Shown here: positions 1 to 64,000 of the stretch, piece by piece
Layout of the letters: each line of letters starts with the position of its first letter
Numbering within the stretch: position 1 is the stretch's first letter
Source of the DNA: Actinomycetaceae bacterium MB13-C1-2
Lineage (GTDB): Bacteria; Actinomycetota; Actinomycetes; Actinomycetales; Actinomycetaceae
Reading direction: 5' to 3'
Length of the DNA stretch: 64,000 nucleotides
NCBI GenBank assembly: GCA_035621235.1
Contig: CP141731.1
Coordinates: 682,001 to 746,000, forward strand
The notes under the pieces: generated by a model
Databases searched by the model: none
The model's input: only the letters and a program-made list of their open reading frames with translations
Told to the model about the DNA's origin: nothing
Made by a program: the position numbers and the translations under genes

Positions 1-941
1 CTCCCCTGGTCTTCCTGGTCACTTCCTGTTTGATCAATATTGCTCTGGTCATCCTGTTCGTGCAGTACCTGGACTTCGGAATCGGCGGTGCTGCTGGAGC
101 CACGGTCGTCGCCCAGTTGGTCTCGGTTGCGCTCTGTCTTGGATACGTTCACAAGGCCGTTCCGGAACTTCACGTTCGCCGCGAAGAGTGGGCTGAATCT
201 CGGCATGTTATCGGCGAGCATCTGCGCATTGGCCTTCCAATGGGCTTCCAATCATCAATCATCGCGATTGGTACCCTGTCCGTTCAAGTCCGTTTGAACA
301 TGCTTGGGGCCGAAGCGGTCGCGTCTTACACCACCGCTATGCGGGTCGACGGCCTAGCATCTGCCTTCCTTGCGTCGCTCGGACTGGCAGTATCTACATA
401 CGTGGCTCAAAACTTCGGAGCACACAAGATAGATCGGATAATGAAGGGGGTCCGACAAGGAGTAGGGATCTCCATCGCGACGGGCCTTTTGCTCGGGGTC
501 ACACTAATCACCTTCGGTGAACCTATCGTCAGAATGTTTGTTGGAACTGGACATTCAAATGTGATCGCGATGTCGCACGAGTACCTCGTACTAAACGGGG
601 TGGCCTACTTTATCCTAGGAATTCTGTTTACCACTCGCGGTGCGCTTCAGGGTCTTGGGCGAGTCATGGTGCCAACTATCAGCGGATTCCTTGAGCTAGC
701 GATGCGGGTCACCGCGGCAATCGTACTTGCGGGATCTATGGGGTTCACCGGGATCGCTATTGCCAGTCCACTCGCGTGGATCGGTGCGATATGCATGCTA
801 GTTCCCGCCTGGATTCGCGCCCGTAGAAACCTGGCACGGGAAGCGGAGCTTGCCGCAGAGCGTAGGCACGAGACAGACCTCGAGGGCGAGCGCGACGAAG
901 CTTCGTCGCCCAGCCACGAAGAAGTGCTCTGCGCGGGCTGA
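1..941 (+). CDS. MATE-family efflux protein, 5'-truncated
   Basis: This is the C-terminal part (about 312 residues) of a multidrug and toxin extrusion type membrane transporter. The frame is open to the left window edge, so the true start lies outside. The visible part has about seven hydrophobic segments and family-like stretches such as GLPMGFQSSI and RGALQGLGRV, with a repeat of small residues typical of the second MATE half. It would export cationic drugs or metabolites in exchange for H+ or Na+; the substrate cannot be read. It ends in a charged, Glu/Arg-rich cytoplasmic tail of about 40 residues. It is followed after 52 bp by a LytR_C gene on the same strand. The family call is firm, the function general. 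Confidence 0.85.
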   Translation, partial: PLVFLVTSCLINIALVILFVQYLDFGIGGAAGATVVAQLVSVALCLGYVHKAVPELHVRREEWAESRHVIGEHLRIGLPMGFQSSIIAIGTLSVQVRLNMLGAEAVASYTTAMRVDGLASAFLASLGLAVSTYVAQNFGAHKIDRIMKGVRQGVGISIATGLLLGVTLITFGEPIVRMFVGTGHSNVIAMSHEYLVLNGVAYFILGILFTTRGALQGLGRVMVPTISGFLELAMRVTAAIVLAGSMGFTGIAIASPLAWIGAICMLVPAWIRARRNLAREAELAAERRHETDLEGERDEASSPSHEEVLCAG

Positions 942-993
942 GGTTCACCTCTCGACGTGGTCGCCCATCGGAGTTTTGAAGTAAGTTATAGGG

Positions 994-1725
994 GTGAGTG
1001 ACTACCAGGACGAGGGGCGACAAGTGCCGACGCCCGGGTACGTAGAAATCTCTCCGCGTCAGCAGTACCGCCGCGCTCGAACCAGGCGCAAGACCATAAT
1101 CTTTGGGTCGTCGATCCTAGGGCTGGGCGCAGCGTTCGTACTCGGCTATCTAGCGCTCCAGGGGTCATTTGCATTTCCCGTCGAGCCTGATTTCCACCGC
1201 ACTGTGGAGTATGCCGAACCGGGTAACACCCCGTGCCCTAGCGACGGAGCCAGACCTGTTGCGACGGATGACGTGCAAGTGCTTGTCTACAACACAACGC
1301 AGCAGACAGGTCTTGCCGGTACTGTCGCAACCTACCTACATAATCTCGGCTACTACGTCGGTGCCACAGGCAACTCCGACCTCTATCGCGGATCGGTCCA
1401 GATTGAGACGGGGCCGCGAGGCGTCGATGCTGCGTACACCATCGCCCGATTCTTCGGTCCTGACACCCGCATAAAGCTCAATGCTAGTGAGGACAAAACC
1501 CTTACCATCCTCATCGGTGAACGCTTCGGGGGTATTCCGACAGCTGAAGAAACCGAAGCCATCATTAATAACAGCTTCGCATTGGTTCCCGCAGACGGCT
1601 GCCTGCCAGTCGCAGAACCAACTGGCGGATGGGACGTACCAGAAAATCTCCTTGACTGGCAACAATCCGCGATAGAGCAACGAGAGGCAGAGGAAGCCGC
1701 TAAGGAAGAGGCGCCAGAAGGGTAG
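994..1725 (+). CDS. Membrane-anchored LytR_C domain protein
   Basis: The 243-residue protein has a short basic cytoplasmic N-terminus, one membrane segment (about residues 34-55) and an extracytoplasmic LytR/CpsA/Psr C-terminal-type domain (LytR_C, about 92-178). The domain shows the usual pattern: a VQVLVYN strand, a glycine-rich helix start (TGLAGTVATYL), then GY-V and a closing LTILIGERF strand. It lacks the LCP phosphotransferase domain, as do many actinobacterial LytR_C-only proteins, whose role at the cell wall is unknown. The start is GTG at 994; no strong ribosome binding site is visible. It converges with the phosphatidyltransferase gene, with the stop codons one base apart. Confidence 0.75.
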   Translation: MSDYQDEGRQVPTPGYVEISPRQQYRRARTRRKTIIFGSSILGLGAAFVLGYLALQGSFAFPVEPDFHRTVEYAEPGNTPCPSDGARPVATDDVQVLVYNTTQQTGLAGTVATYLHNLGYYVGATGNSDLYRGSVQIETGPRGVDAAYTIARFFGPDTRIKLNASEDKTLTILIGERFGGIPTAEETEAIINNSFALVPADGCLPVAEPTGGWDVPENLLDWQQSAIEQREAEEAAKEEAPEG

Positions 1726-1726
1726 G

Positions 1727-2320
1727 TTAGACGGGAAGCTCGCTCTGTCTCTGTCTACCTTCGGCTCGGATCTTCACCATTTCAGCCACGTAGCTGATTC
1801 CCGTGAGGACATGGCCAACAACCCCGACCCAGACCAGACCGAGCGCCACGACTCGCAAAGGCTCACTACCCAATGCGGCAGCCAGCACTAGCATCGGAAG
1901 GCCAAGCATCAAAAGTGCTGTCCTCATTTTGCCCATGAAATTGACACTGACTGTTGGATAACCTCCGAACCATAGCAGAGCTAACACAAAAAGAAACCCG
2001 TCAACAGCCAGCATGGCTAAGAATAGGTACCAGGGAAGCAACCCCCCGAAAACCAGTGCAACCGCGATTATTAGTATTGAGAAACGGTCAGATATCGGAT
2101 CGAGTTCTGCCCCAAGAGGGGACATCTGATCCAGCCTTCGTGCCAAGTAGCCATCAAGAGCATCCGAGATTCCCCAAAAGAACAGCGCAACCAGAGACCA
2201 GCCATAGTGCGCGGATGCAAGAAGGCCCAGGGATAGCGGTAGCAACACTGTTAGACGCAGGAACGAGATGGTGTTGGGGATTGTCCAGATCGGATAGTCC
2301 TCGATACGTTGGCTACTCAT
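1727..2320 (-). CDS. CDP-alcohol phosphatidyltransferase (PgsA-like)
   Basis: This is a membrane enzyme of the CDP-OH-P transferase family, which moves a phosphatidyl group from CDP-diacylglycerol to an alcohol. The diagnostic motif D-x2-DG-x2-AR-x8-G-x3-D-x3-D is complete (D53, D56, G57, A60, R61, G70, D74, D78), and about five to six hydrophobic segments surround it. The ATG at 2320 is chosen because AGGAAG lies just upstream; an in-frame TTG at 2347 would add nine residues. Length (197 aa) fits glycerol-3-phosphate phosphatidyltransferase (PgsA) or a PgsA-like paralogue, but the alcohol acceptor is not decided by the sequence. It is divergent from the ABC ATPase gene at 2412. Confidence 0.8.
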   Translation of the reverse strand: MSSQRIEDYPIWTIPNTISFLRLTVLLPLSLGLLASAHYGWSLVALFFWGISDALDGYLARRLDQMSPLGAELDPISDRFSILIIAVALVFGGLLPWYLFLAMLAVDGFLFVLALLWFGGYPTVSVNFMGKMRTALLMLGLPMLVLAAALGSEPLRVVALGLVWVGVVGHVLTGISYVAEMVKIRAEGRQRQSELPV

Positions 2321-2411
2321 ATCTTCCTGACTGTATAGGTGGAACAAACGTTGGCGTACTGGCCGGTCTTGTTACGATTAAAACTCTACTAGTCCTCCGC
2401 CGGGAAGATGA

Positions 2412-3332
2412 ATGACTACAGAACCCACACTTCAGGTGCAGAATCTGACCAAGAAATTCGGATCCGTACTCGCCGTTGATAACCTCTCCTTTGACGTTAT
2501 GCCCGGGAGAGTAACCGGCTTCCTTGGTCCGAACGGAGCAGGAAAAACCACAACTCTTCGGATTCTGCTTGACCTAATTAGGCCGACCTTGGGCACCACT
2601 CGCATCAAGGGGCGACGCTACTCAGAGCTAGAAAACCCAATGAACACCGTCGGAGCACACCTTGACTCAAGGAGCTTTCATCCCGGACGGACAGGTCGTG
2701 ACCACATGCTGGTGGCAGCGGCCGAGGGCAACACCGGTACTGAGCGAATCGATGATCTCCTCGAGCTAGTCTCCATGAGGGAATCTGCCGACAGAAGGAT
2801 GGGGCAGTACTCGCTGGGAATGCTTCAGCGACTCGGACTCGCCACCGCACTGATCGGCAATCCAGAAATCCTCGTTCTTGATGAGCCTGCTAACGGGCTA
2901 GACCCGGAGGGGATTCGCTGGCTCCGCCAATTCCTTCGCGAGTTCGCGGCGCAGGGGCGAACGGTACTGCTTTCCTCCCATCTGCTAGGGGAAATTCAGG
3001 TCATGGCCCACGACGTGGTCATCATCAATCGAGGTAAGTTGGTCGCTGCTGGGTCTGTTCAAGAGCTCGAGGCAATGCGCGAATCTGTTGTCCTTGTTGA
3101 CTCCCCTGATCCTGAGGCCCTCTGGGACGCACTTAGTGGTGCGGGACTCACGGTCTCGCTGACACAACCCCGGGATGGGCTGGCACCGGTCGCGCGCGTG
3201 AGCGTTGAAGGATCGTCCGTAGTTGCAGTCGGGCAGGTGGCACTTCGTGCAGGCGTCCCCCTTTCTCACTTGAGCGAGCGAACCTCCGGCTTGGAAGAGC
3301 TGTTCATGGACGCGGTTGGAGGCCTCCAATGA
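2412..3332 (+). CDS. ABC transporter ATP-binding protein (ABC-2 type)
   Basis: This is the nucleotide-binding subunit of a two-gene ABC system. Walker A (GPNGAGKTT) is at residues 39-47, the signature is the variant YSLGMLQRL, Walker B is ILVLDEPANGLDP and the switch histidine lies in LLSSHLLGE. LS-x-GM type signatures and a C-terminal accessory region of about 90 residues are usual in the BcrA/NatA-like group, which drives export of peptides, antibiotics or ions. The ATG at 2412 is used; another ATG four bases upstream is out of frame. The gene overlaps its permease by four bases (ATGA), so the two are translationally coupled. The substrate is unknown. Confidence 0.88.
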   Translation: MTTEPTLQVQNLTKKFGSVLAVDNLSFDVMPGRVTGFLGPNGAGKTTTLRILLDLIRPTLGTTRIKGRRYSELENPMNTVGAHLDSRSFHPGRTGRDHMLVAAAEGNTGTERIDDLLELVSMRESADRRMGQYSLGMLQRLGLATALIGNPEILVLDEPANGLDPEGIRWLRQFLREFAAQGRTVLLSSHLLGEIQVMAHDVVIINRGKLVAAGSVQELEAMRESVVLVDSPDPEALWDALSGAGLTVSLTQPRDGLAPVARVSVEGSSVVAVGQVALRAGVPLSHLSERTSGLEELFMDAVGGLQ

Positions 3333-4138
3333 GACGATTTACAAGCGCACTTAAGGGAGAATGGAAGAAGATTTTCACCACCAGATCATGGTGGATCCTG
3401 GGCTTGGTAATGGTGCTGTATGTGGCATTTACCGCCGGGCTGGTCGGCGCACTGGTGGGCTTGGGCTTGGACGACATGGGCGTGGACGGCCCCGGCTCTG
3501 AACTGGCTCAGTACATCTACACTCTTGGCCCTACTATCGCCTATCTGTTTCCCGTCCTGATCGGCGCTCTGTCGATAACCTCTGAGTACCGACATCACAC
3601 GCTCAGTTCGACATTCGTATGGAACGGTAGCCGAAATGCGGTCCTGGCTGCGAAGGTCGTTACGCAGTCGATCATGGGAGTGTTCTACGGAATCGCGGCC
3701 CTGGCAGCAGCGGTCCTGTCCAGTTCATTCTTCCTGGCACACGCAGGTTTCAATACGGGCCTTGGCGAGGGAAGCACCTGGCTCATGTTTCTTCGCGCTG
3801 TCATCGCAATGGGAATCTGGGCGACCATCGGCGTCGGTATAGGGATTCTGGTGCGAAACCAGGCAGCCGCCATTGTCATCGTCATCGTCTTCACTCAGTT
3901 CATTGAGCCAATTGCACGCATGGCTGGTGCATTCAACAAAGTGGTGGGAAACATCGTTGGTTACCTGCCGGGCGCCGCATCCGACTCGTTCACCGGGGCA
4001 AGCTTCTACTCGGCCATCACCTCCGCCGGCGGCTACGACGGACTGAGTTGGTGGGCGGGAGGCCTAGTGCTGGTTGGGTATGCCGCCCTCCTACTAGTCG
4101 TTGGATGGCTCACCCGCTGGAGGGCAGACGTCGACTAG
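3329..4138 (+). CDS. ABC-2 type permease
   Basis: The 269-residue integral membrane protein has about six predicted membrane segments. The first follows a cytoplasmic stretch with KGEWKKIFTTRSWW, the amphipathic lead-in common in ABC-2 permeases that work with BcrA-like ATPases. It starts inside the stop of the ATPase gene and is therefore its partner. The segment SITSEYRHHTLSSTF is characteristic of this permease group. A gap of 78 bp follows before the next exporter operon. Export of a hydrophobic or peptide substrate is the family inference; nothing identifies the substrate. Confidence 0.85.
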   Translation: MRRFTSALKGEWKKIFTTRSWWILGLVMVLYVAFTAGLVGALVGLGLDDMGVDGPGSELAQYIYTLGPTIAYLFPVLIGALSITSEYRHHTLSSTFVWNGSRNAVLAAKVVTQSIMGVFYGIAALAAAVLSSSFFLAHAGFNTGLGEGSTWLMFLRAVIAMGIWATIGVGIGILVRNQAAAIVIVIVFTQFIEPIARMAGAFNKVVGNIVGYLPGAASDSFTGASFYSAITSAGGYDGLSWWAGGLVLVGYAALLLVVGWLTRWRADVD

Positions 4139-4216
4139 TCGCGTGAGAAGTATCAACGGAGGCGACTTTCTAGGGTCTGAGGCAGTAGTCTCAAACATCG
4201 ACGGAAAGGTGCCCTT

Positions 4217-5947
4217 ATGCTGTGGAGACTTCTGGTTCGTTACCTGAGCCCATACAAGTGGTACATGGTTGGTGTTGTTGTCCTTCAGATGATCTCGGTC
4301 ATCGCTAACCTGTATCTGCCAACCCTGAACGCGCAGATCATCGATAAGGGTGTGGCCGTTGGAGATGTCGGATTGATCTGGCGGCACGGCGGAGTGATGC
4401 TCATAGCGTCATTCATCCAGATCGTCGCCTCTGCGCTGTCCCTAATCTTGGCTGCGAAGGCCTCAATGTCAATGGGGCGCGACCTGCGAAATGCTGTCTA
4501 TACAAAGGTCAGTGGCTTCTCACAGCGTGAACTGAACCAGTTTGGTCCCGGCTCACTGATCACGCGCAACACGAATGACGTTCAACAGGTTCAGATGCTG
4601 GTGATGATGGGGTCGACCATGCTTGTCATGGCACCGTTAATGTCGATAGGCGGCATCATCATGGCACTACGACAAGACGTTCAGATGTCTTGGATCATCG
4701 CAATTGCGATGCCCGTCATCCTGCTCCTGGCGGGCGCCATCATGCTGCGGCTGATTCCTCTGTTCCGCGAGTTCCAAGAAAAGCTTGACTCCATCAACCG
4801 GGTCATGCGCGAGCAACTGACCGGGGTTCGCGTCATTCGTGCTTTCGTGCGAGAGCGCGTTGAGGCCGCGAGATTCCTGGTTGCAAACACGGATATTTTG
4901 GTTGTCGGGCGAAACATTGGGTCAATGTTTGTTCTGTTGTTCCCCCTAGTCATGCTGGTAATGAACGTCACCGTCATCGCCGTTTTCTGGTTCGGGGCGG
5001 TTCGCGTGAACGAGGGAACGCTTGAGGTCGGCTCCGTCATGGCGCTGATGCAGTACATCATGCAGGTTCTGTTCGGAATAGTCATGGCGACGTTCATGGC
5101 GATGATGGTCCCTCGCGGAGTTGTATCTGCGGATCGTATTACCCAGGTTCTTGACTCGGAGGAGACGCTCAAGAACCCTGAGAACCCCGTACTCGTGCAA
5201 CCAGAACCAGGTGTTGTTGAGTTCCGCGACGTTTCCTTCACCTTCCCCGACGCGGAGGAACCCGTTATTTCAAACGTCTCTTTCCTCGCACCAGCAGGAA
5301 AAACTACGGCGATAGTTGGCTCTACGGCAGCAGGCAAGACTACGGTGATGAACCTAATCCCTCGTCTGACCGACGTAACGGAGGGAATGGTTCTGGTCGG
5401 TGGGGTGGACGTACGTCGCCAAGATCTTGATTCGCTCTGGAACTCCATTGGGTTGGTTCCTCAGAAACCAATGCTGTTTAGTGGAACCGTTGCCTCTAAT
5501 CTCAGGTTCGGAAAACAGGATGCCACTGACGATGAACTCTGGCATGCGCTACGAGTGGCCCAGGCCGAGGATTTCGTCTCGAAAATGAACGGCGAACTAG
5601 AGGCAGCGATTTCCCAGGGTGGCACCAACGTCTCCGGCGGACAGCGTCAGCGCCTATCGATCGCGAGAGCCCTGGTAAAGACACCCGGAATCCTCCTGTT
5701 TGACGACTCATTCTCGGCCCTGGACCTAACGACGGACGCGAGGCTGAGGGACGCACTGTGGAAGTCGTATCCAGACGTGACCAAGATTGTGATCGCGCAG
5801 AGGATCTCGACCATCACTGATGCCGACCAAATTCTGGTTCTGGACGACGGTCGCATTGTCGGTGCTGGCACGCACCAGGAACTGTTACAGACCTGTCCGA
5901 CCTATATCGAAATCGTTGAATCCCAGCTTGCAGCGGAGGTGGCGTGA
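4217..5947 (+). CDS. Heterodimeric ABC exporter subunit, degenerate ATP site
   Basis: This is a 576-residue fused exporter half-transporter: six membrane helices (about 1-310), then the nucleotide-binding domain. Walker A (GSTAAGKTT, from about residue 368) and the signature VSGGQRQRLS are intact. The catalytic glutamate after Walker B is replaced by Asp (FDDS, D497), and the switch histidine by Gln (IAQRIS, Q528). That pattern marks the degenerate site of asymmetric exporters such as the TM287/288 and BmrCD type. The partner is the next gene, which has the canonical residues and overlaps this one. Likely drug or lipid export; the substrate is unknown. ATG at 4217 is preceded by GGAAAGG. Confidence 0.9.
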   Translation: MLWRLLVRYLSPYKWYMVGVVVLQMISVIANLYLPTLNAQIIDKGVAVGDVGLIWRHGGVMLIASFIQIVASALSLILAAKASMSMGRDLRNAVYTKVSGFSQRELNQFGPGSLITRNTNDVQQVQMLVMMGSTMLVMAPLMSIGGIIMALRQDVQMSWIIAIAMPVILLLAGAIMLRLIPLFREFQEKLDSINRVMREQLTGVRVIRAFVRERVEAARFLVANTDILVVGRNIGSMFVLLFPLVMLVMNVTVIAVFWFGAVRVNEGTLEVGSVMALMQYIMQVLFGIVMATFMAMMVPRGVVSADRITQVLDSEETLKNPENPVLVQPEPGVVEFRDVSFTFPDAEEPVISNVSFLAPAGKTTAIVGSTAAGKTTVMNLIPRLTDVTEGMVLVGGVDVRRQDLDSLWNSIGLVPQKPMLFSGTVASNLRFGKQDATDDELWHALRVAQAEDFVSKMNGELEAAISQGGTNVSGGQRQRLSIARALVKTPGILLFDDSFSALDLTTDARLRDALWKSYPDVTKIVIAQRISTITDADQILVLDDGRIVGAGTHQELLQTCPTYIEIVESQLAAEVA

Positions 5948-7917
5948 TGGCCAATATCGAACCCACGCCAGTTACAGAGGACGAGGCCATCGAGCTGGCC
6001 GAGTCAGCAGCAATGAGCGCTGAAGCCGGTCACGGTGAGGGAGTCTCCCGCAAAGCACAGAACTTCTGGCCATCGTTTGGACGGATGCTCGGACTGCTTA
6101 AGCCCTACTGGATTCGGCTGACTATCGTCACGATCGTTGGGGCCGCGAGCGTCGTTCTCACGGTTATCTCCCCGAAGATACTGGGTCAGGCAACAGACGT
6201 TCTGTTCTCTGGGTACATTTCAAACAAGATTCCTCAGGGCATGACCACCGACCAAGCAGTTGAGGCACTCAAAGCCGCGGGTGAAACCGACATGGTGGCG
6301 ATGATCGAGAAGATGAATGTGGTCCCCGGGGCCGGTGTTGACTTCTCGGCACTGGGAAGAATCTTAATGCTAGTACTGATTCTCTACGTACTGGCCGCCG
6401 CCTTGTCCTGGCTCCAGGGTTACATCCTCAACCGCGTGATGGTACGCGCCATGTGGAAGGTCAGGGGCGAGATTGAAGACAAGATCAACCGCCTGCCTCT
6501 GTCCTATTTCGACAAGGCCCGCCGCGGTGACCTGATTTCTCGAGTCACCAACGACGTGGACAACATGACTAACACGTTGCAGCAGTCTCTCTCAGGTGCC
6601 ATCACATCGGTGTTCACGGTAATTGGTGTCGTGATAATGATGCTCACCATCTCTTGGAAACTGACGCTGATCGCCCTGATTTCCCTGCCGTTGCTAGGAA
6701 TCATCTTCGGCATCATCGGACCGAAGGCGCAGAAGGCATTCAACATGCAGTGGCTGAAGGTCGGGCGTATTAACACCAGGGTCGAAGAGAGCTTCTCTGG
6801 CCACTCGCTAGTCAAGGTATTCGGACAGCAGCAACGGTTCGAAGAGGATTTCGAGTCCGAGAACGAAGAACTCTACCAAGCTTCATTCCGTGCCCAGGTG
6901 CTGTCCGGACTAATGATGCCCTCCATGACCTTTGTGGGGAATGTCGTCTACGTTGGGATCGCGGTTGTCGGCGGAGTGATGGTTGCTGGGGGGACCCTAC
7001 TTCTAGGGAGCGTACAGGCGTTTATCCAGTACGCCCAGCAGTTCAACCAGCCACTATCAGAGCTTGGTGGAATGGCCTCGTCCGTCCAGTCAGGGGTAGC
7101 GTCAGCCGAACGTGTCTTCGAGTTGCTTGACGCCGAAGAACAGACCCCGGACAATCCGGATGCTCCAGAGCCCGCACCTGGTCAGGGACGGATCAAGTTC
7201 GATCACGTGAAGTTCAGCTACTCCCCCGATAAGCCCCTCATTGAAGACCTGAGTTTCACGGTAGAGCCGGGTCAGACTGTAGCCATTGTCGGGCCGACGG
7301 GCGCAGGTAAGACAACACTGGTGAACCTGCTAATGCGGTTCTATGAGCTTCAGGGCGGAAAGATTACCGTCAATGGCCAGAATATCGCCGATTTGAAGCG
7401 GGACGACGTGCGCCGTCGAACCGGAATGGTGCTGCAGGATCCCTGGCTGTTTGCCGGAACTATTGAAGAAAACATTCGATACGGGAACGAGGAGGCCACT
7501 CACGAACAGGTGGTTCAGGCCGCAAAGGCCACCTACGTTGACCGTCTAGTTCGCCAGTTGCCCCAGGGATACGAAACCCAGCTAGATGAGGACGCCGCGA
7601 ATCTCTCGGCCGGTGAACGCCAACTTTTGACGATTGCTCGCGCGTTTGTTGCTGAGCCGTCGATTCTCATCTTGGACGAGGCGACCTCGTCGGTAGATAC
7701 TCGCACCGAGAGGCTGTTGCAGAAGGCGATGGCGGCCCTGCAGAAGGGACGAACCTCGTTCGTGATCGCCCACCGGCTGTCAACCATTCGCGACGCTGAC
7801 CTGATCCTTGTCATGGAGAATGGTGACATAGTCGAGCAGGGCAACCACTCGGAACTGATCAAAAAGAAGGGCGCGTACTACAGGCTGTACAACTCTCAGT
7901 TCGAGGGCGCGCACTAA
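5947..7917 (+). CDS. Heterodimeric ABC exporter subunit, catalytic partner
   Basis: This 656-residue half-transporter complements the preceding one. It has an N-terminal cytoplasmic extension of about 40 residues, six membrane helices with an enlarged extracytoplasmic loop between the first two (about residues 85-135), and a complete nucleotide-binding domain: Walker A GPTGAGKTT, signature LSAGERQ, Walker B ILILDEATS and the switch histidine in IAHRLS. The signature Ala (LSAGE) is common in this subfamily. ATG at 5947 is preferred because GGAGG ends seven bases upstream; GTG at 5944 is the alternative. The TGATG overlap with the upstream stop implies coupled synthesis of the heterodimer. Confidence 0.9.
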   Translation: MANIEPTPVTEDEAIELAESAAMSAEAGHGEGVSRKAQNFWPSFGRMLGLLKPYWIRLTIVTIVGAASVVLTVISPKILGQATDVLFSGYISNKIPQGMTTDQAVEALKAAGETDMVAMIEKMNVVPGAGVDFSALGRILMLVLILYVLAAALSWLQGYILNRVMVRAMWKVRGEIEDKINRLPLSYFDKARRGDLISRVTNDVDNMTNTLQQSLSGAITSVFTVIGVVIMMLTISWKLTLIALISLPLLGIIFGIIGPKAQKAFNMQWLKVGRINTRVEESFSGHSLVKVFGQQQRFEEDFESENEELYQASFRAQVLSGLMMPSMTFVGNVVYVGIAVVGGVMVAGGTLLLGSVQAFIQYAQQFNQPLSELGGMASSVQSGVASAERVFELLDAEEQTPDNPDAPEPAPGQGRIKFDHVKFSYSPDKPLIEDLSFTVEPGQTVAIVGPTGAGKTTLVNLLMRFYELQGGKITVNGQNIADLKRDDVRRRTGMVLQDPWLFAGTIEENIRYGNEEATHEQVVQAAKATYVDRLVRQLPQGYETQLDEDAANLSAGERQLLTIARAFVAEPSILILDEATSSVDTRTERLLQKAMAALQKGRTSFVIAHRLSTIRDADLILVMENGDIVEQGNHSELIKKKGAYYRLYNSQFEGAH

Positions 7918-7964
7918 GAATCAGTCCAGGCCGAGGCATCACCCGGCCCATCATCTGCAGTCAG

Positions 7965-8000
7965 GGTCCGGTGAACCATTTGTGTTTGGTTCACCGGACC
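7965..8000 (+). terminator. Hairpin after the ABC exporter operon
   Basis: Two perfect 14-base arms (7965-7978 and 7987-8000, left arm GGTCCGGTGAACCA) enclose an 8-base loop 48 bp after the exporter stop codon. No clear T-run follows, so it may terminate weakly or stabilise the 3' end of the transcript. It separates the exporter operon from the carbohydrate regulon. Confidence 0.55.
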
Positions 8001-8111
8001 AACGAGACACGCCAGAAAGTCCTCGGCCGACAACAGCGACAGAGCTGCTCGCATCGCATCCGAGGCCACCGGACGCCTTTGACACTCGCCTCGCCAAAAT
8101 GATAGCTTCTA

Positions 8112-8125
8112 TGGAAACGCTTCCA
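8112..8125. promoter_or_regulatory. LacI-type operator upstream of GH172 gene
   Basis: TGGAAACGCTTCCA is an imperfect palindrome with central CG, as LacI-family repressors bind. Its near-identical reverse form occurs twice at 13966 and 13989, upstream of the importer operon and the GH125 gene. It lies 78 bp before the GH172 start and about 18 bases after a possible -35 box TTGACA (8089-8094), so a bound repressor would cover the -10 region. The likely ligand protein is the LacI repressor encoded at 9396-10421. Confidence 0.75.
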
Positions 8126-8203
8126 CCGTTGGGAACACAACGTTTGGAGCATATTCCGTACCGACCCATCCCCTGATGAGGTTTGAGCAAAAGGACAGCC
8201 CCA

Positions 8204-9328
8204 ATGATGACTCCTATTGGAAATGACTTATCTACCATCAGCGCTCTAAGGACCGTTCAGACACGCTCCATTTCACCGGAAAACTTCGATGGAAGCCCAG
8301 GCAAAGGCGGAATGGCTACGGAGGGAACAGGAGCCTCCTGCGCGCGAGACTTGGGCGTGGGATGGAAGATATCACCGAGCGTAGACGTTAAGGCCGGTGA
8401 GACTCTTGAGCTTGCGGATATAAAGACCCCGGGCAAAATAACGCACATCTGGGCCACCACCCACACTGACCATTGGCGATCTCTGATACTTCGCGCCTAC
8501 TGGGACAACGCCGATGAACCCGCAATCGAAGTTCCGTATGGAGACTTCTTTTGCAACGGTTGGGGGGTCTTTACCCAGGTTAACTCACAACCGATCGTGA
8601 CGAACCCACACGGGGGCTTCAACTCGTACTGGCCCATGCCATTTCGCGAGAATGCTCGCCTGACAATTGAAAATACATCCCCCGTCGACGCTCGGATCTA
8701 CTTTCAAATCACTTACGAAGTGGGCGGGGACTACTCTCAGGAGGGATATCTTCACGCACAGTGGCGTAGATCCAACCCACTTGAAGAGCGAACTCCGCAC
8801 GTCATCCTTGAGGGGATCAAGGGACGCGGCCAGTATGTAGGAACCTACATGGCCTGGGGTGTTAACTCGAATGGCTGGTGGGGCGAGGGGGAAGTGAAAT
8901 TCTTCCTCGATGATGACAACGAGTACCCAACGATCTGCGGAACAGGTACCGAAGACTACTTCGGAGGGGCCTGGAATTTCGACGTTCCAGGAAAAGGGTA
9001 TACGGAGTTCTCAACCCTCTATCTTGGAATGCCACAGGTCATTCGGCCCGACGGACTCTATATCTCCCAACAGCGCTTTGGAATGTATCGATTCCATATC
9101 CCAGATCCGATCAACTTCAACAAGGGTCTTCCTCGAGTGGAAGTACAAGCTCTCGGCTGGCGCAGTGGCGGCCGTTATCTACCGTTGAGGGACGACATCG
9201 CCTCCACCGCCTACTTCTACCTTGATTCCCCCGCAGCGGCGCGCGGTGAGACCCCCACTGCCGATGAGATGGAGATTCACCTCGGAGCGGCGCCCGCTCC
9301 CGATCTCGGAGCAACTCCGCCAAGGTAG
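8204..9328 (+). CDS. GH172 (DUF2961) glycoside hydrolase
   Basis: The 374-residue protein carries the DUF2961 fold, now classed as GH172, whose known members act on difructose dianhydrides, fructo- and arabinofuranosides, including D-arabinan. The most diagnostic stretch is GTGTEDYFGGAWNF with a conserved Glu at about residue 250; VPYGDFFCNGWG and WPMPFRENARL also fit. There is no signal peptide, so it acts on imported sugar in the cytoplasm. ATG at 8204 is chosen because AAAAGGA ends eight bases upstream; the in-frame TTG at 8183 would place that site inside the gene. The operator at 8112 links it to the LacI, ABC importer and GH125 genes downstream. The exact substrate is not readable. Confidence 0.85.
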   Translation: MMTPIGNDLSTISALRTVQTRSISPENFDGSPGKGGMATEGTGASCARDLGVGWKISPSVDVKAGETLELADIKTPGKITHIWATTHTDHWRSLILRAYWDNADEPAIEVPYGDFFCNGWGVFTQVNSQPIVTNPHGGFNSYWPMPFRENARLTIENTSPVDARIYFQITYEVGGDYSQEGYLHAQWRRSNPLEERTPHVILEGIKGRGQYVGTYMAWGVNSNGWWGEGEVKFFLDDDNEYPTICGTGTEDYFGGAWNFDVPGKGYTEFSTLYLGMPQVIRPDGLYISQQRFGMYRFHIPDPINFNKGLPRVEVQALGWRSGGRYLPLRDDIASTAYFYLDSPAAARGETPTADEMEIHLGAAPAPDLGATPPR

Positions 9329-9368
9329 AAAGAAGTTCTAGATGCGGGCGTATCTCAATCGCCTCAAG

Positions 9369-9397
9369 AGCCGCCGGAAGAAGTCGGTCCGGCGGCT
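9369..9397. terminator. Bidirectional hairpin terminator
   Basis: The arms AGCCGCCGGA (9369-9378) and TCCGGCGGCT (9388-9397) pair perfectly around a nine-base loop. The hairpin sits between the convergent GH172 and LacI genes and reaches two bases into the LacI stop. No strong T-run is seen on either side. Confidence 0.6.
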
Positions 9398-10421
9398 AGA
9401 ACTGACTGGACACAAACTCAGGCGACAACTCCCCGCTTCCTCGCGGGATCAGTCGTACGGGAATCACCACTCTTCGCGGCTGCGAGTCATCTCCCTCGAT
9501 CCTGTCTATAAGCATCGAAGTAGCCGTCGCGCCTAGGACTGATGTGTCCGCCGCGACCACGGTCACTGGGCGTCTCAGCAACTCGGCCATATGAACGTCG
9601 TCGAAGCCGACCAGTGCTACTTCCTTGTTTGAGTGATGCATGGAAAGCAGTGCACCCTCCGTCATGAAGTTTGTCGTCGTGAAAACCGCAGTGGGTGGCT
9701 CTGGGAGGCGCAGAAGGCGACTCATCGCCTCCTCGGCCTGAGTGACACTTCCTGAACTAAGACGAACTACCAGGTCGCTATCGGCCGTGATCCCGTGTTC
9801 ACGCAGGGCTTTACGGTATCCCCGTAGTCTGAGACCCGTGGTGTAGTACGACGGTGCCACGAGAACCGCAATCCTTGAGTGTCCGTGCTTGATCAAGTGT
9901 TCGGCAGCTAAGAAACCGCCTTCCATGTTGTCAAACACGACGGTGTCCGAATTGAGTTCTGGGCTGGGACGGTCAACTAGAACCAGCGGCACAGAACTGT
10001 CGTGCCGCAGCTCTAGTAGCTGACGTGAGTCATTTGCGTCCGGAGACAAGATGAGTCCAGCAACCTTGTGCGAGAGCAGGTCGTCTATGCTCCTGCGCTC
10101 AACCTCAGGACTCTCGTCGGACGTTCCGATCAATGCGGCGTATCCACGCCTACGACTGCATTTGATTGCACCCGCTGCGAGGTGTGACCAGAACGGGTTG
10201 GTCAAGTCACCTAGCTTCAGGCCGATAGTTCGGGAACGCTGCCCGGGTCTTAGTGCACGGGCGATCTCGTTCGGCTGATAGTCAAGCTCACTGATCGCGT
10301 CTAAGACACGCTTTCGCGTCTCGTCACCAACGGGCCCGGATTCGTTTACAACCCTAGACACCGTGGTTAAGCCCGTACCCGCGAGTCTGGCGACATCCTT
10401 CATTGTCGGAGAGCCACTCAT
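9396..10421 (-). CDS. LacI-family transcriptional repressor
   Basis: This is a 341-residue LacI-type regulator. The N-terminal helix-turn-helix (MKDVARLAGTGLTTVSRVVN, about residues 7-26) and hinge helix (ARALRPGQ) contact DNA; the rest is a periplasmic-binding-protein-like sugar sensor (GLKLGDLTNPFW, DGLILSP-type and PTAVFTTTNF segments). It lies downstream of the importer operon on the same strand, behind a hairpin, and convergent with GH172. It is the obvious candidate to bind the three TGGAA..TTCCA sites at 8112, 13966 and 13989. The start at 10421 has GGGAG about eight bases upstream. The inducer is presumably a product of the imported glycan. Confidence 0.92.
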   Translation of the reverse strand: MSGSPTMKDVARLAGTGLTTVSRVVNESGPVGDETRKRVLDAISELDYQPNEIARALRPGQRSRTIGLKLGDLTNPFWSHLAAGAIKCSRRRGYAALIGTSDESPEVERRSIDDLLSHKVAGLILSPDANDSRQLLELRHDSSVPLVLVDRPSPELNSDTVVFDNMEGGFLAAEHLIKHGHSRIAVLVAPSYYTTGLRLRGYRKALREHGITADSDLVVRLSSGSVTQAEEAMSRLLRLPEPPTAVFTTTNFMTEGALLSMHHSNKEVALVGFDDVHMAELLRRPVTVVAADTSVLGATATSMLIDRIEGDDSQPRRVVIPVRLIPRGSGELSPEFVSSQF

Positions 10422-10532
10422 TTGCTCACTCCCTCTTAAGGTGCCTCAGTTGCAACCTCTACGTAAGAAACAGCGTAGCGTCCCGACGCGAGCGTCACTG
10501 GAGTCTGCGCAAAGTTGACAAAGAATCGGCTG

Positions 10533-10566
10533 AGGGCCGCAGCATCAACTGGAACACTGCGGCCCT
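10533..10566 (-). terminator. Hairpin terminator after the sugar-importer operon
   Basis: The arms AGGGCCGCAG (10533-10542) and CTGCGGCCCT (10557-10566) are perfectly complementary with a 14-base loop, 39 bp past the stop of the binding-protein gene on the minus strand. A short T-containing stretch (GATTCTTTG) follows in the direction of transcription. It separates the importer operon from the lacI gene. Confidence 0.65.
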
Positions 10567-10604
10567 CCGCTCACGGTCGTTTCTGTTTTACGGCCGTAGT
10601 GACG

Positions 10605-11927
10605 CTACTGGTTTGCATCCACCAACGCCTGGAACTGATCGACATACGTGGACAGATCACTTACCGGCTTGTCCCCCTTCAGGATGGGCAAGTAGGTTGC
10701 CACTGTCAGATCATTCGCCTGGGAGGCGTAGGGGGTTGTCAGTCGGAGGCTGACGTACTCGTCGGCGTTCAAGCTGTACTCCAACGTCTCAATAACGGAG
10801 GTAGCCCCCATCTCTTCGAGAGAATCAAAGTATGCCTGTTGTCCCGGCTGGAACGCAGGAGGGGCGACGGGTGTACGGGACATTACTTCGGGGATCACCT
10901 CAGTGTTGAGGAACTCAACAACCTTGTAGGTGTCATCTGTACTTGCCGTTGTGGTTGGAGTGCACATTCCGATGGCGTCGTAGAGAGTCGTCTTAATCTT
11001 CTCGTGAGGAAGCGGCACCCACGCCCAGTTGACATCAGGAGCATCGTTCGTCAACGCCTGGGCCTGCCATTGTCCACCGATCATCATGGGCTGGCTTCCC
11101 GCGGCGAAGAGCGAGGTGGTGTTGCTGACATCGTAATCTGGAGGAGCCACGTAACCAGCGGCAATAGCATCACGAAGCTTGGTTACCCCCTCCACATAGT
11201 ATTCGTCGGCCTGAACTGTCGTTGGGGCATTTACGTCATTCACGATTCCCTGGCCGCCCGAAGATACTGAGTAGGTCCCCATTGCGAACGGACCATCCAG
11301 TGTTACGTACATGTCGGTCGTTAGGCCGAAGTTGGATCCGCCCGCCCCGGTTAGGGCGCCTGCCGCCGAGTAGAGATCGTCCCAGTTCCAGCCCGACTCA
11401 GGTAGTGGAACACCATTTTCTTCAAACAGATCAGCGTTGTACCAAACCCCGAACACGTTTCTCAACGACGGAACACCGCCGATTCCGTTGTCAGTGGTCC
11501 AGCGCTCCAACCCGCCGAGACTTTCTGGAGTCATCTTTCCCTGAAGATATGAAGTCCAGTCAACCAGTATGCCAAGTTGTGAGTACTGGATGGCCGTGTC
11601 GTTTCCGCACCAGAAAATGTCCGGCAAATTCTGCGCCTGTGCAAGCGAGCCGAGTTTGTCCCCGTAGTCACCCGAAGGTGCATTGACTCGCTCAATCGTC
11701 ACGTCAGGGTCATCCCAGAGTTCCTCAACAACCTCATCGAAGATGGTGTTGGTCTCGGCAGATTCCCAGGTCATATATTTGACGACCTTCTTGGCTCCAC
11801 CCGCTTCACTTCCTGCATTATCCGAAGCCTTAGATTGCGCTGATGATCCACCGCCGCAGGCAGTCAAAGACGTCGCCACGAGAGCGGCCGCGACAATAGA
11901 CGCTACGCCTAACCTCTTGTCTTTCAT
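10605..11927 (-). CDS. Sugar ABC transporter substrate-binding lipoprotein
   Basis: The 440-residue family-1 extracellular solute-binding protein captures an oligosaccharide for the two permeases encoded just upstream. It has a lipoprotein signal peptide with lipobox LTAC, lipidated Cys at about residue 24, followed by a Gly/Ser-rich linker. ATG at 11927 is chosen for the AGGAAGAAGG ribosome site directly upstream, although the frame extends 11 codons further. It is third in the operon (permease, permease, binding protein). No ATPase gene accompanies it, so a shared MsiK-like ATPase elsewhere is expected. The GH125 and GH172 neighbours suggest a mannose- or furanose-containing glycan. Confidence 0.9.
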   Translation of the reverse strand: MKDKRLGVASIVAAALVATSLTACGGGSSAQSKASDNAGSEAGGAKKVVKYMTWESAETNTIFDEVVEELWDDPDVTIERVNAPSGDYGDKLGSLAQAQNLPDIFWCGNDTAIQYSQLGILVDWTSYLQGKMTPESLGGLERWTTDNGIGGVPSLRNVFGVWYNADLFEENGVPLPESGWNWDDLYSAAGALTGAGGSNFGLTTDMYVTLDGPFAMGTYSVSSGGQGIVNDVNAPTTVQADEYYVEGVTKLRDAIAAGYVAPPDYDVSNTTSLFAAGSQPMMIGGQWQAQALTNDAPDVNWAWVPLPHEKIKTTLYDAIGMCTPTTTASTDDTYKVVEFLNTEVIPEVMSRTPVAPPAFQPGQQAYFDSLEEMGATSVIETLEYSLNADEYVSLRLTTPYASQANDLTVATYLPILKGDKPVSDLSTYVDQFQALVDANQ

Positions 11928-11985
11928 GATCCTTCTTCCTTGATTCTCATGTTTCAACACCCTCCATATCGCGGGTGTCTATTTC

Positions 11986-12876
11986 CTATTTCTGTGTTGT
12001 GTTCCCAAGCGAGCTAAGCCCCTGGATGAAGTACTTCTGAGCAAAGAGGAACAGTAGTAGGGGCGGAAGCATGTAAAGCAGGTTCGTTGCCATGTACTTC
12101 GACCAGTCCGGAGCCTGCGCGGCAAAAGCATCAATGAACGAGGACATGCCCAGAGCTAACGTCCACTTTTCCGAAGAGTTGAGATACACCAACGGATTCA
12201 GGTAGTCATTCCAGGAAGCCTGGAACGCAAGTATTGCCATGGCGATCCAGGCCGGCTTTGTCATGGGAAGCATGATCGAAAAGAACGTGCGAATGTGCCC
12301 CGCGCCATCCACTTTTGCCGCCTCATCAATGCTCATCGGGACGGCCAAAAAGTATTGCCGCGCGAGGAAAATGAAGAGCGGATTTCCCCCCAAGAACGCG
12401 GGGACAATCAACGGCAGCCAGGTATCGTACCAGCCAATATCCCTAAACAATTGGAACAAAGGAATGATTCCCACTACTCCAGGCAATAGCATTGAACCAA
12501 CGAAAATGTAGAACAACGGCTTTCGCCCTCGAAACCTGAGCCTCGCTAGCGCATACCCGGCCATCATGGACGACATGACTCCACCAAACACGGACAGTCC
12601 CGTGATGATGAAGGTGTTGAGCAAAAGTCTAGGGAAACCGATTAGCTCGGGCCCGGTGACAAAGTTGCTCCACGTCCACTCTTTAGGGAAGAACGACGGT
12701 GGAACCTCAAACACTGCGGAGGAGCTCTTCAGCGCGATAGTTATCATCCACAAGAGCGGTAGAACCATCACTGAACAGAGGAGCAGCGCCGTCGCGTACC
12801 AGGCTGCCGATTTTCCTCGCTTCTTTCGCTTGGCTGCTTTCCTTAGCTCGTCTCCCGAGCTCGCCGTTTTAGACAT
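11986..12876 (-). CDS. Sugar ABC transporter permease (MalG-like)
   Basis: This 296-residue inner-membrane permease has six predicted helices and the cytoplasmic EAA loop DEAAKVDGAGHIRTFFSIML, which docks the ATPase. The position of this motif and the short N-terminal tail place it in the MalG/CUT1 branch. ATG at 12876 has GGAGG eight bases upstream; an earlier in-frame ATG at 12924 would overlap the preceding gene and has no such site. It follows the MalF-like gene by 31 bp and precedes the binding protein by 58 bp. Confidence 0.9.
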   Translation of the reverse strand: MSKTASSGDELRKAAKRKKRGKSAAWYATALLLCSVMVLPLLWMITIALKSSSAVFEVPPSFFPKEWTWSNFVTGPELIGFPRLLLNTFIITGLSVFGGVMSSMMAGYALARLRFRGRKPLFYIFVGSMLLPGVVGIIPLFQLFRDIGWYDTWLPLIVPAFLGGNPLFIFLARQYFLAVPMSIDEAAKVDGAGHIRTFFSIMLPMTKPAWIAMAILAFQASWNDYLNPLVYLNSSEKWTLALGMSSFIDAFAAQAPDWSKYMATNLLYMLPPLLLFLFAQKYFIQGLSSLGNTTQK

Positions 12877-12907
12877 CGTCTTGGCCTCCGATGGTGGAAC
12901 GTTGCGT

Positions 12908-13909
12908 CTAGTACTGGACGGCATCGTCGTACTTCCAAATCTTCATGAATCGCGCTGAGACAGCCAAAACTGCAACAACTATGGCAAAAAGTACCCAGAC
13001 TTGGGCTGTAGCAAATCCAAGCTCTGGGATTCGTCCCATGGTTGGAAATGCGTGATCGTAGATAGAAAGCATGAGCGTCGTCGTATCCCATCCGGGTCCA
13101 CCCTGAGTGAGTATTCGTGGTTGAACGAACGTCTGCATGGCCGCATTCAGCTGCATCACAAACTGCAAGATAAGGATGGGAACAATCGACGGTAGGGTGA
13201 TCTGGAAGAACATTCTGATCGACCCCGACCCGTCGATCATCGCGGCTTCATAGATTTCTCTGGGGACCGCCTGCAACGCCGCGAGCATAATCACCATGGT
13301 TGATCCGATGCCCCAAAGCATGACCAAAACAATCGAGGGCATCGCCGTTGCCGAGTTACTTAGCCACTGTTGTTCAGGAAGCCCGAGTGCTCCGATTATC
13401 TGGTTTGCGAGTCCCACCTGCGGGTCGAAAATAAACTTCCAAAGCGTCACCGTCGCCACAATCGGCAGCACTGCAGGAAGGTAGAGTATCGTGCGCACAA
13501 ATGAGACCGCTGGAAGCCGTACATTCACAAACAGTGCGAGTAGCAGTCCGAGGATTATGGATAGCGGCACGTAGAGCAAAACAAGATATCCCGTTGCCTT
13601 CAGTGATGAAATGAATGAGGGGTCAGTCGTAAACAGACGACGAAAGTTTTCTATTCCGACAAACTCCGGCGGTGTGATGCCGTTGAAGTCGGTCAGTGAT
13701 AAGACAATCGCGCTGATCAGCGGGTAGACCACAAATACCGCACAGCCCACCAAAGCCGGCGCCAAGAAAAACAGCGCTGGCTTTAGGTCCCTATTTGCTA
13801 TTGCGCGCGCCCGTGCGCGACTTTCGGATGAAAGATCCTTGTCTTTGCTCGAATGACTCGACTGTTGCTCGGTTGTTACTTCCACCGATGTCCTAGATTC
13901 GGATGTCAC
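12908..13909 (-). CDS. Sugar ABC transporter permease (MalF-like)
   Basis: The 333-residue permease is the first gene of the importer operon. A Ser- and charge-rich cytoplasmic N-terminus of about 45 residues precedes six membrane helices, and the EAA loop reads YEAAMIDGSGSIRMFFQITL. It pairs with the MalG-like protein downstream to form the CUT1-type channel. The start is GTG at 13909 with GGGAAA upstream. Two LacI operators at 13966 and 13989 lie 57-93 bp upstream, between this gene and the divergent GH125 gene, so both are probably repressed together. Confidence 0.9.
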   Translation of the reverse strand: MTSESRTSVEVTTEQQSSHSSKDKDLSSESRARARAIANRDLKPALFFLAPALVGCAVFVVYPLISAIVLSLTDFNGITPPEFVGIENFRRLFTTDPSFISSLKATGYLVLLYVPLSIILGLLLALFVNVRLPAVSFVRTILYLPAVLPIVATVTLWKFIFDPQVGLANQIIGALGLPEQQWLSNSATAMPSIVLVMLWGIGSTMVIMLAALQAVPREIYEAAMIDGSGSIRMFFQITLPSIVPILILQFVMQLNAAMQTFVQPRILTQGGPGWDTTTLMLSIYDHAFPTMGRIPELGFATAQVWVLFAIVVAVLAVSARFMKIWKYDDAVQY

Positions 13910-13965
13910 GCTGGTTTCCCATTCACTCTTGCCCCACCGCCTCGATGCGACTCTGACAACAGATA

Positions 13966-13979
13966 TGGAAGCGTTTCCA
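13966..13979. promoter_or_regulatory. LacI-type operator, importer/GH125 divergent promoter
   Basis: TGGAAGCGTTTCCA is the exact reverse complement of the operator at 8112 and carries the central CG typical of LacI-family sites. It lies in the intergenic region between the divergent permease gene and GH125 gene, with a second site nine bases further on. Confidence 0.8.
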
Positions 13980-13988
13980 TACTTTATA

Positions 13989-14002
13989 TGGTAACGTTTC
14001 CA
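13989..14002. promoter_or_regulatory. Second LacI-type operator, importer/GH125 divergent promoter
   Basis: TGGTAACGTTTCCA differs from the neighbouring site at two positions. The centre-to-centre distance to the site at 13966 is 23 bp, about two helical turns, so two repressor dimers could bind the same DNA face. It lies 47 bp upstream of the chosen GH125 start; an AT-rich TATTTATA stretch follows at about 14012. Confidence 0.7.
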
Positions 14003-14048
14003 CTGTTGTCGCTATTTATACCACCGTGGCCCGATGGGAGTCAACAGA

Positions 14049-15386
14049 ATGAACGAACACGAAGAAGTCTTGCCCTCTATTGACAGCGAGATATTCGAGT
14101 TATCTCAGCTAGTGTCGGCTCGTTATAGCACGAACCCTTTAGTGGCCCGCGTCTTCCAGAACTGTCTTGCCTACTCGTGGTCGAGTGCAATCAGCGTCTC
14201 GAAAGAGTCGGCTCCGGGTGCGCCCGAGATTTTCGTTCGTACAGGAGACATCCCGGCGATGTGGCTTCGCGACAGTGTCGCGCAAATGCGACCATACCTT
14301 CCACTAGCCCGGCATCCGAAAGTGCGCGAAGTCCTTACCGGCGTTCTCCGTCGTCAACAGCGTTGCATCCAAATTGACCCCTATGCCAACGCGTTTAACG
14401 ATGGGCCAACCGGAGCGACGGGCGAAACGTCGGATGTCCCGGCCCCAGGTAGTTGGGTCTGGGAGAGAAAGTTTGAACTTGATTCGATCTGTGCCCCACT
14501 TCAGTTTGGTTACGCAATTTGGCGCGCATCCGATTCAACGGAGCATCTAGACGCCGAGTTTCGGACGATGGCCGAGACCATCCTTCAACTTATGGAGCTA
14601 GAACAGGATCACGCTGCCTCCAACTACCAGTTCCTGCGTCTATACGGACCGTTTAGTACCGACTCGCTTCCATGCGACGGAAAGGGCGATCCAACCGCCA
14701 AGACCGGCATGATCTGGTCTGGATTCCGACCTTCTGATGACAGATGTGAGTTTGGATACCACATTCCGGCGAACGCGATGGCCGTGGCATCGCTCGGGGG
14801 CTTGGCGCAGATTGCGAGCGAAGTCTGGAATGATGAGGCATTTGCCCAAAGAGTTTTGCGCATTGCGCAGCGTGTTCATCGTGGGATTCTTGATCACGGG
14901 CTACTTGAGCGAGATGACCGCACGATACTCGCCTATGAAGTGGATGGTCTCGGCGGCGCTCTGTTCGCGGACGATGCGAACTTGCCCAGCCTCCTAGGGC
15001 TACCTCTCACCGGCTGGCTGGGGCAGACTGACCCGATCTACGAGTCGACCCGGAGATGGGTGCTCTCGCCGGATAATCCTTATTACTACCAGGGAACGTC
15101 GGCAAGTGGAGTAGGAAGCGCCCACACCCCGCCCGGATACATCTGGCCAATAGCTATCGCAACTCAGGGCCTCACCGGGACCGAGGACGAACTCTCGCAA
15201 GCAATTACGACTCTCACCGAAACCACTGGCGGAACCGAGTACATGCATGAGAGCTTCGACCCAAACAACCCCAAGTCCTACACGCGTCCGTGGTTCGGTT
15301 GGGCGAATGCGATGTACGCCGAACTCGTTATGAAGTCCGTGGGAATCGAGATTGCCGAGTATTTTCCAAAGTGGAGCGGGAACTAG
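14049..15386 (+). CDS. GH125 exo-alpha-1,6-mannosidase
   Basis: The 445-residue protein matches the metal-independent alpha-mannosidases of family GH125, inverting exo-enzymes that remove alpha-1,6-linked mannose from N-glycan or mannan fragments. Diagnostic stretches are RTGDIPAMWLRDSVAQMRPY near residue 65 and HESFDPNNPKSYTRPWFGWA near the C-terminus, within an (alpha/alpha)6 barrel. There is no signal peptide, so it acts on imported oligosaccharides. ATG at 14049 has GGGAG eight bases upstream; the in-frame ATG at 14034 overlaps that site. It is transcribed divergently from the ABC importer behind two shared LacI operators, which places import and cleavage under one control. Confidence 0.88.
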   Translation: MNEHEEVLPSIDSEIFELSQLVSARYSTNPLVARVFQNCLAYSWSSAISVSKESAPGAPEIFVRTGDIPAMWLRDSVAQMRPYLPLARHPKVREVLTGVLRRQQRCIQIDPYANAFNDGPTGATGETSDVPAPGSWVWERKFELDSICAPLQFGYAIWRASDSTEHLDAEFRTMAETILQLMELEQDHAASNYQFLRLYGPFSTDSLPCDGKGDPTAKTGMIWSGFRPSDDRCEFGYHIPANAMAVASLGGLAQIASEVWNDEAFAQRVLRIAQRVHRGILDHGLLERDDRTILAYEVDGLGGALFADDANLPSLLGLPLTGWLGQTDPIYESTRRWVLSPDNPYYYQGTSASGVGSAHTPPGYIWPIAIATQGLTGTEDELSQAITTLTETTGGTEYMHESFDPNNPKSYTRPWFGWANAMYAELVMKSVGIEIAEYFPKWSGN

Positions 15387-15551
15387 GTACTCCGGGTCCT
15401 TCCGGTATATTGCCCCTTAAAGGGACACGTATTTGTCATTCGCTCAATGAGCCACGGAATAGCCGGACTGAAAGGTCCATCCCGCTTAGGCTCTAGAGTC
15501 ACGGACCGAGAATTACGGACGCGGACCCCTGCGAAAGCCTTCCAGTAGCAC

Positions 15552-15588
15552 GAAGGGCGGACCTGGTATTTACCAGAGTCCGCCCTTC
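15552..15588. terminator. Bidirectional terminator between GH125 and cold-shock genes
   Basis: GAAGGGCGGAC (15552-15562) pairs perfectly with GTCCGCCCTTC (15578-15588). The loop itself contains CTGG/CCAG pairing, extending the stem. It lies between two convergent genes; TTCTTTA follows on the plus strand. Confidence 0.75.
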
Positions 15589-15601
15589 TTTACGATCTCT
15601 A

Positions 15602-15817
15602 CTAGTCGATCGCTACGATCTCAACTGCGCTAAGGCCCTTGGGGCTATTCTCAACGCGGAACTGGACCTTCTGCTCCTCGTACAGGTTACGGATGCCCGA
15701 ACCCTCAATGTTGCTGTAGTGCGCGAAGACATCGGCGGAACCATCATCAGGAGTGATGAAGCCGAAGCCCTTCTGCGAATTGAACCATTTCACGACACCA
15801 GTCATGGTATCTGCCAT
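15602..15817 (-). CDS. Cold-shock domain protein (CspA family)
   Basis: The 71-residue single cold-shock domain protein binds single-stranded RNA and DNA and acts as an RNA chaperone. Both RNA-binding motifs are visible: KGFGFI (RNP1) and VFAHYSNI (RNP2, with Ala and Tyr where Val and Phe are usual). ATG at 15817 gives the normal family length and the usual GVVKWFN opening; the frame extends upstream, but without homology. The 230 bp between this start and the divergent RidA gene would leave room for a long 5' untranslated leader, common in csp genes. Confidence 0.93.
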
Positions 15818-16048
15818 GCGGAATTCTCTTTTCTTTACCGCGGTTGCAGCCAGTCCCGGCGGGACCGGCGGTAATAACGCTTCTTCTGTTGCACCGCGGG
15901 TCTTCCCGATCAGTACTTCTTTGGAAAGGTAACTACGGCATATACGGTAGCGCATTTATCCCCGAGAAACACCTGCAGCGTAACATTCGGTGTGGAACTC
16001 CATTCATCCCTACCTGGGGAGAACGCAAGTCTGAAGGGGCTGATCACC

Positions 16049-16504
16049 GTGTCTGTCAAAGAAAAACTGGCACAGCTCGAGATTGAGCTACCGGAAGTTC
16101 CCACGCCGGTAGCCGCTTATGTGCCCGCGCTGGTCGACCGCGGAGTAGTACGCACATCCGGCCAACTCCCGTTTCTAGACGGCTCACTGGTTTCCGAGGG
16201 TTTGTGCGGAACCGTAGCGGTGACCAACAAACGAGCCAAGGCGGCAGCCCGTCAGGCTGCACTGAACGCACTCGCAGCCGCAGCCGCAGCAGCCGGAGGG
16301 CTCGATAACCTCGAGAGCGTTGTACGAGTCGTTGTCTATGTGGCGTCCACAGACGGCTTTTTTGCCCAACCTGAAATCGCTAACGGGGCGTCCGAGATCC
16401 TTATGGAGATATTCGGCGTCCCACACGTTCGCTCGGCAGTGGGCGTAGCAGCGCTTCCTCTGAACGCGACGGTCGAGGTCGAGGTCGAGTTTGCTCTAAT
16501 CTAG
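16049..16504 (+). CDS. RidA-family protein (YjgF/UK114), atypical subgroup
   Basis: The 151-residue protein is a RidA-like enamine/imine deaminase or a relative that has lost that activity. Members form trimers with active sites between subunits. The substrate-carboxylate arginine of the family lies in HVRSAVGVAALP, and the sheet ends with VEVEVEFALI. An Ala-rich helix (residues about 70-86) is notable. GTG at 16049 is preferred because AAGGGG lies nine bases upstream. It belongs to the longer subgroup with an N-terminal LAQLEIELPE lead rather than the short canonical RidA. It stands alone, convergent with pntB across a palindromic repeat. Confidence 0.8.
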   Translation: MSVKEKLAQLEIELPEVPTPVAAYVPALVDRGVVRTSGQLPFLDGSLVSEGLCGTVAVTNKRAKAAARQAALNALAAAAAAAGGLDNLESVVRVVVYVASTDGFFAQPEIANGASEILMEIFGVPHVRSAVGVAALPLNATVEVEVEFALI

Positions 16505-16554
16505 CGTCCAGCGTCGGCAACGGTGGGTGACCCTCTGCCTACCGGCCCCGCAAG

Positions 16555-16622
16555 TTTCCAATCAGATAGGGGCCCAACTCGACCGACTTCATCGGCGTGT
16601 TGGGCCCCTATCTGATTGGAAA
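16555..16622. repeat. Palindromic dispersed element, copy A
   Basis: Perfect 24-base arms (16555-16578 and 16599-16622) flank a 20-base centre that holds its own small hairpin (CCGA/TCGG). The arm contains CCAATCAGATAGGGG, also present in copies at 29274 and 61141, and all three centres contain CGGCGTGT. It lies between the convergent RidA and pntB genes and could act as a bidirectional terminator, but the conserved arm sequence marks it as one family of dispersed repeats. Confidence 0.85.
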
Positions 16623-16635
16623 ACCAGGAGAGTTG

Positions 16636-18144
16636 CTAGACGCCTACCCTCACTGCCTGCAGGATCTTGTCCACTGAGTCCTTGGCGTCCCCGAACAGCA
16701 TCTGCGTGTTCTCGTTAAAGAACAACGGGTTTTGCACCCCGGCGTACCCGGTTGCCATCGACCGCTTGAAGACAACCACGTTCTGCGCATCCCACACCTT
16801 CAGAACCGGCATTCCCGCAATCGGTGAACCGGGCTCCTCGGCTGCGGGGTTCACGGTGTCGTTCGCCCCGATGACCAGTACCACGTCCACGTCCTCGAAG
16901 TCCTCGTTGAGCTCGTCCATCTCTAGGACGACGTCATATGGAACTTTGGCTTCCGCCAATAGCACGTTCATGTGCCCCGGGAGGCGACCAGCGACCGGAT
17001 GAATTCCGAAAGTCACGTCCACGCCCTTGTCACGTAGTGCCTGAGTCAGTTCCGCGACCGGATACTGCGCCTGAGCAACAGCCATGCCGTAGCCCGGTGT
17101 GATTACGACCCTGCGTGAACCATCCAGCAACGCCGCAACCTGCTCTGCATTGATCTCGCGGTACTCCCCATCTTCCTCGGCCGCCGGGCCAGATGAATCG
17201 GCCGATCCGAACCCGCCCAGAATCACCGAGATAAACGAGCGGTTCATCGCACGGCACATAATGTACGAAAGGAAGGCACCCGAGGAGCCAACAAGCGCCC
17301 CAACAATAATCAATAGGTCATTACCGAGCATGAAGCCCGCCGCTGCTGCAGCCCAGCCTGAGTACGAGTTCAGCATCGACACCACAACCGGCATGTCACC
17401 GCCGCCGATCGCGGCAACAAGGTGGACTCCGAGCAGTAGCGCGATCACGGTCATCACGATGAATGGAATCCAGGCAATGGAGCTTTCGTGAACCGCAATG
17501 AACCAGACCATCAGGCCGACTGAAATGAGGATTGCTCCGAGGTTCAGCCAGTTACGACCGGGGAGCGTCAGCGGCGCTCCCGAAACACGTCCGGAGAGCT
17601 TAAGGAACGCAACGATCGATCCGGTCAGCGTGACCGCGCCGATGAAAACACCCAGGAAGACCTCGCCCGCGTGGAACCCTCCCAGAGCGGCGGACGCAGG
17701 ATCAGGAGCGATGAAGGAGTTATAGCCGACCAGAACGGCTGCCAGGCCGACGAAGCTGTGCAGCAAAGCGATGAGTTCCGGCATGCCCGTCATCTCAACC
17801 TTCTGAGCGCGCCACAGGCCGATCATGGCTCCGATGATCATTGCCACCGCAATTAGCAGAGCCGTAACCAAGACCCCTCGGGCTGGTCCTGACGACAGGG
17901 CAGCCAAAATGGTGGCAGCTAGCGCGATCGTCATACCAAGAACACCAAAATGGTTGCCTCGACGGGACGACTCGTGCGTCGATAGGCCTCGCAGCGACAG
18001 GATAAACAGGATTGCCGCAATCAGATATGCGAGCTTTACGAAGTGCACAGTCCAGTACTCGGGGGTTGCAACATTGTCCGCCCCACCCGGAAGATCAACA
18101 TGATCCAGGGGGACCATCGCCAGCGTCAGAAAAATATTAGTCAT
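16636..18144 (-). CDS. pntB: NAD(P) transhydrogenase subunit beta
   Basis: This is the 502-residue beta subunit of proton-translocating transhydrogenase, which transfers hydride between NADH and NADP+ using the proton gradient. The N-terminal membrane half has about nine helices; the C-terminal dIII domain binds NADP(H), with [21 protein letters not shown] as nucleotide-binding loop and the [34 protein letters not shown] and [16 protein letters not shown] segments all present. An extra N-terminal membrane stretch makes it slightly longer than the E. coli protein. It starts 11 bp after pntA, and the two form an operon. Confidence 0.97.
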
Positions 18145-18155
18145 TGTTTTCTCGC

Positions 18156-19700
18156 CTAGCCCTTCTGGAACATTGTCAGCATGCGACCGGTAACTCTGAA
18201 TCCACCAAAGATGTTGATGGAAGCGACCGTTATCGCAAGGAAGCTAAGAATCGTCACCGCCAGATTGTCGGTTCCAATCTGCGATATGGCACCCACCAGG
18301 ATGATGCCCGAGATCGCGTTTGTCACCGACATCAGAGGTGTGTGCAGCGAGTGCGCCACCCCGGTGATCACGTAGAAGCCCACGACAATCGCCAGCGCGA
18401 ACACCATGTAGTGACCGAGCGCGGAGGCGGGCGTAGCCAAGACTAGGGCTACTCCGAGTAGCACAGCGAGCGAACCCCCGATGAGGTTAAACCTCTTCTT
18501 CCTCGCCTTCGAGTCGGCCTCGGCTGCAGCAAGTGCCGCGTGCTTAGCCACGTCATCGATTTCGGCTGGTGTCGCTGCCGATACCTTGATCGGGGGCGGC
18601 GGAAACAGTACCTCACGATCGTGAGTAACGGTAATGGTTCGAACGATCTCGTCATCAAGATCTAGGACCAGTTCCCCGTCCTTCTCGGGTGTCATCAACT
18701 TCAGGAGGTTGACGATGTTCTGCGAGTAAAGCTGTGATGACTGAGTTGGGAGCCGACCCGCCAAATCCGTCAATCCGATGATCGTGACACCGTTCGCGGT
18801 AACGAAGCGCTCGCCCGGTACTGTCTGTGTCGTGTTTCCCCCGTTTGCCGCAGCCATATCAACGATGACCGAACCCGGCTTCATCGCGGCGATGGCCTCA
18901 TCGTCAAGGAGAATGGGCGATTTACGACCAGGGACGTTTGCAGTGGTGACGATAATGTCCGATTCGGCCGACTGCTTAGCGTAGACCTGATTAGCCGCCT
19001 TGAGTTCGTCCTCGGTCAACGCGCGAGCGTATCCGTCAGTCGACTCTTGCTTCACCTCGGCAAGAGGAACGAACCTGGCACCCATCGACTGCACTTGCTC
19101 GGCGACCTCAGGCCGCACATCGGTGGAGAACACCTCCGCTCCCATTGAACTGGCCGTACCGATGGCAGCCAGGCCCGCGACGCCAGCGCCGATTACGTAC
19201 ACCTTCGCCGGGGGCATCTTGCCGGCCGCGGTAACCTGACCTGTGAACAGTCTGCCGAACTCATTCGCGGCTTCGATCACCGCGCGATAACCGGCAACGT
19301 TCGCCTGTGAGGAGAGCACATCCATCGCCTGAGCTCGCGAAATGCGCGGGACCGTGTCCATGGCCAGGGCCGTAATGTCCGCCGTAGCCAGTCTCTTCAC
19401 AAGTTCCGGATTGCGCGACGGGGCCAACCTCGAGATCAGCACCGTGCCGCCGTGGAAGGCCTCGATGTCTGCCCCAGTGGGTTCGTCTAGTGCAAGAACG
19501 ATGTCAGAACCCAGGGCGGCAGCGCGATCAACGACCACGGCCCCAGCCTCCTCATACTGATAGTCGGGATAACTGGACCGCTCGCCAGCGCCGGACTCAA
19601 CACAAACCTCGTAACCGAGTTTCTGAAGTTTAGTCACGGTGTCGGGTGTTGCAGCTACAAGAGGCTGATTTGCCCCCTGCGCTGGGACGCCAATCCGCAT
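18156..19700 (-). CDS. pntA: NAD(P) transhydrogenase subunit alpha
   Basis: The 514-residue alpha subunit carries the NAD(H)-binding dI domain (alanine dehydrogenase-like, with [20 protein letters not shown] as the Rossmann loop and [16 protein letters not shown] after it) and a C-terminal part with about four membrane helices (from about residue 400). Its length matches the undivided E. coli-type alpha subunit, not the split PntAA/PntAB form common in other actinobacteria. AAAGGAGA directly precedes the ATG at 19700. It is first in the pntAB operon, whose enzyme supplies NADPH at the cytoplasmic membrane. Confidence 0.97.
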
Positions 19701-19921
19701 AGATTCTCCTTTGATAAGAGTCTCCCGCCGCCAGGAGCTCTAACTCATGCCTTGCTTATGATAGGCGTTCCCCCGCGTCGTAGCCCAATAACGAGATCGG
19801 TTGGTGACATGCTCCCCACCTATGCCGAAACGAGACCCGCACACTACCCTGGTCTAGTGATCACCTCGTTACGTTGCTTCGCCTTGAGTAGGACGCCCGT
19901 ATCACCAATTAGGCGTTCGTC

Positions 19922-20689
19922 TTGATCACAGCAGATCACGACAACGCGTTCATCCGCGATCTAGATGACGAGGGCGCAGCGTCATACCTCCGCCTCCGCC
20001 CCAGTTACCCTTCAGAAGCGCTCAAGGTGTTGCAAGATACGGTTGGGAATCACGAGGAAGTATCCGTAATCGATATTGGCGCGGGAAGCGGGCAACTAAC
20101 AAGGCTCCTGGCTGAACACGGCTATCGAACCTGTGCGGTTGAGCCATCAAAAGCGATGCGATCAGCACTAGAAAGTCAACCCTGGGTCAAGGAAACCAAG
20201 ACGCGGGTGGTTGAGGGTCTGGCCGAAGACACCGGCCTTCCCCCTCAGCAGGCTGACCTGATCACCTGGGCGCAGTGCTTTCACTGGTTTGACACACCGC
20301 AAGCCACCGAGGAAGCTGCTCGCCTTCTCCGCCCGGGTGGAGTGGCCGCAGCGTTGTGGAACCAGCTCGACGTGCGCAAACCCTGGGTACACCGACTTAC
20401 TCGCATAATGCGTTCCGGGGACGTACTTGCCCGCCAGAAGCCACCCGACTTGGGACCTAAGTTCACCGATCCACGAGGCACGATCGTCGAGTGGACCGAT
20501 ATTCAGACTCCCGAACAGGTCATGGAGCTGGGACGAACCCGAAGTTCGTACCTGCGATCAAGCCCCGATGGCCGCCTCAAGATGCAAGGGAACCTGAACT
20601 GGTACTTGTATGAACGTCTCGGTTTCCACCCTCATGAACCAATTGAACTCCCCTATCGAACGTTCATCTGGACCGCCACCCGGATTTGA
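19922..20689 (+). CDS. SAM-dependent class I methyltransferase
   Basis: The 255-residue protein is a Methyltransf_11-type enzyme. Motif I is VIDIGAGSGQLTRLL (about residues 40-54), followed by the acidic CAVEPSKAM loop and the ADLITWAQCFHWFD motif IV region. The motif Trp/His-Phe-Trp block resembles the group annotated as trans-aconitate or generic small-molecule methyltransferases; the acceptor is unknown. No ATG occurs before residue 79, so a TTG near 19922 is used as start, without a good ribosome site; the true start is uncertain by several codons. It stands alone on the plus strand after pntA, divergent from it. Confidence 0.75.
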   Translation: MITADHDNAFIRDLDDEGAASYLRLRPSYPSEALKVLQDTVGNHEEVSVIDIGAGSGQLTRLLAEHGYRTCAVEPSKAMRSALESQPWVKETKTRVVEGLAEDTGLPPQQADLITWAQCFHWFDTPQATEEAARLLRPGGVAAALWNQLDVRKPWVHRLTRIMRSGDVLARQKPPDLGPKFTDPRGTIVEWTDIQTPEQVMELGRTRSSYLRSSPDGRLKMQGNLNWYLYERLGFHPHEPIELPYRTFIWTATRI

Positions 20690-20776
20690 GAACCGTGACA
20701 TCTACCGTCGGTCGCGTGGGATTCATCGTCCTTATGACGCTAGGCTCTTACCGGGCGAAATGATCGGAGGAAACAA

Positions 20777-22507
20777 ATGACGCAAGTGCCGCTTCTCGGC
20801 GTGCTACTTGCACTCGTCTTTTATGCCATCTCCGCCTCCCCCTCGTTGCTTCCTAGGCGCTGGTGGTACCACGGTTTGGCTTCCGGCCCATTTGCCGCGC
20901 TCGGATACTCGATTGGATGGGCGCTGACCGAGTTCGTTCAGTGGATCGCCGATGAAACCGGGGTACGACTTGTCGGGCCGCCCGAACTATTTGACGCGCT
21001 GAGATGGATCATCGTCATCCTGGTACTGGCATGGACCATTTGGATGTGCACACGCGCCTTCTTATCTTCGAAACGTGCCGCTCAAGTCGTGGGAATCAAA
21101 CCTGTCAGCTTCGGTGAGTACCTGCTAGCTCTACTGGCGACCGCGGTCATGTTCGCCGCCACAATGGCTATCGTCTACCTGCTAAAAAACATCTTTATTC
21201 TGCTGGTTGCAATACTTGACCGATGGCTTCCCTCGCTTGCCTCTTGGGCCATTGCCCTCATAACCGTTACTGTGCTGGTTCTGGTGGTCTCTAACAAGGT
21301 AGTTTTCAAGCTAATCATGGCCTATTTCGCCAGAGCTGCCCAGAGCCTCAACGATAGAAGCAACGCTCACCTCAGAGTTCCAACGGTCCCTGAACGATCC
21401 GGTTCCCCCGAATCGTCGAGTACCTGGGATTCCATCGGAGGACAGGGGCGACTCTTCCTCGGCTTCGGACCATCCGCAGAAGAAATCACCGAAGTCACGG
21501 GCCGCCCGGCGATGGAGCCCGTGCGCGTCTATGTTGGCTTACCCAAGGGTGAGAAAGACCCTCGTCCCCTCGCCGTCAAGGCTGTTGAAGAACTCAAACG
21601 AGCAGGCGGACTGAACCGATCCGTACTGGTCGTTTACACTGCCACGGGATCAGGCTGGGTGGACGAGTGGGTCTGCCAACCCCTCGAGTACATGACCGAC
21701 GGGGACTGCGCCGTGGTCTCCATCCAGTACTCGTATTTATTCTCTGCTGCCATGATGGTCTCTGACCTGACGCCGTGCGCGGATGCAGGACGTGCATTGT
21801 TCGAAGAGGTGGAGAAAGAAGTCCTCAAGCTTCCTGAGGACCGTCGTCCGCTGCTAGTCGTCGCCGGAGAATCACTCGGTGCCTACGGTTCCCAGGCGGC
21901 GTTTGAGGACGAGGTTGATCTGCGCAATCGAACAGATGGCGCAATCTGGGTTGGTTCACCAAACTCGTCTAACCTGTCGCTTCGTTTGACCTCTGCCCGA
22001 CAGAAGGGCAGTCCTGAGGTTGCGCCTGTGGTCGACTCGGGAAAACACGTCCGGTTCATCACGCGCCCAGAAGATCTTGAGTCGGACCTGTTCGGGCGCG
22101 AGTACGGCAAATGGCACTACCCGCGGACGGTCTTTGTTCAACACGCCTCGGACCCGGTGGTTCGATATTCGCCAACACTCGCATTCCGTGAGCCAGACTG
22201 GCTGCGCGAGAGAGTTGGTCCCGACGTATCCCCAGCCATGAAGTACACCCCGATTGCGACCCTATTCCAGGTCATTACAGACCTACCGGTTGCCGGCCTA
22301 GCCCCCGCCGGACACGGGCATACATATCACGGCGAACTATTGAACGTCTGGATGAAGATCCTAGGGCTAGATGAACCGACCGCTCAGGGAAGGATCCCCA
22401 GCGGGGACTGGATCACCCCTGAGATGAGGGAACTAATCGCCGCAGCGATCGAAACTGACCTCAAGAAGTATCACAAGAGCCTCGGACCGCCCCCGACCGA
22501 TCTCTAA
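20777..22507 (+). CDS. Membrane alpha/beta-hydrolase (Abhydrolase_9 type)
   Basis: The 576-residue protein joins an N-terminal membrane region (about five helices, residues 1-190) to an alpha/beta-hydrolase of the actinobacterial Abhydrolase_9 type. The nucleophile elbow is GESLGAYG with Ser at about residue 366; other family blocks are SGWVDEWVCQPLEYM, RPEDLE and a late GHGHTYHGEL that probably carries the catalytic His. The natural substrate is unknown; an envelope lipid ester is an inference. GGAGGAAACAA precedes the ATG. Its stop overlaps that of the convergent flippase-like gene by four bases. Confidence 0.82.
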   Translation: MTQVPLLGVLLALVFYAISASPSLLPRRWWYHGLASGPFAALGYSIGWALTEFVQWIADETGVRLVGPPELFDALRWIIVILVLAWTIWMCTRAFLSSKRAAQVVGIKPVSFGEYLLALLATAVMFAATMAIVYLLKNIFILLVAILDRWLPSLASWAIALITVTVLVLVVSNKVVFKLIMAYFARAAQSLNDRSNAHLRVPTVPERSGSPESSSTWDSIGGQGRLFLGFGPSAEEITEVTGRPAMEPVRVYVGLPKGEKDPRPLAVKAVEELKRAGGLNRSVLVVYTATGSGWVDEWVCQPLEYMTDGDCAVVSIQYSYLFSAAMMVSDLTPCADAGRALFEEVEKEVLKLPEDRRPLLVVAGESLGAYGSQAAFEDEVDLRNRTDGAIWVGSPNSSNLSLRLTSARQKGSPEVAPVVDSGKHVRFITRPEDLESDLFGREYGKWHYPRTVFVQHASDPVVRYSPTLAFREPDWLRERVGPDVSPAMKYTPIATLFQVITDLPVAGLAPAGHGHTYHGELLNVWMKILGLDEPTAQGRIPSGDWITPEMRELIAAAIETDLKKYHKSLGPPPTDL

Positions 22508-25167
22508 AGCAGACCCTTCTTCTCACAGTGACGCAATGCGATCCAGCCGATAGGAAGGCGCCCGTAGAAGCTGACCAAACGGAACACCACCGCGGTAGAC
22601 AGCGCAACGGCCGCTGGGATGCCAGCCACCTGAAGACCCGCAGTTAGTGCGGCCTCAACGGGTCCGATACCACCGGGGCTCGGGACCAACGAACCGAGAG
22701 TCGTCGAGATCAGGTAGGTAATCGACAAACTCACTACGTTCAGCTGCATGCCAAAAGCGGCCAGCGAGAAACCGAAAGCCGCAATGTATCCGATATTCAT
22801 CAAGAGGTTACCAAGGAACGCGATGCCCAGTTCCTTCGGATGTCCTAGTATCCAAAGAAGTTGCGGGTATGCCTGATTCCAGTACGGCTCCACGGTCGAA
22901 ATAATCCAACGCCGTACCTTCGGGATTGCGAAGGCTGCCGCCAAGACCGTAACAATGGCCGCGAAGACCCAAATTATCGTGGTGGTGGGCAAATTCAGGT
23001 TCAACGAGGTTCCGGTAGCAACAACCACAACAATCAGTAGAATCACGGATGTCAGGAACTGGCTCACCTGAACCAAGGTCACCGTCGCGACTGCCACGGG
23101 GGTTGCAATCTTCTGCTTGTTCAAAAAGCGAATACTTGCGGCTGCCGGTCCAAGACCTGCGGGAGCCACCAGAGCGACAATCGATCCTGCCATCTGCGCC
23201 AGAGTTGTCTCCCACAAACTAATCTTCTTCGGAGAGAAGGCGACCAGAGGAATGGCCGCACCAATCCAGGGCAGACAACCAAATCCGAATGCTACAAGAA
23301 TCCACCAGGGATTCGCCTTCGTGACGGCATCGACAACCGCGTTGAAGTTGAGACCGCCAAACACCGCGACCAGAGCGGTCGCACCGAGGACTGTCATCAG
23401 GACCGTACGTGGGGCAAAGCGTTGAACCTTCATCGGTTCAGGCGCCTTGGATGTGGGTGCGATCTGGGACAGTTGATCGCGAAGAGTGTCCAAAACTCCG
23501 GTGCGGCGAATCATCGGGCGAATATCCGATGGAAGAACCGCACTTTGAAGCACCAGTCCGGTCGAAAGAAGCTTGGCCGGACCAATCTGTCGAAGAGCCG
23601 ACGCAATAGCTCGCTCTGGACTCGTCACTAGGGAGAGGTGAACGAGCATCTGCGCACAGTCGATCATTCGTGCGGTGCCACCACTACCTAAGTCGCCCTG
23701 ACTCCAGTCGACGATCCAAACATTCATCGCGGAGTCGACACGAATCGAATCTCGGTCAAGATCACGATGACAGATGTCCCGATCGTGGGCGTCTTGCAGT
23801 TGACTCCATGCCTGGTCAAGCATGTCGTCTGAGATGTCCACTCCGTTATCAACCAGATCAAAAAGACTTGCTACGGGAGGTAGCGTCTCCCAGACGACGG
23901 CCACCGAACTGCCCGCCTCCGCGAGCGCAAGAGGACGAGGAGTTCTCACCCCTGCCGATGCAGCCGACGCAGCCGTAAGCATCGACCGTTCAACACTTGG
24001 CTTCAGCCCGGTGCTGATCCAGCGAGAGATCCCCTTCAATCGAATGTTTTCCCAGATATCCGCAGCGAGGGCCACTATCGATGCTTCCGGGTCAGAGACG
24101 TGCAAATCAAGCTGGAGTCCATCAGTGAGCCAGATCTGGTAAAGGCGCCCTCGCCCCTGATTGAACTGCGGAGTGATATGGAAACTGGTCTGCGCTGCTT
24201 CGGCCGTTATCGCAGTCAGCGGAGGGTTGATCTGTCCGCGCCGGAAATCCGGGGTCTGATCGCTTTCGCTTACCTTCCAAGTCTCAAGAGGCTCTTCACT
24301 GGTGTTGAGATCACTGCGAACAATTCGCGTCGGAGTCAGGCCAACATCCAGACAGGCATCGACCAGATTCGTCGGACCGGCCCGACCATCATCAAATCCC
24401 GCCACCCAGCGAGCCACCGATCCAAAAAGCCTTCCAAGAAGGACGGTTATCAGAATTCCTGGAAGAGTCTCCGTACCGCGAACCAGTGAAAAGAAAAGCA
24501 GGATCCACACGCCCCACCAAGACAGTCGAATGGAAGTCGAGCTGTTTGAGGTGCCGGCGATGGTCAGCATTGCAATGATTACAACAAAAACGGCGTTGAC
24601 CGAGTTCAACTGACCCGTGCCGGTCTCAATGACAAAAGCCGCGCTGACGGCGCTTGGCAACAAGGGAATCAGTAACAAGAGTCCCCATGCGAGAAGAGCC
24701 GAGACTACACCCGTAATCACCGTCTTGATAATGGACGCTAGCTCGCCGCGTCGAAGTAGCGAGATCATCAGGGCCAGGGGAGCCGCAATAACAAACAGCC
24801 CCTCAAGCACACTGAGCGGCATGAATAGGACCTGTTTTAGGACTTCACCCAGCGCATTGGTGATGTCTTTCTCGACTCCCTGGGTCGTTGAGCTGGCATA
24901 GATGTTGACCAGGACCACGAAAGCTATTCCAAACAGAGTCGCGACCGCTTCAACGATGTCTTCGAATCGACGCTGCCTCACCGGAATTCGGTCTGAAACC
25001 AGAACCGGGGTCGCCAAACGGCGCTGAGTTATTAGGTCGGGGCCGCCCGTGATGGACCCGCGCTCTTCCCCGGATTCGTCCACTCGGACCAGGTCGAGGG
25101 CGTCCTCATCCTGGATGAGCGCATCGACTTCCTCTTCCTCAGAGGAGACTTCGGCCTGGTCTGACAT
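22504..25167 (-). CDS. Membrane protein: kinase-like domain plus MprF-type LPG_synthase_TM
   Basis: This 887-residue protein combines three parts. The N-terminal third (about 85-290) has around seven membrane helices. A central cytoplasmic part (about 320-560) looks like a phosphotransferase/protein-kinase fold, with CHRDLDRDSIRVD and VWIVDWSQGD in place of HRDxxxxN and DFG. The C-terminal third (about 600-887) is the eight-helix LPG_synthase_TM (MprF N-terminal, UPF0104) region, with PSPGGIGPVEAAL typical of the family. It probably flips or modifies an envelope lipid. ATG at 25167 is the chosen start; the ribosome site is weak. Whether the kinase domain is active is unclear: the Asn of the catalytic loop is replaced. 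Confidence 0.8.
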   Translation of the reverse strand: MSDQAEVSSEEEEVDALIQDEDALDLVRVDESGEERGSITGGPDLITQRRLATPVLVSDRIPVRQRRFEDIVEAVATLFGIAFVVLVNIYASSTTQGVEKDITNALGEVLKQVLFMPLSVLEGLFVIAAPLALMISLLRRGELASIIKTVITGVVSALLAWGLLLLIPLLPSAVSAAFVIETGTGQLNSVNAVFVVIIAMLTIAGTSNSSTSIRLSWWGVWILLFFSLVRGTETLPGILITVLLGRLFGSVARWVAGFDDGRAGPTNLVDACLDVGLTPTRIVRSDLNTSEEPLETWKVSESDQTPDFRRGQINPPLTAITAEAAQTSFHITPQFNQGRGRLYQIWLTDGLQLDLHVSDPEASIVALAADIWENIRLKGISRWISTGLKPSVERSMLTAASAASAGVRTPRPLALAEAGSSVAVVWETLPPVASLFDLVDNGVDISDDMLDQAWSQLQDAHDRDICHRDLDRDSIRVDSAMNVWIVDWSQGDLGSGGTARMIDCAQMLVHLSLVTSPERAIASALRQIGPAKLLSTGLVLQSAVLPSDIRPMIRRTGVLDTLRDQLSQIAPTSKAPEPMKVQRFAPRTVLMTVLGATALVAVFGGLNFNAVVDAVTKANPWWILVAFGFGCLPWIGAAIPLVAFSPKKISLWETTLAQMAGSIVALVAPAGLGPAAASIRFLNKQKIATPVAVATVTLVQVSQFLTSVILLIVVVVATGTSLNLNLPTTTIIWVFAAIVTVLAAAFAIPKVRRWIISTVEPYWNQAYPQLLWILGHPKELGIAFLGNLLMNIGYIAAFGFSLAAFGMQLNVVSLSITYLISTTLGSLVPSPGGIGPVEAALTAGLQVAGIPAAVALSTAVVFRLVSFYGRLPIGWIALRHCEKKGLL

Positions 25168-25362
25168 ATGCTCAAGCTTAGTGTTGCATCGGATTGTGCG
25201 CCCAGTGCCCCCTCTGGGAACCCGCTGAGAGATCGCATTCAATTTGCTTGCACCTATTCCACGTAGCATATGCGCAGATAGGCTGGTCTGCGGAAACCAA
25301 TCCGATCCAGGCCCTACCTAATATCGACATATCGACGAATACCGAACAGGACCGCACACGAA

Positions 25363-26112
25363 GTGACCGGACTTACCCTTATCGCCTACTCCCTGCTCCC
25401 TGCCGCGACCGATCCGGGAGGACAGTCCTGGTGGCAAACCGTCATTGGCTGGTTCAAGGACCCCAGCGATCTGCTGATCGCCATGGGACCCTGGGTCCTG
25501 GTTGGTGTGGCCGTCATTGTTTTCATCGAGTCCGGGGTCTTGTTCCCAGTACTGCCCGGAGACTCCTTGATCTTCGCCGCCGGGTTGCTGCATATCTCGC
25601 TGGGACTCAATATGTGGGTCCTAATCGGGGTAATCCTCATTTCGGCGTTTCTTGGGGCTCAGATCGGCTACTGGATCGGTCATAAATGGGGACGAAGCCT
25701 CTTCAAGGACGACGCTCGGTTCCTCAAAACCGCGTATCTTCATCAGGCCGAAGCCTTCTTCACCAAGTACGGTGGCCGAGCCCTGATCATCGGTCGATTC
25801 GTTCCGTTTGTTCGCACATACGTGCCGCTCGCGGCGGGAATCGCCAAGTTCCCCTATGGACGATTCGTCTTCTTTAATACCCTCGGTTCTGTTATTTGGG
25901 GCGGAGGCATCACCTGGCTCGGCTCGGCCCTAGGGGGAGTCGAATTCATCCACGACAACCTCTCTGTCATAGTCCTGCTGATTGTCTTCGTTTCGGTTGT
26001 GCCGATGTTCATGGAGTGGTTCCTGCAGCGGAGACGGGCTAAGAAAACGAACGAGGAAGAGCCCGACCCGGTCATAGTGACCGTTTCGGACGGGGAAACT
26101 GAGCGGCCGTGA
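25363..26112 (+). CDS. DedA-family membrane protein
   Basis: The 249-residue protein belongs to the DedA/VTT superfamily, implicated in undecaprenyl-phosphate or phospholipid scrambling. The signature regions are ESGVLFPVLPGDSLIFAAG, the arginine-bearing IGRFVPFVRTYVPLAAGI and the re-entrant loop segment. It has five to six hydrophobic segments and a charged C-terminal tail. The start is GTG at 25363. It overlaps the following large membrane protein by four bases (GTGA), so they are coupled, and it is divergent from the MprF-like gene. Confidence 0.93.
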   Translation: MTGLTLIAYSLLPAATDPGGQSWWQTVIGWFKDPSDLLIAMGPWVLVGVAVIVFIESGVLFPVLPGDSLIFAAGLLHISLGLNMWVLIGVILISAFLGAQIGYWIGHKWGRSLFKDDARFLKTAYLHQAEAFFTKYGGRALIIGRFVPFVRTYVPLAAGIAKFPYGRFVFFNTLGSVIWGGGITWLGSALGGVEFIHDNLSVIVLLIVFVSVVPMFMEWFLQRRRAKKTNEEEPDPVIVTVSDGETERP

Positions 26113-28172
26113 CCCTCCAGTGGTTTCCTGACTGGATCGCGCTACTGCCTCTGGTAGCCGCGATGGTCGCGTGCTGGTTTGGCGCGTCCTATTTCTGGCT
26201 CCGTCTGGCGCGTATTCCTGCAGTTGTGGCCATCGCCGCAGCACCCGCAGTGACAACGACACTGATCTGGTTATTGAGCGTTATTTGGCGGGCCTGTGGA
26301 TGGTTCTGGTCCGGTGGCCGAGTCCTCCCCGTTATCGCGGTTATCGGCTTGACCGGGGCCGCACTCTACGTTTGGCTCTGGCGCACGGGGCGAATGTCAA
26401 CGCCGATAAGTGACCGAGCTCGGTCACTCTTCCTTCCCCGAGCCGCAGCCATTTCTATCGCGTGTCTGGTCGGCTGGATCCTGGCAGCCATCCCGATGAT
26501 AGTGGCTGCGCCTCCGATCAATCCGGTTCAGCAGTGGGACCCCTCGTTCCACATGAACGGGGTCTGGGCCATAACGCAGGAGGGCATTGCGTCCCCCGGC
26601 GAGGGTCTTGCATCGAACTACGGAGGGGCGGCCTCGAAGGAGTACCCCATTGGGTGGCACGCCTTCACCGCGCTCTTCGCCACCGGTCCCACGACCGTCC
26701 AGGCAAGTAACGCCTGCTCACTGGCATTGATGGCGCTCTGGATAATCACCATCGCCGCCCTCACCCGGTTTCTCTTCCCAACGAGAATTACTGCACTGGC
26801 AGCGCCAATCATCGCCGGCGTTCTTCCCTCGATGCCGGCTGACGCGCTGACCGCGTACCAGCAAACACCGAACGCAATGTCCGTTGCCTTGCTCCCGGGG
26901 ATAGCCGCAATCGCGATTCTCGCTGGAAGACAGCTGGTCGCTTTGTTCCAGGGGCGTGCAAACCGATGGCGAGATCTGTTTCCCACGGTCATCCTCACCC
27001 TGGTTGCACTGTACGGAGGTATTCAGGCGCATCCTGTTGTGGCTTTCAACCTGCTCTTTTTCTTGGCTCCGGCGGCAATTGCCGGCGCCGTAGCAGTGGT
27101 TTGCTGGGCGTCCCGATCACGCGACTACCGCACCATAATCATCGTTGTTCTCGCTGTCATCGCGGCGGTCGGTGTCGTGGTCGCGGTACACCTGACTCCC
27201 GAAGTCGAGTCAATGCGCAACTACAACCGTAAGGGCGTGGGAATCCAGACAGCACTCTCACAGGTCTTCGTCCCGACACCGCCCTTCCCGAGTAATCTGG
27301 GCGTCCCGATCACTTCTACGATCCTCACTGCTCTTGCGGCCGCGGGTTCAGTTTGGATTGTTCTAGCCAGGTACACGGACCGGAAATGGGCCAGATGGAA
27401 GGGGGCGGTTCGTCCAGTTGCCTGGCCGATCTGGTCGTGGGGACTCTACCTGACCCTGGTGTTTTTCGCCTACGGGCCAAACTGGGCAATCAGGAAGTGG
27501 ATTGTCGGGCCGTGGTTTTCTGACGGTCGAAGAATTATGGAGGCCATGTCAGTTCCCCTCGTAATCCTGGCCGCAGTCGGAACGCAGTGGGTTGTCCTTG
27601 GACTGGCTCATCTGTGGAGAAAGACGAGCGAGCAAAATGTAGCGGACTCGGAGTCCGCAATCGGAGCACTCCTCGCCCTCGTTCTACTGGTCGGCTCGCT
27701 CGGAGGCGGACTTGACGGACGAATTGCGGCCGCCAAGTCTGTCATGGATCCGACCCGCCTTGGCAAGCCGGGAATGGCGACCCAGGGAGTTTTGGACATG
27801 ATGCGGGAGCTTCCGACGCTGCTACCCGAAGACGCGATTGTTCTTGGGGATCCTCAGGCCGGGGCGATGTACTCGCAGATGATTGGACAACGCCGCGCAT
27901 ACTTCCCCCAGTTGACCCTGGTAAACCAAGATAGTGAATCCCAGGAGATCCTGCTTCAGCAATTCGATCAGATAACCACTGATCCAGTGGTGTGCGAGGT
28001 CGTGAAGAAAGAGGGAATCACTCATTTCTATCAGTACCCGGACGGCTACTACTACTCCCGTCTACGCGCAGATCGGGCACCCGGCCTCTACAACGTCGAT
28101 ACCAGTGAAGGTTTCGAGTTAGTCGCGGAGGGCGACCAGGCGCGGCTCTACCGAATCACGGCCTGCGATTAG
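26109..28172 (+). CDS. Polytopic membrane protein, DUF6541-like (putative GT-C fold)
   Basis: This 687-residue protein has about 13-15 membrane helices and a C-terminal extracytoplasmic or soluble part (from about residue 550). It resembles the actinobacterial family annotated as DUF6541, whose topology is like GT-C glycosyltransferases. The family name is from memory. Motifs that stand out are QQWDPSFHMNGVWAI in the first large loop (an acidic loop after helix 4, as in GT-C enzymes) and SKEYPIGWHAF. It is coupled to dedA by a four-base overlap. A role in lipid-linked sugar transfer to the envelope is plausible but unproven. Confidence 0.65.
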   Translation: MTLQWFPDWIALLPLVAAMVACWFGASYFWLRLARIPAVVAIAAAPAVTTTLIWLLSVIWRACGWFWSGGRVLPVIAVIGLTGAALYVWLWRTGRMSTPISDRARSLFLPRAAAISIACLVGWILAAIPMIVAAPPINPVQQWDPSFHMNGVWAITQEGIASPGEGLASNYGGAASKEYPIGWHAFTALFATGPTTVQASNACSLALMALWIITIAALTRFLFPTRITALAAPIIAGVLPSMPADALTAYQQTPNAMSVALLPGIAAIAILAGRQLVALFQGRANRWRDLFPTVILTLVALYGGIQAHPVVAFNLLFFLAPAAIAGAVAVVCWASRSRDYRTIIIVVLAVIAAVGVVVAVHLTPEVESMRNYNRKGVGIQTALSQVFVPTPPFPSNLGVPITSTILTALAAAGSVWIVLARYTDRKWARWKGAVRPVAWPIWSWGLYLTLVFFAYGPNWAIRKWIVGPWFSDGRRIMEAMSVPLVILAAVGTQWVVLGLAHLWRKTSEQNVADSESAIGALLALVLLVGSLGGGLDGRIAAAKSVMDPTRLGKPGMATQGVLDMMRELPTLLPEDAIVLGDPQAGAMYSQMIGQRRAYFPQLTLVNQDSESQEILLQQFDQITTDPVVCEVVKKEGITHFYQYPDGYYYSRLRADRAPGLYNVDTSEGFELVAEGDQARLYRITACD

Positions 28173-28264
28173 AACACTCAGCGCCCCGGCAACAAAAGAG
28201 TCGTAACCTGGGGTTGCCTTACAGATCAGGGTCCCAAACCCCGAACCTGCGAACTGGAGCAAGT

Positions 28265-29257
28265 ATGCACGATTCCACCAAGATGGCACCTACGAACGTG
28301 CCAGGGCCGCCCCCTGTCGGCGAGAACATGCTCATCGCGTTTCTCGGACCGTTCGGCACCTTCACCGAGCAGGCAGTTTGGAAGGTCGCACCCGCGGGCG
28401 CTGAACTGGTTCCAGTAACCTCTGCAGCCAAGGCTTTGAAGATGGTTCACGACGGTCAGGTAGACCGTGCGGTTGTGCCCATCGAGAACTCGATTGAGGG
28501 CGGGGTCAACGCAACGATTGATGCACTGTCCAAAGACGGAGAACTAACGATCGTTGCAGAAATGCTGGTCCCCGTCAGATTCGTTTTGGCCGCACTTCCG
28601 GGCACGACCATGACCGATGTCAAGCGGGTTGGAACTCATCCGCATGCCTGGGCCCAGTGCCGAGGCTGGGCCGAAGAGCACCTTCCAGGCGTCATTCATG
28701 TTCCCACCACCAGCACTGCGGCTGGCCCCGAGTTGCTTGGGTCAATGGCCGACGACACAGGGGAACTTCCCTTCGAGGCAGCACTGTGCAACGCAACCTC
28801 AGTGGAACGCTACGGACTGGTCGCTCTGCAGGAAGACGTGGCTGATAACCGCGGTGCCGTAACTCGTTTCATTATGGTCTCCCAGCCGGGGCCTACACCC
28901 CCGGTGACCGGAGCAGACAAAACAACGATTCAGGTCGAGTTACCGAACGATGAAGCCGGCGCACTGCTTTCGATGCTTGAGCAGTTCAGCGTAAGAGGGG
29001 TCAACCTGTCCCGGATCGAATCACGCCCAATCGGTGGGGAGTTCGGACACTATGCCTTCTCGATCGATATCGCTGGACACATCGCCGAGGAGCGGGTGCA
29101 GGCGGCGCTCATCGGTCTGCATCGAACCTGCCCGAAGGTAACGTATCTGGGATCGTACCCGCGAGTTGATGGAATCCGGGCAGAAGTCCAGCGCGGGACC
29201 AACGACCAGGACTTCGTGGACGCAAGGGCTTGGATAAGGTCGCTATTGGCGAAGTAG
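28265..29257 (+). CDS. pheA: Prephenate dehydratase
   Basis: This 330-residue monofunctional prephenate dehydratase makes phenylpyruvate in phenylalanine synthesis. The catalytic domain opens with AFLGPFGTFTEQA; the catalytic Thr-Arg-Phe is in GAVTRFIMV. The C-terminal ACT domain (from about residue 215) holds the Phe-binding region ESRPIGGEFGHYAFSID, so feedback inhibition by phenylalanine is expected. ATG at 28265 follows GGAGC by five bases; another possible ATG at 28328 begins directly at the conserved domain. It stands alone; a palindromic repeat (copy B) separates it from the convergent lipid kinase gene. Confidence 0.96.
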   Translation: MHDSTKMAPTNVPGPPPVGENMLIAFLGPFGTFTEQAVWKVAPAGAELVPVTSAAKALKMVHDGQVDRAVVPIENSIEGGVNATIDALSKDGELTIVAEMLVPVRFVLAALPGTTMTDVKRVGTHPHAWAQCRGWAEEHLPGVIHVPTTSTAAGPELLGSMADDTGELPFEAALCNATSVERYGLVALQEDVADNRGAVTRFIMVSQPGPTPPVTGADKTTIQVELPNDEAGALLSMLEQFSVRGVNLSRIESRPIGGEFGHYAFSIDIAGHIAEERVQAALIGLHRTCPKVTYLGSYPRVDGIRAEVQRGTNDQDFVDARAWIRSLLAK

Positions 29258-29273
29258 CTAGTTCCTCTTCTTT

Positions 29274-29363
29274 CCTCTTCTGGTTTGCCAATCAGATAGG
29301 GGACTTTTCGCCGCCCTTTTTGCGGCGTGTTGTTCCCCTATCTGATTGGCAAACCAGAAGAGG
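29274..29363. repeat. Palindromic dispersed element, copy B
   Basis: This is the best-preserved copy: perfect 30-base arms (29274-29303 and 29334-29363) around a 30-base centre with its own CGCCGC/GCGGCG hairpin. The outer arm is CCTCTTCTGGTTTGCC, and the inner arm ATCAGATAGGGGA is shared with copies at 16555 and 61123. It lies between the convergent pheA and diacylglycerol-kinase genes, 16 bp after the pheA stop. Reading the minus strand gives SPLSDWQTRRG, the same peptide that copy C contributes to GluQ. Confidence 0.9.
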
Positions 29364-29387
29364 TGGCTGGAGTAGCTGGAGCAATCC

Positions 29388-30734
29388 CTAGATCCGCCGA
29401 TCCTCGTCCGGAATTGCCCCGGCTGTATTCTTCGGGGCGCGGACAATCAGCGCGCCCTTGTCAACACGAACGCTAACGGTCCTTGCCTCCCCTACGGGGT
29501 CACCATCTACCTGCACCGGATAGGCCTTCGAGATATCTACCCGCGCTGAGGAGGTCTGCCTGAACTGAATGGCGCCGAGGTCATTCTTGAGATTAATGGG
29601 CTTAAGCCCAACGCTCTGCCCGGCAACCTTGATGGTCAGATAGCTCCATCCAAGAAGTCCTGCGCGGGTGTCGAGAGCGATCAGGTCCATCTTTCCATCA
29701 TCGATGGAGGCGTCGGGAGCAAGGACTGCGAAGGGTAAGACTCCGCAGTTTGCGAACAGGATGGTTCTGGCGCGGACTCCTGTCATGTCCCAGGTTTCTT
29801 CTTTCTTGAGTGCCGGGGAAACGCCCTTATCAGCACCGAGCGTGTGAGACTGTCTTACGGCTGTTTCGACCGCTTTGGGAATCGGAGCGCTGCGCCTCGA
29901 CTTGAAGTCACCAGCACTTTCGCCCTCCTTGTGAAAGACGGTTACCGTGGCTTTCATTCGCTCGATCCGCAAAGACTTTAGCGCAGCCAACACATACGCG
30001 GTCCACCCGATCCACTTTTTCAGTGACGGGTCGGTGTCCACCATTGTCTGCCCATCGAAACCGACACCCGCGATTACCGTGTAGGCGTACTCGTCTTTAG
30101 CAGGTTCATTCACTCCGTCTGGAAGGACACGCACAGCACTTGCCCCGGCCCTGCGCAACAGATCCCCTTCAGCGGGAAGATCCGAGGCGACGGAGACGCG
30201 CTCAAGACGCAACCAGGCAAGGTCCATTCTTCTTGAGACCGGCTCAAGCGCCGTATCTAGTGCCTTATCGAGGTCAAGGGGAACACCAATATTCCTGGCA
30301 AGAAGATTTCCGGTTCCCATCGGCAACAGCGCCATCGGAACGCGGGAGTGTGCCATTCCCGCTGCAACTGCGCGGACCGTCCCATCTCCCCCAGCAGCCA
30401 TAACCAGTGAGGGCCGATATTTCAGGGCTTCGATGGCTTGGCCCGTGCCCGGGTCCTCGACAGTCGTCTCAATCCACATCGCCGGACGTCCGGTTGCCAG
30501 AATCACCGCGTTGCTGACCTTCTGTTGGAACTCCGCGTATGACCCAACCTTCGTCGGATTCACGATTACCCAGGCCCGGCCCGCCATGTCGGACTTATTC
30601 GCGGTAGCGGAAGGCTTGGCATTGAGGAACGCCCTGCGCCTCTCTGCCATGTGGGCCATGACGAAGAACGTGCCGACTGCGACCAGGACAATTGATCCAA
30701 GGACGCTCAGTGCCGCGATTACACCTGTGCTCAT
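29388..30734 (-). CDS. Diacylglycerol kinase-like lipid kinase
   Basis: The 448-residue protein belongs to the diacylglycerol/sphingosine kinase catalytic family. It has an N-terminal membrane segment (about residues 4-26), the strand VIVNPTKVGSY, the ATP-binding GGDGTVRAVAAGM and LLPMGTGNLLARN, and a C-terminal beta-domain with VQVDGDPVG. It probably phosphorylates diacylglycerol or a related envelope lipid. ATG at 30734 gives a start at the membrane segment; upstream in-frame codons carry no homology. The region around residues 275-325 (KEGESAGDFKSRRSAPIP) is a low-complexity insertion compared with short bacterial relatives. It is divergent from serS. Confidence 0.88.
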   Translation of the reverse strand: MSTGVIAALSVLGSIVLVAVGTFFVMAHMAERRRAFLNAKPSATANKSDMAGRAWVIVNPTKVGSYAEFQQKVSNAVILATGRPAMWIETTVEDPGTGQAIEALKYRPSLVMAAGGDGTVRAVAAGMAHSRVPMALLPMGTGNLLARNIGVPLDLDKALDTALEPVSRRMDLAWLRLERVSVASDLPAEGDLLRRAGASAVRVLPDGVNEPAKDEYAYTVIAGVGFDGQTMVDTDPSLKKWIGWTAYVLAALKSLRIERMKATVTVFHKEGESAGDFKSRRSAPIPKAVETAVRQSHTLGADKGVSPALKKEETWDMTGVRARTILFANCGVLPFAVLAPDASIDDGKMDLIALDTRAGLLGWSYLTIKVAGQSVGLKPINLKNDLGAIQFRQTSSARVDISKAYPVQVDGDPVGEARTVSVRVDKGALIVRAPKNTAGAIPDEDRRI

Positions 30735-30823
30735 AGGTACGAGCGTAGCGGCGAACGTGAGCTTTATCCCTGAGTGCTTGACCACCGAACTAGCCCACAA
30801 ACCTCGCCGGGTACGATTGATGC

Positions 30824-32110
30824 ATGATTGATGTTCGAATTCTCCGGGATACCCCCGATACTGTGCGTGAATCACAGGCTCGCCGAGGCGAAGATCCCGA
30901 GGTCGTTGACCGCCTTGTTCAGGCCGATGCCGAGTGGAGGACAGCGCTTCAGAACTTCGAGTCTATGCGGGCCGAACAGAAGCGAGTATCAAAGCAGATC
31001 GGAAAGGTCTCGGCCGAAGAGCGCCCCGCTATTCTCGCCGCCGCCAAGGAGCTCGCCCAGAAGGTCAAGGAGGCCGAAGAGCAGTCGGATGCTCTGGGGT
31101 CTCAGGTTCGCGAACTCTCGCTCCAGATTTCGAACCTCGTATCAGATAAGGCCCCCATCGGCGGCCCGGATGATTTCCAAGTCCTTCGTCATGAAGGTCC
31201 AAAGCCCCGCGATTTCGCGGCGGAAGGATTCACGCCCAAGGACCACCTGGAGCTGGGTGAAGGCTTGCGTGCCATTGACGTCAAGCGCGGCGCAAAGGTC
31301 TCCGGCTCACGTTTCTATTACCTCTCCGGCATCGGAGCACGGCTGGAGCTGGCGTTGCTGTCAATGGCTGTCGACCAGGCAACCAGCGCCGGTTTCACTC
31401 TGCAGATCACTCCAACGCTAGTGAAACCAGAGATCATGCAGGGAACAGGCTTTCTCGGTGCTCACTCTGACGAAATCTATTACCTACCTGCAGACGACCT
31501 CTATCTGGTCGGAACCTCTGAAGTTGCTCTCGCTGGCTATCACGAAAGCGAGATAATCGACCTTTCAAACGGTCCGCTTCGCTACGCCGGCTGGTCAACC
31601 TGCTACCGTCGCGAAGCCGGAGCCGCAGGTCGGGACACGCGCGGCATAATCCGAGTCCACCAGTTCAACAAAGTGGAAATGTTTAGCTACGTTCATCCCG
31701 AAGACGCGGAAGAAGAGCATAAGCGACTACTCGCTATGGAAGAGGAGATGCTCGCCAAAGTAGAGCTTCCCTACCGCGTAATCGACACTGCAACCGGGGA
31801 TCTCGGCTCGTCCGCTGCTCGCAAGTTCGATTGTGAGGCATGGCTTCCAACGCAGGAACGGTGGATGGAGGTCACCTCCACTTCAAACTGCACCACTTTC
31901 CAGGCACGCCGACTTTCCATCCGCGAGCGCCGCGAGGAGGGCCTAGAGACCGTCGCCACCCTGAACGGAACCCTCGCGACCACGCGCTGGCTAGTCGCTC
32001 TACTTGAAAATCATCAGAACGCCGACGGCTCCGTCAACGTCCCCGAAGCACTCCGCCCATACCTCGGAGGCCTTTCGGTCATGGAGCCAGTTACCGAGGG
32101 AGGCAAGTGA
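30824..32110 (+). CDS. serS: Seryl-tRNA synthetase
   Basis: This is a full-length (428 aa) class II synthetase that charges tRNA-Ser. The N-terminal long helical arm (about 27-105, a coiled coil) grips the long variable arm of tRNA-Ser. Motif 2 is [20 protein letters not shown], motif 3 includes [17 protein letters not shown], and the start [14 protein letters not shown] is typical. The start ATG lies 89 bp from the divergent lipid kinase start. The HAD phosphatase gene follows with a four-base overlap. Two tRNA-Ser genes lie 3-7 kb downstream. No T-box leader was seen. Confidence 0.98.
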
Positions 32111-33033
32111 GTAATCCACTCCTCGTTCCCCCGCCACATAAGGGTCCTCGTATCCCGTATCAAGACATCCTTGATCACGCTCGCTCGTCGCTACCAGGCC
32201 ATCTGCCGAAGAAGCCACAAGAGATTCTCGTTGCCCTTGACGTGGACGGAACCCTTCTGACGGCTGAGGGGGCAACAGAGCGGATGAAACGCACCGTCCA
32301 GGACGCACTGGACGCGGGCGTAAACATCGTGATCGCAACGGGTCGTGGGATCTCATCTACACGCCCAGTGTTTGCCGCTCTCGAACTTCCAGACGGTTAT
32401 TCGGTATCTTCCAACGGAGCGCAGACGGTTCATTGGACCCGCGAAACTGCGGGTGGCAGCGACCCTGTCAGTCACACGCCCGAGTTGATGATTGAGCACG
32501 TATTTGATCCTCGGCCCTCTGCTGATGTCATCTTTGAGGCTGTACCCGAGATCTTAATCGGGGTTGATGACGGAGCCGAGGGGATGCTGGTGTCCAGAAA
32601 ATTCCCGTTCGGGGAAATGATGTCGGAACAGATCGTCCGACCGATAGGCCAGATGCTCTCAAGGCCGACCGCTCGCATGATTGCACGTGCACCGTGGATG
32701 GATCGGGATGACTTTGAAAAGTTGCTGTGGGACCTGCCGCTAGCCGATGTTCAAGTCGCGGTGGGCTGGACGGCTTGGGCCGACATCTGTCCGGGCGGGA
32801 TCACAAAGGCAACCGGACTGCAGGAACTCGCCGACTCACTTGGTGTGAACCATGAGGGCACGATTGCTTTGGGTGACGGTGTCAACGATATCGAGATGTT
32901 GCAGTGGGCCGGACACGGGGTTGCGATGGGCGGAGCATCGGATGTTGTGGTTGCCTCGGCCAACGCACAGACGGGTCCGGTGGATTTCGACGGAGCAGCA
33001 GCCGTCCTGGAAGCAGTGTTAGAAACCCTCTAG
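32107..33033 (+). CDS. HAD-superfamily Cof-type phosphatase
   Basis: The 308-residue protein is a Cof/YidA-type haloacid dehalogenase hydrolase. Motif I is ALDVDGTLL with the nucleophile Asp, motif II lies near VIATGR, motif III uses a Lys in GGITKATGL, and motif IV is [12 protein letters not shown]. The large C2B cap sits between motifs II and III. Such enzymes dephosphorylate sugar phosphates, pyridoxal phosphate or similar. It has an unusual N-terminal extension of about 35 residues. The GTG start at 32107 overlaps the serS stop (GTGA), so it is coupled to serS. Confidence 0.92.
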
Positions 33034-33234
33034 TTACTTTCGGCCGGGTCCGCGACTAGCCGAGCGCAGATCCCAGCCCGGCCCCCGTGAGTTACCACGC
33101 AACCGCGCTACTAAGAGCACGACCCCAGTCAGGATCATCACGACCAGTAGAACTGGGACGATCCACGGCAGATTACCCACCGCGTCATTCACGGCGGCAA
33201 CTAGATCGTCCGATTGGGCATCCATTCCAAACAT
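33034..33234 (-). CDS. Small single-pass membrane protein
   Basis: This 66-residue frame begins MFGMDAQSDDLV, has one membrane helix (about residues 24-44, WIVPVLLVVMILTGVVLLVA) and ends in a basic Arg/Gly tail. It is convergent with and directly adjacent to the HAD gene, with no base between the stop codons. Small membrane proteins of this layout are frequent in actinobacteria, but no family is recognised and the start (33234 or ATG at 33225) is unsure. Confidence 0.5.
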   Translation of the reverse strand: MFGMDAQSDDLVAAVNDAVGNLPWIVPVLLVVMILTGVVLLVARLRGNSRGPGWDLRSASRGPGRK

Positions 33235-33444
33235 GCTAGAAGCCTATCGCGGGCACCTCTTTAGTGTTCGAGTCCCCTACTCTTCGCGGAGTCGGTACCC
33301 GCAATATTGCCTAAAGTTCAGTTCGTTGGGGACATTTCGAGGTCACCAACCATCGACAACGCTTTATGCTTTACCTATGTGTTCGACCCCAGGGCCGGGC
33401 AAGACTCTTGCAAGAAACGCGATGATGCCGAAGGTGAGTGGGCT

Positions 33445-34812
33445 ATGGGCAGCTGGATTGAATCGGTTGAGCACAACAGGTGGTTATCTCGGCAAATGCA
33501 AGCTCTCCTAGAGCACGGCAAAGCCGCGGTCGCACCCACCGGCTACGGGTACTTTAGGCCAGATGGAAGCCTAGATACGGAACGCCCCGTCGATCTGGCA
33601 ATCACCGCCCGCATGACATTTGCATACTCTCTGGGCACACTGCTAGGAATCCCGGGGTGCCGTCGCTACTGCGACCACGGAATCCGCAGTCTGCAAACGT
33701 ACTTCAAAGATCGTGAGAAGGGCGGGTGGTTTACCGCCATCGAACACCAGCCGAATTCGGAGGGAACGGGCGCCCCTTGGAAGGACGGCGGCGAACGGAA
33801 GTGGCAGTATGCTCACGCATTCCTCATCCTCGCTGCGTCCACGGCGGCAACTGCTAACCGTCCGGGAGCCACAGAGCTGCTCCGAGACGCCCTAACAAAC
33901 CAAGAGGAACACTGGTGGGACGAGGTCGTTGGGGCCGTGGTCGACGAGTACTCACGTGACTGGTCCGAGTGCGCTCCGTATCGGGGAATGAACTCTCTGC
34001 TACACACGGTCGAGGCATATCTCGCGGCCGCTGAGGCTGTGCAGGAACCTATCTGGGTCGCGCGCGCAGGGCGCATGCTTGAGCGCGCATATGAGGAGTC
34101 CGAAAAATTCGATTGGCGCGTTCCGGAACATCTGGACGAGGAATGGAATGCGCTCCCCGACTACAACAAAGACGCCCCCAACACTCCCTACTATCCGTAT
34201 GGCGCAGTTGTGGGACACGGTCTTGAGCTTGCACGTCTCGGTGTGGAGTACCGTGCGGCGCTGCGCGAACATGGCCTTGAGGAGAGCTGGGACATTCAAG
34301 ACGGAGCGACACGCCTATTCGACCGTGCCAGAGCCGACGGTTGGCGCCGCGGCGGTAAGCCAGGCTTCCTTTACACGACCACACTTGAGGGTGAGCCCGT
34401 GCTCACCGAGCATCTGGCCTGGGTTGTAAACGAGGGAATCTGTGCTGCCGTCGCACTTCGGCGCGCTGTTTTGGACGACGACGGTAACGCTGGAGACGTT
34501 GAGTTGTATGACCACTGCTACCGCTCCTGGGTCGACTACCTCCACGACTACATGGAACTGGAGGAAGGGGTCTTTGCCCGCGTCTTGGACGAGGACAACC
34601 AACCAATCGAAGGTACTATTCCAACCCGGCCAGATATCTATCACCCGATCCAGGCTCTACTCACTCCGCGCCTGCCACTTTGGCCACCGATAGCTCCGGC
34701 CATTAGTCGGGGCTTGCTAGATAAGCCAGCCGGGGCACCCCCGCGTCTGGTTAAGAACCGCAACCGTCGAACCAAAACTGGTGCTTCCCCTCTGTTCACG
34801 TGGAAACAATAA
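33445..34812 (+). CDS. N-acylglucosamine 2-epimerase (AGE) family sugar isomerase
   Basis: The 455-residue protein has the (alpha/alpha)6 barrel of the AGE family, which includes N-acylglucosamine 2-epimerase, cellobiose 2-epimerase, mannose isomerase and the sulfoquinovose isomerase YihS. Family blocks include AITARMTFAYSL, the histidine-bearing GAVVGHGLELARL and VLTEHLAWVVNEGICAAVAL. The start with SWIESVEHNRWL and the HGLELARL motif are closest to the mannose isomerase/YihS branch. ATG at 33445 is chosen because AAGGTGAG precedes it and homology starts there. No sugar transporter gene is adjacent, so the substrate is open; D-mannose/D-fructose conversion is one possibility. Confidence 0.8.
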   Translation: MGSWIESVEHNRWLSRQMQALLEHGKAAVAPTGYGYFRPDGSLDTERPVDLAITARMTFAYSLGTLLGIPGCRRYCDHGIRSLQTYFKDREKGGWFTAIEHQPNSEGTGAPWKDGGERKWQYAHAFLILAASTAATANRPGATELLRDALTNQEEHWWDEVVGAVVDEYSRDWSECAPYRGMNSLLHTVEAYLAAAEAVQEPIWVARAGRMLERAYEESEKFDWRVPEHLDEEWNALPDYNKDAPNTPYYPYGAVVGHGLELARLGVEYRAALREHGLEESWDIQDGATRLFDRARADGWRRGGKPGFLYTTTLEGEPVLTEHLAWVVNEGICAAVALRRAVLDDDGNAGDVELYDHCYRSWVDYLHDYMELEEGVFARVLDEDNQPIEGTIPTRPDIYHPIQALLTPRLPLWPPIAPAISRGLLDKPAGAPPRLVKNRNRRTKTGASPLFTWKQ

Positions 34813-34881
34813 CCACACTAGAGAAGTCTCATGCTCTAGAAAGTCGCCTTGTTCGCGTTTGAGTTAGTAGACTCCAGTTCG

Positions 34882-34968
34882 GGAGAGTTGACCGAGTGGC
34901 CGAAGGTGTTGGTCTTGAAAACCAATGTGTCAGCAATGGCACCAAGGGTTCGAATCCCTTACTCTCCG
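34882..34968 (+). tRNA. tRNA-Ser (anticodon TGA)
   Basis: The acceptor arms GGAGAGT and ACTCTCC pair fully, with discriminator G at 34968. The anticodon stem TTGGT/ACCAA encloses CTTGAAA, giving anticodon TGA. A long variable arm and the T-loop GGTTCGAATCC are present, as in serine tRNAs. CCA is not encoded. Confidence 0.96.
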
Positions 34969-34970
34969 CA

Positions 34971-34994
34971 AATCCGCCAGGACGCTGGCGGATT
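34971..34994 (+). terminator. Hairpin after tRNA-Ser(TGA)
   Basis: AATCCGCCAG (34971-34980) and CTGGCGGATT (34985-34994) form a perfect ten-base stem with a GACG loop directly after the tRNA. There is no T-run; it may serve in 3' end formation or partial termination before the coiled-coil gene 21 bp downstream. Confidence 0.5.
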
Positions 34995-35015
34995 CCACTA
35001 ACGCAGGACTAGATC

Positions 35016-36455
35016 ATGGTGCCCACCGACACTGACGTCCCACCGACGGACTCCAGCGCGCAACGAGTGCTTGAACGAGCCGAGTTCGTCGCTGAGCAAA
35101 CCCGCCGAGATGCCGATTCCTACCTTGCGCAACGAAAGCGCGAGGCAGACGAGGTTATCGCCCAAGCAAACCGTCAACTGGGGAAGGCCCGTAGCAAACA
35201 CCAACTTGCGCGTGAAGCCCTCGACCAGATTGAAGCCAGACGCATCCAAGCTCAGTCAGAGCACGACCAAATTGTTAATCAGGCGCTGGCCAAGGCCAAC
35301 AGCATCATCGTGGAAGCGGAGCAGAAGGCGGGTGCCACATTCCAGGAGATTCTGGACGGCTCAGACAGGATCACGGAAAACGCAAAGAGTGAAGCCCAAG
35401 AAATCCTTGAACGGGCAAGGGCCGAGGCCGAAGAACTCAAACTTCGCACGGAAGAAGAGACTCAAAAGCACCGCCTTGCAACATTTACCAAAATGGACGA
35501 GGTCGGCCGGGAAATAACCCTGAAGCAGGGAGAGGCTGATCGACAAGTCGAAGCTCAGCTTCACGAAGCCGAGGAGACAGCAGCAAAGATCATCGCCGAG
35601 GCGGAAGCAAATCGTGAGGCTTCACGCTCGGAGGCAGCCGAAACTGTTAGGCGCGGCGAGGAAGTAGTTTCTGCGATGGTTGCCGCCGCTCAGGCAGACA
35701 TCTACTCCCGAACTAAAATCGCACAGGCTCAGCAGCGTGCGTTGATCGAAGACGCGGAAAAGCACGCCGAGTCGATTCGCATGCAAGCGGCATCCCTTCT
35801 TGAAGAAGCCCAGAAAGAAGCACAGCGAGTTCGCGAGGAAGCCCATCTGGTCGGGACTAGCCACATCAACGATGTCCAAGAACAAATGAGGGAACTGCTT
35901 GAAGCCACGCAGCAGGACCGCACGGCCATTTTGGAGGATGCTCGCACACGTTCACGCGACTTAGAGTCACAGGCCCAAGAGACACTGGAAACCGCACGCC
36001 GCCGTCAGGAAGAGCTTCTGCAGGATGCCGTCGCAATCGGTGACCAGTTAGTAAAGGACGCGCAGGAAGACGCTGATCTGACGCGAGAGCGAGCGCGCCA
36101 GTTCCTCACTGACGTTGAGTCACAGAGTGAGCAGACGCGGTTTGCCACAGCCACCGAACTGGAGGAACTCCGAGACCAGGCGTTTGCCAACGCCCGCGAA
36201 CAACGGGCCGAGGCGATGCAGATCCTTACAGACGCCCGCACGTACGCCGATACAATTCGGGCAGAAGCAGAGGTTATCCTTGAGCAGGCTAAGCAAGAAG
36301 CCGTGGCTCTCGCGGAGAAACGAGACGGGATCGCATCAGAGCTAGCAAGCATCTCTGCGGTGGTCGATGCCCTAGCGGTTCCGATCCCGACCTCAGTCAT
36401 TCCAGACCAACTAGTATCCAACATAGATCTGCCCGAGGAGGACGACAATGTCTGA
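35016..36455 (+). CDS. Long coiled-coil protein, DivIVA/Scy-associated type
   Basis: The 479-residue protein is almost wholly coiled coil (about residues 20-450), rich in Ala, Glu, Gln and Arg, with repeated units such as EAxEILERARAEAEE. It resembles actinobacterial filament and polarity proteins (Scy and FilP class, related to DivIVA) that organise tip growth or septum position. It has no signal peptide or membrane segment, so it is cytoplasmic. It begins shortly after tRNA-Ser and overlaps the next gene, which has a DivIVA-like N-terminus, by eight bases. The two probably assemble together. The precise orthology cannot be judged because coiled coils converge in sequence. Confidence 0.65.
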   Translation: MVPTDTDVPPTDSSAQRVLERAEFVAEQTRRDADSYLAQRKREADEVIAQANRQLGKARSKHQLAREALDQIEARRIQAQSEHDQIVNQALAKANSIIVEAEQKAGATFQEILDGSDRITENAKSEAQEILERARAEAEELKLRTEEETQKHRLATFTKMDEVGREITLKQGEADRQVEAQLHEAEETAAKIIAEAEANREASRSEAAETVRRGEEVVSAMVAAAQADIYSRTKIAQAQQRALIEDAEKHAESIRMQAASLLEEAQKEAQRVREEAHLVGTSHINDVQEQMRELLEATQQDRTAILEDARTRSRDLESQAQETLETARRRQEELLQDAVAIGDQLVKDAQEDADLTRERARQFLTDVESQSEQTRFATATELEELRDQAFANAREQRAEAMQILTDARTYADTIRAEAEVILEQAKQEAVALAEKRDGIASELASISAVVDALAVPIPTSVIPDQLVSNIDLPEEDDNV

Positions 36456-37719
36456 CCAGAGCTTTCCAATTGTCCGAAAGGGCTACGATCCAACAGAAGT
36501 AAACCAGGCGGTGGCGTCTCTGCGCTCCACAATAAAGCGCCTTGAAGATCAGCTGAGCGTAACCAACGATGCCGGACTCGCCGCGGCCAAGCAGTCTGAA
36601 GAACAGCAGCAGACCATCGAGGAACTAAGCACCCTCGCGACAGCGCTCCAACAGCAACTGAACCAGGCGAACACAGAGCTCAAGAACGCAGTGCCTCTTG
36701 AGGAAGCGACCTTCGATCATCTCGGGGACCGCATAAAACTGATCCTCAACACCGCGAAGGACGAGGCCGCTGCGCTGACTTCGGCGGCAAAGGAAGAGGC
36801 CGAGAAGGTTCTTTCCGAGGCGAGTACAAAACGCGATCAACTATTGAATGACGCCAATAACGAGGCCGAGGACATTCTCTCGAAGGCCCAGACAGAGGCA
36901 ACCCGAACTGTCGAGGACGCAAACAAGCGAGCTGACGACATTCGCGTTCAGGTAGAGGGTGAGGCCGCGGCCTCTCGTGAAGAAGCCGCCACGCACATGG
37001 AGTCCCAGCGAGCTGCGGCGGCCGCAGCAGCCCTCGATTTTGAGAAGACTCTAGCGGGACGCCGGGAGGAAGCACTCGCTGGTCTTGATGCCGATGTTGC
37101 TGCGCGCCACGAAGAACTTGCCGATGCAACCTCTAGGCTGAACGAGATCCGAGCCGAAGCGCAGCGCGCCGAATTTGAGGCACGCGAACGCGCCGAACAA
37201 CTTGTTCGCACCGCTGAGCAGCGCTCGAATGAAATGATCTCCGAAGCAAAGAACGCCGCAGACGCACTGCGCCAGAACGCGGAACGTGAGCTTACCGCTG
37301 CACTGAGTAGGCGCGACTCAATCAACGAGCAACTCGTGAGTGTTCGAGCCATGCTTTCCAGCTATGGCTCTCCGGCAGTCGACCTAATCGATCTAACGGA
37401 CGGAGGTCATTCGGAGGCAGCGATAGAGACCCCCGAGTCCGTCGAGGATACCCGGGCTGAGCAGACCGTCGACGCGGAAGAGACCATAGAGGAAGTCTCA
37501 GAAGTGGTCGAAGAAGCTGGTGAAGAACCCGCCCCGGCTGAAGACTCCGAGGCGACAGATAGCGTCGAGTCGGCCGATGAGTCACCTGAATCCAATGAGG
37601 TCATTTCGGACGAGAGTTCCGAAGACGTTCCCGCATCTGAGAGGACTCCCAGTTGGGTTCGCGTACAAGAGGGTGCGAAGACAACTAGCGACGTGGATAA
37701 GGAATCTACCGAGCAGTAA
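36448..37719 (+). CDS. DivIVA-domain coiled-coil protein
   Basis: The 423-residue protein starts with FPIVRKGYDPTEVNQAVASL, the signature of the short DivIVA N-terminal domain that senses membrane curvature. A coiled coil follows (about 25-310) with repeated Ala/Glu heptads, then an acidic tail of about 100 residues dominated by Glu, Ser, Asp and Val. It most likely scaffolds cell-wall growth or division proteins. GAGGAGG lies upstream of ATG 36448, which sits inside the preceding coiled-coil gene. Its stop overlaps the convergent membrane-protein gene by 14 bases. Confidence 0.75.
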   Translation: MSDQSFPIVRKGYDPTEVNQAVASLRSTIKRLEDQLSVTNDAGLAAAKQSEEQQQTIEELSTLATALQQQLNQANTELKNAVPLEEATFDHLGDRIKLILNTAKDEAAALTSAAKEEAEKVLSEASTKRDQLLNDANNEAEDILSKAQTEATRTVEDANKRADDIRVQVEGEAAASREEAATHMESQRAAAAAAALDFEKTLAGRREEALAGLDADVAARHEELADATSRLNEIRAEAQRAEFEARERAEQLVRTAEQRSNEMISEAKNAADALRQNAERELTAALSRRDSINEQLVSVRAMLSSYGSPAVDLIDLTDGGHSEAAIETPESVEDTRAEQTVDAEETIEEVSEVVEEAGEEPAPAEDSEATDSVESADESPESNEVISDESSEDVPASERTPSWVRVQEGAKTTSDVDKESTEQ

Positions 37720-38773
37720 TAACTGCTTTTGCACGTGAACGTCGAATAATCCTCGCTCCAACAGCGAGGATTATTCCCGTCAGTGCTATTGCTATTCCTA
37801 GGATCGCCACGGGTTCAAACGCTCGCGAAAGTGGCGTAGCAAAACGTGACCATGCCTGGTTGACAACCTCGTTCAGCGACGGGTCGACGGCGGTGAACAT
37901 TTGTCGACCCATTTCCGGAATACGCCAAATCAGCACTCCCGCTACAGCTGCGGTGAAAGCCCCAATCACAGCGACGGTCATGAACCGCTTAGGAGTAGCT
38001 ACCAGAGCCACAGTTGCGAGAACAGCGGCAAGCCAGACAAAGTTGTCACCACCCGTTCCAAGAGCACTGTAGAGGGGGCGCCAACTCCCAATGTCCGATA
38101 TTTCGAGAACAGGAATGGTCTGACCTGTCTCAGGAACTAGCGAGAGCATCCAGGAAGTAGGGCCCGAGAGATTGCTCTCTGCAGCATCGAGAATCAGATC
38201 AACGTGTAACGACAGAACAAGTGGCGCTGAGTCGTCGACGGCGGGCGCTTCCAGGGCGGCAATGATTTGAGAGTGCAGGTCCTGTGTGGCCTGGTTGAAG
38301 ACGGGTGGGAAGGCCGCAGAAGTCACGAACTGAGTCGTAGCGTCCTTGGCAAGCTGGCCTGCCTGGTCCGCCACCCCGATGAGCGCTGACTCAACGGGGT
38401 CCTGAAGGAACTGCTGTAGAGCGGCCCATAGTCCAGATTTGTCATTGGCATCACCCTGACCTAAACCGACCATATCTTGGAGCGCGGTGGTCGCCGGGAG
38501 TCCCTGTATGGTTTCGGATGCAATGTCTCCCACTTGGTTTGCGATGACCGATTGAAAAGGTCGGCTCTCCGCGACGGGTGCGAGGGTTTGAACGAAGCCT
38601 TCGGTATCGGTCACGTAGTCCCGACTCCAGTCGCCAATGACCGACAGACAAACACTTGCCGCGGTGCCGAACGCAGCCAGCACAGCGACGGTCCAGCGGA
38701 CAATTAGCATCGGAGTCCCCCGATACCAGGGGCGCGTTGAGTTCTGCCCTGCGGTCATCTCAATTGTTTGCAT
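37706..38773 (-). CDS. Membrane protein of unknown function
   Basis: This 355-residue protein has a first membrane helix (about 25-47), a large extracytoplasmic region (about 48-235) and three further helices near the C-terminus, which ends in a basic cytoplasmic tail. It looks like a common actinobacterial membrane protein without an assigned function. Start codons at 38773 or further in (Met 6, Met 22) are possible. It is convergent with the DivIVA-like gene, and its last codons contain the hairpin that probably terminates that operon. Confidence 0.7.
   Translation of the reverse strand: MQTIEMTAGQNSTRPWYRGTPMLIVRWTVAVLAAFGTAASVCLSVIGDWSRDYVTDTEGFVQTLAPVAESRPFQSVIANQVGDIASETIQGLPATTALQDMVGLGQGDANDKSGLWAALQQFLQDPVESALIGVADQAGQLAKDATTQFVTSAAFPPVFNQATQDLHSQIIAALEAPAVDDSAPLVLSLHVDLILDAAESNLSGPTSWMLSLVPETGQTIPVLEISDIGSWRPLYSALGTGGDNFVWLAAVLATVALVATPKRFMTVAVIGAFTAAVAGVLIWRIPEMGRQMFTAVDPSLNEVVNQAWSRFATPLSRAFEPVAILGIAIALTGIILAVGARIIRRSRAKAVITAR
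37744..37776 (+). terminator. Terminator hairpin embedded in convergent coding sequence
   Basis: GAATAATCCTCGCT (37744-37757) and AGCGAGGATTATTC (37763-37776) form a perfect 14-base stem with a five-base loop, 25 bp after the DivIVA-like stop codon. The same bases encode residues close to the C-terminus of the opposing membrane protein. No long T-run follows on the plus strand. Confidence 0.6.
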
Positions 38774-38914
38774 GTGCCCGTCACTTTCAGATCAGCTGCT
38801 GACGAGTCAAGCATCTCGCAAGGCTGCGGTCTACGGAACTGCGGTTTATGACATAGGGAATGAGGCCCGGTTCAATTGGAAGATGGCGCGCTACCTACTA
38901 CTATTGAGGGGCCT

Positions 38915-39003
38915 GGAGACGTCGCATAGCCAGGTCGAGTGCGCCTCCCTGCTAAGGAGGTAGGGGTTCACGCCCCTCGAGGGTTCAAATCCCTCCGTCT
39001 CCG
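38915..39003 (+). tRNA. tRNA-Ser (anticodon GCT)
   Basis: The acceptor arms GGAGACG and CGTCTCC pair fully; discriminator G is at 39003. The anticodon stem CCTCC/GGAGG encloses CTGCTAA, giving anticodon GCT. The long variable arm (TAGGGGTTCACGCCCCTC) is typical of serine tRNA. No CCA is encoded. Confidence 0.96.
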
Positions 39004-39008
39004 CGAAT

Positions 39009-39042
39009 AACCCCCGGAATCTTTTTGATTTCGGGGGTTTTG
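39009..39042 (+). terminator. Rho-independent terminator after tRNA-Ser(GCT)
   Basis: AACCCCCG (39009-39016) pairs with CGGGGGTT (39032-39039), and the stem is extended by GAATC/GATTT pairing around a T-rich loop. It is followed by TT, directly after the tRNA. Confidence 0.85.
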
Positions 39043-39132
39043 CCCGTCAAGTAGCTACGCCGCGTGCATGGTCGTGAAATGATGTGACTCTAGTTTTGAT
39101 GTTTGCGACAACGGAGTCGAAGGAGCTTCATT

Positions 39133-39552
39133 GTGCTTTCCCCCTACCTGAGCTTTAGCGGTAATTGTGAAGAGGCCTTTGTCTGGTATGCGGAGGTTTT
39201 CTCCGGTGCCATTGTCCATCTTTCACGATACGGAGACATTCCAACGGACCCCGCTCATCAGCTAAGTGAAGACATTAAGAGGCAGGTAATGCATGCTGAG
39301 TTGGTCTTGCCAAACTTGGGAAGCCTCAGTGGTGCAGACTCACTTACGGCGGTTAGCCAAGGAACCTCCGTCGCTCTGCATGCCGCATTTCCCAGTGTTA
39401 GCGAAGCCCATTCGGCCTTTGATGCACTTGCTGTTGGAGGCGCAGTAATTTCACCAATCGTTTCTAATCCACCCCCTGACGATCAGGGAATCTCTGGGGC
39501 ACTGATAGATCGATACGGATTCACCTGGATCGTGTCGGGCCTCAAAGACTAA
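39133..39552 (+). CDS. VOC-family protein (PhnB-like)
   Basis: The 139-residue protein has the PhnB-type vicinal oxygen chelate fold: SPYLSFSGNCEEAFVWYAEVF at the start, an MHAELVL strand and a closing DRYGFTWIVS. Such proteins are often annotated as glyoxalase/bleomycin-resistance-like or 3-demethylubiquinone methyltransferase-like, and most have no proven activity. GTG at 39133 is chosen because AAGGAG lies nine bases upstream; it gives the normal family length. It stands alone between tRNA-Ser and a convergent LacI gene. Confidence 0.85.
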   Translation: MLSPYLSFSGNCEEAFVWYAEVFSGAIVHLSRYGDIPTDPAHQLSEDIKRQVMHAELVLPNLGSLSGADSLTAVSQGTSVALHAAFPSVSEAHSAFDALAVGGAVISPIVSNPPPDDQGISGALIDRYGFTWIVSGLKD

Positions 39553-39699
39553 TCGTCTTTACCGAAGCAGTGAACTCGTTTCTTCCTGCACCCCAGCGAC
39601 CCAACTGCTGATGAATACAACCACTAAACAATGGCGAGGGCGCTGAGTCCCGCCCAGCGGTGACAGCGGGCAACTCTGCACTAAGGTTTGTTGCTCTGC

Positions 39700-40728
39700 T
39701 TACGTGCTACCCCGCAGCAATAGCTCGTAGCCCGCAGTTATGTCGCGCGCGGCGCTCTTGTCCCCCTCGATCCTCATGATGAGCTTGTCGAGCGCCTTGG
39801 CGGCAATCTCAGCAACGTCAGGTACCACTGTGCTCAGAACCGGATTCGAAAACGCTCCTTCTGGGATCCCGTCCCAACCAATCACCGCCACATCTTCTGG
39901 CACCCTGACCCCGTGTTCGGCGAGGCAACTGAGAGCACCGATAGCAAGAAGATCGTTGCCACAGACGAGTCCGTCAAAGCTAACTCCTTGTGTCAAAAGA
40001 GACTTCGTCGCATCGTAGCCAACGATGCGACTGTACTCGGGCGTCGTCTTTATTAGTCGGGGATCGCAAACTCCGCCGTGATCGGCTATAGCTTTGCGAA
40101 ACCCTTTGTATCTCAAAGCGCCCACTCCGAGTCCCCCTGCTTGGAGTCCCACGAACGCCAATTTGGTACGACCTAACTCCATGAGTTGCGCCGTAGCGTC
40201 TGCTTCCGAGGCAACCGAGTCCACGCCCACGTGATCCAGGATGTCGCTACTCGCGCGTTCCCCCAACAGCACTACGGGCGTAGGCGGGGGACCGGTCGGA
40301 AGCTGCTCATTCTCTAGCATCAGCGTACTAATAATCACGCCATCTACCTGGTGGGATAGAAGACCGCTAATGACCGAGAGTTCGTGTGCTGGGTCACCGA
40401 ATGACTCATCAATCAACGCAACCAGGCCGCGCCTTTTTGATTCTTTGATTACTTCATGCGCCAACATTGAGAAATACGGTTGTGTGAGGTCTGGAACCGA
40501 CAGCGCGATGGCCCCAGTTCGTCCTGTCGCGAGATTACGGCCTATTAGGTTTGGTCGGTAACCAAGCTTATCGATCGCATCCAGAACCCGCTGACGGGTT
40601 TCGGGGCGTACGTTTGGACGCTCATGTACAACATTCGTAACGGTTTTCCATGAGACTCCAGCGAGGGCTGCGACTTCCTTGATACCTGGGCGGCTACTAC
40701 CGCGAGCCGCTGTTGGCATCTCAGGCAC
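39700..40728 (-). CDS. LacI-family transcriptional repressor of the FAD/GH2 locus
   Basis: This is a 342-residue LacI-type regulator. The helix-turn-helix is IKEVAALAGVSWKTVTNVVH (about residues 16-35), the hinge helix is IGRNLATGRTG and a sugar-binding-protein-like core follows. It is transcribed away from the sugar importer operon at 40869, and the 24-bp palindrome at 40805 lies between them, so self-control and control of the operon are likely. GGGAGGAAGC precedes the GTG at 40728; ATG at 40719 is an alternative. It shares only family-level similarity with the LacI gene at 9396 and has a different operator. Confidence 0.92.
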   Translation of the reverse strand: MPEMPTAARGSSRPGIKEVAALAGVSWKTVTNVVHERPNVRPETRQRVLDAIDKLGYRPNLIGRNLATGRTGAIALSVPDLTQPYFSMLAHEVIKESKRRGLVALIDESFGDPAHELSVISGLLSHQVDGVIISTLMLENEQLPTGPPPTPVVLLGERASSDILDHVGVDSVASEADATAQLMELGRTKLAFVGLQAGGLGVGALRYKGFRKAIADHGGVCDPRLIKTTPEYSRIVGYDATKSLLTQGVSFDGLVCGNDLLAIGALSCLAEHGVRVPEDVAVIGWDGIPEGAFSNPVLSTVVPDVAEIAAKALDKLIMRIEGDKSAARDITAGYELLLRGST

Positions 40729-40768
40729 GCTTCCTCCCTGTCTGATACGTGTGTACTGTCATCGTTGC

Positions 40769-40799
40769 TTGACATGGCACGCAAAGTTGATCATATAAT
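40769..40799 (+). promoter_or_regulatory. Promoter of the FAD/GH2 sugar operon
   Basis: A consensus -35 box TTGACA (40769-40774) and a consensus -10 box TATAAT (40794-40799) are spaced by 19 bp, slightly long. The expected transcription start falls on the left edge of the 24-bp operator at 40805, the classic arrangement for repression. Confidence 0.7.
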
Positions 40800-40804
40800 A
40801 CTCA

Positions 40805-40828
40805 CAAGATTCTAACGTTAGAATCTTG
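40805..40828. promoter_or_regulatory. 24-bp perfect palindromic operator
   Basis: The 24 bases from 40805 form a perfect palindrome with half-site CAAGATTCTAAC and central CG, the hallmark of LacI-family operators. It immediately follows the -10 box of the promoter for the sugar operon and lies 77 bp from the divergent LacI start. Confidence 0.85.
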
Positions 40829-40868
40829 CGACAGTACGGCAGTGTGGCTGAGACGTTTTGGAGAAAGC

Positions 40869-42215
40869 ATGTGGACAAAGATGTTACAAGGAAAGGCGGG
40901 GCAAGTTGTCACGCTGGGCGCGTGCGCCGCGCTACTAGCTGGCTCAATAGCCGGATGCAGTGGCGGATCAGGGGATGGAAAAGAGTCTGAGACTGGCGAA
41001 GGCGGCCAGTCTGCCACTCCGTCTCCCAGCTCATCCGCAGAGTTGAGAGCAACGTGGTGGGGCGGAGATGTCCTGAATGCAGCGTTGCAACAATCAATGC
41101 AGGATTGTGCGGTCGTGGCAGACGCAAAGGTTTTGACGGAACCACAACCGTGGGAAGGATACTGGGACAAACTGGCAACCCAGGCCGCTGGCAAAAATCT
41201 GCCAGATGTCCTAATGCAAGCGGCCAGCCAACTGCCAGACTATGCAGGCAAGGGTGCGTTGCTTGACCTTACTTCAATTCCAGGTATTGATTTTGACCAG
41301 TTGGATCCCGGCGTCCGTGACTACGGAAACGTGGACGGAGAGACTTTCGCGGTTGTTGCAGCGACCAACGCTTCGGGCGTTGTTGCCAACACTGAAATGC
41401 TCAGCGAAGCAGGTATGCCGTTTCCGGATGGTCAGTACAGCTGGTCCGACCTGAAGCAATATTCCATTGACCTCTCCGACAAGCTTGGTGAGGGAAAATG
41501 GGCATTACAGGACTCCGCAGGCGACATGATCTTGTTCATTCTGTTTGTTAGGGACGAGACGGGTGGCGAATTCTATAGCGATGAGGGCATATTCCAACCG
41601 ACTTCGGAGCAGGTTGAGGCTTGGTTCCAGTGGTGGGATGACTTGCGCACAGCAGGTGCTGTCCCCCCAGCCGACGTGACCGCAGAAGCTGCAGGCGATC
41701 CCGGAAACTCGGCCATTGTCAAGGGCAATGCGGCAATGGGTTTCATGTGGACCCAGGACCTAACCAGCTTCCAGGGACTGATGGAGCCTGAGCTGGACAT
41801 ATACCTGCCGCCATTCAAGGACTCGAACCCATCACTCTGGATTAATGCGGCGAGCCTATGGTCGATAGCTGCAACGTCGCCGAGTCCCGAAAACGCGGCA
41901 GAGTTGATCAATTGTTTGGTGAACGATCCCCAGGCAGTAGAGACAAATGGAGTTGCACTAGGCATACCTCCTTCGCAGGCGGCCCGTGATTTACTACAGG
42001 GCAAGCTGTCGCCAGCAGACGAGAAGGCCGTTGAGTACATGAGTTTGGTGTCCGAGCATTCTCGCCCACTCAACCGTCTATGGCCGGCTGGCTTCGCCGA
42101 GCTGAGATCTTACTTCGAACAGACTGCGCAGTCTGTGGCCTTTGGAAAGGACTCCCCTCAGCAGGCGGCAGAACTCATCTTAACCAAGGCCGAAGAACTA
42201 GACGCGGCTCTATAG
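40869..42215 (+). CDS. Sugar ABC transporter substrate-binding lipoprotein
   Basis: This 448-residue family-1 solute-binding lipoprotein has a signal peptide with lipobox SIAGC (Cys at about residue 30) and a Gly/Ser/Glu linker. The mature part has the usual features (NLPDVLMQAASQLPDYAGKG, WSIAATSPSPENAAEL). ATG at 40869 follows GGAGAAAGC; upstream in-frame GTG and downstream ATG at 40881 are less likely. It heads an operon with two permeases, an FAD oxidoreductase and a GH2 enzyme. A stable hairpin follows it, probably raising its level over the permeases. No ATPase gene is present in the operon. Confidence 0.9.
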   Translation: MWTKMLQGKAGQVVTLGACAALLAGSIAGCSGGSGDGKESETGEGGQSATPSPSSSAELRATWWGGDVLNAALQQSMQDCAVVADAKVLTEPQPWEGYWDKLATQAAGKNLPDVLMQAASQLPDYAGKGALLDLTSIPGIDFDQLDPGVRDYGNVDGETFAVVAATNASGVVANTEMLSEAGMPFPDGQYSWSDLKQYSIDLSDKLGEGKWALQDSAGDMILFILFVRDETGGEFYSDEGIFQPTSEQVEAWFQWWDDLRTAGAVPPADVTAEAAGDPGNSAIVKGNAAMGFMWTQDLTSFQGLMEPELDIYLPPFKDSNPSLWINAASLWSIAATSPSPENAAELINCLVNDPQAVETNGVALGIPPSQAARDLLQGKLSPADEKAVEYMSLVSEHSRPLNRLWPAGFAELRSYFEQTAQSVAFGKDSPQQAAELILTKAEELDAAL

Positions 42216-42232
42216 GTGATCCCGGTAGGTTC

Positions 42233-42267
42233 GCTGCGGTGGCTCCCTTGGGCTCGACCACCGCAGC
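42233..42267 (+). promoter_or_regulatory. Intercistronic mRNA hairpin
   Basis: GCTGCGGTGG (42233-42242) and CCACCGCAGC (42258-42267) form a perfect ten-base stem with a 15-base loop between the binding-protein and permease genes. Such structures protect the upstream message or partly terminate, giving more binding protein than permease. Confidence 0.65.
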
Positions 42268-42294
42268 GGTCCACCATGAAAAGTAAGGTTGCAG

Positions 42295-43224
42295 ATGACT
42301 GCAAAGACAACGATGAAGGTGCGACATTCCACCCGCCGTTCGCGAAGTGAGGCCCGCGCAGCCTACGCTTTCCTTATTCCCTGGATAGTCGGGATGGTCG
42401 CCCTGGTGCTAGGGCCAATGGTTGCCTCGCTCTACCTCTCGTTCACCAACTACGACCTGTTTACAACTCCAGATTGGATCGGGACGAGGAACTACTCCTC
42501 ACTCGTAGCGGATCCGCGGTATATACAGTCCCTCAAGGTCACGTTCACGTATGTGCTGGTCTCCGTCCCATTGCGACTTGCCGCAGCGCTTGGCTTGGCG
42601 TTACTACTCAACCGAAATATGCGAGGCATGAGCATCTACCGGGCCATACTATATTTACCTTCGCTTCTGGGAGGTTCCGTCGCAGTAGCGTTGGTGTGGC
42701 GACAACTCTTTGGCCGAGAAGGCGCAATCAATCAGCTTCTCTCCCTATTTGGGATACAGGGAGCCAACTGGATTGCGGAACCGGATTACTCGCTCGGAAC
42801 AATCATCATTTTGGCTGTATGGCAGTTCGGGTCGCCAGCGATAATCTTCCTGGCCGGACTGCGAGAGATTCCGAAGGAGCTAGAGGAAGCAGCGCAGATT
42901 GACGGTGCCGGCAAACTGAGGGTCTTCCGGTCGGTTACCCTGCCTATGCTTAGCCCGATTGTCTTCTTCAACCTGGTCATGCAGACAATCGTTGCGTTTC
43001 AAGCATTTACGCCTTCTTACATTATTTCTAAGGGGACCGGTGGCCCCCTTGACTCGACGCTTTTCTACACCCTCTACCTATACATAAAGGGGTTTACGGA
43101 ATACAAGATGGGTTACGCATCCGCAATGGCTTGGGTTCTCGTAGCAATCATTGCAACGTTCACAGCCGTGTATTTCATTTCATCCAAACGATGGGTCTTC
43201 TACGCTGCAGGAGACGACAAATGA
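42295..43224 (+). CDS. Sugar ABC transporter permease (MalF-like)
   Basis: The 309-residue CUT1 permease has six predicted helices and the EAA loop LEEAAQIDGAGKLRVFRSVT. The basic N-terminus (RHSTRRSRSEARAAY) precedes helix one. ATG at 42295 lies seven bases after AAGG; a TTG two codons earlier is possible. It overlaps the next permease gene by four bases (ATGA) and works with it as a heterodimer. Confidence 0.9.
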   Translation: MTAKTTMKVRHSTRRSRSEARAAYAFLIPWIVGMVALVLGPMVASLYLSFTNYDLFTTPDWIGTRNYSSLVADPRYIQSLKVTFTYVLVSVPLRLAAALGLALLLNRNMRGMSIYRAILYLPSLLGGSVAVALVWRQLFGREGAINQLLSLFGIQGANWIAEPDYSLGTIIILAVWQFGSPAIIFLAGLREIPKELEEAAQIDGAGKLRVFRSVTLPMLSPIVFFNLVMQTIVAFQAFTPSYIISKGTGGPLDSTLFYTLYLYIKGFTEYKMGYASAMAWVLVAIIATFTAVYFISSKRWVFYAAGDDK

Positions 43225-44105
43225 GAACCACCGAAGATACAACGAACGTAGGTCAGCGCCAGACAGGAAAGCCCCACAACGCAGTCAAGAGCTTTGCATG
43301 GCAGGGTCTTATGGTACTGCTATGCGTTGCAATGATGTATCCGTTGCTTTGGATGCTCCGCAGTTCGGTGGTGCCCGAGACCGAGATTTTCTCATCGCCT
43401 TCGATTATCCCGAGTTCTGTCAGCTTCGAGAACTATGCCAAGGGCTGGGATGCGAACCCACCGGGTTTCGGAAGGTTCTTGATTAACTCCCTTATTGTCT
43501 GCGTTGGCACTGTACTGGGAAATCTGGTTTCTTGCACCCTGGCGGCTTACGCATTTGCCAGACTTAGGTTTCCGTTTAAGGGAATGCTCTTTGCTGCGAT
43601 GTTGATGACGGTAATGATTCCGAGTCACGCGACGCTTATTCCGCAGTACATTGTGTTCTCGGAGATAGGGTGGGTCAATACCTACCTACCGCTAATCATC
43701 CCCAAGTTGCTCGCAACGGATGCATTCTTTATATTCCTGCTCGTCCAATTTATGCGTGGAATTCCGAACGAGCTAACAGAGGCGGCAGAAATCGACGGAT
43801 GCGGGCATTGGCGAACCTTTTCACGCATCATTTTGCCGCTTACAACGCCAGCGCTGGCGACCACGGCTGTGTTCACCTTCATTTGGACTTACGAGGACTT
43901 CCTCGCACCCCTAATCTATCTGGCGGACATAAACGCCTACACGGTGCCCCTGGGTTTGCGAATGTTTATGAATGCTATGGGGAACTCCTCATACGGTCAG
44001 CTATTTGCGATGTCGGTGGTCTCCCTGGTTCCAGTCTTCCTCATCTTCGTTTTCTTCCAACGACAGCTGGTCGAGGGCGTTGCCACGACCGGACTCAAGG
44101 GCTGA
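43221..44105 (+). CDS. Sugar ABC transporter permease (MalG-like)
   Basis: The 294-residue permease has six helices and the EAA loop LTEAAEIDGCGHWRTFSRII, plus the extended first periplasmic loop (ETEIFSSPSIIP) typical of MalG-like CUT1 subunits. ATG at 43221 has AGGAGACG upstream and sits in the stop codon of the partner gene. Five bases separate its stop from the FAD oxidoreductase gene. Confidence 0.9.
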   Translation: MRTTEDTTNVGQRQTGKPHNAVKSFAWQGLMVLLCVAMMYPLLWMLRSSVVPETEIFSSPSIIPSSVSFENYAKGWDANPPGFGRFLINSLIVCVGTVLGNLVSCTLAAYAFARLRFPFKGMLFAAMLMTVMIPSHATLIPQYIVFSEIGWVNTYLPLIIPKLLATDAFFIFLLVQFMRGIPNELTEAAEIDGCGHWRTFSRIILPLTTPALATTAVFTFIWTYEDFLAPLIYLADINAYTVPLGLRMFMNAMGNSSYGQLFAMSVVSLVPVFLIFVFFQRQLVEGVATTGLKG

Positions 44106-44110
44106 TTGCG

Positions 44111-46498
44111 ATGGGCGAAGAGACCGACGAAACGAAGGCAGTGATACAAGAAATGTTCGACATCGAAGAGCGTCATTACGACATTGTTGTGTGCGGAGCT
44201 GGCCTAGCCGGCATCGCCGCAGCCATCTCGGCCGCGCGATGCGGAGCTACCGTCTGCCTGATCGGCGACAGGCCCGTGTTAGGAGGGAATTCCTCATCAG
44301 AAATAAGGGTGGAACCAAGAGGCGCAGCCTGCTACCACGCCTATGGACGCGAGACTGGAGTCATCTCTGAGATCCTTGTTGAGGATCGAATGCACAACCA
44401 CGCAGAGGTTTTCGAAAACGGCTGGGCGAACTCGATGTGGGACCTGCAACTCTACGACTTGGTCCAACGCACAGCGGGGCTTGAGTTGCTATTGAACACT
44501 TCGATCATCGGTGTTGAACGCCTAGGGCGCAACATTGTTTCTGTAGAAGGACTAACTCTGGGCGCAGAGAAAGTCGTTCGGCTTACGGCGGGCACTTTCA
44601 TCGATGCAACCGGCGACGGCGTGGTAGCAACGCTTGCAGGTTGCGAGTTCAGAATTGGGTCGGAATCCTTTGCCGAGTTCCAAGAACCTCACGCAGCCGA
44701 CGAGGCTTCCAGCGATGTTATGGGGAGCTCGATTCAACTCAAGACGCGCGACATGGGTCGCCCGGTCCCTTTCGTGGCTCCCGATTGGGCCCACTCATAC
44801 GACGACGCTTCCTTCTTCACGAAAGGGGGCCGCATGCCGTGGGACGTCAGAGGCGGCTGGTGGTGGCTGGAAATCGGAGTGCCGTGGGATACGGTGCATG
44901 ATAACGAACTAATCCGACACGAACTAACCCGCCACGCTCTTGGTGTTTGGGACTGGGTGAAGAACAAGTCACCAGAGTTCAAGGAGAGGTTTCAGAACTA
45001 CGCCCTTGAGTGGCTTGGACAGGTGCCCGGCAAGCGAGAAAGTAGACGCGTTCTGGGGCAGTATCTAATGACAGAGCACGACCTGGCGCCCGACGAACCA
45101 CTGACAGACCAGGTTGCCTACGGCGGCTGGAACATCGATCTTCACACACCGGGCGGATTACTGGCGGAAACTAGCGAGCCCACCGCGGCCGAAGGATATG
45201 TTCTCGGCGGTAGTGCTTCAACAAAAGCCTACGTATCGCCATTCGGCATCCCGCTGCGCAGCCTGGTAGCAAAGGACGTGGACAACCTACTACTCGCAGG
45301 GCGCGACATCTCTGTTACACACGTGGCGCTAGGTTCAGTGCGGGTTATGGGCACTACTGCAATCGTCGGCCAAGCCGCCGGAACCGCTGCGGGATTAGCC
45401 TACAGCGAGGGAATCGAGGCGCGAAACATCCACCCGATCCTGACAGATAGGATCCAACAACGCCTACTGCGAGACGGGGCCTTCTTGCCCGATATCGCGA
45501 ATTCTGACGAGGCCGACTTAGCGCGGCAAGCGGCTATTTCAGCTAGTTCAGAACGCGAGAATGATGGCATACGGCCGGGAGAGATGGGAGCAGAGAGCGG
45601 CTATCTGATCCCCGCTTCTGGACGTGAGAGTGTCGCCGTAGCTGACCTGGTTGACCGAACTCGCGGGCAGTGGATCGCAGTGGAGACAGGAGAAGGCGCA
45701 CGCGGTATCGAACGGGTCGGAATGCTGTTATCAAACACATCCACCGAAGTCATAACTATCCATGTCCGAATTCAGGCTGTTACCGGGATCTGGGACTATG
45801 ACCGGCGTACGGATGACGTTGTAAGGGAAGGCACGGTGTCAATCGCGCCAGGTGAACGCCAGTGGGTGCATTGGAAAGTGGAGATTTCCCCCAATGAATT
45901 GCCCGTTGGACATCAGAGCGTCGGGTATCTGCGACTCGAGATCGACGCAGCACCTAAAGTCACGTGGCATCGGGCAGACAGTGTTCTGCCCGGATGCGTC
46001 TCCGCAGTTGCAATGGACGACACACGACTGCGCCGTTTTGAGGATGGGGTAAGTCTCTGTCACACTATTCAACCCGCGCAGCGTGTATGGACAGCGAATC
46101 AACTCAAGACAGGCATGACGCGCCCCAATTTTTCGACGGGTCAGTGGATATCAAACCCGGATCAGTCGATGCCCCAGTTCATCGAACTGGTCTGGGACCG
46201 GCCACGACTCATAGGCGTCGTGGAGTTGACCTTCTGCGGTCACATTCTGCGCGAGTTCGACAGGTACCCTCCGGCGCAACCGGACCCAGAAGTGATCAAG
46301 AACTATCGCATTGATGTGTGGGATGGTCATTGGAACACGGCTGTTGAGGTTCGGGATAACTACCAAACCCGACGCTCTCACCGTCTCGATCCGTCCACGA
46401 CTGCAACACGACTGCGCCTTGTTGTTGAGGCCACCAACGGAGCTGACTACGCCAGCCTCTATGAGATCAGATGCTACGAAGGAGAACAAGATTGTTGA
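44111..46498 (+). CDS. FAD-dependent oxidoreductase with C-terminal discoidin-like domain
   Basis: The 795-residue cytoplasmic protein has three parts. Residues 20-460 or so form an FAD-dependent oxidoreductase (FAD_oxidored type): dinucleotide loop CGAGLAGIAAA (G29, G31, G34), RPVLGGNSSSEIRV, the strand FIDATGDGVVATLAGCEF, and the C-terminal FAD contact LLAGRDISVTHVALGSVRVM. Residues about 510-650 are a beta-rich linker. Residues about 650-790 look like an F5/8 type C (discoidin, CBM32-like) fold with FIELVWDRPRLIGVVEL and YRIDVWDGHWN. It may oxidise a sugar hydroxyl before cleavage by the GH2 enzyme, whose start overlaps its stop. Substrate and product are unknown. Confidence 0.8.
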   Translation: MGEETDETKAVIQEMFDIEERHYDIVVCGAGLAGIAAAISAARCGATVCLIGDRPVLGGNSSSEIRVEPRGAACYHAYGRETGVISEILVEDRMHNHAEVFENGWANSMWDLQLYDLVQRTAGLELLLNTSIIGVERLGRNIVSVEGLTLGAEKVVRLTAGTFIDATGDGVVATLAGCEFRIGSESFAEFQEPHAADEASSDVMGSSIQLKTRDMGRPVPFVAPDWAHSYDDASFFTKGGRMPWDVRGGWWWLEIGVPWDTVHDNELIRHELTRHALGVWDWVKNKSPEFKERFQNYALEWLGQVPGKRESRRVLGQYLMTEHDLAPDEPLTDQVAYGGWNIDLHTPGGLLAETSEPTAAEGYVLGGSASTKAYVSPFGIPLRSLVAKDVDNLLLAGRDISVTHVALGSVRVMGTTAIVGQAAGTAAGLAYSEGIEARNIHPILTDRIQQRLLRDGAFLPDIANSDEADLARQAAISASSERENDGIRPGEMGAESGYLIPASGRESVAVADLVDRTRGQWIAVETGEGARGIERVGMLLSNTSTEVITIHVRIQAVTGIWDYDRRTDDVVREGTVSIAPGERQWVHWKVEISPNELPVGHQSVGYLRLEIDAAPKVTWHRADSVLPGCVSAVAMDDTRLRRFEDGVSLCHTIQPAQRVWTANQLKTGMTRPNFSTGQWISNPDQSMPQFIELVWDRPRLIGVVELTFCGHILREFDRYPPAQPDPEVIKNYRIDVWDGHWNTAVEVRDNYQTRRSHRLDPSTTATRLRLVVEATNGADYASLYEIRCYEGEQDC

Positions 46499-48330
46499 CC
46501 GCCGGCTATACCGCACCGTCCACCCAGGACGGTAGCTACCCTCGACCGCAGTTGTTGCGCGAAAAGTGGCAGCCCTTGGACGGCACTTGGCAATTTCGAG
46601 TAGACCCGACTTCCGTGGGAATTCAGGAAGGCTGGTATCACGGAGAATGGGCCGAATCTGAAAATATAGTTGTTCCGTATCCACCGGAGTCCGCGATGTC
46701 GGGGTTGGAACGTACGGTGGGAAATGAAACTATCTGGTACAGGACCCCATTTAGTACGAGTAGCTCCACAGACGCAAACTCGGAAGACATTTCCAAAAAG
46801 CGCACGATCCTCAACTTTGGTGCTGTCGACTATCGTTGCGATGTCTGGGTTAACGGCCAACACCAGGGGCATCATCGTGGTGGATCAGTACCGTTCAGCT
46901 TCGACATCACGGAGGCAATTCGTGACGACGGTGATGGAGTTATCGTCGTACGGGTTACGGATGATGCTCTGGACCTTTCGATGCCACGCGGAAAGCAGGA
47001 TTGGGTTGAAGTCCCCCATGCTGTCTGGTACGGACGCACCTCAGGGATTTGGCAGTCCGTGTGGCTCGAGCAGGTGGCCGCCGTTCATATCACCAAGCTG
47101 GCTTGGGGTTGTCGTTGCATGACCGAAGGCGCCACACTCACGGCCACCTTGTCCGCAGCCGCCCCAAAAGGAACGAACCTTTCCGTCAAGTTGCGAAAAG
47201 GAGAGGTGGAGTTGGCAACCACCTCCGTGAACGTTGTTGGATATGCGGCAGACCTAGTGATTCCCATAGCAGAAATGCAGAACGGGCAAGGTTGGGAGGA
47301 GTTTGCTTGGTCGCCAGAGTCCCCGACTTTGCTTGATGCCAAAGTAACTCTGGACGTTCCCGGTCAAGACCCCGATCAAGTCGCGTCTTACTTAGGTTTA
47401 CGCACGGTGCAGATAGACGCCGGATGGATCAGTATCAATGGGCGACCGATCTACTTGCGTTCGGTGCTCGAGCAAGGATTCTGGCCGGATTCTCACCTTA
47501 GTGCCCCAAGTACAGAAAGTCTTAGGCACGAAGTCGAACTTGTTACCAGACTTGGATTTAACTCGGTACGGGTGCACCAGAAGATAGAAGACCCGCGCTA
47601 CCTAATGTGGGCGGATCGCTTTGGCGTTCTGGTCTGGGCCGAGATGCCCGCAGCATACGAATTTAGTGCTGATGCGGTCGAACGGACGACGCAAGAGTGG
47701 ATACAGCGTATAAGAAGGGACATCTCGCATCCGAGCATCGTCACATGGGTACCCATGAACGAGTCATGGGGAACCCCCGAGTTAACGAGACATGAAGATC
47801 AACGCGCTTACCTGGTGGCTCTCACGAACTTGACGCGGGCTCTGGACCCATCACGTCCTGTTGTCTCGAATGACGGCTGGGAACACATGGACACAGACGT
47901 GGTTTCGATCCATGACTACGCAGCGACAGGTCAAGAGATCGTAGAGAGATACGGTTCGAACAATGCCCTTGAACAGGCGTTTGCGGGTCTTGCCGGATCG
48001 GGACGGCGGGTCTTTGTTGGCGAGACAAGTTTCTCCGGTCAACCGATAATGATTACGGAGTTCGGTGGCGTCAAACTCTCTTCCGACTGGGAGGACAAGT
48101 CCGATTCGTGGGGCTACTCAGAGATTCAGAATCCCAAGGATTTCGCTAAGAAGCTACTCGAGCTTGTCGAGGGAGTCCGGGCATGTCCTGGCGTCACTGG
48201 GTTCTGTTACACCCAGCTCACTGACACAGGTCAGGAACAAAACGGTCTGCTCTATGACGACAGAACTCCGAAGATTCCGGTGGAAGAGATTCGAGCTGCT
48301 ATAACCGCAAGTATCGGTCGCTGGGGCTAG
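46492..48330 (+). CDS. GH2 family glycoside hydrolase
   Basis: The roughly 612-residue protein has the GH2 layout: N-terminal jelly-roll sugar-binding domain (VDYRCDVWVNGQHQGHHRGG), Ig-like domain (about 190-300), and a TIM barrel. The predicted acid/base Glu is in WVPMNESWG (about residue 424) and the nucleophile in ITEFGG (about 523), counted from TTG 46492. There is no signal peptide. Its length is like beta-glucuronidases and short beta-galactosidases, but the sugar specificity cannot be told. GGAG at 46481 favours a TTG start at 46492 or 46495; an in-frame ATG at 46471 is also possible. It is last in the operon with the FAD oxidoreductase. Confidence 0.87.
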   Translation: MLTAGYTAPSTQDGSYPRPQLLREKWQPLDGTWQFRVDPTSVGIQEGWYHGEWAESENIVVPYPPESAMSGLERTVGNETIWYRTPFSTSSSTDANSEDISKKRTILNFGAVDYRCDVWVNGQHQGHHRGGSVPFSFDITEAIRDDGDGVIVVRVTDDALDLSMPRGKQDWVEVPHAVWYGRTSGIWQSVWLEQVAAVHITKLAWGCRCMTEGATLTATLSAAAPKGTNLSVKLRKGEVELATTSVNVVGYAADLVIPIAEMQNGQGWEEFAWSPESPTLLDAKVTLDVPGQDPDQVASYLGLRTVQIDAGWISINGRPIYLRSVLEQGFWPDSHLSAPSTESLRHEVELVTRLGFNSVRVHQKIEDPRYLMWADRFGVLVWAEMPAAYEFSADAVERTTQEWIQRIRRDISHPSIVTWVPMNESWGTPELTRHEDQRAYLVALTNLTRALDPSRPVVSNDGWEHMDTDVVSIHDYAATGQEIVERYGSNNALEQAFAGLAGSGRRVFVGETSFSGQPIMITEFGGVKLSSDWEDKSDSWGYSEIQNPKDFAKKLLELVEGVRACPGVTGFCYTQLTDTGQEQNGLLYDDRTPKIPVEEIRAAITASIGRWG

Positions 48331-48578
48331 CCTCCACGCTCCGTTGCCCCTAAGCAGTCCTTTACCCCTCCATTCGGTTGGGAATCTGAACCCTGCGGTG
48401 CCCTCGCGACCAGTCCAGGCTTTGGGCGTCACAAACAGGTCACTTCCACACGCGATAAAGTCGCTGGGTTCAAGGAATGCTGTGACATTACTACAGAGCC
48501 GCCCGGCAGATCTCCGATCCAATCAGAAAGTCTGTCAGGTGCGGTGGGCTAACAAGCGGAAGACTGGAAGGTTCAGTG

Positions 48579-49613
48579 ATGAAAAAGCTGCTCTCATTTG
48601 GCGCGGCGCTTGCCGTGAGCGCACTCGCCCTAGCGGGTTGCTCTAGCGGTGGGAATACCGATTCTGGAAACTCCTCCCCTGAGGGAAGCCAGTCTGATGA
48701 CGCGGGAACCTCCTCGGATGCTTCCTACACGGTCGGCATTATCAAGCAGATGGAGCACCCCTCCCTCACCGCCGCCTCCGATGGTTTCAAGGCGGCGTTG
48801 GAGGAATCCGGACTGAACGTCAAGTTCGACGACAAGGATGCAAACGGTGACAAGTCCGTCGCCGCCTCCATCGCGGGAACGTTCAAAGAGCAGAACGTTG
48901 ACCTCGTCCTAGCGATAGGCACAGACTCTGCTCAGGCTGCCGCAAACGCGATGGACGAAACCCCGATTCTCTTCACAGCCGTTACTGACCCGGTGGATGC
49001 CCAACTGGTTGCCTCGTGGGAGGAACCCGGGGCAAACGTCACCGGCACGTCTGATGCCAACCCTGTTGCCGATCAGATCGAACTGATTACCGAAATCGTT
49101 CCGGGCGCGAAGACCGTGGGCGTCGTCTACTCCCCCGGTGAGCCCAATTCGGTCGTCCAGGTCGAGTGGGTCAAGGAAGCGGCGGAGAAACTCGGCATTG
49201 AGGTCGTCGAATCACCCTCCACCGAGTCCTCCATGGTGAAGCAAGCAGCGCAAACTCTCGCTGATAAGGGTGTGGACGCGATCTACGTACCGACCGATAA
49301 TACCGTGGTTACCTCACTTGAGAGCGTGCTCATGGTGGGCGAAGACAACAAGATTCCGGTCTTTGGTGCCGAGGGTGATTCTGTCGAGCGTGGCTGCGTC
49401 GCTACCTACGGCCTGGACTACTACCAGCTTGGCTACGAGACTGGTCTGATGGCCGTTCAGATCCTGAAAGGCGAGAAGCAGCCGGGCGAAATTGCCGTTG
49501 CAACGCTGGCTGAACCTCAACTGTATTTGAACCTCGCCGGCGCAGAGCGTATGGGAGTGACGATCTCGGAGAGCCTGCTAGAGCAGGCCGCTCCCGAGAA
49601 CATCTTCGAGTAG
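48579..49613 (+). CDS. ABC transporter substrate-binding lipoprotein (TrpX-like)
   Basis: The 344-residue lipoprotein (lipobox LALAGC, Cys at about residue 22, then a Ser/Gly/Asp linker) belongs to the ABC_sub_bind family, characterised by a two-lobed fold: KQMEHPSLTAASDGFKAAL, LVLAIGTDSAQAAANAM, PILFTAVTDPVDAQLV and GAKTVGVVYSPGEPNS. Streptococcal relatives with this gene order bind aromatic amino acids (TrpX). ATG at 48579 follows GGAAGG by seven bases. The 248 bp upstream hold no recognised riboswitch or gene. It forms an operon with a branched-chain-like permease and an ATPase. Confidence 0.85.
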   Translation: MKKLLSFGAALAVSALALAGCSSGGNTDSGNSSPEGSQSDDAGTSSDASYTVGIIKQMEHPSLTAASDGFKAALEESGLNVKFDDKDANGDKSVAASIAGTFKEQNVDLVLAIGTDSAQAAANAMDETPILFTAVTDPVDAQLVASWEEPGANVTGTSDANPVADQIELITEIVPGAKTVGVVYSPGEPNSVVQVEWVKEAAEKLGIEVVESPSTESSMVKQAAQTLADKGVDAIYVPTDNTVVTSLESVLMVGEDNKIPVFGAEGDSVERGCVATYGLDYYQLGYETGLMAVQILKGEKQPGEIAVATLAEPQLYLNLAGAERMGVTISESLLEQAAPENIFE

Positions 49614-49656
49614 GCAGTTGTCCCCGGGTAGCAGGGACAGCTAGAAGGGAACTGCC

Positions 49657-50601
49657 GTGGTTACTGCAGTCGAACTGGGGCTGATCTACGCGCTCATGGC
49701 GCTGGGGGTCTACCTCACGTTTCGTGTCCTGGAGTTTCCAGACCTAACGGTTGATGGAAGCTTTACGACGGGCGCAGCGGTTTCAGCCGTGATGATAATG
49801 AACGGCGTGAACCCGGTGGTAGCCATCATCACCTCGCTGGTTGCGGGCATGATCGCCGGGCTTGTCACAGGCCTTCTCAACACCAAGGGTCACATCGATG
49901 GTCTACTTGCCGGCATCTTGACTCAGATCGCTCTGTATTCGATAAACCTGCGAATCATGGGAACTTCAAACATCGGCCTACTTCGCGCAGAGAACATCTT
50001 TACGCCTCTGAAAGAGGCCGGTCTCTTGGGCACGTGGTGGGGTCCCATCGCAATGCTGCCCTTCGTCTTGGTTGTCCTGGGTGCGCTCATCTGGTTCTTA
50101 CACACCAATGTTGGGCTGGCGATGAGGGCGGCTGGCGACTCCCCCGAGATGGTTCGGTCATTCGGAGTCTCCACTGACTTTCAAAAGATCCTAGGTCTTT
50201 CAATCTCAAACGGCTTGGTCGCGGTTTCCGGCTCTCTTATTGCTCAATATCAAGGTTTTGCAGACGTTCAGATGGGCATAGGAATCATCGTGGCTGGATT
50301 GGCTTCGGTAATCCTGGGGCAGGCCATCATCGGAAGAATGTCTATCTGGAGGGCGGCAACCGCGGCTGCCGTGGGCTCTGTCCTTTACCGCTTGGTGATT
50401 CAAATTGCCCTAATGGTCGGACTGAATCCGAATGACATGAAGCTGGTCTCTGCCATTCTGGTTGTCCTGGCCCTGCTGATACCACAGTGGAAGTTGATTG
50501 CTCGTCTCAACAAGGCCCTGGGTTTCAAGAAGCGTACTCCTGAGGAGCGGATGGCGGACCGCCTGGTGGCTGAGAACGCTGCGTTAGATGCGGAGGACTG
50601 A
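49657..50601 (+). CDS. ABC transporter permease (TrpY-like, LivH/RbsC fold)
   Basis: The 314-residue permease has about nine hydrophobic segments and the family features LEFPDLTVDGSFTTGAAVSA and GDSPEMVRSFGVSTDFQKIL, the latter being the conserved cytoplasmic loop that meets the ATPase. It is the membrane component of the TrpXYZ-like importer. The start is GTG at 49657 with AGAAGGGA upstream. The final 35 residues are charged and cytoplasmic. Confidence 0.88.
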   Translation: MVTAVELGLIYALMALGVYLTFRVLEFPDLTVDGSFTTGAAVSAVMIMNGVNPVVAIITSLVAGMIAGLVTGLLNTKGHIDGLLAGILTQIALYSINLRIMGTSNIGLLRAENIFTPLKEAGLLGTWWGPIAMLPFVLVVLGALIWFLHTNVGLAMRAAGDSPEMVRSFGVSTDFQKILGLSISNGLVAVSGSLIAQYQGFADVQMGIGIIVAGLASVILGQAIIGRMSIWRAATAAAVGSVLYRLVIQIALMVGLNPNDMKLVSAILVVLALLIPQWKLIARLNKALGFKKRTPEERMADRLVAENAALDAED

Positions 50602-50605
50602 GGTA

Positions 50606-51397
50606 ATGCTCGATTTACAGAACATCTCAAAGACCTTCCTTCGCGGGACCGTCAATGAACGAGCCGCGCTGGTCGACATCAACCTGCGCCTAGAGACCAG
50701 CGAGTTCGTTACTGTCATTGGTTCGAACGGTGCGGGAAAGTCGACGCTACTGAACGTGGTGGCCGGATCGCTCAAACCCGACACCGGATCAGTGACGATT
50801 GGTGAGCGCAACGTGACCAGCCTCAATGATCACCAGCGCGCCCGCTATATCGGACGGGTGTTTCAAAACCCATCGCTGGGCACCGCACCCCACATGTCCA
50901 TCGAAGAGAACCTATCTATCGCGTGGGAACGTGGGAAGCACAGGACCCTTGGGTTGGGCGTCACCAAAGCCAAGCGGAGCATGTATCGCGAACAGCTAGC
51001 AACCCTCAATCAGGGACTCGACGAACGACTCAAGGACTGGGTCGGGCTGCTGTCGGGAGGACAACGCCAGTCACTTTCTCTACTCATGGCAACCTTCACT
51101 AACCCGGATATCCTGCTGCTCGACGAACACACTGCGGCCCTTGATCCGCAACGTGCCGCCGCCGTCACTCAGCTGACGGGTGAATTGGTTGCCGAGCGTC
51201 GACTCACTACCCTCATGGTCACCCACAACATGGAGCAGGCCCTCAAGCTCGGGACCCGACTGCTAATGATGCACCAGGGACGGATCATCCTAGATATTCC
51301 AGAAGAACGGAAGTCACAGATGACCGTGAAGGATTTGCTGGCCGAGTTTGACAAGATCAAGGGTGCCGAGCTGACCGACCGAGACCTTTTGGTCTAG
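50606..51397 (+). CDS. ABC transporter ATP-binding protein (TrpZ-like)
   Basis: This 263-residue ATPase completes the importer: Walker A GSNGAGKST, Q-loop in GRVFQNPSLG, signature LSGGQRQSLSLL, Walker B ILLLDEHTAALDP (His instead of Pro after the Glu, typical of this subfamily) and switch His in MVTHNMEQAL. ATG at 50606 is taken as start; ATG at 50588, inside the permease gene, is possible. Aromatic amino acid import is an inference from homologous gene order. Confidence 0.88.
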   Translation: MLDLQNISKTFLRGTVNERAALVDINLRLETSEFVTVIGSNGAGKSTLLNVVAGSLKPDTGSVTIGERNVTSLNDHQRARYIGRVFQNPSLGTAPHMSIEENLSIAWERGKHRTLGLGVTKAKRSMYREQLATLNQGLDERLKDWVGLLSGGQRQSLSLLMATFTNPDILLLDEHTAALDPQRAAAVTQLTGELVAERRLTTLMVTHNMEQALKLGTRLLMMHQGRIILDIPEERKSQMTVKDLLAEFDKIKGAELTDRDLLV

Positions 51398-51532
51398 GTT
51401 CTACCCCTCCTTCGCCACCAAGGCGGGTTCTTTCCCTTGGATTCCTCCGTCGGACACGGAACACTAGCAGGCGTCAACCACTCCAAGCTACTAAGCTCGG
51501 CTGAGTACGTAATCCTCTAAGGAGAGTAATAA

Positions 51533-52492
51533 GTGTCCCTCGAGTGGAAACACCTCACTAAAAATGATGCCGGTGCCTGGGCGTCCCTAACCTCGGCCAT
51601 CGCGGAGCATGACGGGGCTGGATACGGAATGTCCCCCGAGATCGCTGCGGACGAACTGAGTTCAGAACTGATCAACTTTGAGGACGATAGCTTTGCCGTC
51701 TGGGACGGAACTCAACTTGTGGGATGGGAGCGAGTTACCGCCTTTGAAAGACCCCGGTTTGATGGAGTAGCCCAGACCCTACTTAGTGGAGGCGTCCATC
51801 CGAACTGGCGCAATCGTGGGATCGGAACTGAACTGATCCAACGAGCGGAAGCCCGATCCCGAGAGATTCTCGATTCTAGCCATCCAGATTCTCCGCACGT
51901 AATGCACGTAGACAGCGGCAGTGGAGATGGGCCCAGTATCCCGTTACTGGTCGACAACGGATTTGTACTGGTACGCAAGTATCAGGACATGGAGCGTAAA
52001 GTCACCTCGCCCACCGACCTGCCAGACCTCTCTGAACTGGGGCAACAGATTCGAGTACGCGCCGTACGTGATGATGACCTCGAAGAAATCCGCCGAGCGC
52101 ATAATGACGCATTCCGGGCCCACTGGGGATGGTGGCCAACCACGCATGAGGAGTGGGCCGATGAGTTCAGTTCCATCACCTTTCGTCCGCAGTTCTCACG
52201 CATCGCAGTGAATCCGGACGGGCGTGTTCTCTCGTATGCCCTGGTCAACGAGCTCAACCCGGGACACCCCTACATAGAGTTCGTTGGCGCCCGCGCCGAG
52301 ACTCGCGGCATGGGACTGGGTCGGGCAGCAATCTCCGAGGTGATCCGAAACGCCGCTATCAACCCCGATATCGAAACTCTCTACCTTGATGTCGATGCCG
52401 ACAATCCGTCGAAGGCCGGCAACCTGTACACAGATCTGGGCTTCCACATAACTCGCACGTGGGGCGCTTACGAAAAGAACCTGGGGCGATAG
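51533..52492 (+). CDS. Tandem GNAT-domain acetyltransferase
   Basis: The 319-residue protein has two GNAT domains. The first (about 1-150) has the acetyl-CoA loop VHPNWRNRGIGTELI; the second (about 170-319) has VGARAETRGMGLGRAAI. The two-domain plan is like mycothiol synthase MshD, but the typical MshD motifs are not evident, so it is left as a generic acetyltransferase. GTG at 51533 follows AAGGAG. It is monocistronic, with a strong terminator hairpin beyond it. Confidence 0.82.
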   Translation: MSLEWKHLTKNDAGAWASLTSAIAEHDGAGYGMSPEIAADELSSELINFEDDSFAVWDGTQLVGWERVTAFERPRFDGVAQTLLSGGVHPNWRNRGIGTELIQRAEARSREILDSSHPDSPHVMHVDSGSGDGPSIPLLVDNGFVLVRKYQDMERKVTSPTDLPDLSELGQQIRVRAVRDDDLEEIRRAHNDAFRAHWGWWPTTHEEWADEFSSITFRPQFSRIAVNPDGRVLSYALVNELNPGHPYIEFVGARAETRGMGLGRAAISEVIRNAAINPDIETLYLDVDADNPSKAGNLYTDLGFHITRTWGAYEKNLGR

Positions 52493-52499
52493 ACAGACC

Positions 52500-52563
52500 G
52501 GACCCGGTAGCATGCCTATCTTCTTCCCTCGTACGAGGGGCTAGGGGCGCTACTACCGGGTCC
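52500..52563. terminator. Bidirectional terminator with nested hairpin
   Basis: GGACCCGGTAG (52500-52510) and CTACCGGGTCC (52553-52563) pair perfectly; pairing extends outward to AGAC/GTCT with one bulge. The loop contains a second hairpin, CCCTCGTACGAGGG (about 52527-52540). It lies between the convergent GNAT and membrane-protein genes. Confidence 0.75.
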
Positions 52564-52596
52564 GTCTCTATCTCTAGGTTCCGCAGATGTTAGGTC

Positions 52597-53595
52597 CTAC
52601 TTGACGCGTTCCTTCATCTCTTCAAACTCTGCGCGAACCTCCCGAGCTTCCTCGTGAATATCGCTGTCGCGCGCGTCTACAGACCGGTTGGCAGCAACGA
52701 CCTCCTTGAACGGACGAAGGTTCGTGTAGAGCTCGTCCTTCAACGGGTTCTTCTTGTACTTGAAGATCGTGTAGAGCTGGAAGATCAACACTGCGACGTT
52801 TGCGAGCAGAGCAATCAGCGAGACAACGAACAAGGCTTCCGGACGCTGCGAGGTTGCGACTCCGAACTGACCGTCAACGAAGGACGGAACAGCCATGGTG
52901 AACATCATCCACAGGGCCAGGGTGCTTGCACGGTGCTGTAGCCACGCACCCTTCTTGATGAAGAATGCGGGGATGGTGCAAGAGATCAGCAAAGCGGCGC
53001 CAGCATAGAACGAGTGGTCACCAACGCAGTTGTAGACGTAAGCGAAGTTCCACAGATCGTACGCGATGATCCAGAACCACAGCATGTCGGGCCAGATCAT
53101 ATCTTTCGACTTGTCACGAGACACGAAGATTCCGAACCAACCACAGATGGTGATCAGGTTGATCAGACCGGCGATACCATTCATCCAGTTCCAGGGACCG
53201 GAAAGCATATAGACACCATCAACCATTCCATCCGCACCCATGGAACCAACCTGGAAGTCACGGATACAGGCTTCCAGAATGTTGATCGCCAAAATTGCGG
53301 CCGGGAAAATCAGAACCCACTTGATCTTCGCAACCTTAGGGAAGTAGCGGATAGCCATGAAGCCTAGGACCCCCGCCAAGGCCGAGTAAACCTTAACCCA
53401 GTGGAACCAGGTGCCGGTTGAACCGGTTGCTGTATGAGGAAAGACGAAGAGCGTGAGAATTATTGGAAGGGCGATAAAAAGAGAAATACCGCCCCATTTC
53501 CAGCGGCGCCCTACCTCGTTCAGACCAATAAGTGCGCCAAGAACGACGAACCACATTAGCCACGAGTACCAGGGAATGGACTCATAAAGGAACAC
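52597..53595 (-). CDS. Membrane protein of unknown function (DUF5692-like)
   Basis: The 332-residue protein has about nine membrane helices, unusually rich in Trp, Tyr and Phe (for example SGPWNWMNGI and MLWFWIIAYDLWNFAYVYNC), and a charged cytoplasmic tail. It looks like the family annotated DUF5692; that name is from memory. No transport or enzyme motif is recognised. GTG at 53595 is chosen because AGGAG lies six bases upstream. It is divergent from a TetR-type regulator, which suggests inducible expression, perhaps by a ligand the protein handles. A nested hairpin lies in its 5' leader (53614-53651). Confidence 0.65.
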   Translation of the reverse strand: MFLYESIPWYSWLMWFVVLGALIGLNEVGRRWKWGGISLFIALPIILTLFVFPHTATGSTGTWFHWVKVYSALAGVLGFMAIRYFPKVAKIKWVLIFPAAILAINILEACIRDFQVGSMGADGMVDGVYMLSGPWNWMNGIAGLINLITICGWFGIFVSRDKSKDMIWPDMLWFWIIAYDLWNFAYVYNCVGDHSFYAGAALLISCTIPAFFIKKGAWLQHRASTLALWMMFTMAVPSFVDGQFGVATSQRPEALFVVSLIALLANVAVLIFQLYTIFKYKKNPLKDELYTNLRPFKEVVAANRSVDARDSDIHEEAREVRAEFEEMKERVK

Positions 53596-53613
53596 TGTTA
53601 ACTCCTGGGATTG

Positions 53614-53651
53614 AACCTGTTCGCGGCGACACCGCCGCACGGCAACAGGTT
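53614..53651 (-). promoter_or_regulatory. Nested inverted repeat in 5' leader
   Basis: AACCTGTT (53614-53621) and AACAGGTT (53644-53651) pair around an inner GC-rich GCGGC/GCCGC hairpin. It ends 18 bp upstream of the GTG start of the membrane protein on the minus strand, so it may be an operator or a translation-control hairpin. Its function is unknown. Confidence 0.4.
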
Positions 53652-53745
53652 AGGATTTTACGCAGCGAGGCAACATAGACAGTTCCTCAGAAGTGTCGTG
53701 ATTCAGGGTATAGATGCGTCGGCCTCCTGCTCAGCTAAAGTGATT

Positions 53746-53762
53746 TAGGGACTGTAGTCCTA
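53746..53762. promoter_or_regulatory. Candidate TetR operator
   Basis: TAGGGACTGTAGTCCTA is a near-perfect palindrome ending 23 bp upstream of the TetR start, in the divergent promoter region. Self-binding by the TetR protein is the natural reading, but no second copy in the window supports it. Confidence 0.45.
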
Positions 53763-53785
53763 GAGATCTGCAACAGGGGGTGCAA

Positions 53786-54340
53786 ATGTCCTCATCGACA
53801 CGCGACATCCTCGGTCGGATCCTAAAGGACCAACTTCGCACCGCACCTCTTGATCGGATCACGGTTTCGGGATTGACTTCTGCCGCCGGAATCAATCGGC
53901 AAACGTTCTACTATCACTTTGCAGACGTGTACGACCTCGCGGTCTGGGTATTCGAACAGGACGTCGCAAACCACATCATGGAGCACGCCTCGTACGACCA
54001 GTGGGCCGAAGGATACCGAACGCTACTCCAGTACATGCGACAGAACTACGACCAGACACTCGCCGTAATCAACTCGCTCGACCATCGCGAGCGTGACGCC
54101 TTCTTCCTTCGACAGTTTCGCGCAATGATGAGTGCGATCGTCACGGAACTACAGGGTGACTTAGTTCTGTCGGACGAGGACCGCCGGTTCGTCATCGACC
54201 ACTTCGCCGCGATCGTCCTGGGCCACTTTCTCCAGTGGTTAGTGGGCGGGGCGAAGGAGGATCCGGATGTGCTGGTCCCGAAGATCGAGATGATACTGCG
54301 TGGGACGGTGCGCGAGTCATTGGAACGGTTCGCCAAATAG
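53786..54340 (+). CDS. TetR/AcrR-family regulator
   Basis: The 184-residue regulator has an N-terminal helix-turn-helix (ITVSGLTSAAGINRQTFYYHF, about 27-47) and a C-terminal domain like that of DhaS-type regulators. The first residues STRDILGRILKDQLRTAPLDRI are typical of that group. ATG at 53786 has GGGGG upstream. It is divergent from the DUF5692-like gene and likely controls it. Confidence 0.85.
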   Translation: MSSSTRDILGRILKDQLRTAPLDRITVSGLTSAAGINRQTFYYHFADVYDLAVWVFEQDVANHIMEHASYDQWAEGYRTLLQYMRQNYDQTLAVINSLDHRERDAFFLRQFRAMMSAIVTELQGDLVLSDEDRRFVIDHFAAIVLGHFLQWLVGGAKEDPDVLVPKIEMILRGTVRESLERFAK

Positions 54341-54709
54341 ATCTCACTCCTAAAGAGCACTTGTGAACGACGTCGAAAGCTGAAGATCAAGAGTCCTTGT
54401 CAGAGCGCGAGTTTGCGACGGAGATGAGTTCGCGCCCAGCCGATATGCGCGTTGGGAACTATGTCGAACACAATGTCTTGAAGTAGTGGCTGAGAATCCG
54501 CACATGCCAACGAAAACGTCGAAGGTTAGTTCTACACTTCCGAAATGATTCTCCTTGATAACACTTTCGCGCTTGTGGCAATGCCCGGTAACAACTGGCT
54601 TTTCGAAGCAACGGACCGATGAACCTTCCACGTTGGAAGTAAATGGGAATCTCTCGAGTCCAGTGTCCGATACACGAACCTGCTTGTAGATCGTTGGGTC
54701 AGATACTTC
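54341..54709. other. Intergenic region, no gene seen
   Basis: These 369 bp lie between the TetR gene and the convergent ABC-F gene. A 93-codon minus-strand frame (54350-54631) shows no domain, no biased composition and no clear start signal, so no gene is called. No tRNA, repeat copy or strong terminator was recognised. A short AT-rich stretch surrounds 54545. Confidence 0.6.
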
Positions 54710-56464
54710 CTATTCCAAAGTCAGAGTTTTTCCGCTCCAGTTTTTTCTCAGCCATCTGTCATGTGAAGCAACCACAACCGTGCCCGGATAGTCAGGAAGC
54801 GCCGATTCGATCGCGGTCACCAACGCGAGGGAGAAGTGGTTCGTCGGCTCGTCCAGTAACAGGATCTCAGGCGGGTCCGCCAGCAGAGCCGCAAGCGCCA
54901 AACGCCGCTGTTGTCCGGTGCTTAGATCGGCAAGTGGACGGTTGAGATCACGACCTGCGATCAGGCCAAGGCTACCGAGGGGGACCTCGTCCGCGAGTTT
55001 GTCCCCGACGAGTTGCCTGTAGAACTGGCTGGCCGTCTTGCTCGAACCGGGGTCACCAAGCCCGGGGACATCAATTTCTTGACTCAGCAACCGAACTCGG
55101 TCTCGACGGGACCGACCCAGACTTCCAGACGTTGGCTCCAACTTCTCAGCAAGGACACTAAGCAGCGTCGACTTTCCCGATCCATTCGGTCCAGTGAGCA
55201 GCCATTTTTCGCCGCGAGAAATGCTAAGTGAGAGGGGATTCAGTCTTCCCTCGACACCGATGTTAGTTGCAACCAGCACCGGCTCCACAGTGGGAGCAGA
55301 AGAGATGCCACCCCGTTCTTCCTCGTCCACAAGTCCCCTGAACTCCAGTTCTGTCGGAGGTTTTCGAACTTGGTCCCGTTCGAGTTCTTCCAGACGCAAG
55401 CGGGCATCGTTCACCCGCCGCGACACCACTTTGGCGTTGCGATCGGCGTAAAACTTCTTCGCCGCTCTGGCCTCCGTTCGTGGTTCACGTCCTGGGTGAC
55501 CGACAGTGTGCTGTTCCCGAACTTGTTTGCGGAGTCGTTTTAGTTCCACTTGTTCGTCGCGGTACCGCTGGTTCCAGCGGCGCATCGTGTCGGCGCGGGA
55601 TCCCAGATAGTCCGAGTAGTTGCCGGTAAAACGCGTGACCCCGATTCCGCTCCCCGGACCGTCTTCAGCGAAAGAGCTTGAAACCGCATGCGGAACAGGG
55701 GCAGGATCCAGGTCGACTAGGGACGTTGCAACCTCATCCAAAAAGGCACGGTCGTGACTGGCCATCAGGACCGGGCCACGCCAGGACCGAAGAACTCCGA
55801 CAAGGTAAGCCGTCGCTGAATCGTCAAGATGATTGGTCGGCTCGTCAAGTAACAGAATGTCCGGGGTGCTTAGTAGTAGCCAGACGAGGGATAACCTGGC
55901 ACGTTGGCCGCCGGAGAGCTGGCCGGTGAGGCGGCCTGATTCAATATCGGACAGACCCAGACCGGAAAGCATGGTCGCAATACGGGTATCGATCTCCCAG
56001 GCGTCGAGACGCTCGGCTTCCTCCAGAACTCGGGCGTAGAGTTCAGCAATCCGCTGATCGTTTGGATTCTCTGCCAGAAGCGACCCGAGTTCGGCAACAG
56101 CCTTCGCCGCTTCACGGGCCGGGGCCACGGCATCTTCCAGAGCGCCGGCAACAGTCTCGTCTGAGTCGGAAGGCGGTTCTTGGTGAAGTAGCCCAATCCT
56201 CGGATGTGTTATGCCGGGAACGTGAGCGCGGACGGTGCCACCGGACGGTCGAACGATTCCTGCAATGGCACGGAGAAGAGTCGACTTCCCCGAACCGTTC
56301 TCTCCGATCAATCCAACTCGGTCCCCTGCCGGGACGATGAACGAGACATCGGTCAGGACGCGCCTATCCGGGAAAGAAACAGAAAGTCCTTCTATCCGGA
56401 GATGGGAAGCACGGCGAGACGGCACCGCTTCGGAAGCTGACGATAATTGCGTAGACCTAGACAT
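54710..56464 (-). CDS. ABC-F family ATPase (ribosome-associated)
   Basis: The 584-residue protein has two nucleotide-binding domains and no membrane helices. Domain 1: GENGSGKSTLL, LSGGQRARLSL, ILLLDEPTNHLDD. Domain 2: GPNGSGKSTLL, LSTGQQRRLAL, ILLLDEPTNHF. The linker (about 270-380) is helical and basic, with RWNQRYRDEQVELKRLRKQVR, the interdomain arm that enters the ribosomal E site. Such proteins either tune translation or protect ribosomes from antibiotics. The C-terminus ends soon after domain 2 (SGKTLTLE). ATG at 56464 is the chosen start. A short reading frame overlaps it upstream and might act as a leader. Confidence 0.88.
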   Translation of the reverse strand: MSRSTQLSSASEAVPSRRASHLRIEGLSVSFPDRRVLTDVSFIVPAGDRVGLIGENGSGKSTLLRAIAGIVRPSGGTVRAHVPGITHPRIGLLHQEPPSDSDETVAGALEDAVAPAREAAKAVAELGSLLAENPNDQRIAELYARVLEEAERLDAWEIDTRIATMLSGLGLSDIESGRLTGQLSGGQRARLSLVWLLLSTPDILLLDEPTNHLDDSATAYLVGVLRSWRGPVLMASHDRAFLDEVATSLVDLDPAPVPHAVSSSFAEDGPGSGIGVTRFTGNYSDYLGSRADTMRRWNQRYRDEQVELKRLRKQVREQHTVGHPGREPRTEARAAKKFYADRNAKVVSRRVNDARLRLEELERDQVRKPPTELEFRGLVDEEERGGISSAPTVEPVLVATNIGVEGRLNPLSLSISRGEKWLLTGPNGSGKSTLLSVLAEKLEPTSGSLGRSRRDRVRLLSQEIDVPGLGDPGSSKTASQFYRQLVGDKLADEVPLGSLGLIAGRDLNRPLADLSTGQQRRLALAALLADPPEILLLDEPTNHFSLALVTAIESALPDYPGTVVVASHDRWLRKNWSGKTLTLE

Positions 56465-56501
56465 AAGTGACCCCAAAAAACAGGAGGAACCCGCCGGGCA
56501 T
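56457..56501 (-). CDS. Possible leader peptide of the ABC-F gene
   Basis: A 14-codon frame (MPGGFLLFFGVTYV) starts at 56501 and stops inside the first codons of the ABC-F gene. A six-base stem (56489-56494 with 56513-56518) and a T-run (56475-56480) in the same leader resemble an attenuator. Antibiotic-induced ABC-F genes are often controlled by short leaders. The ribosome site is poorly spaced, so this is only a candidate. Confidence 0.25.
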   Translation of the reverse strand: MPGGFLLFFGVTYV

Positions 56502-56718
56502 CGGCCTCGGTCGCGGGTATTTCAATCACTCAGATCCACACAGGCCAAGACTAACATCTGAGACGAGACGTGCAACCGACGAACTTAGCGCACTGACCAA
56601 AACACCCGTTGAACTGTGTCTAGGTGATTGCCATATCGCGTGACCTTGGGAACAGAGGGGGATTTGAGTTGTCTCGCACTGCGCACGATGAGTAAACTCG
56701 ACAGCGGTTACAAACCAA

Positions 56719-56791
56719 GCGCCTGTGGCTCAATGGATAGAGCATCTGACTACGGATCAGAAGGTTGGGGGTTCGAGTCCCTTCAGGCGCG
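56719..56791 (+). tRNA. tRNA-Arg (anticodon ACG)
   Basis: The acceptor arms GCGCCTG and CAGGCGC pair fully; discriminator G is at 56791. The D-arm GCTC/GAGC, anticodon stem TCTGA/TCAGA with loop CTACGGA (anticodon ACG) and T-loop TTCGAGT are in place. Two G-T pairs occur in the T stem. CCA is not encoded. Confidence 0.95.
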
Positions 56792-56795
56792 CCGC

Positions 56796-56828
56796 AGTCC
56801 CCATCGGTGCGACCCACCGGCGGGGACT
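56796..56828 (+). terminator. Hairpin after tRNA-Arg
   Basis: AGTCCCC (56796-56802) pairs with GGGGACT (56822-56828), with inner CGGTG/CACCG pairing, four bases after the tRNA. No long T-run is present. It probably ends the tRNA transcript. Confidence 0.65.
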
Positions 56829-57002
56829 CTGCACTTTAACTCTGCTATGAATTATCGTTCTGACGGGTCTGCTCTAACTGATCTATCGTCGGCCACTTCA
56901 ACAGCAGGTGCCCGAACTGAGCTTCCGGTATCCCCCAAAGTTCAGAGTCACGTATCGTTGTGTTGGTAACGCAATCATCCACGTTTCAAAGGACGGATCG
57001 CC

Positions 57003-59279
57003 GTGATGATCGAGAACTTTCCGACCAACGAAGGTCGCCTCACCCTCCCAATCGAAACCGGGATGGACGACCAGATCAAAGCACTGATGCAGCGCCTCAA
57101 GGTTGACGCGGTCCGCAACTCTGACGGTACTGATCTCCCGGACTGGATCAATGAAGGCCTAGCAAAGGTCTACTCCACCTACTTCCCCTCACGCGGGGAC
57201 GAGGAGTGGGCCGTCAGCGTGCCCGAGCAACGGGTTCGTCAGTTCCTTATGTCGGCACCGCATACCGCGACCTCCACCGAGCCCTTGAACTTCAACGTCA
57301 TGGAAGGGTACCTGCCCGCCCAGTTCACCCCGGACACCAACGCCGATCGCAACCTCTACTGGCAGGTCATCGACCGCACCACTGGTGAGACTCTCCCGTC
57401 CGAAGCGTGGTCTCTTGAGGAAGCCCCCGCCCTCCCCATGAAAAGCCGCGCCGATAAGGTCGGGGCCTACCCTGATGACGCGGCTTCTGCCATTGTCACC
57501 ATCCAGCGTCCAGAACCTTTCCACGTCTATACCGCTGACTTCCTCGCCAAGCAGGTATGGGACAGTACCCAGATCTACAACTACCTAACAAACGACTGGG
57601 CAAGTGACCCGGGTCGGCTCAAGGACCGCACGTACGACGTTGCTTACTCCGAAACCTGGGATCACGTTCGTGAAGCATTGAAACTCTGGCTCAAATCTCA
57701 TCCCGAGGTTGATGTCGTCCGCTTCACCACTTTCTTCTACCACTTCACTCTTGCCTTCGATGACAACGCGCTAGAAAAGTACGTGGACTGGTTCGGCTAC
57801 TCCGCCGCCGTCTCCATCCCTGCGCTTGAGGACTTCGCCGCCGAGTATGGCTATCACATGACGCCGGAAGATTTCGTTGACTCCGGCCACTACAACACTC
57901 CGCTTCGGGTCCCCACTGAGAAGTTCAAGTCCTGGATCGACTTCACCGCCCGGCGCGTCGCTACCCAGGCCACCGAACTTGTCCAAATCACCCACGACGC
58001 CGGCCGCGAAGCAATCATGTTCCTCGGCGACAACTGGATCGGGACAGAGCCGTACGGGCCGTACTTCCCCAGCATTGGCCTGGACGCAGTCGTAGGGTCG
58101 GTTGGCTCCGCCGCCACCTGCCGGATGATCTCCGACGTCCCCGGGGTCAAGTACACCGAAGGTCGCTTTCTTCCTTACTTCTTCCCAGACGTCTTCAATC
58201 CGGAGGGCGACCCGGTCGGGGAGGCCGTCACCTCTTGGACCCAGGCTCGCCGCGCCATCGTCCGTAAACCACTGGATCGCATTGGCTACGGGGGCTATCT
58301 TTCCCTCGCCATGCAGTTTCCAGAGTTCATTGACCAGATGGAAGCAATCGCTGACGAGTTCCGCTCCATTCACGACAACTCCGCAGGTGAGCTACCCGCC
58401 AACGCCCGTCCCGTTATTGCCATTTTGAACTCCTGGGGCAAACTCCGCACCTGGCAGACCTACATGGTTGCTCACGCGCTCTGGTATAAGCAGATTTACA
58501 GCTATCTCGGCGTTGTCGAGTCCCTGGCCGGACTGCCCCTTGATGTTCGTTTTATTTCGTTCGAGGAGGTGGTCACCAGTGACGGGGCCGTTTTGGACGA
58601 GGTGGACGTGCTCATCAACGCTGGCGCCCGCGACACCGCTTTCTCGGGCGGGCGTGAGTGGGACAGCCCACGCCTCCAAGCCCTGATTCGCACCTTTGTC
58701 TGGAACGGTGGCGGCTTCATTGGGGTCGGGGGACCAACCGCCCGCACCACCGACGAAGGTTCAATCTTCGCTCTTGAGGATGTGCTCGGTTTGGACATGG
58801 AGATCGCCTGGACGCTTTCCCACACTCGACACTTTGAGGCGACCGACAAGCCGCACTTCATTACTGCCGACCTCACTGAGTCGATGGACACCGGCGAAGA
58901 TCCCGGCGACATCGTGGCGACCGGAGCCGGCGTGCAGATCCTCGAACTGCGTGAGGGTTCCGTGAAGCTTGCCGTGAACCAGTACGGCGACGGTCGCGCG
59001 GTATACGTGGCGGGCCTTCCGTACTCGGCACAGAACGCGCGCCTCCTCTTTCGCTCCTGCCTCTGGGCGGCGAATGCAGAGGACGAACTCGATGCGGTCC
59101 TGATCACCGACAATCCCGAGGTTGAGGTCGCCTGGTACCCGGGCGTGAACCGCGCCTTCGTGTACAACAACGCGAACACGACCCAGCACGCCGTAGTACG
59201 GGGAGCACAGAAGGCAACCCGTAGCGTCAACATCGAGATAGAGCTACCCGCAAACGATAGTAAGTGGCTAGATCTCTAG
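57003..59279 (+). CDS. lnpA: 1,3-beta-galactosyl-N-acetylhexosamine phosphorylase (GH112)
   Basis: This 758-residue enzyme matches lacto-N-biose/galacto-N-biose phosphorylase of GH112, which splits Gal-beta-1,3-HexNAc with phosphate to galactose 1-phosphate and the free amino sugar. Strong family blocks are VRNSDGTDLPDW, DVVRFTTFFYHFTLAFDDNA, FLGDNWIGTEPYG (Asp here is probably the catalytic acid, Asp313 of the Bifidobacterium enzyme, from memory), PGVKYTEGRFLPYFFPDVF and GYGGYLSLAMQFP. There is no signal peptide. GTG at 57003 or ATG at 57006 can start it. Unlike the bifidobacterial lnp cluster, no importer, NahK or GalT/GalE gene adjoins. A 17-bp imperfect palindrome at 56958 may be its operator. 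Confidence 0.95.
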   Translation: MMIENFPTNEGRLTLPIETGMDDQIKALMQRLKVDAVRNSDGTDLPDWINEGLAKVYSTYFPSRGDEEWAVSVPEQRVRQFLMSAPHTATSTEPLNFNVMEGYLPAQFTPDTNADRNLYWQVIDRTTGETLPSEAWSLEEAPALPMKSRADKVGAYPDDAASAIVTIQRPEPFHVYTADFLAKQVWDSTQIYNYLTNDWASDPGRLKDRTYDVAYSETWDHVREALKLWLKSHPEVDVVRFTTFFYHFTLAFDDNALEKYVDWFGYSAAVSIPALEDFAAEYGYHMTPEDFVDSGHYNTPLRVPTEKFKSWIDFTARRVATQATELVQITHDAGREAIMFLGDNWIGTEPYGPYFPSIGLDAVVGSVGSAATCRMISDVPGVKYTEGRFLPYFFPDVFNPEGDPVGEAVTSWTQARRAIVRKPLDRIGYGGYLSLAMQFPEFIDQMEAIADEFRSIHDNSAGELPANARPVIAILNSWGKLRTWQTYMVAHALWYKQIYSYLGVVESLAGLPLDVRFISFEEVVTSDGAVLDEVDVLINAGARDTAFSGGREWDSPRLQALIRTFVWNGGGFIGVGGPTARTTDEGSIFALEDVLGLDMEIAWTLSHTRHFEATDKPHFITADLTESMDTGEDPGDIVATGAGVQILELREGSVKLAVNQYGDGRAVYVAGLPYSAQNARLLFRSCLWAANAEDELDAVLITDNPEVEVAWYPGVNRAFVYNNANTTQHAVVRGAQKATRSVNIEIELPANDSKWLDL

Positions 59280-59506
59280 CGCCCTGCGTCGCAAATTCGT
59301 TTCCTAGATCGCGCCGCGCGTCAACGTATCACAAGGCAAGCGGACGAAGGCTATAGAGGGGAAACCAAACGAAAGCCCCTCCGAGAGGTGCTCCCCCGTG
59401 TGCGAGACAGGGAACGAAGTTTCAATGCGGGACACTAGCCCTCGGGTCATTCCCAACGAAGATGGTATGAGAGACTCACAGGGTTCGAGAAGTTGGAGGT
59501 CACGCC

Positions 59507-60442
59507 GTGAGCAACGTTCCACCCAATCCCTATATGCCCGAGGACAACCCGGCAGATAATCCTTACCGCCCTCCTAGTGAGGACAGTTACTCGCACCCTC
59601 TGACCGATCCGACCTCTCCTGCAGCCCCAGATACGACGGGTGCTAAGAATCCCTGGGCGCCGGATCAACCCCGACAAAACGCTGATACAGGCTCGGCGTA
59701 TGCGCCCTCATACTCGACAGGCCAGCCACCGACTGCGGGACCTTCGTATTCGGCCTATCAAAACGGCGCTCCTGCTGCCGCCTACCAGTCTCCATACGTG
59801 CCAGCCAATTTTTCCAATAACAGGGCCAGTAAGAACAGCAAGACTGCCATCGTCGTCATAATCGTGGCTGTAATTGCAGGAATCGTTGGGTTGTTCATTA
59901 TGGCTGCCCTGTTGTTTTCTCCATCAACTGACTCCTCCAGACCGGATCCAACCCAGGTTGATCCTAATCGCGGATCGAGTCAGACCAAGCAACCGAGCAC
60001 AACCTCGTCCAACTCCGCGAGCGGAACCCGTGACAACCCAAATGCCATCGGCTCCGAGTTGGTCAGCTCGGACTGGACCATCATCGTCACCGGTGTCGAT
60101 ATGAACGCGACCGACTACCTGATCTCTGAAGACTCGTACCTTGAGGAAGAGCTGGGATCAGGCATGAAGTACATTCTGGTAGATCTAACCGCTACCTATA
60201 CAGGCGAAGAAACCGGGTTGTCCTACGAAGTCATAACTGACTTCGTCAGTTCCAAGGGACAGGTCTACAACGAGGCCTACGCCTACTTTCCTGATCGTTG
60301 GGGTGACATCGCCGAGGTGTATCCGGGCGGAGAACTGAGCGGCCGAGTGGCGCTTGCTATCCCAGAAGACGAGGCTGGGGTCATCCGAATAACCCCCGGA
60401 TACTCCTACGATGTAGAACCATTTTTTGTGGCAACGGAGTAG
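59507..60442 (+). CDS. Pro-rich single-pass membrane protein with extracytoplasmic beta domain
   Basis: The 311-residue protein has a Pro/Tyr/Ser-rich cytoplasmic N-terminus (about 1-105), one membrane helix (about 114-138), a Ser/Thr/Pro linker and an extracytoplasmic domain (about 172-311) that resembles the DUF4352/Ig-like fold found in many Gram-positive surface proteins. The opening PPNPYMPEDNPADNPY is typical of such actinobacterial membrane proteins. GTG at 59507 has GGAGG upstream. It stands alone; function unknown. Confidence 0.7.
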   Translation: MSNVPPNPYMPEDNPADNPYRPPSEDSYSHPLTDPTSPAAPDTTGAKNPWAPDQPRQNADTGSAYAPSYSTGQPPTAGPSYSAYQNGAPAAAYQSPYVPANFSNNRASKNSKTAIVVIIVAVIAGIVGLFIMAALLFSPSTDSSRPDPTQVDPNRGSSQTKQPSTTSSNSASGTRDNPNAIGSELVSSDWTIIVTGVDMNATDYLISEDSYLEEELGSGMKYILVDLTATYTGEETGLSYEVITDFVSSKGQVYNEAYAYFPDRWGDIAEVYPGGELSGRVALAIPEDEAGVIRITPGYSYDVEPFFVATE

Positions 60443-60603
60443 CTATCTCCCGGTTGCGTATTTTGGTGTCAGGAGGAGACCGTCCACTTCGCACCAGTCA
60501 AATCCGCAGATCGGAGTACGTCACGGCTCGTGTTCATTTCCCATGCATAAACCAGGGAATAGTCCAGATCGCGGCAACGCGGTAGTCGTTTCCCGTTGCA
60601 TAC

Positions 60604-61704
60604 CTAGGAGTGCTGTGAGGAGCTTGGCCTATGCGCTTCGAGACACGGCTCTAGCGAGAGTGGGGGTTCAAATCTGCACGGGGTTCTCGGAACTTCGCCA
60701 GGGTTGAAGTCGGCGAGTAGTTCCTCTGCCGTGGACGCCTCCGGGTTAATCGACTGGGCAAGGGCAAGAAGAACCTCCTCCGTCGAGAATCCTGCTTCCC
60801 ATAGTTCCCGCAATGTGACTGCCCCGTCGCGCTTGGCCAGTCGCACCCCAGTAGGTCCCAGAACGAGGGGGACGTGCACATAGTTTGGTTGCCATCCCCC
60901 GAGTTGCTGCGCCAAGTACGCCTGGGTCGGAGCGGACTCAAGTAGATCGTCTCCCCGGACAACCTGATCCACGCCCATCGCGAGGTCGTCCACGACGACT
61001 GCCAAGTTGTATGCGAATGCTCCGTCGCCTCGCTGCAAGACAACGCTCTCAACCAGCCCGGTGTACTCACCGTGAAGCTCATCAAGGATGGTCCAAGCCA
61101 TCCCTGTACGCCCCGCCCCTGGCTCTCCCCTTCTGGTTTGCCAATCAGATAGGGGCGATTTCGCCGTGTTTTTGCGGCGTGTCGTCGCCCTATCTGATTG
61201 GAGATTGGAGGGAGATCCGGGGTGCCACACCGAAAGGAGCTCTGAGTCGGGATTCCGACGAGGAAGAAGACGTAAGGCCGGCCTCAGTCCTCGCGAGGCC
61301 ATTTCGGAACGCCTTAGCTCCCTCTCCTTCTCCGAAAGTAAGTAGCAGGTTCCGGGATACGCCGACGGCGGAGTGTGGGCTGCGGAAGCGGCCTCGCGGA
61401 TATCCTTCCGCGAGCAGAAGCACTCGAACACCTGACCTTGGCGAGTGAGCGTGGCGAGGGCATCCTCGTACAAATCCGTGCGCTCACTCTGGGTAACTAT
61501 CGGACCATCCCAGTCGATGCCGATAGCACGCAGGTCGTCGATCTGAGATTGCGGGTCGCGGGCGCGTCCGCGGTCCAGGTCCTCAAGACGGAGGTAAAAG
61601 TCACGGTTAGTCGATCGCGCCCAAAGCCACGCGAGTAGCGCCGTCCGCAAATTGCCCAGGTGTAAGTCACCTGTCGGGGAAGGGGCATATCGTCCGGCAC
61701 TCAC
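60604..61704 (-). CDS. gluQ: Glutamyl-Q tRNA(Asp) synthetase with in-frame palindrome insertion
   Basis: This 366-residue GluRS-like enzyme lacks the anticodon domain and attaches glutamate to queuosine in tRNA-Asp. Visible motifs are SPTGDLHLGNLRTALLAWLW (HIGH-type), the zinc ligands FECFC and YPGTC, NLAVVVDDLAMGVDQVVRG, and LAKRDG in place of KMSKS. Relatives are about 300 residues. The excess comes mainly from a stretch near residues 155-195 encoded by the palindromic element (copy C), translated as QSDRATTRRKNTAKSPLSDW and then QTRRGE, plus a tail of about 25 residues. The frame stays open throughout. The start is GTG at 61704. Whether the protein is still active is unknown. Confidence 0.88.
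   Translation of the reverse strand: MSAGRYAPSPTGDLHLGNLRTALLAWLWARSTNRDFYLRLEDLDRGRARDPQSQIDDLRAIGIDWDGPIVTQSERTDLYEDALATLTRQGQVFECFCSRKDIREAASAAHTPPSAYPGTCYLLSEKERELRRSEMASRGLRPALRLLPRRNPDSELLSVWHPGSPSNLQSDRATTRRKNTAKSPLSDWQTRRGEPGAGRTGMAWTILDELHGEYTGLVESVVLQRGDGAFAYNLAVVVDDLAMGVDQVVRGDDLLESAPTQAYLAQQLGGWQPNYVHVPLVLGPTGVRLAKRDGAVTLRELWEAGFSTEEVLLALAQSINPEASTAEELLADFNPGEVPRTPCRFEPPLSLEPCLEAHRPSSSQHS
61123..61201. repeat. Palindromic dispersed element, copy C, inside gluQ
   Basis: The arms CCAATCAGATAGGG (61141-61154) and CCCTATCTGATTGG (61188-61201) pair fully; the left arm has one extra G next to them. The left flank CCTTCTGGTTTG (61129-61140) matches copy B. The right flank has diverged. 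The centre holds CGGCGTGT like the other copies. It lies within gluQ in a phase that leaves the reading frame open. Confidence 0.9.
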
Positions 61705-61885
61705 GAAGAAAGACTACGTCCCCAACCAGCGATGACGCGATGTCGCCTCGAAGTGCACGGTCGAGGAAGAACCGGAGACGCTCCTCAATGTGTCGGTTTG
61801 GTTACGTTATGCTCAAAGCCGTCCCGATAGTGGATGCGGAAATGGTGCGTTTAGCCAGAATCGCTAAACTACCCGTTGGAGAGAA

Positions 61886-61989
61886 CCATCAGTAGCAGCT
61901 GAGAGACCTGGCTCGTTGAAACTGCAGTAACCGGCATCAGCAAGGCCCCTCTGGAAAGAGTAGTCGCCGAGTCGGCCAGGGAACGATGG
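61886..61989 (+). ncRNA. Probable SAM-responsive riboswitch (S-box-like) upstream of metN
   Basis: The leader contains GAGAGACCTGGCTCGTTGAA followed by CTGCAGTAACC, similar to the conserved core of SAM-I riboswitches (GGAGGGACTGGCCC..TGAA..CAGCAACC). GCAG/CTGC can form P2. CCATC (61886-61890) pairs with GATGG (61985-61989) to close P1. That last arm touches the GGAGGAG ribosome site of metN, so SAM binding would hide it: translational control. The downstream metNIQ genes fit. The third helix deviates from the consensus, so a SAM-IV-like or divergent form is possible. Confidence 0.6.
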
Positions 61990-61996
61990 AGGAGAT

Positions 61997-62983
61997 TTGA
62001 TCGACCTGCAGGATGTCCGCAAGGTCTACCCGATTGCGGGCGGTAGCCCCGTGGTAGCCCTTGACGACGTGACCCTGCATGTCGAAGCCGGATCAATCCA
62101 TGGAATAGTCGGTCAGTCTGGTGCTGGAAAGTCGACCCTAATCCGCTGCCTTACCGCCCTTGAACAACCGACCTCTGGAACCATCACTGTTGATGGAATT
62201 GACCTAACCGCGCTGAGCGGGGCCGGTTTGCGCGAGGCTCGCCGAAACATTGGAATGGTCTTCCAAAAACCGAATCTACTTGAGTCCCGCACCGCTGCGG
62301 CGAACATCGAATACCCGATGCAACTGGCGAGCAAAAAGGACCGCGCTGGCGAACGGGCCAAGGAACTCCTGGAGTTGGTAGGTCTCGGAGACCGGGGTGA
62401 TTCCTATCCAACCCAGCTCTCAGGCGGCCAACAACAGCGAGTCGGCATCGCCCGTGCAATGGCGACAAACCCACCGGTACTCCTTTGTGACGAGCCGACT
62501 TCGGCGCTCGATGCCGGTTCGACCCGCCAGATCATGACTTTACTTGAGCAACTTCGTGACAAGTTCGGTGTGACCGTCGTGGTGATTACACACGAGATGG
62601 GCGTGGTCCGCGATATCTGCGACTCGGTCACCTTGTTGCAACATGGCGAGGTCGTACAAACTGGCGCTCTGGAGACCATCCTTGCTGAGGTGGATTCACA
62701 GTTAGCCGAGGAACTCGTTCCTCGCCCCAACGTTGAAGGCGTGGAACTCGGCCCGGCACAAACTCTCCTGGATGCAAGTTTCACCTCATCTCCGGGAGTC
62801 CCAACGGGAGCTGCCGTCCTGAATTTAGTTGCGTCGGTTGGTGCCGACGTCGCCGCGGGACGGTTTGAGTCAATCGGTAAACAGCAGGTCGGACGACTGG
62901 CGCTCGCAGTGCCCAGTTATCACGCTCGCGCTATCGCCGGACAGCTAATGAAGTCCGGCGTCCGGGTTAGGGAGTGGAAATGA
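61997..62983 (+). CDS. metN: Methionine ABC transporter ATP-binding protein
   Basis: The 328-residue ATPase of the MetNIQ importer has Walker [10 protein letters not shown], signature [12 protein letters not shown], Walker [13 protein letters not shown] and switch His in [11 protein letters not shown]-terminal NIL domain (about 245-328, ending [17 protein letters not shown]) binds methionine and inhibits transport when the cell is replete. The start is TTG at 61997, close to GGAGGAG, which also lies at the edge of the proposed riboswitch. It overlaps metI by four bases. Confidence 0.95.
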
Positions 62984-63717
62984 TATTCACTGACCTAGCG
63001 CTTCGAGTCGCGACGCATCCGACCATTGTCGCGTTCGCCTCAAACCCTGACGAGCAGTGGTTTAGCAACCCCGTAATTCAAAAGAAGTTCTGGCCCGCAG
63101 TTGGTGAAACTCTGGGCATGGTTGGGATCTCTACTCTGGTCACCGTACTCCTTGGGCTTCCTCTCGGCCTACTCCTAGCATCTTCCGCACAGGACGGCAT
63201 CAAACCGAGACGCACTCTGAACCAGGTGAGCGGGGCAATTGTCAACGTGTTCCGGTCGTTCCCCTTCATGATCTTGATGATTGCGCTGATTCCATTCACT
63301 CGACTAATCATGGGTTCGGCACTCGGTTGGAAGGCGATGGTAGTTCCCCTAGTCGTCGGTGCGGTTCCGTTCTTTGCGCGGCTGGTTGAAACGAACGTCA
63401 GCTCCGTGGAGCCCGGAAAGATCGAGGCCGCACAGATGATGGGGGCATCGAACACCCAAATTGAATGGGGTGTCCAAGTACGTGAGTCGTTGCCCGGAAT
63501 CGTTCAATCGATAACCTTGCTTTTTATTACCCTAATCGGGTACTCAGCCATGGCCGGTGCGATCGGTGGCGGGGGCCTGGGGGCACTGGCTATCAACTAC
63601 GGATACAACCAGTGGATGAATGACGTAATGATCATAACCGTCATCGCAATCATGCTGATTGTCCAAGTCGCACAGATGATGGGCGACATGACCAGCCGGC
63701 TGGTGAATCACCGCTAA
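62980..63717 (+). CDS. metI: Methionine ABC transporter permease
   Basis: The 245-residue permease has five predicted helices and the EAA-type loop SVEPGKIEAAQMMGASNTQI that contacts MetN. The segments NVFRSFPFMILMIALIPFTR and GGGGLGALAINYGYNQ are typical of MetI. ATG at 62980 overlaps the metN stop and has GGGAG upstream. A hairpin separates it from metQ. Confidence 0.95.
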   Translation: MIFTDLALRVATHPTIVAFASNPDEQWFSNPVIQKKFWPAVGETLGMVGISTLVTVLLGLPLGLLLASSAQDGIKPRRTLNQVSGAIVNVFRSFPFMILMIALIPFTRLIMGSALGWKAMVVPLVVGAVPFFARLVETNVSSVEPGKIEAAQMMGASNTQIEWGVQVRESLPGIVQSITLLFITLIGYSAMAGAIGGGGLGALAINYGYNQWMNDVMIITVIAIMLIVQVAQMMGDMTSRLVNHR

Positions 63718-63800
63718 GGCAACACCAGTCGGCAGCGAAAAAGAAGCCTTAGCTTCCATAGGTCCAAGGGCAAGAGCCCACCTGTAAAGACTTTGATCAA

Positions 63801-63817
63801 GTGTCCAGATCGGACAC
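63801..63817 (+). promoter_or_regulatory. Intercistronic hairpin between metI and metQ
   Basis: GTGTCC (63801-63806) and GGACAC (63812-63817) form a perfect six-base stem with a five-base loop, followed by AAAAA. It may separate mRNA stability of metNI and metQ. Confidence 0.4.
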
Positions 63818-63838
63818 AAAAACCATTAGGAGTAAACC

Positions 63839-64000
63839 ATGCGTGCAGTACGCAAAATCGCGGCAGCATCCGTCGTAGCGGCCTTCGCCCTAGCCGGCTG
63901 CTCTAGCGGAGGAAACACCACGGAATCCACCGAAGAAACAACTGAGAGTGGCGCCGCCCAAACAGAGAGCGGGGCTGACCTAACAACGGTGGTCGTCGGC
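63839..64000 (+). CDS. metQ: Methionine-binding lipoprotein, 3'-truncated
   Basis: Only the first 54 codons are in the window. They encode a lipoprotein signal peptide with lipobox ALAGC (Cys at about residue 21), followed by a Gly/Thr/Glu/Ser-rich linker and the first strand of the mature protein (LTTVVVG). TAGGAG lies seven bases before the ATG at 63839. Position after metN and metI makes this the methionine-binding protein MetQ; the domain itself lies beyond the window edge. Confidence 0.85.
   Translation, partial: MRAVRKIAAASVVAAFALAGCSSGGNTTESTEETTESGAAQTESGADLTTVVVG

Follow-up and report, generated by a model that had tools for sequence, protein, structure and literature searches.

A dispersed hairpin has been inserted in frame into gluQ, the gene of a conserved enzyme, in Actinomycetaceae bacterium MB13-C1-2; the insertion is real and well supported. 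In-frame palindromic repeats are already known as a kind of event, and the present case adds one, presumably translated, from an actinobacterium. The insert lies between conserved blocks of a catalytic domain, so that its effect on the enzyme can be measured. The explanation that we consider likely is that the palindrome belongs to a species-restricted, non-autonomous family of REP/MITE-like 3'-end hairpins, one copy of which entered gluQ, in frame, at a loop that tolerates changes in length. A sequence-only reading of this DNA had drawn attention to the palindrome; its observation is confirmed and its interpretation partly supported. The window, i.e. the whole stretch of 64,000 nucleotides that was analysed, corresponds to bases 682001-746000 of the single-contig genome of this bacterium (2,578,609 bases; hereafter G000).

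The gluQ gene and its open frame

The product of gluQ is identified as a tRNA glutamyl-Q(34) synthetase (GluQRS) by NCBIfam NF004315 with a score of 276.9 bits (cut-off 250), and is matched by Pfam PF00749 in two stretches. A PHROGs scan returned a single family with no function assigned, and an AlphaFold2 model built from a 2-sequence alignment was left unused (pLDDT 37). As the sequence-only reading had stated, a dispersed palindrome lies inside the coding region and the frame stays open across it (Table 1), being read as ...SNLQSDRATTRRKNTAKSPLSDWQTRRGE.... The arms, at 61141-61154 and 61188-61201, have 14 nt each and are 100% complementary. The extent first proposed, 61123-61201, is revised to a core of 61 bp, or about 100 bp once the flanking stem is included. 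The 101 nt around the palindrome fold at -47.6 kcal/mol (z -7.45) with bulges in the outer stem, and the ungapped outer-stem score of this copy is 0.

Table 1. Coordinates of gluQ, its insert and the related palindromes in the window
Feature	Position	Strand	Basis or score
gluQ, tRNA glutamyl-Q(34) synthetase (GluQRS), 366 aa	60604..61704	minus	ORF; NCBIfam NF004315; Pfam PF00749; PDB relative 1nzj YadB
Expanded loop, 56 residues (LPRRN...GRTGM), net ~51 codons above congeners	61099..61266	minus	Alignments with 30 relatives
Palindromic element with flanking stem, ~100 bp, ends approximate	61121..61221	no strand	Flank conservation and composition over 54 copies; fold
Palindrome core, 61 bp, loop orientation A on + strand, antisense to gluQ	61141..61201	+	87.2 bits, covariance model
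Copy in a convergent intergenic spacer, perfect arms of 30 nt	29274..29363	+	94.2 bits, highest model score in the genome
Copy in a convergent intergenic spacer; matching G001 spacer ~100 nt shorter, without element	16544..16633	+	74.3 bits

A loop expanded in one lineage

GluQRS was aligned with 30 relatives, five congeners included: the best 29 of 58 relatives (L085-L113) and Pseudoclavibacter sp. 13-3 (Actinomycetota; L083), the sole relative taken from a contig scan. The anchors ALRL and WTI, between which the loop is placed by the alignment within the catalytic domain, are separated by 57 residues in G000 and by 6 in 26 of the 30 relatives, among them all five congeners; the remaining four have 7, 12, 19 and 65. 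Over the blocks compared, no gap interrupts the alignment of the congeners G001, G003 and G005 before or after the insert, and the insert peptide is absent from all 30 relatives. Judged by these comparisons, the G000 lineage has gained about 51 residues in this loop. This exceeds the gain of about 30 residues given by the sequence-only reading. With its flanking stem the element accounts for roughly 33 of the added codons.

Among the 30 relatives, none devoid of the repeat carries a homologous peptide of equal length, a case set beforehand as decisive against an insertion. The nearest in length is L085, from genome G035 of another genus, in which an unrelated, non-palindromic stretch of 65 residues occupies the same loop. 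In other species, the inverted repeats of the three most extended loops reach at most 6 nt, against 14 in G000. Since loop length varies among other species, the GluQRS loop evidently tolerates changes in length.

These long loops also bear on another history, in which the palindrome came into a loop that had lengthened earlier, on the pattern of L085 or L096. The element leaves about 50 bp of the insertion (~18 residues) unaccounted for, a part with no match elsewhere in the G000 genome, and other genera have unrelated loops of 65 and 19 residues at this place; the short 6-residue loop of the five congeners argues the other way, and we regard an older expansion as rather unlikely. A single source locus for the whole insert was rejected, only the palindrome part having matches elsewhere in the genome. 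According to the explanation favoured here, one copy of the family would have entered the gluQ loop between the conserved anchors, and as the insertion preserved the frame the palindrome would be read as part of GluQRS, supplying some 33 of about 51 residues.

The hairpin family

The two further intergenic copies that the sequence-only reading had counted are indeed present in the window, with exact 15-nt arms at 16558/16605 and 29288/29335, but they are a small part of a family occupying 58 sites genome-wide. Allowing at most 3 mismatches, the window has 11 arm matches where shuffles predict 1.41; the matches with 0 or 1 mismatch belong to the three palindromes, two arms each. A covariance model built from 54 aligned copies recovered the 58 sites in the 2.58 Mb of G000, the last of which, at 1381034, is borderline (E 8e-4). 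At E <= 1e-3 the model found no site in the five congeners, and a scan of the taxonomic family with stricter filters gave one positive genome in 213, that of G000, the other 212 being without the element. It was not encountered in viral contigs (one exact-pattern scan), nor in plasmids or phages (one blastn each), and Rfam had no match in the window above the gathering score except three tRNAs. For this family of oriented hairpins no published description was found.

The copies have arms of about 15 nt in common; in their loop, a CGGCGTGT segment that hardly varies confers an orientation on them. Conservation and composition of the flanks extend about 20 nt outside the core in the 54 copies. 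Across all 29 pairs of the helix, pairing holds in 78.9% of cells, though the sequences of the flanking stem vary. The covariation score is 0.205, compared with 0.146 (sd 0.009) for shuffles and at most 0.105 for slid partners; the latter are the better control, because related copies can beat shuffles without any structure. Pairing is thus retained while the stem sequence varies. The outer stems are kept in part only: ungapped, they score at least 11 in 7 of the 54 copies and 0 or 1 in 21, the gluQ copy among these.

Placement at gene ends and along the chromosome

Gene positions were obtained with a home-made caller based on codon usage, without annotation, so small or atypical genes can escape it, and gluQ itself was mis-called. 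By this caller, 33 sites lie in spacers between codirectional genes, 18 between convergent and 3 between divergent genes, with the mis-called gluQ among these 3; the other 4 overlap the end of a gene. With gluQ excluded, convergent copies outnumber divergent ones by 18 to 2 (p 4e-4 even at equal odds); in the window the caller gave ten spacers of each kind, totalling 1178 nt for convergent and 3245 nt for divergent pairs. The skew towards convergent spacers is real. A facing stop codon lies within 50 nt of the core in 40 of 57 copies and a start codon in 6 (the gluQ copy left out of both counts). Only the gluQ copy, 1 of 58, has an open frame with a coding signal on both sides. The family otherwise keeps outside genes, and gluQ is the single exception; the suggestion that such repeats offer a regular route to new protein sequence was not borne out. 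At gene ends the hairpins may act at the mRNA 3' end, in termination or in supercoiling, as REP/BIME do.

Four genes (at L033, L041, L058 and L061) were seen to end within the palindrome core, their last residues being derived from the element; in two of them the tail is PIR and the stop is the TAG of the arm.

Copies are also unevenly spread along the chromosome. The replication origin is assumed to be at dnaA (841879-842367 in G000). When the distance from there to the opposite pole is divided into eight equal bins, these hold 13, 12, 9, 10, 4, 5, 3 and 2 copies, and the half of the chromosome nearer dnaA holds 44 of the 58 copies (p 1e-4). The loop is opposite to the neighbouring gene in 34 cases and in the same orientation in 17 (p 0.024), a weak bias from which no conclusion is drawn; nor is one drawn from its orientation relative to replication, side A being lagging in 38 copies and leading in 20.

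Empty sites and mobility

Spacers were compared with a 400-kb sample of G001, in which 7 of the 58 sites had adjacent neighbours, and with a sample of like size from G002, in which 4 did; gaps were measured between alignment ends, and five of the eleven comparable spacers were read as sequence. Empty sites, a trait of MITEs, were found against G001 in two cases. At 698558 (window 16558) the spacer has 131 nt in G000 and 31 in G001, without the element; at 330135 it has 197 and 57 nt, and short matching stretches, recognised by eye, flank the element. Genes lying 149 nt apart at 1397876 overlap by 15 in G001. Compared with G002, the spacer at 2139666 has 312 nt against 119, and that at 2536831 has 127 against 110, a poor fit to simple insertion. 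The 748-nt G001 spacer matching 1797657 carries two unlike palindromes of G001's own. As for terminal inverted repeats, a further MITE trait, the arms are present in all copies used and the flanking stem in part.

The element would move by machinery that was not found in G000. No consistent offset indicative of a target-site duplication emerged in 54 copies, among which old ones could have lost it. A REP-RAYT system was ruled out, there being no REP-associated Y1 transposase (PF01797) in G000, while a control search matched 5 of 14 genomes. No long element with the same ends was found in the genome stretches examined, which comprise 54 arm pairs with starts 43-47 nt apart and 9 unpaired arms, 8 of them chance-like by eye; a parent may lie elsewhere or have diverged ends. 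Since neither a target-site duplication, nor a Y1 transposase, nor a long parent was found, the argument for mobility rests on the distribution of the copies and on a few shorter spacers. The family offers a compact system for studying the spread of short hairpins that have no visible transposase, and their action at gene ends; its useful traits are 3'-end placement, the dnaA gradient, covarying stems and occurrence in a single genome among those searched. The ninth unpaired arm, at 746874 (L044:2074), close to the copy at 746719 and followed by a loop-like continuation, looks by eye like a degraded half copy.

State of the enzyme

An insertion of this size could have crippled gluQ, the frame having stayed open by luck; the gene would then be a pseudogene in the making, or the enzyme would be split at the ATG that follows the insert (residue 202). 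Several observations lean this way. The gene seems dispensable, given that 23 of 58 relatives have only matches weaker than E 1e-19 (22) or none (1), and the weak matches of those 22 are as expected of GltX alone, taking them to be GltX. The caller starts gluQ only past the insert, whose codon usage is not coding-like. Against such decay, the frame is intact over 51 extra codons, the motifs HLGN, CFC and KRDGA are present across the two sides of the insert, and no well-spaced ribosome-binding site was seen by eye before the internal ATG. The branch length of GluQRS is ordinary as well: outside the insert it is 0.36 in G000, compared with 0.22+0.33 for G001. This part of the protein does not appear accelerated, which fits constraint, and the branch gives no date for the insertion. 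On balance we consider a crippled or split gluQ unlikely. A full-length, enlarged GluQRS is presumably made and active; its insert is most likely tolerated and near-neutral, and the strong hairpin in the mRNA perhaps lowers gluQ expression.

Comparison with known repeat systems

The sequence-only reading held that palindromes inside genes are known mainly from Rickettsia. The precedent is broader: in-frame cases have been described in enterobacteria and Neisseria too, and Wolbachia is cited. Its statement that no actinobacterial case is known stands for the open-licence PMC literature, in which none was recognised from titles and abstract openings among the matches listed.

The Rickettsia palindromic elements (RPEs) are hairpin repeats that measure about 100-150 bp and occur in frame within conserved protein-coding genes (PMC10969869; PMC2229807), and nearly half of the first ones reported lie in genes (PMC10969869). 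PMC2229807 describes an RPE-bearing guanylate kinase as translated and active with a changed substrate affinity. For an insert that is tolerated, this enzyme is the best precedent. The same source cites protein-coding repeats of Wolbachia by title. Like RPEs and the Wolbachia repeats, the gluQ copy is a hairpin repeat in frame in a conserved protein gene, a situation encountered in gluQ only among the 58 copies. Could the G000 family be of the Rickettsia type, with in-gene insertion in a preferred frame as part of its biology? Its size, its hairpin and its in-frame insertion into a conserved enzyme are similar (PMC10969869; PMC2229807). RPEs are often intragenic, however, whereas 1 of 58 copies is inside a gene here and most others lie near gene 3' ends, to go by the published descriptions. 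We find such a biology highly improbable: at gluQ alone does a G000 copy seem to behave like an RPE, and membership among the RPEs would be by resemblance only.

In-frame cases are likewise on record for the enterobacterial RU and Neisseria Correia elements (PMC2229807; PMC2759123). ERIC/RU-1, RU-2, RU-3 and Correia/NEMIS resemble the G000 family in being short, non-autonomous and mostly intergenic, with an occasional in-frame fusion. RU fusions are said (PMC2759123) to shun conserved domains and to lie at C-termini, whereas the gluQ copy is inside a catalytic domain; the four G000 gene ends within the core resemble this C-terminal pattern.

A further likeness concerns placement. REP/BIME of Gammaproteobacteria are palindromes that follow stop codons closely and often occupy convergent spacers. 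The G000 copies are similar in being extragenic and near gene ends, most of them no farther than 50 nt from a stop codon that faces them, as noted above; the likeness is drawn partly from PMC3733652. Unlike REP/BIME, the G000 elements are longer single units with an oriented loop, and the REP-associated transposase is missing.

Palindromes of a congener

G001 has a palindrome family of its own, about 87 nt long and with unlike arms (L176:12284, L180:4268, L181:9217, L178:880, L169:3169 and others). Searched on both strands, model R2 gave 41 hits in G001, 2 in G005 and none in G000, G002, G003 or G004. The nearest facing gene end of five G001 copies is 53, 148, 210 or 318 nt away, or none was present; the tight 3'-end placement of the G000 family is therefore not seen in G001. 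A loop motif, ATAAC[AG]G[CT]GTAAT, is common to G001 palindromes with differing arms (L166:14425, L176:12328, L178, L179:2691, L180:4304, L181:9253). With at most 2 mismatches, it is found 19 times in the 400-kb sample of G001; perfect arms of at least 9 nt enclose 9 of these hits (two of the nine being opposite-strand hits of one palindrome). The like-sized G002 sample has 3 hits, one with arms. A common origin of the G000 loop and of the alpha loop of G001 was considered and was not significant, 31 of 300 column shuffles reaching the observed score.

A change of arms around an oriented loop is seen in G000 and G001, and not in the G002 sample. One might imagine, tentatively and with considerable doubt, that species of this genus possess hairpin families of their own, with arms changing or exchanged around a conserved oriented loop; this would be a fast-turnover, structure-recognised mobile system with a chromosome-scale role (termination, mRNA 3' end or supercoiling), of which the gluQ insertion would be the protein trace.

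Separately, the palindromic 8-mer GTTGCAAC occurs 7 times in the 64 kb of the window (e.g. at 41084, 55266 and 62635) and is its commonest palindromic 8-mer.
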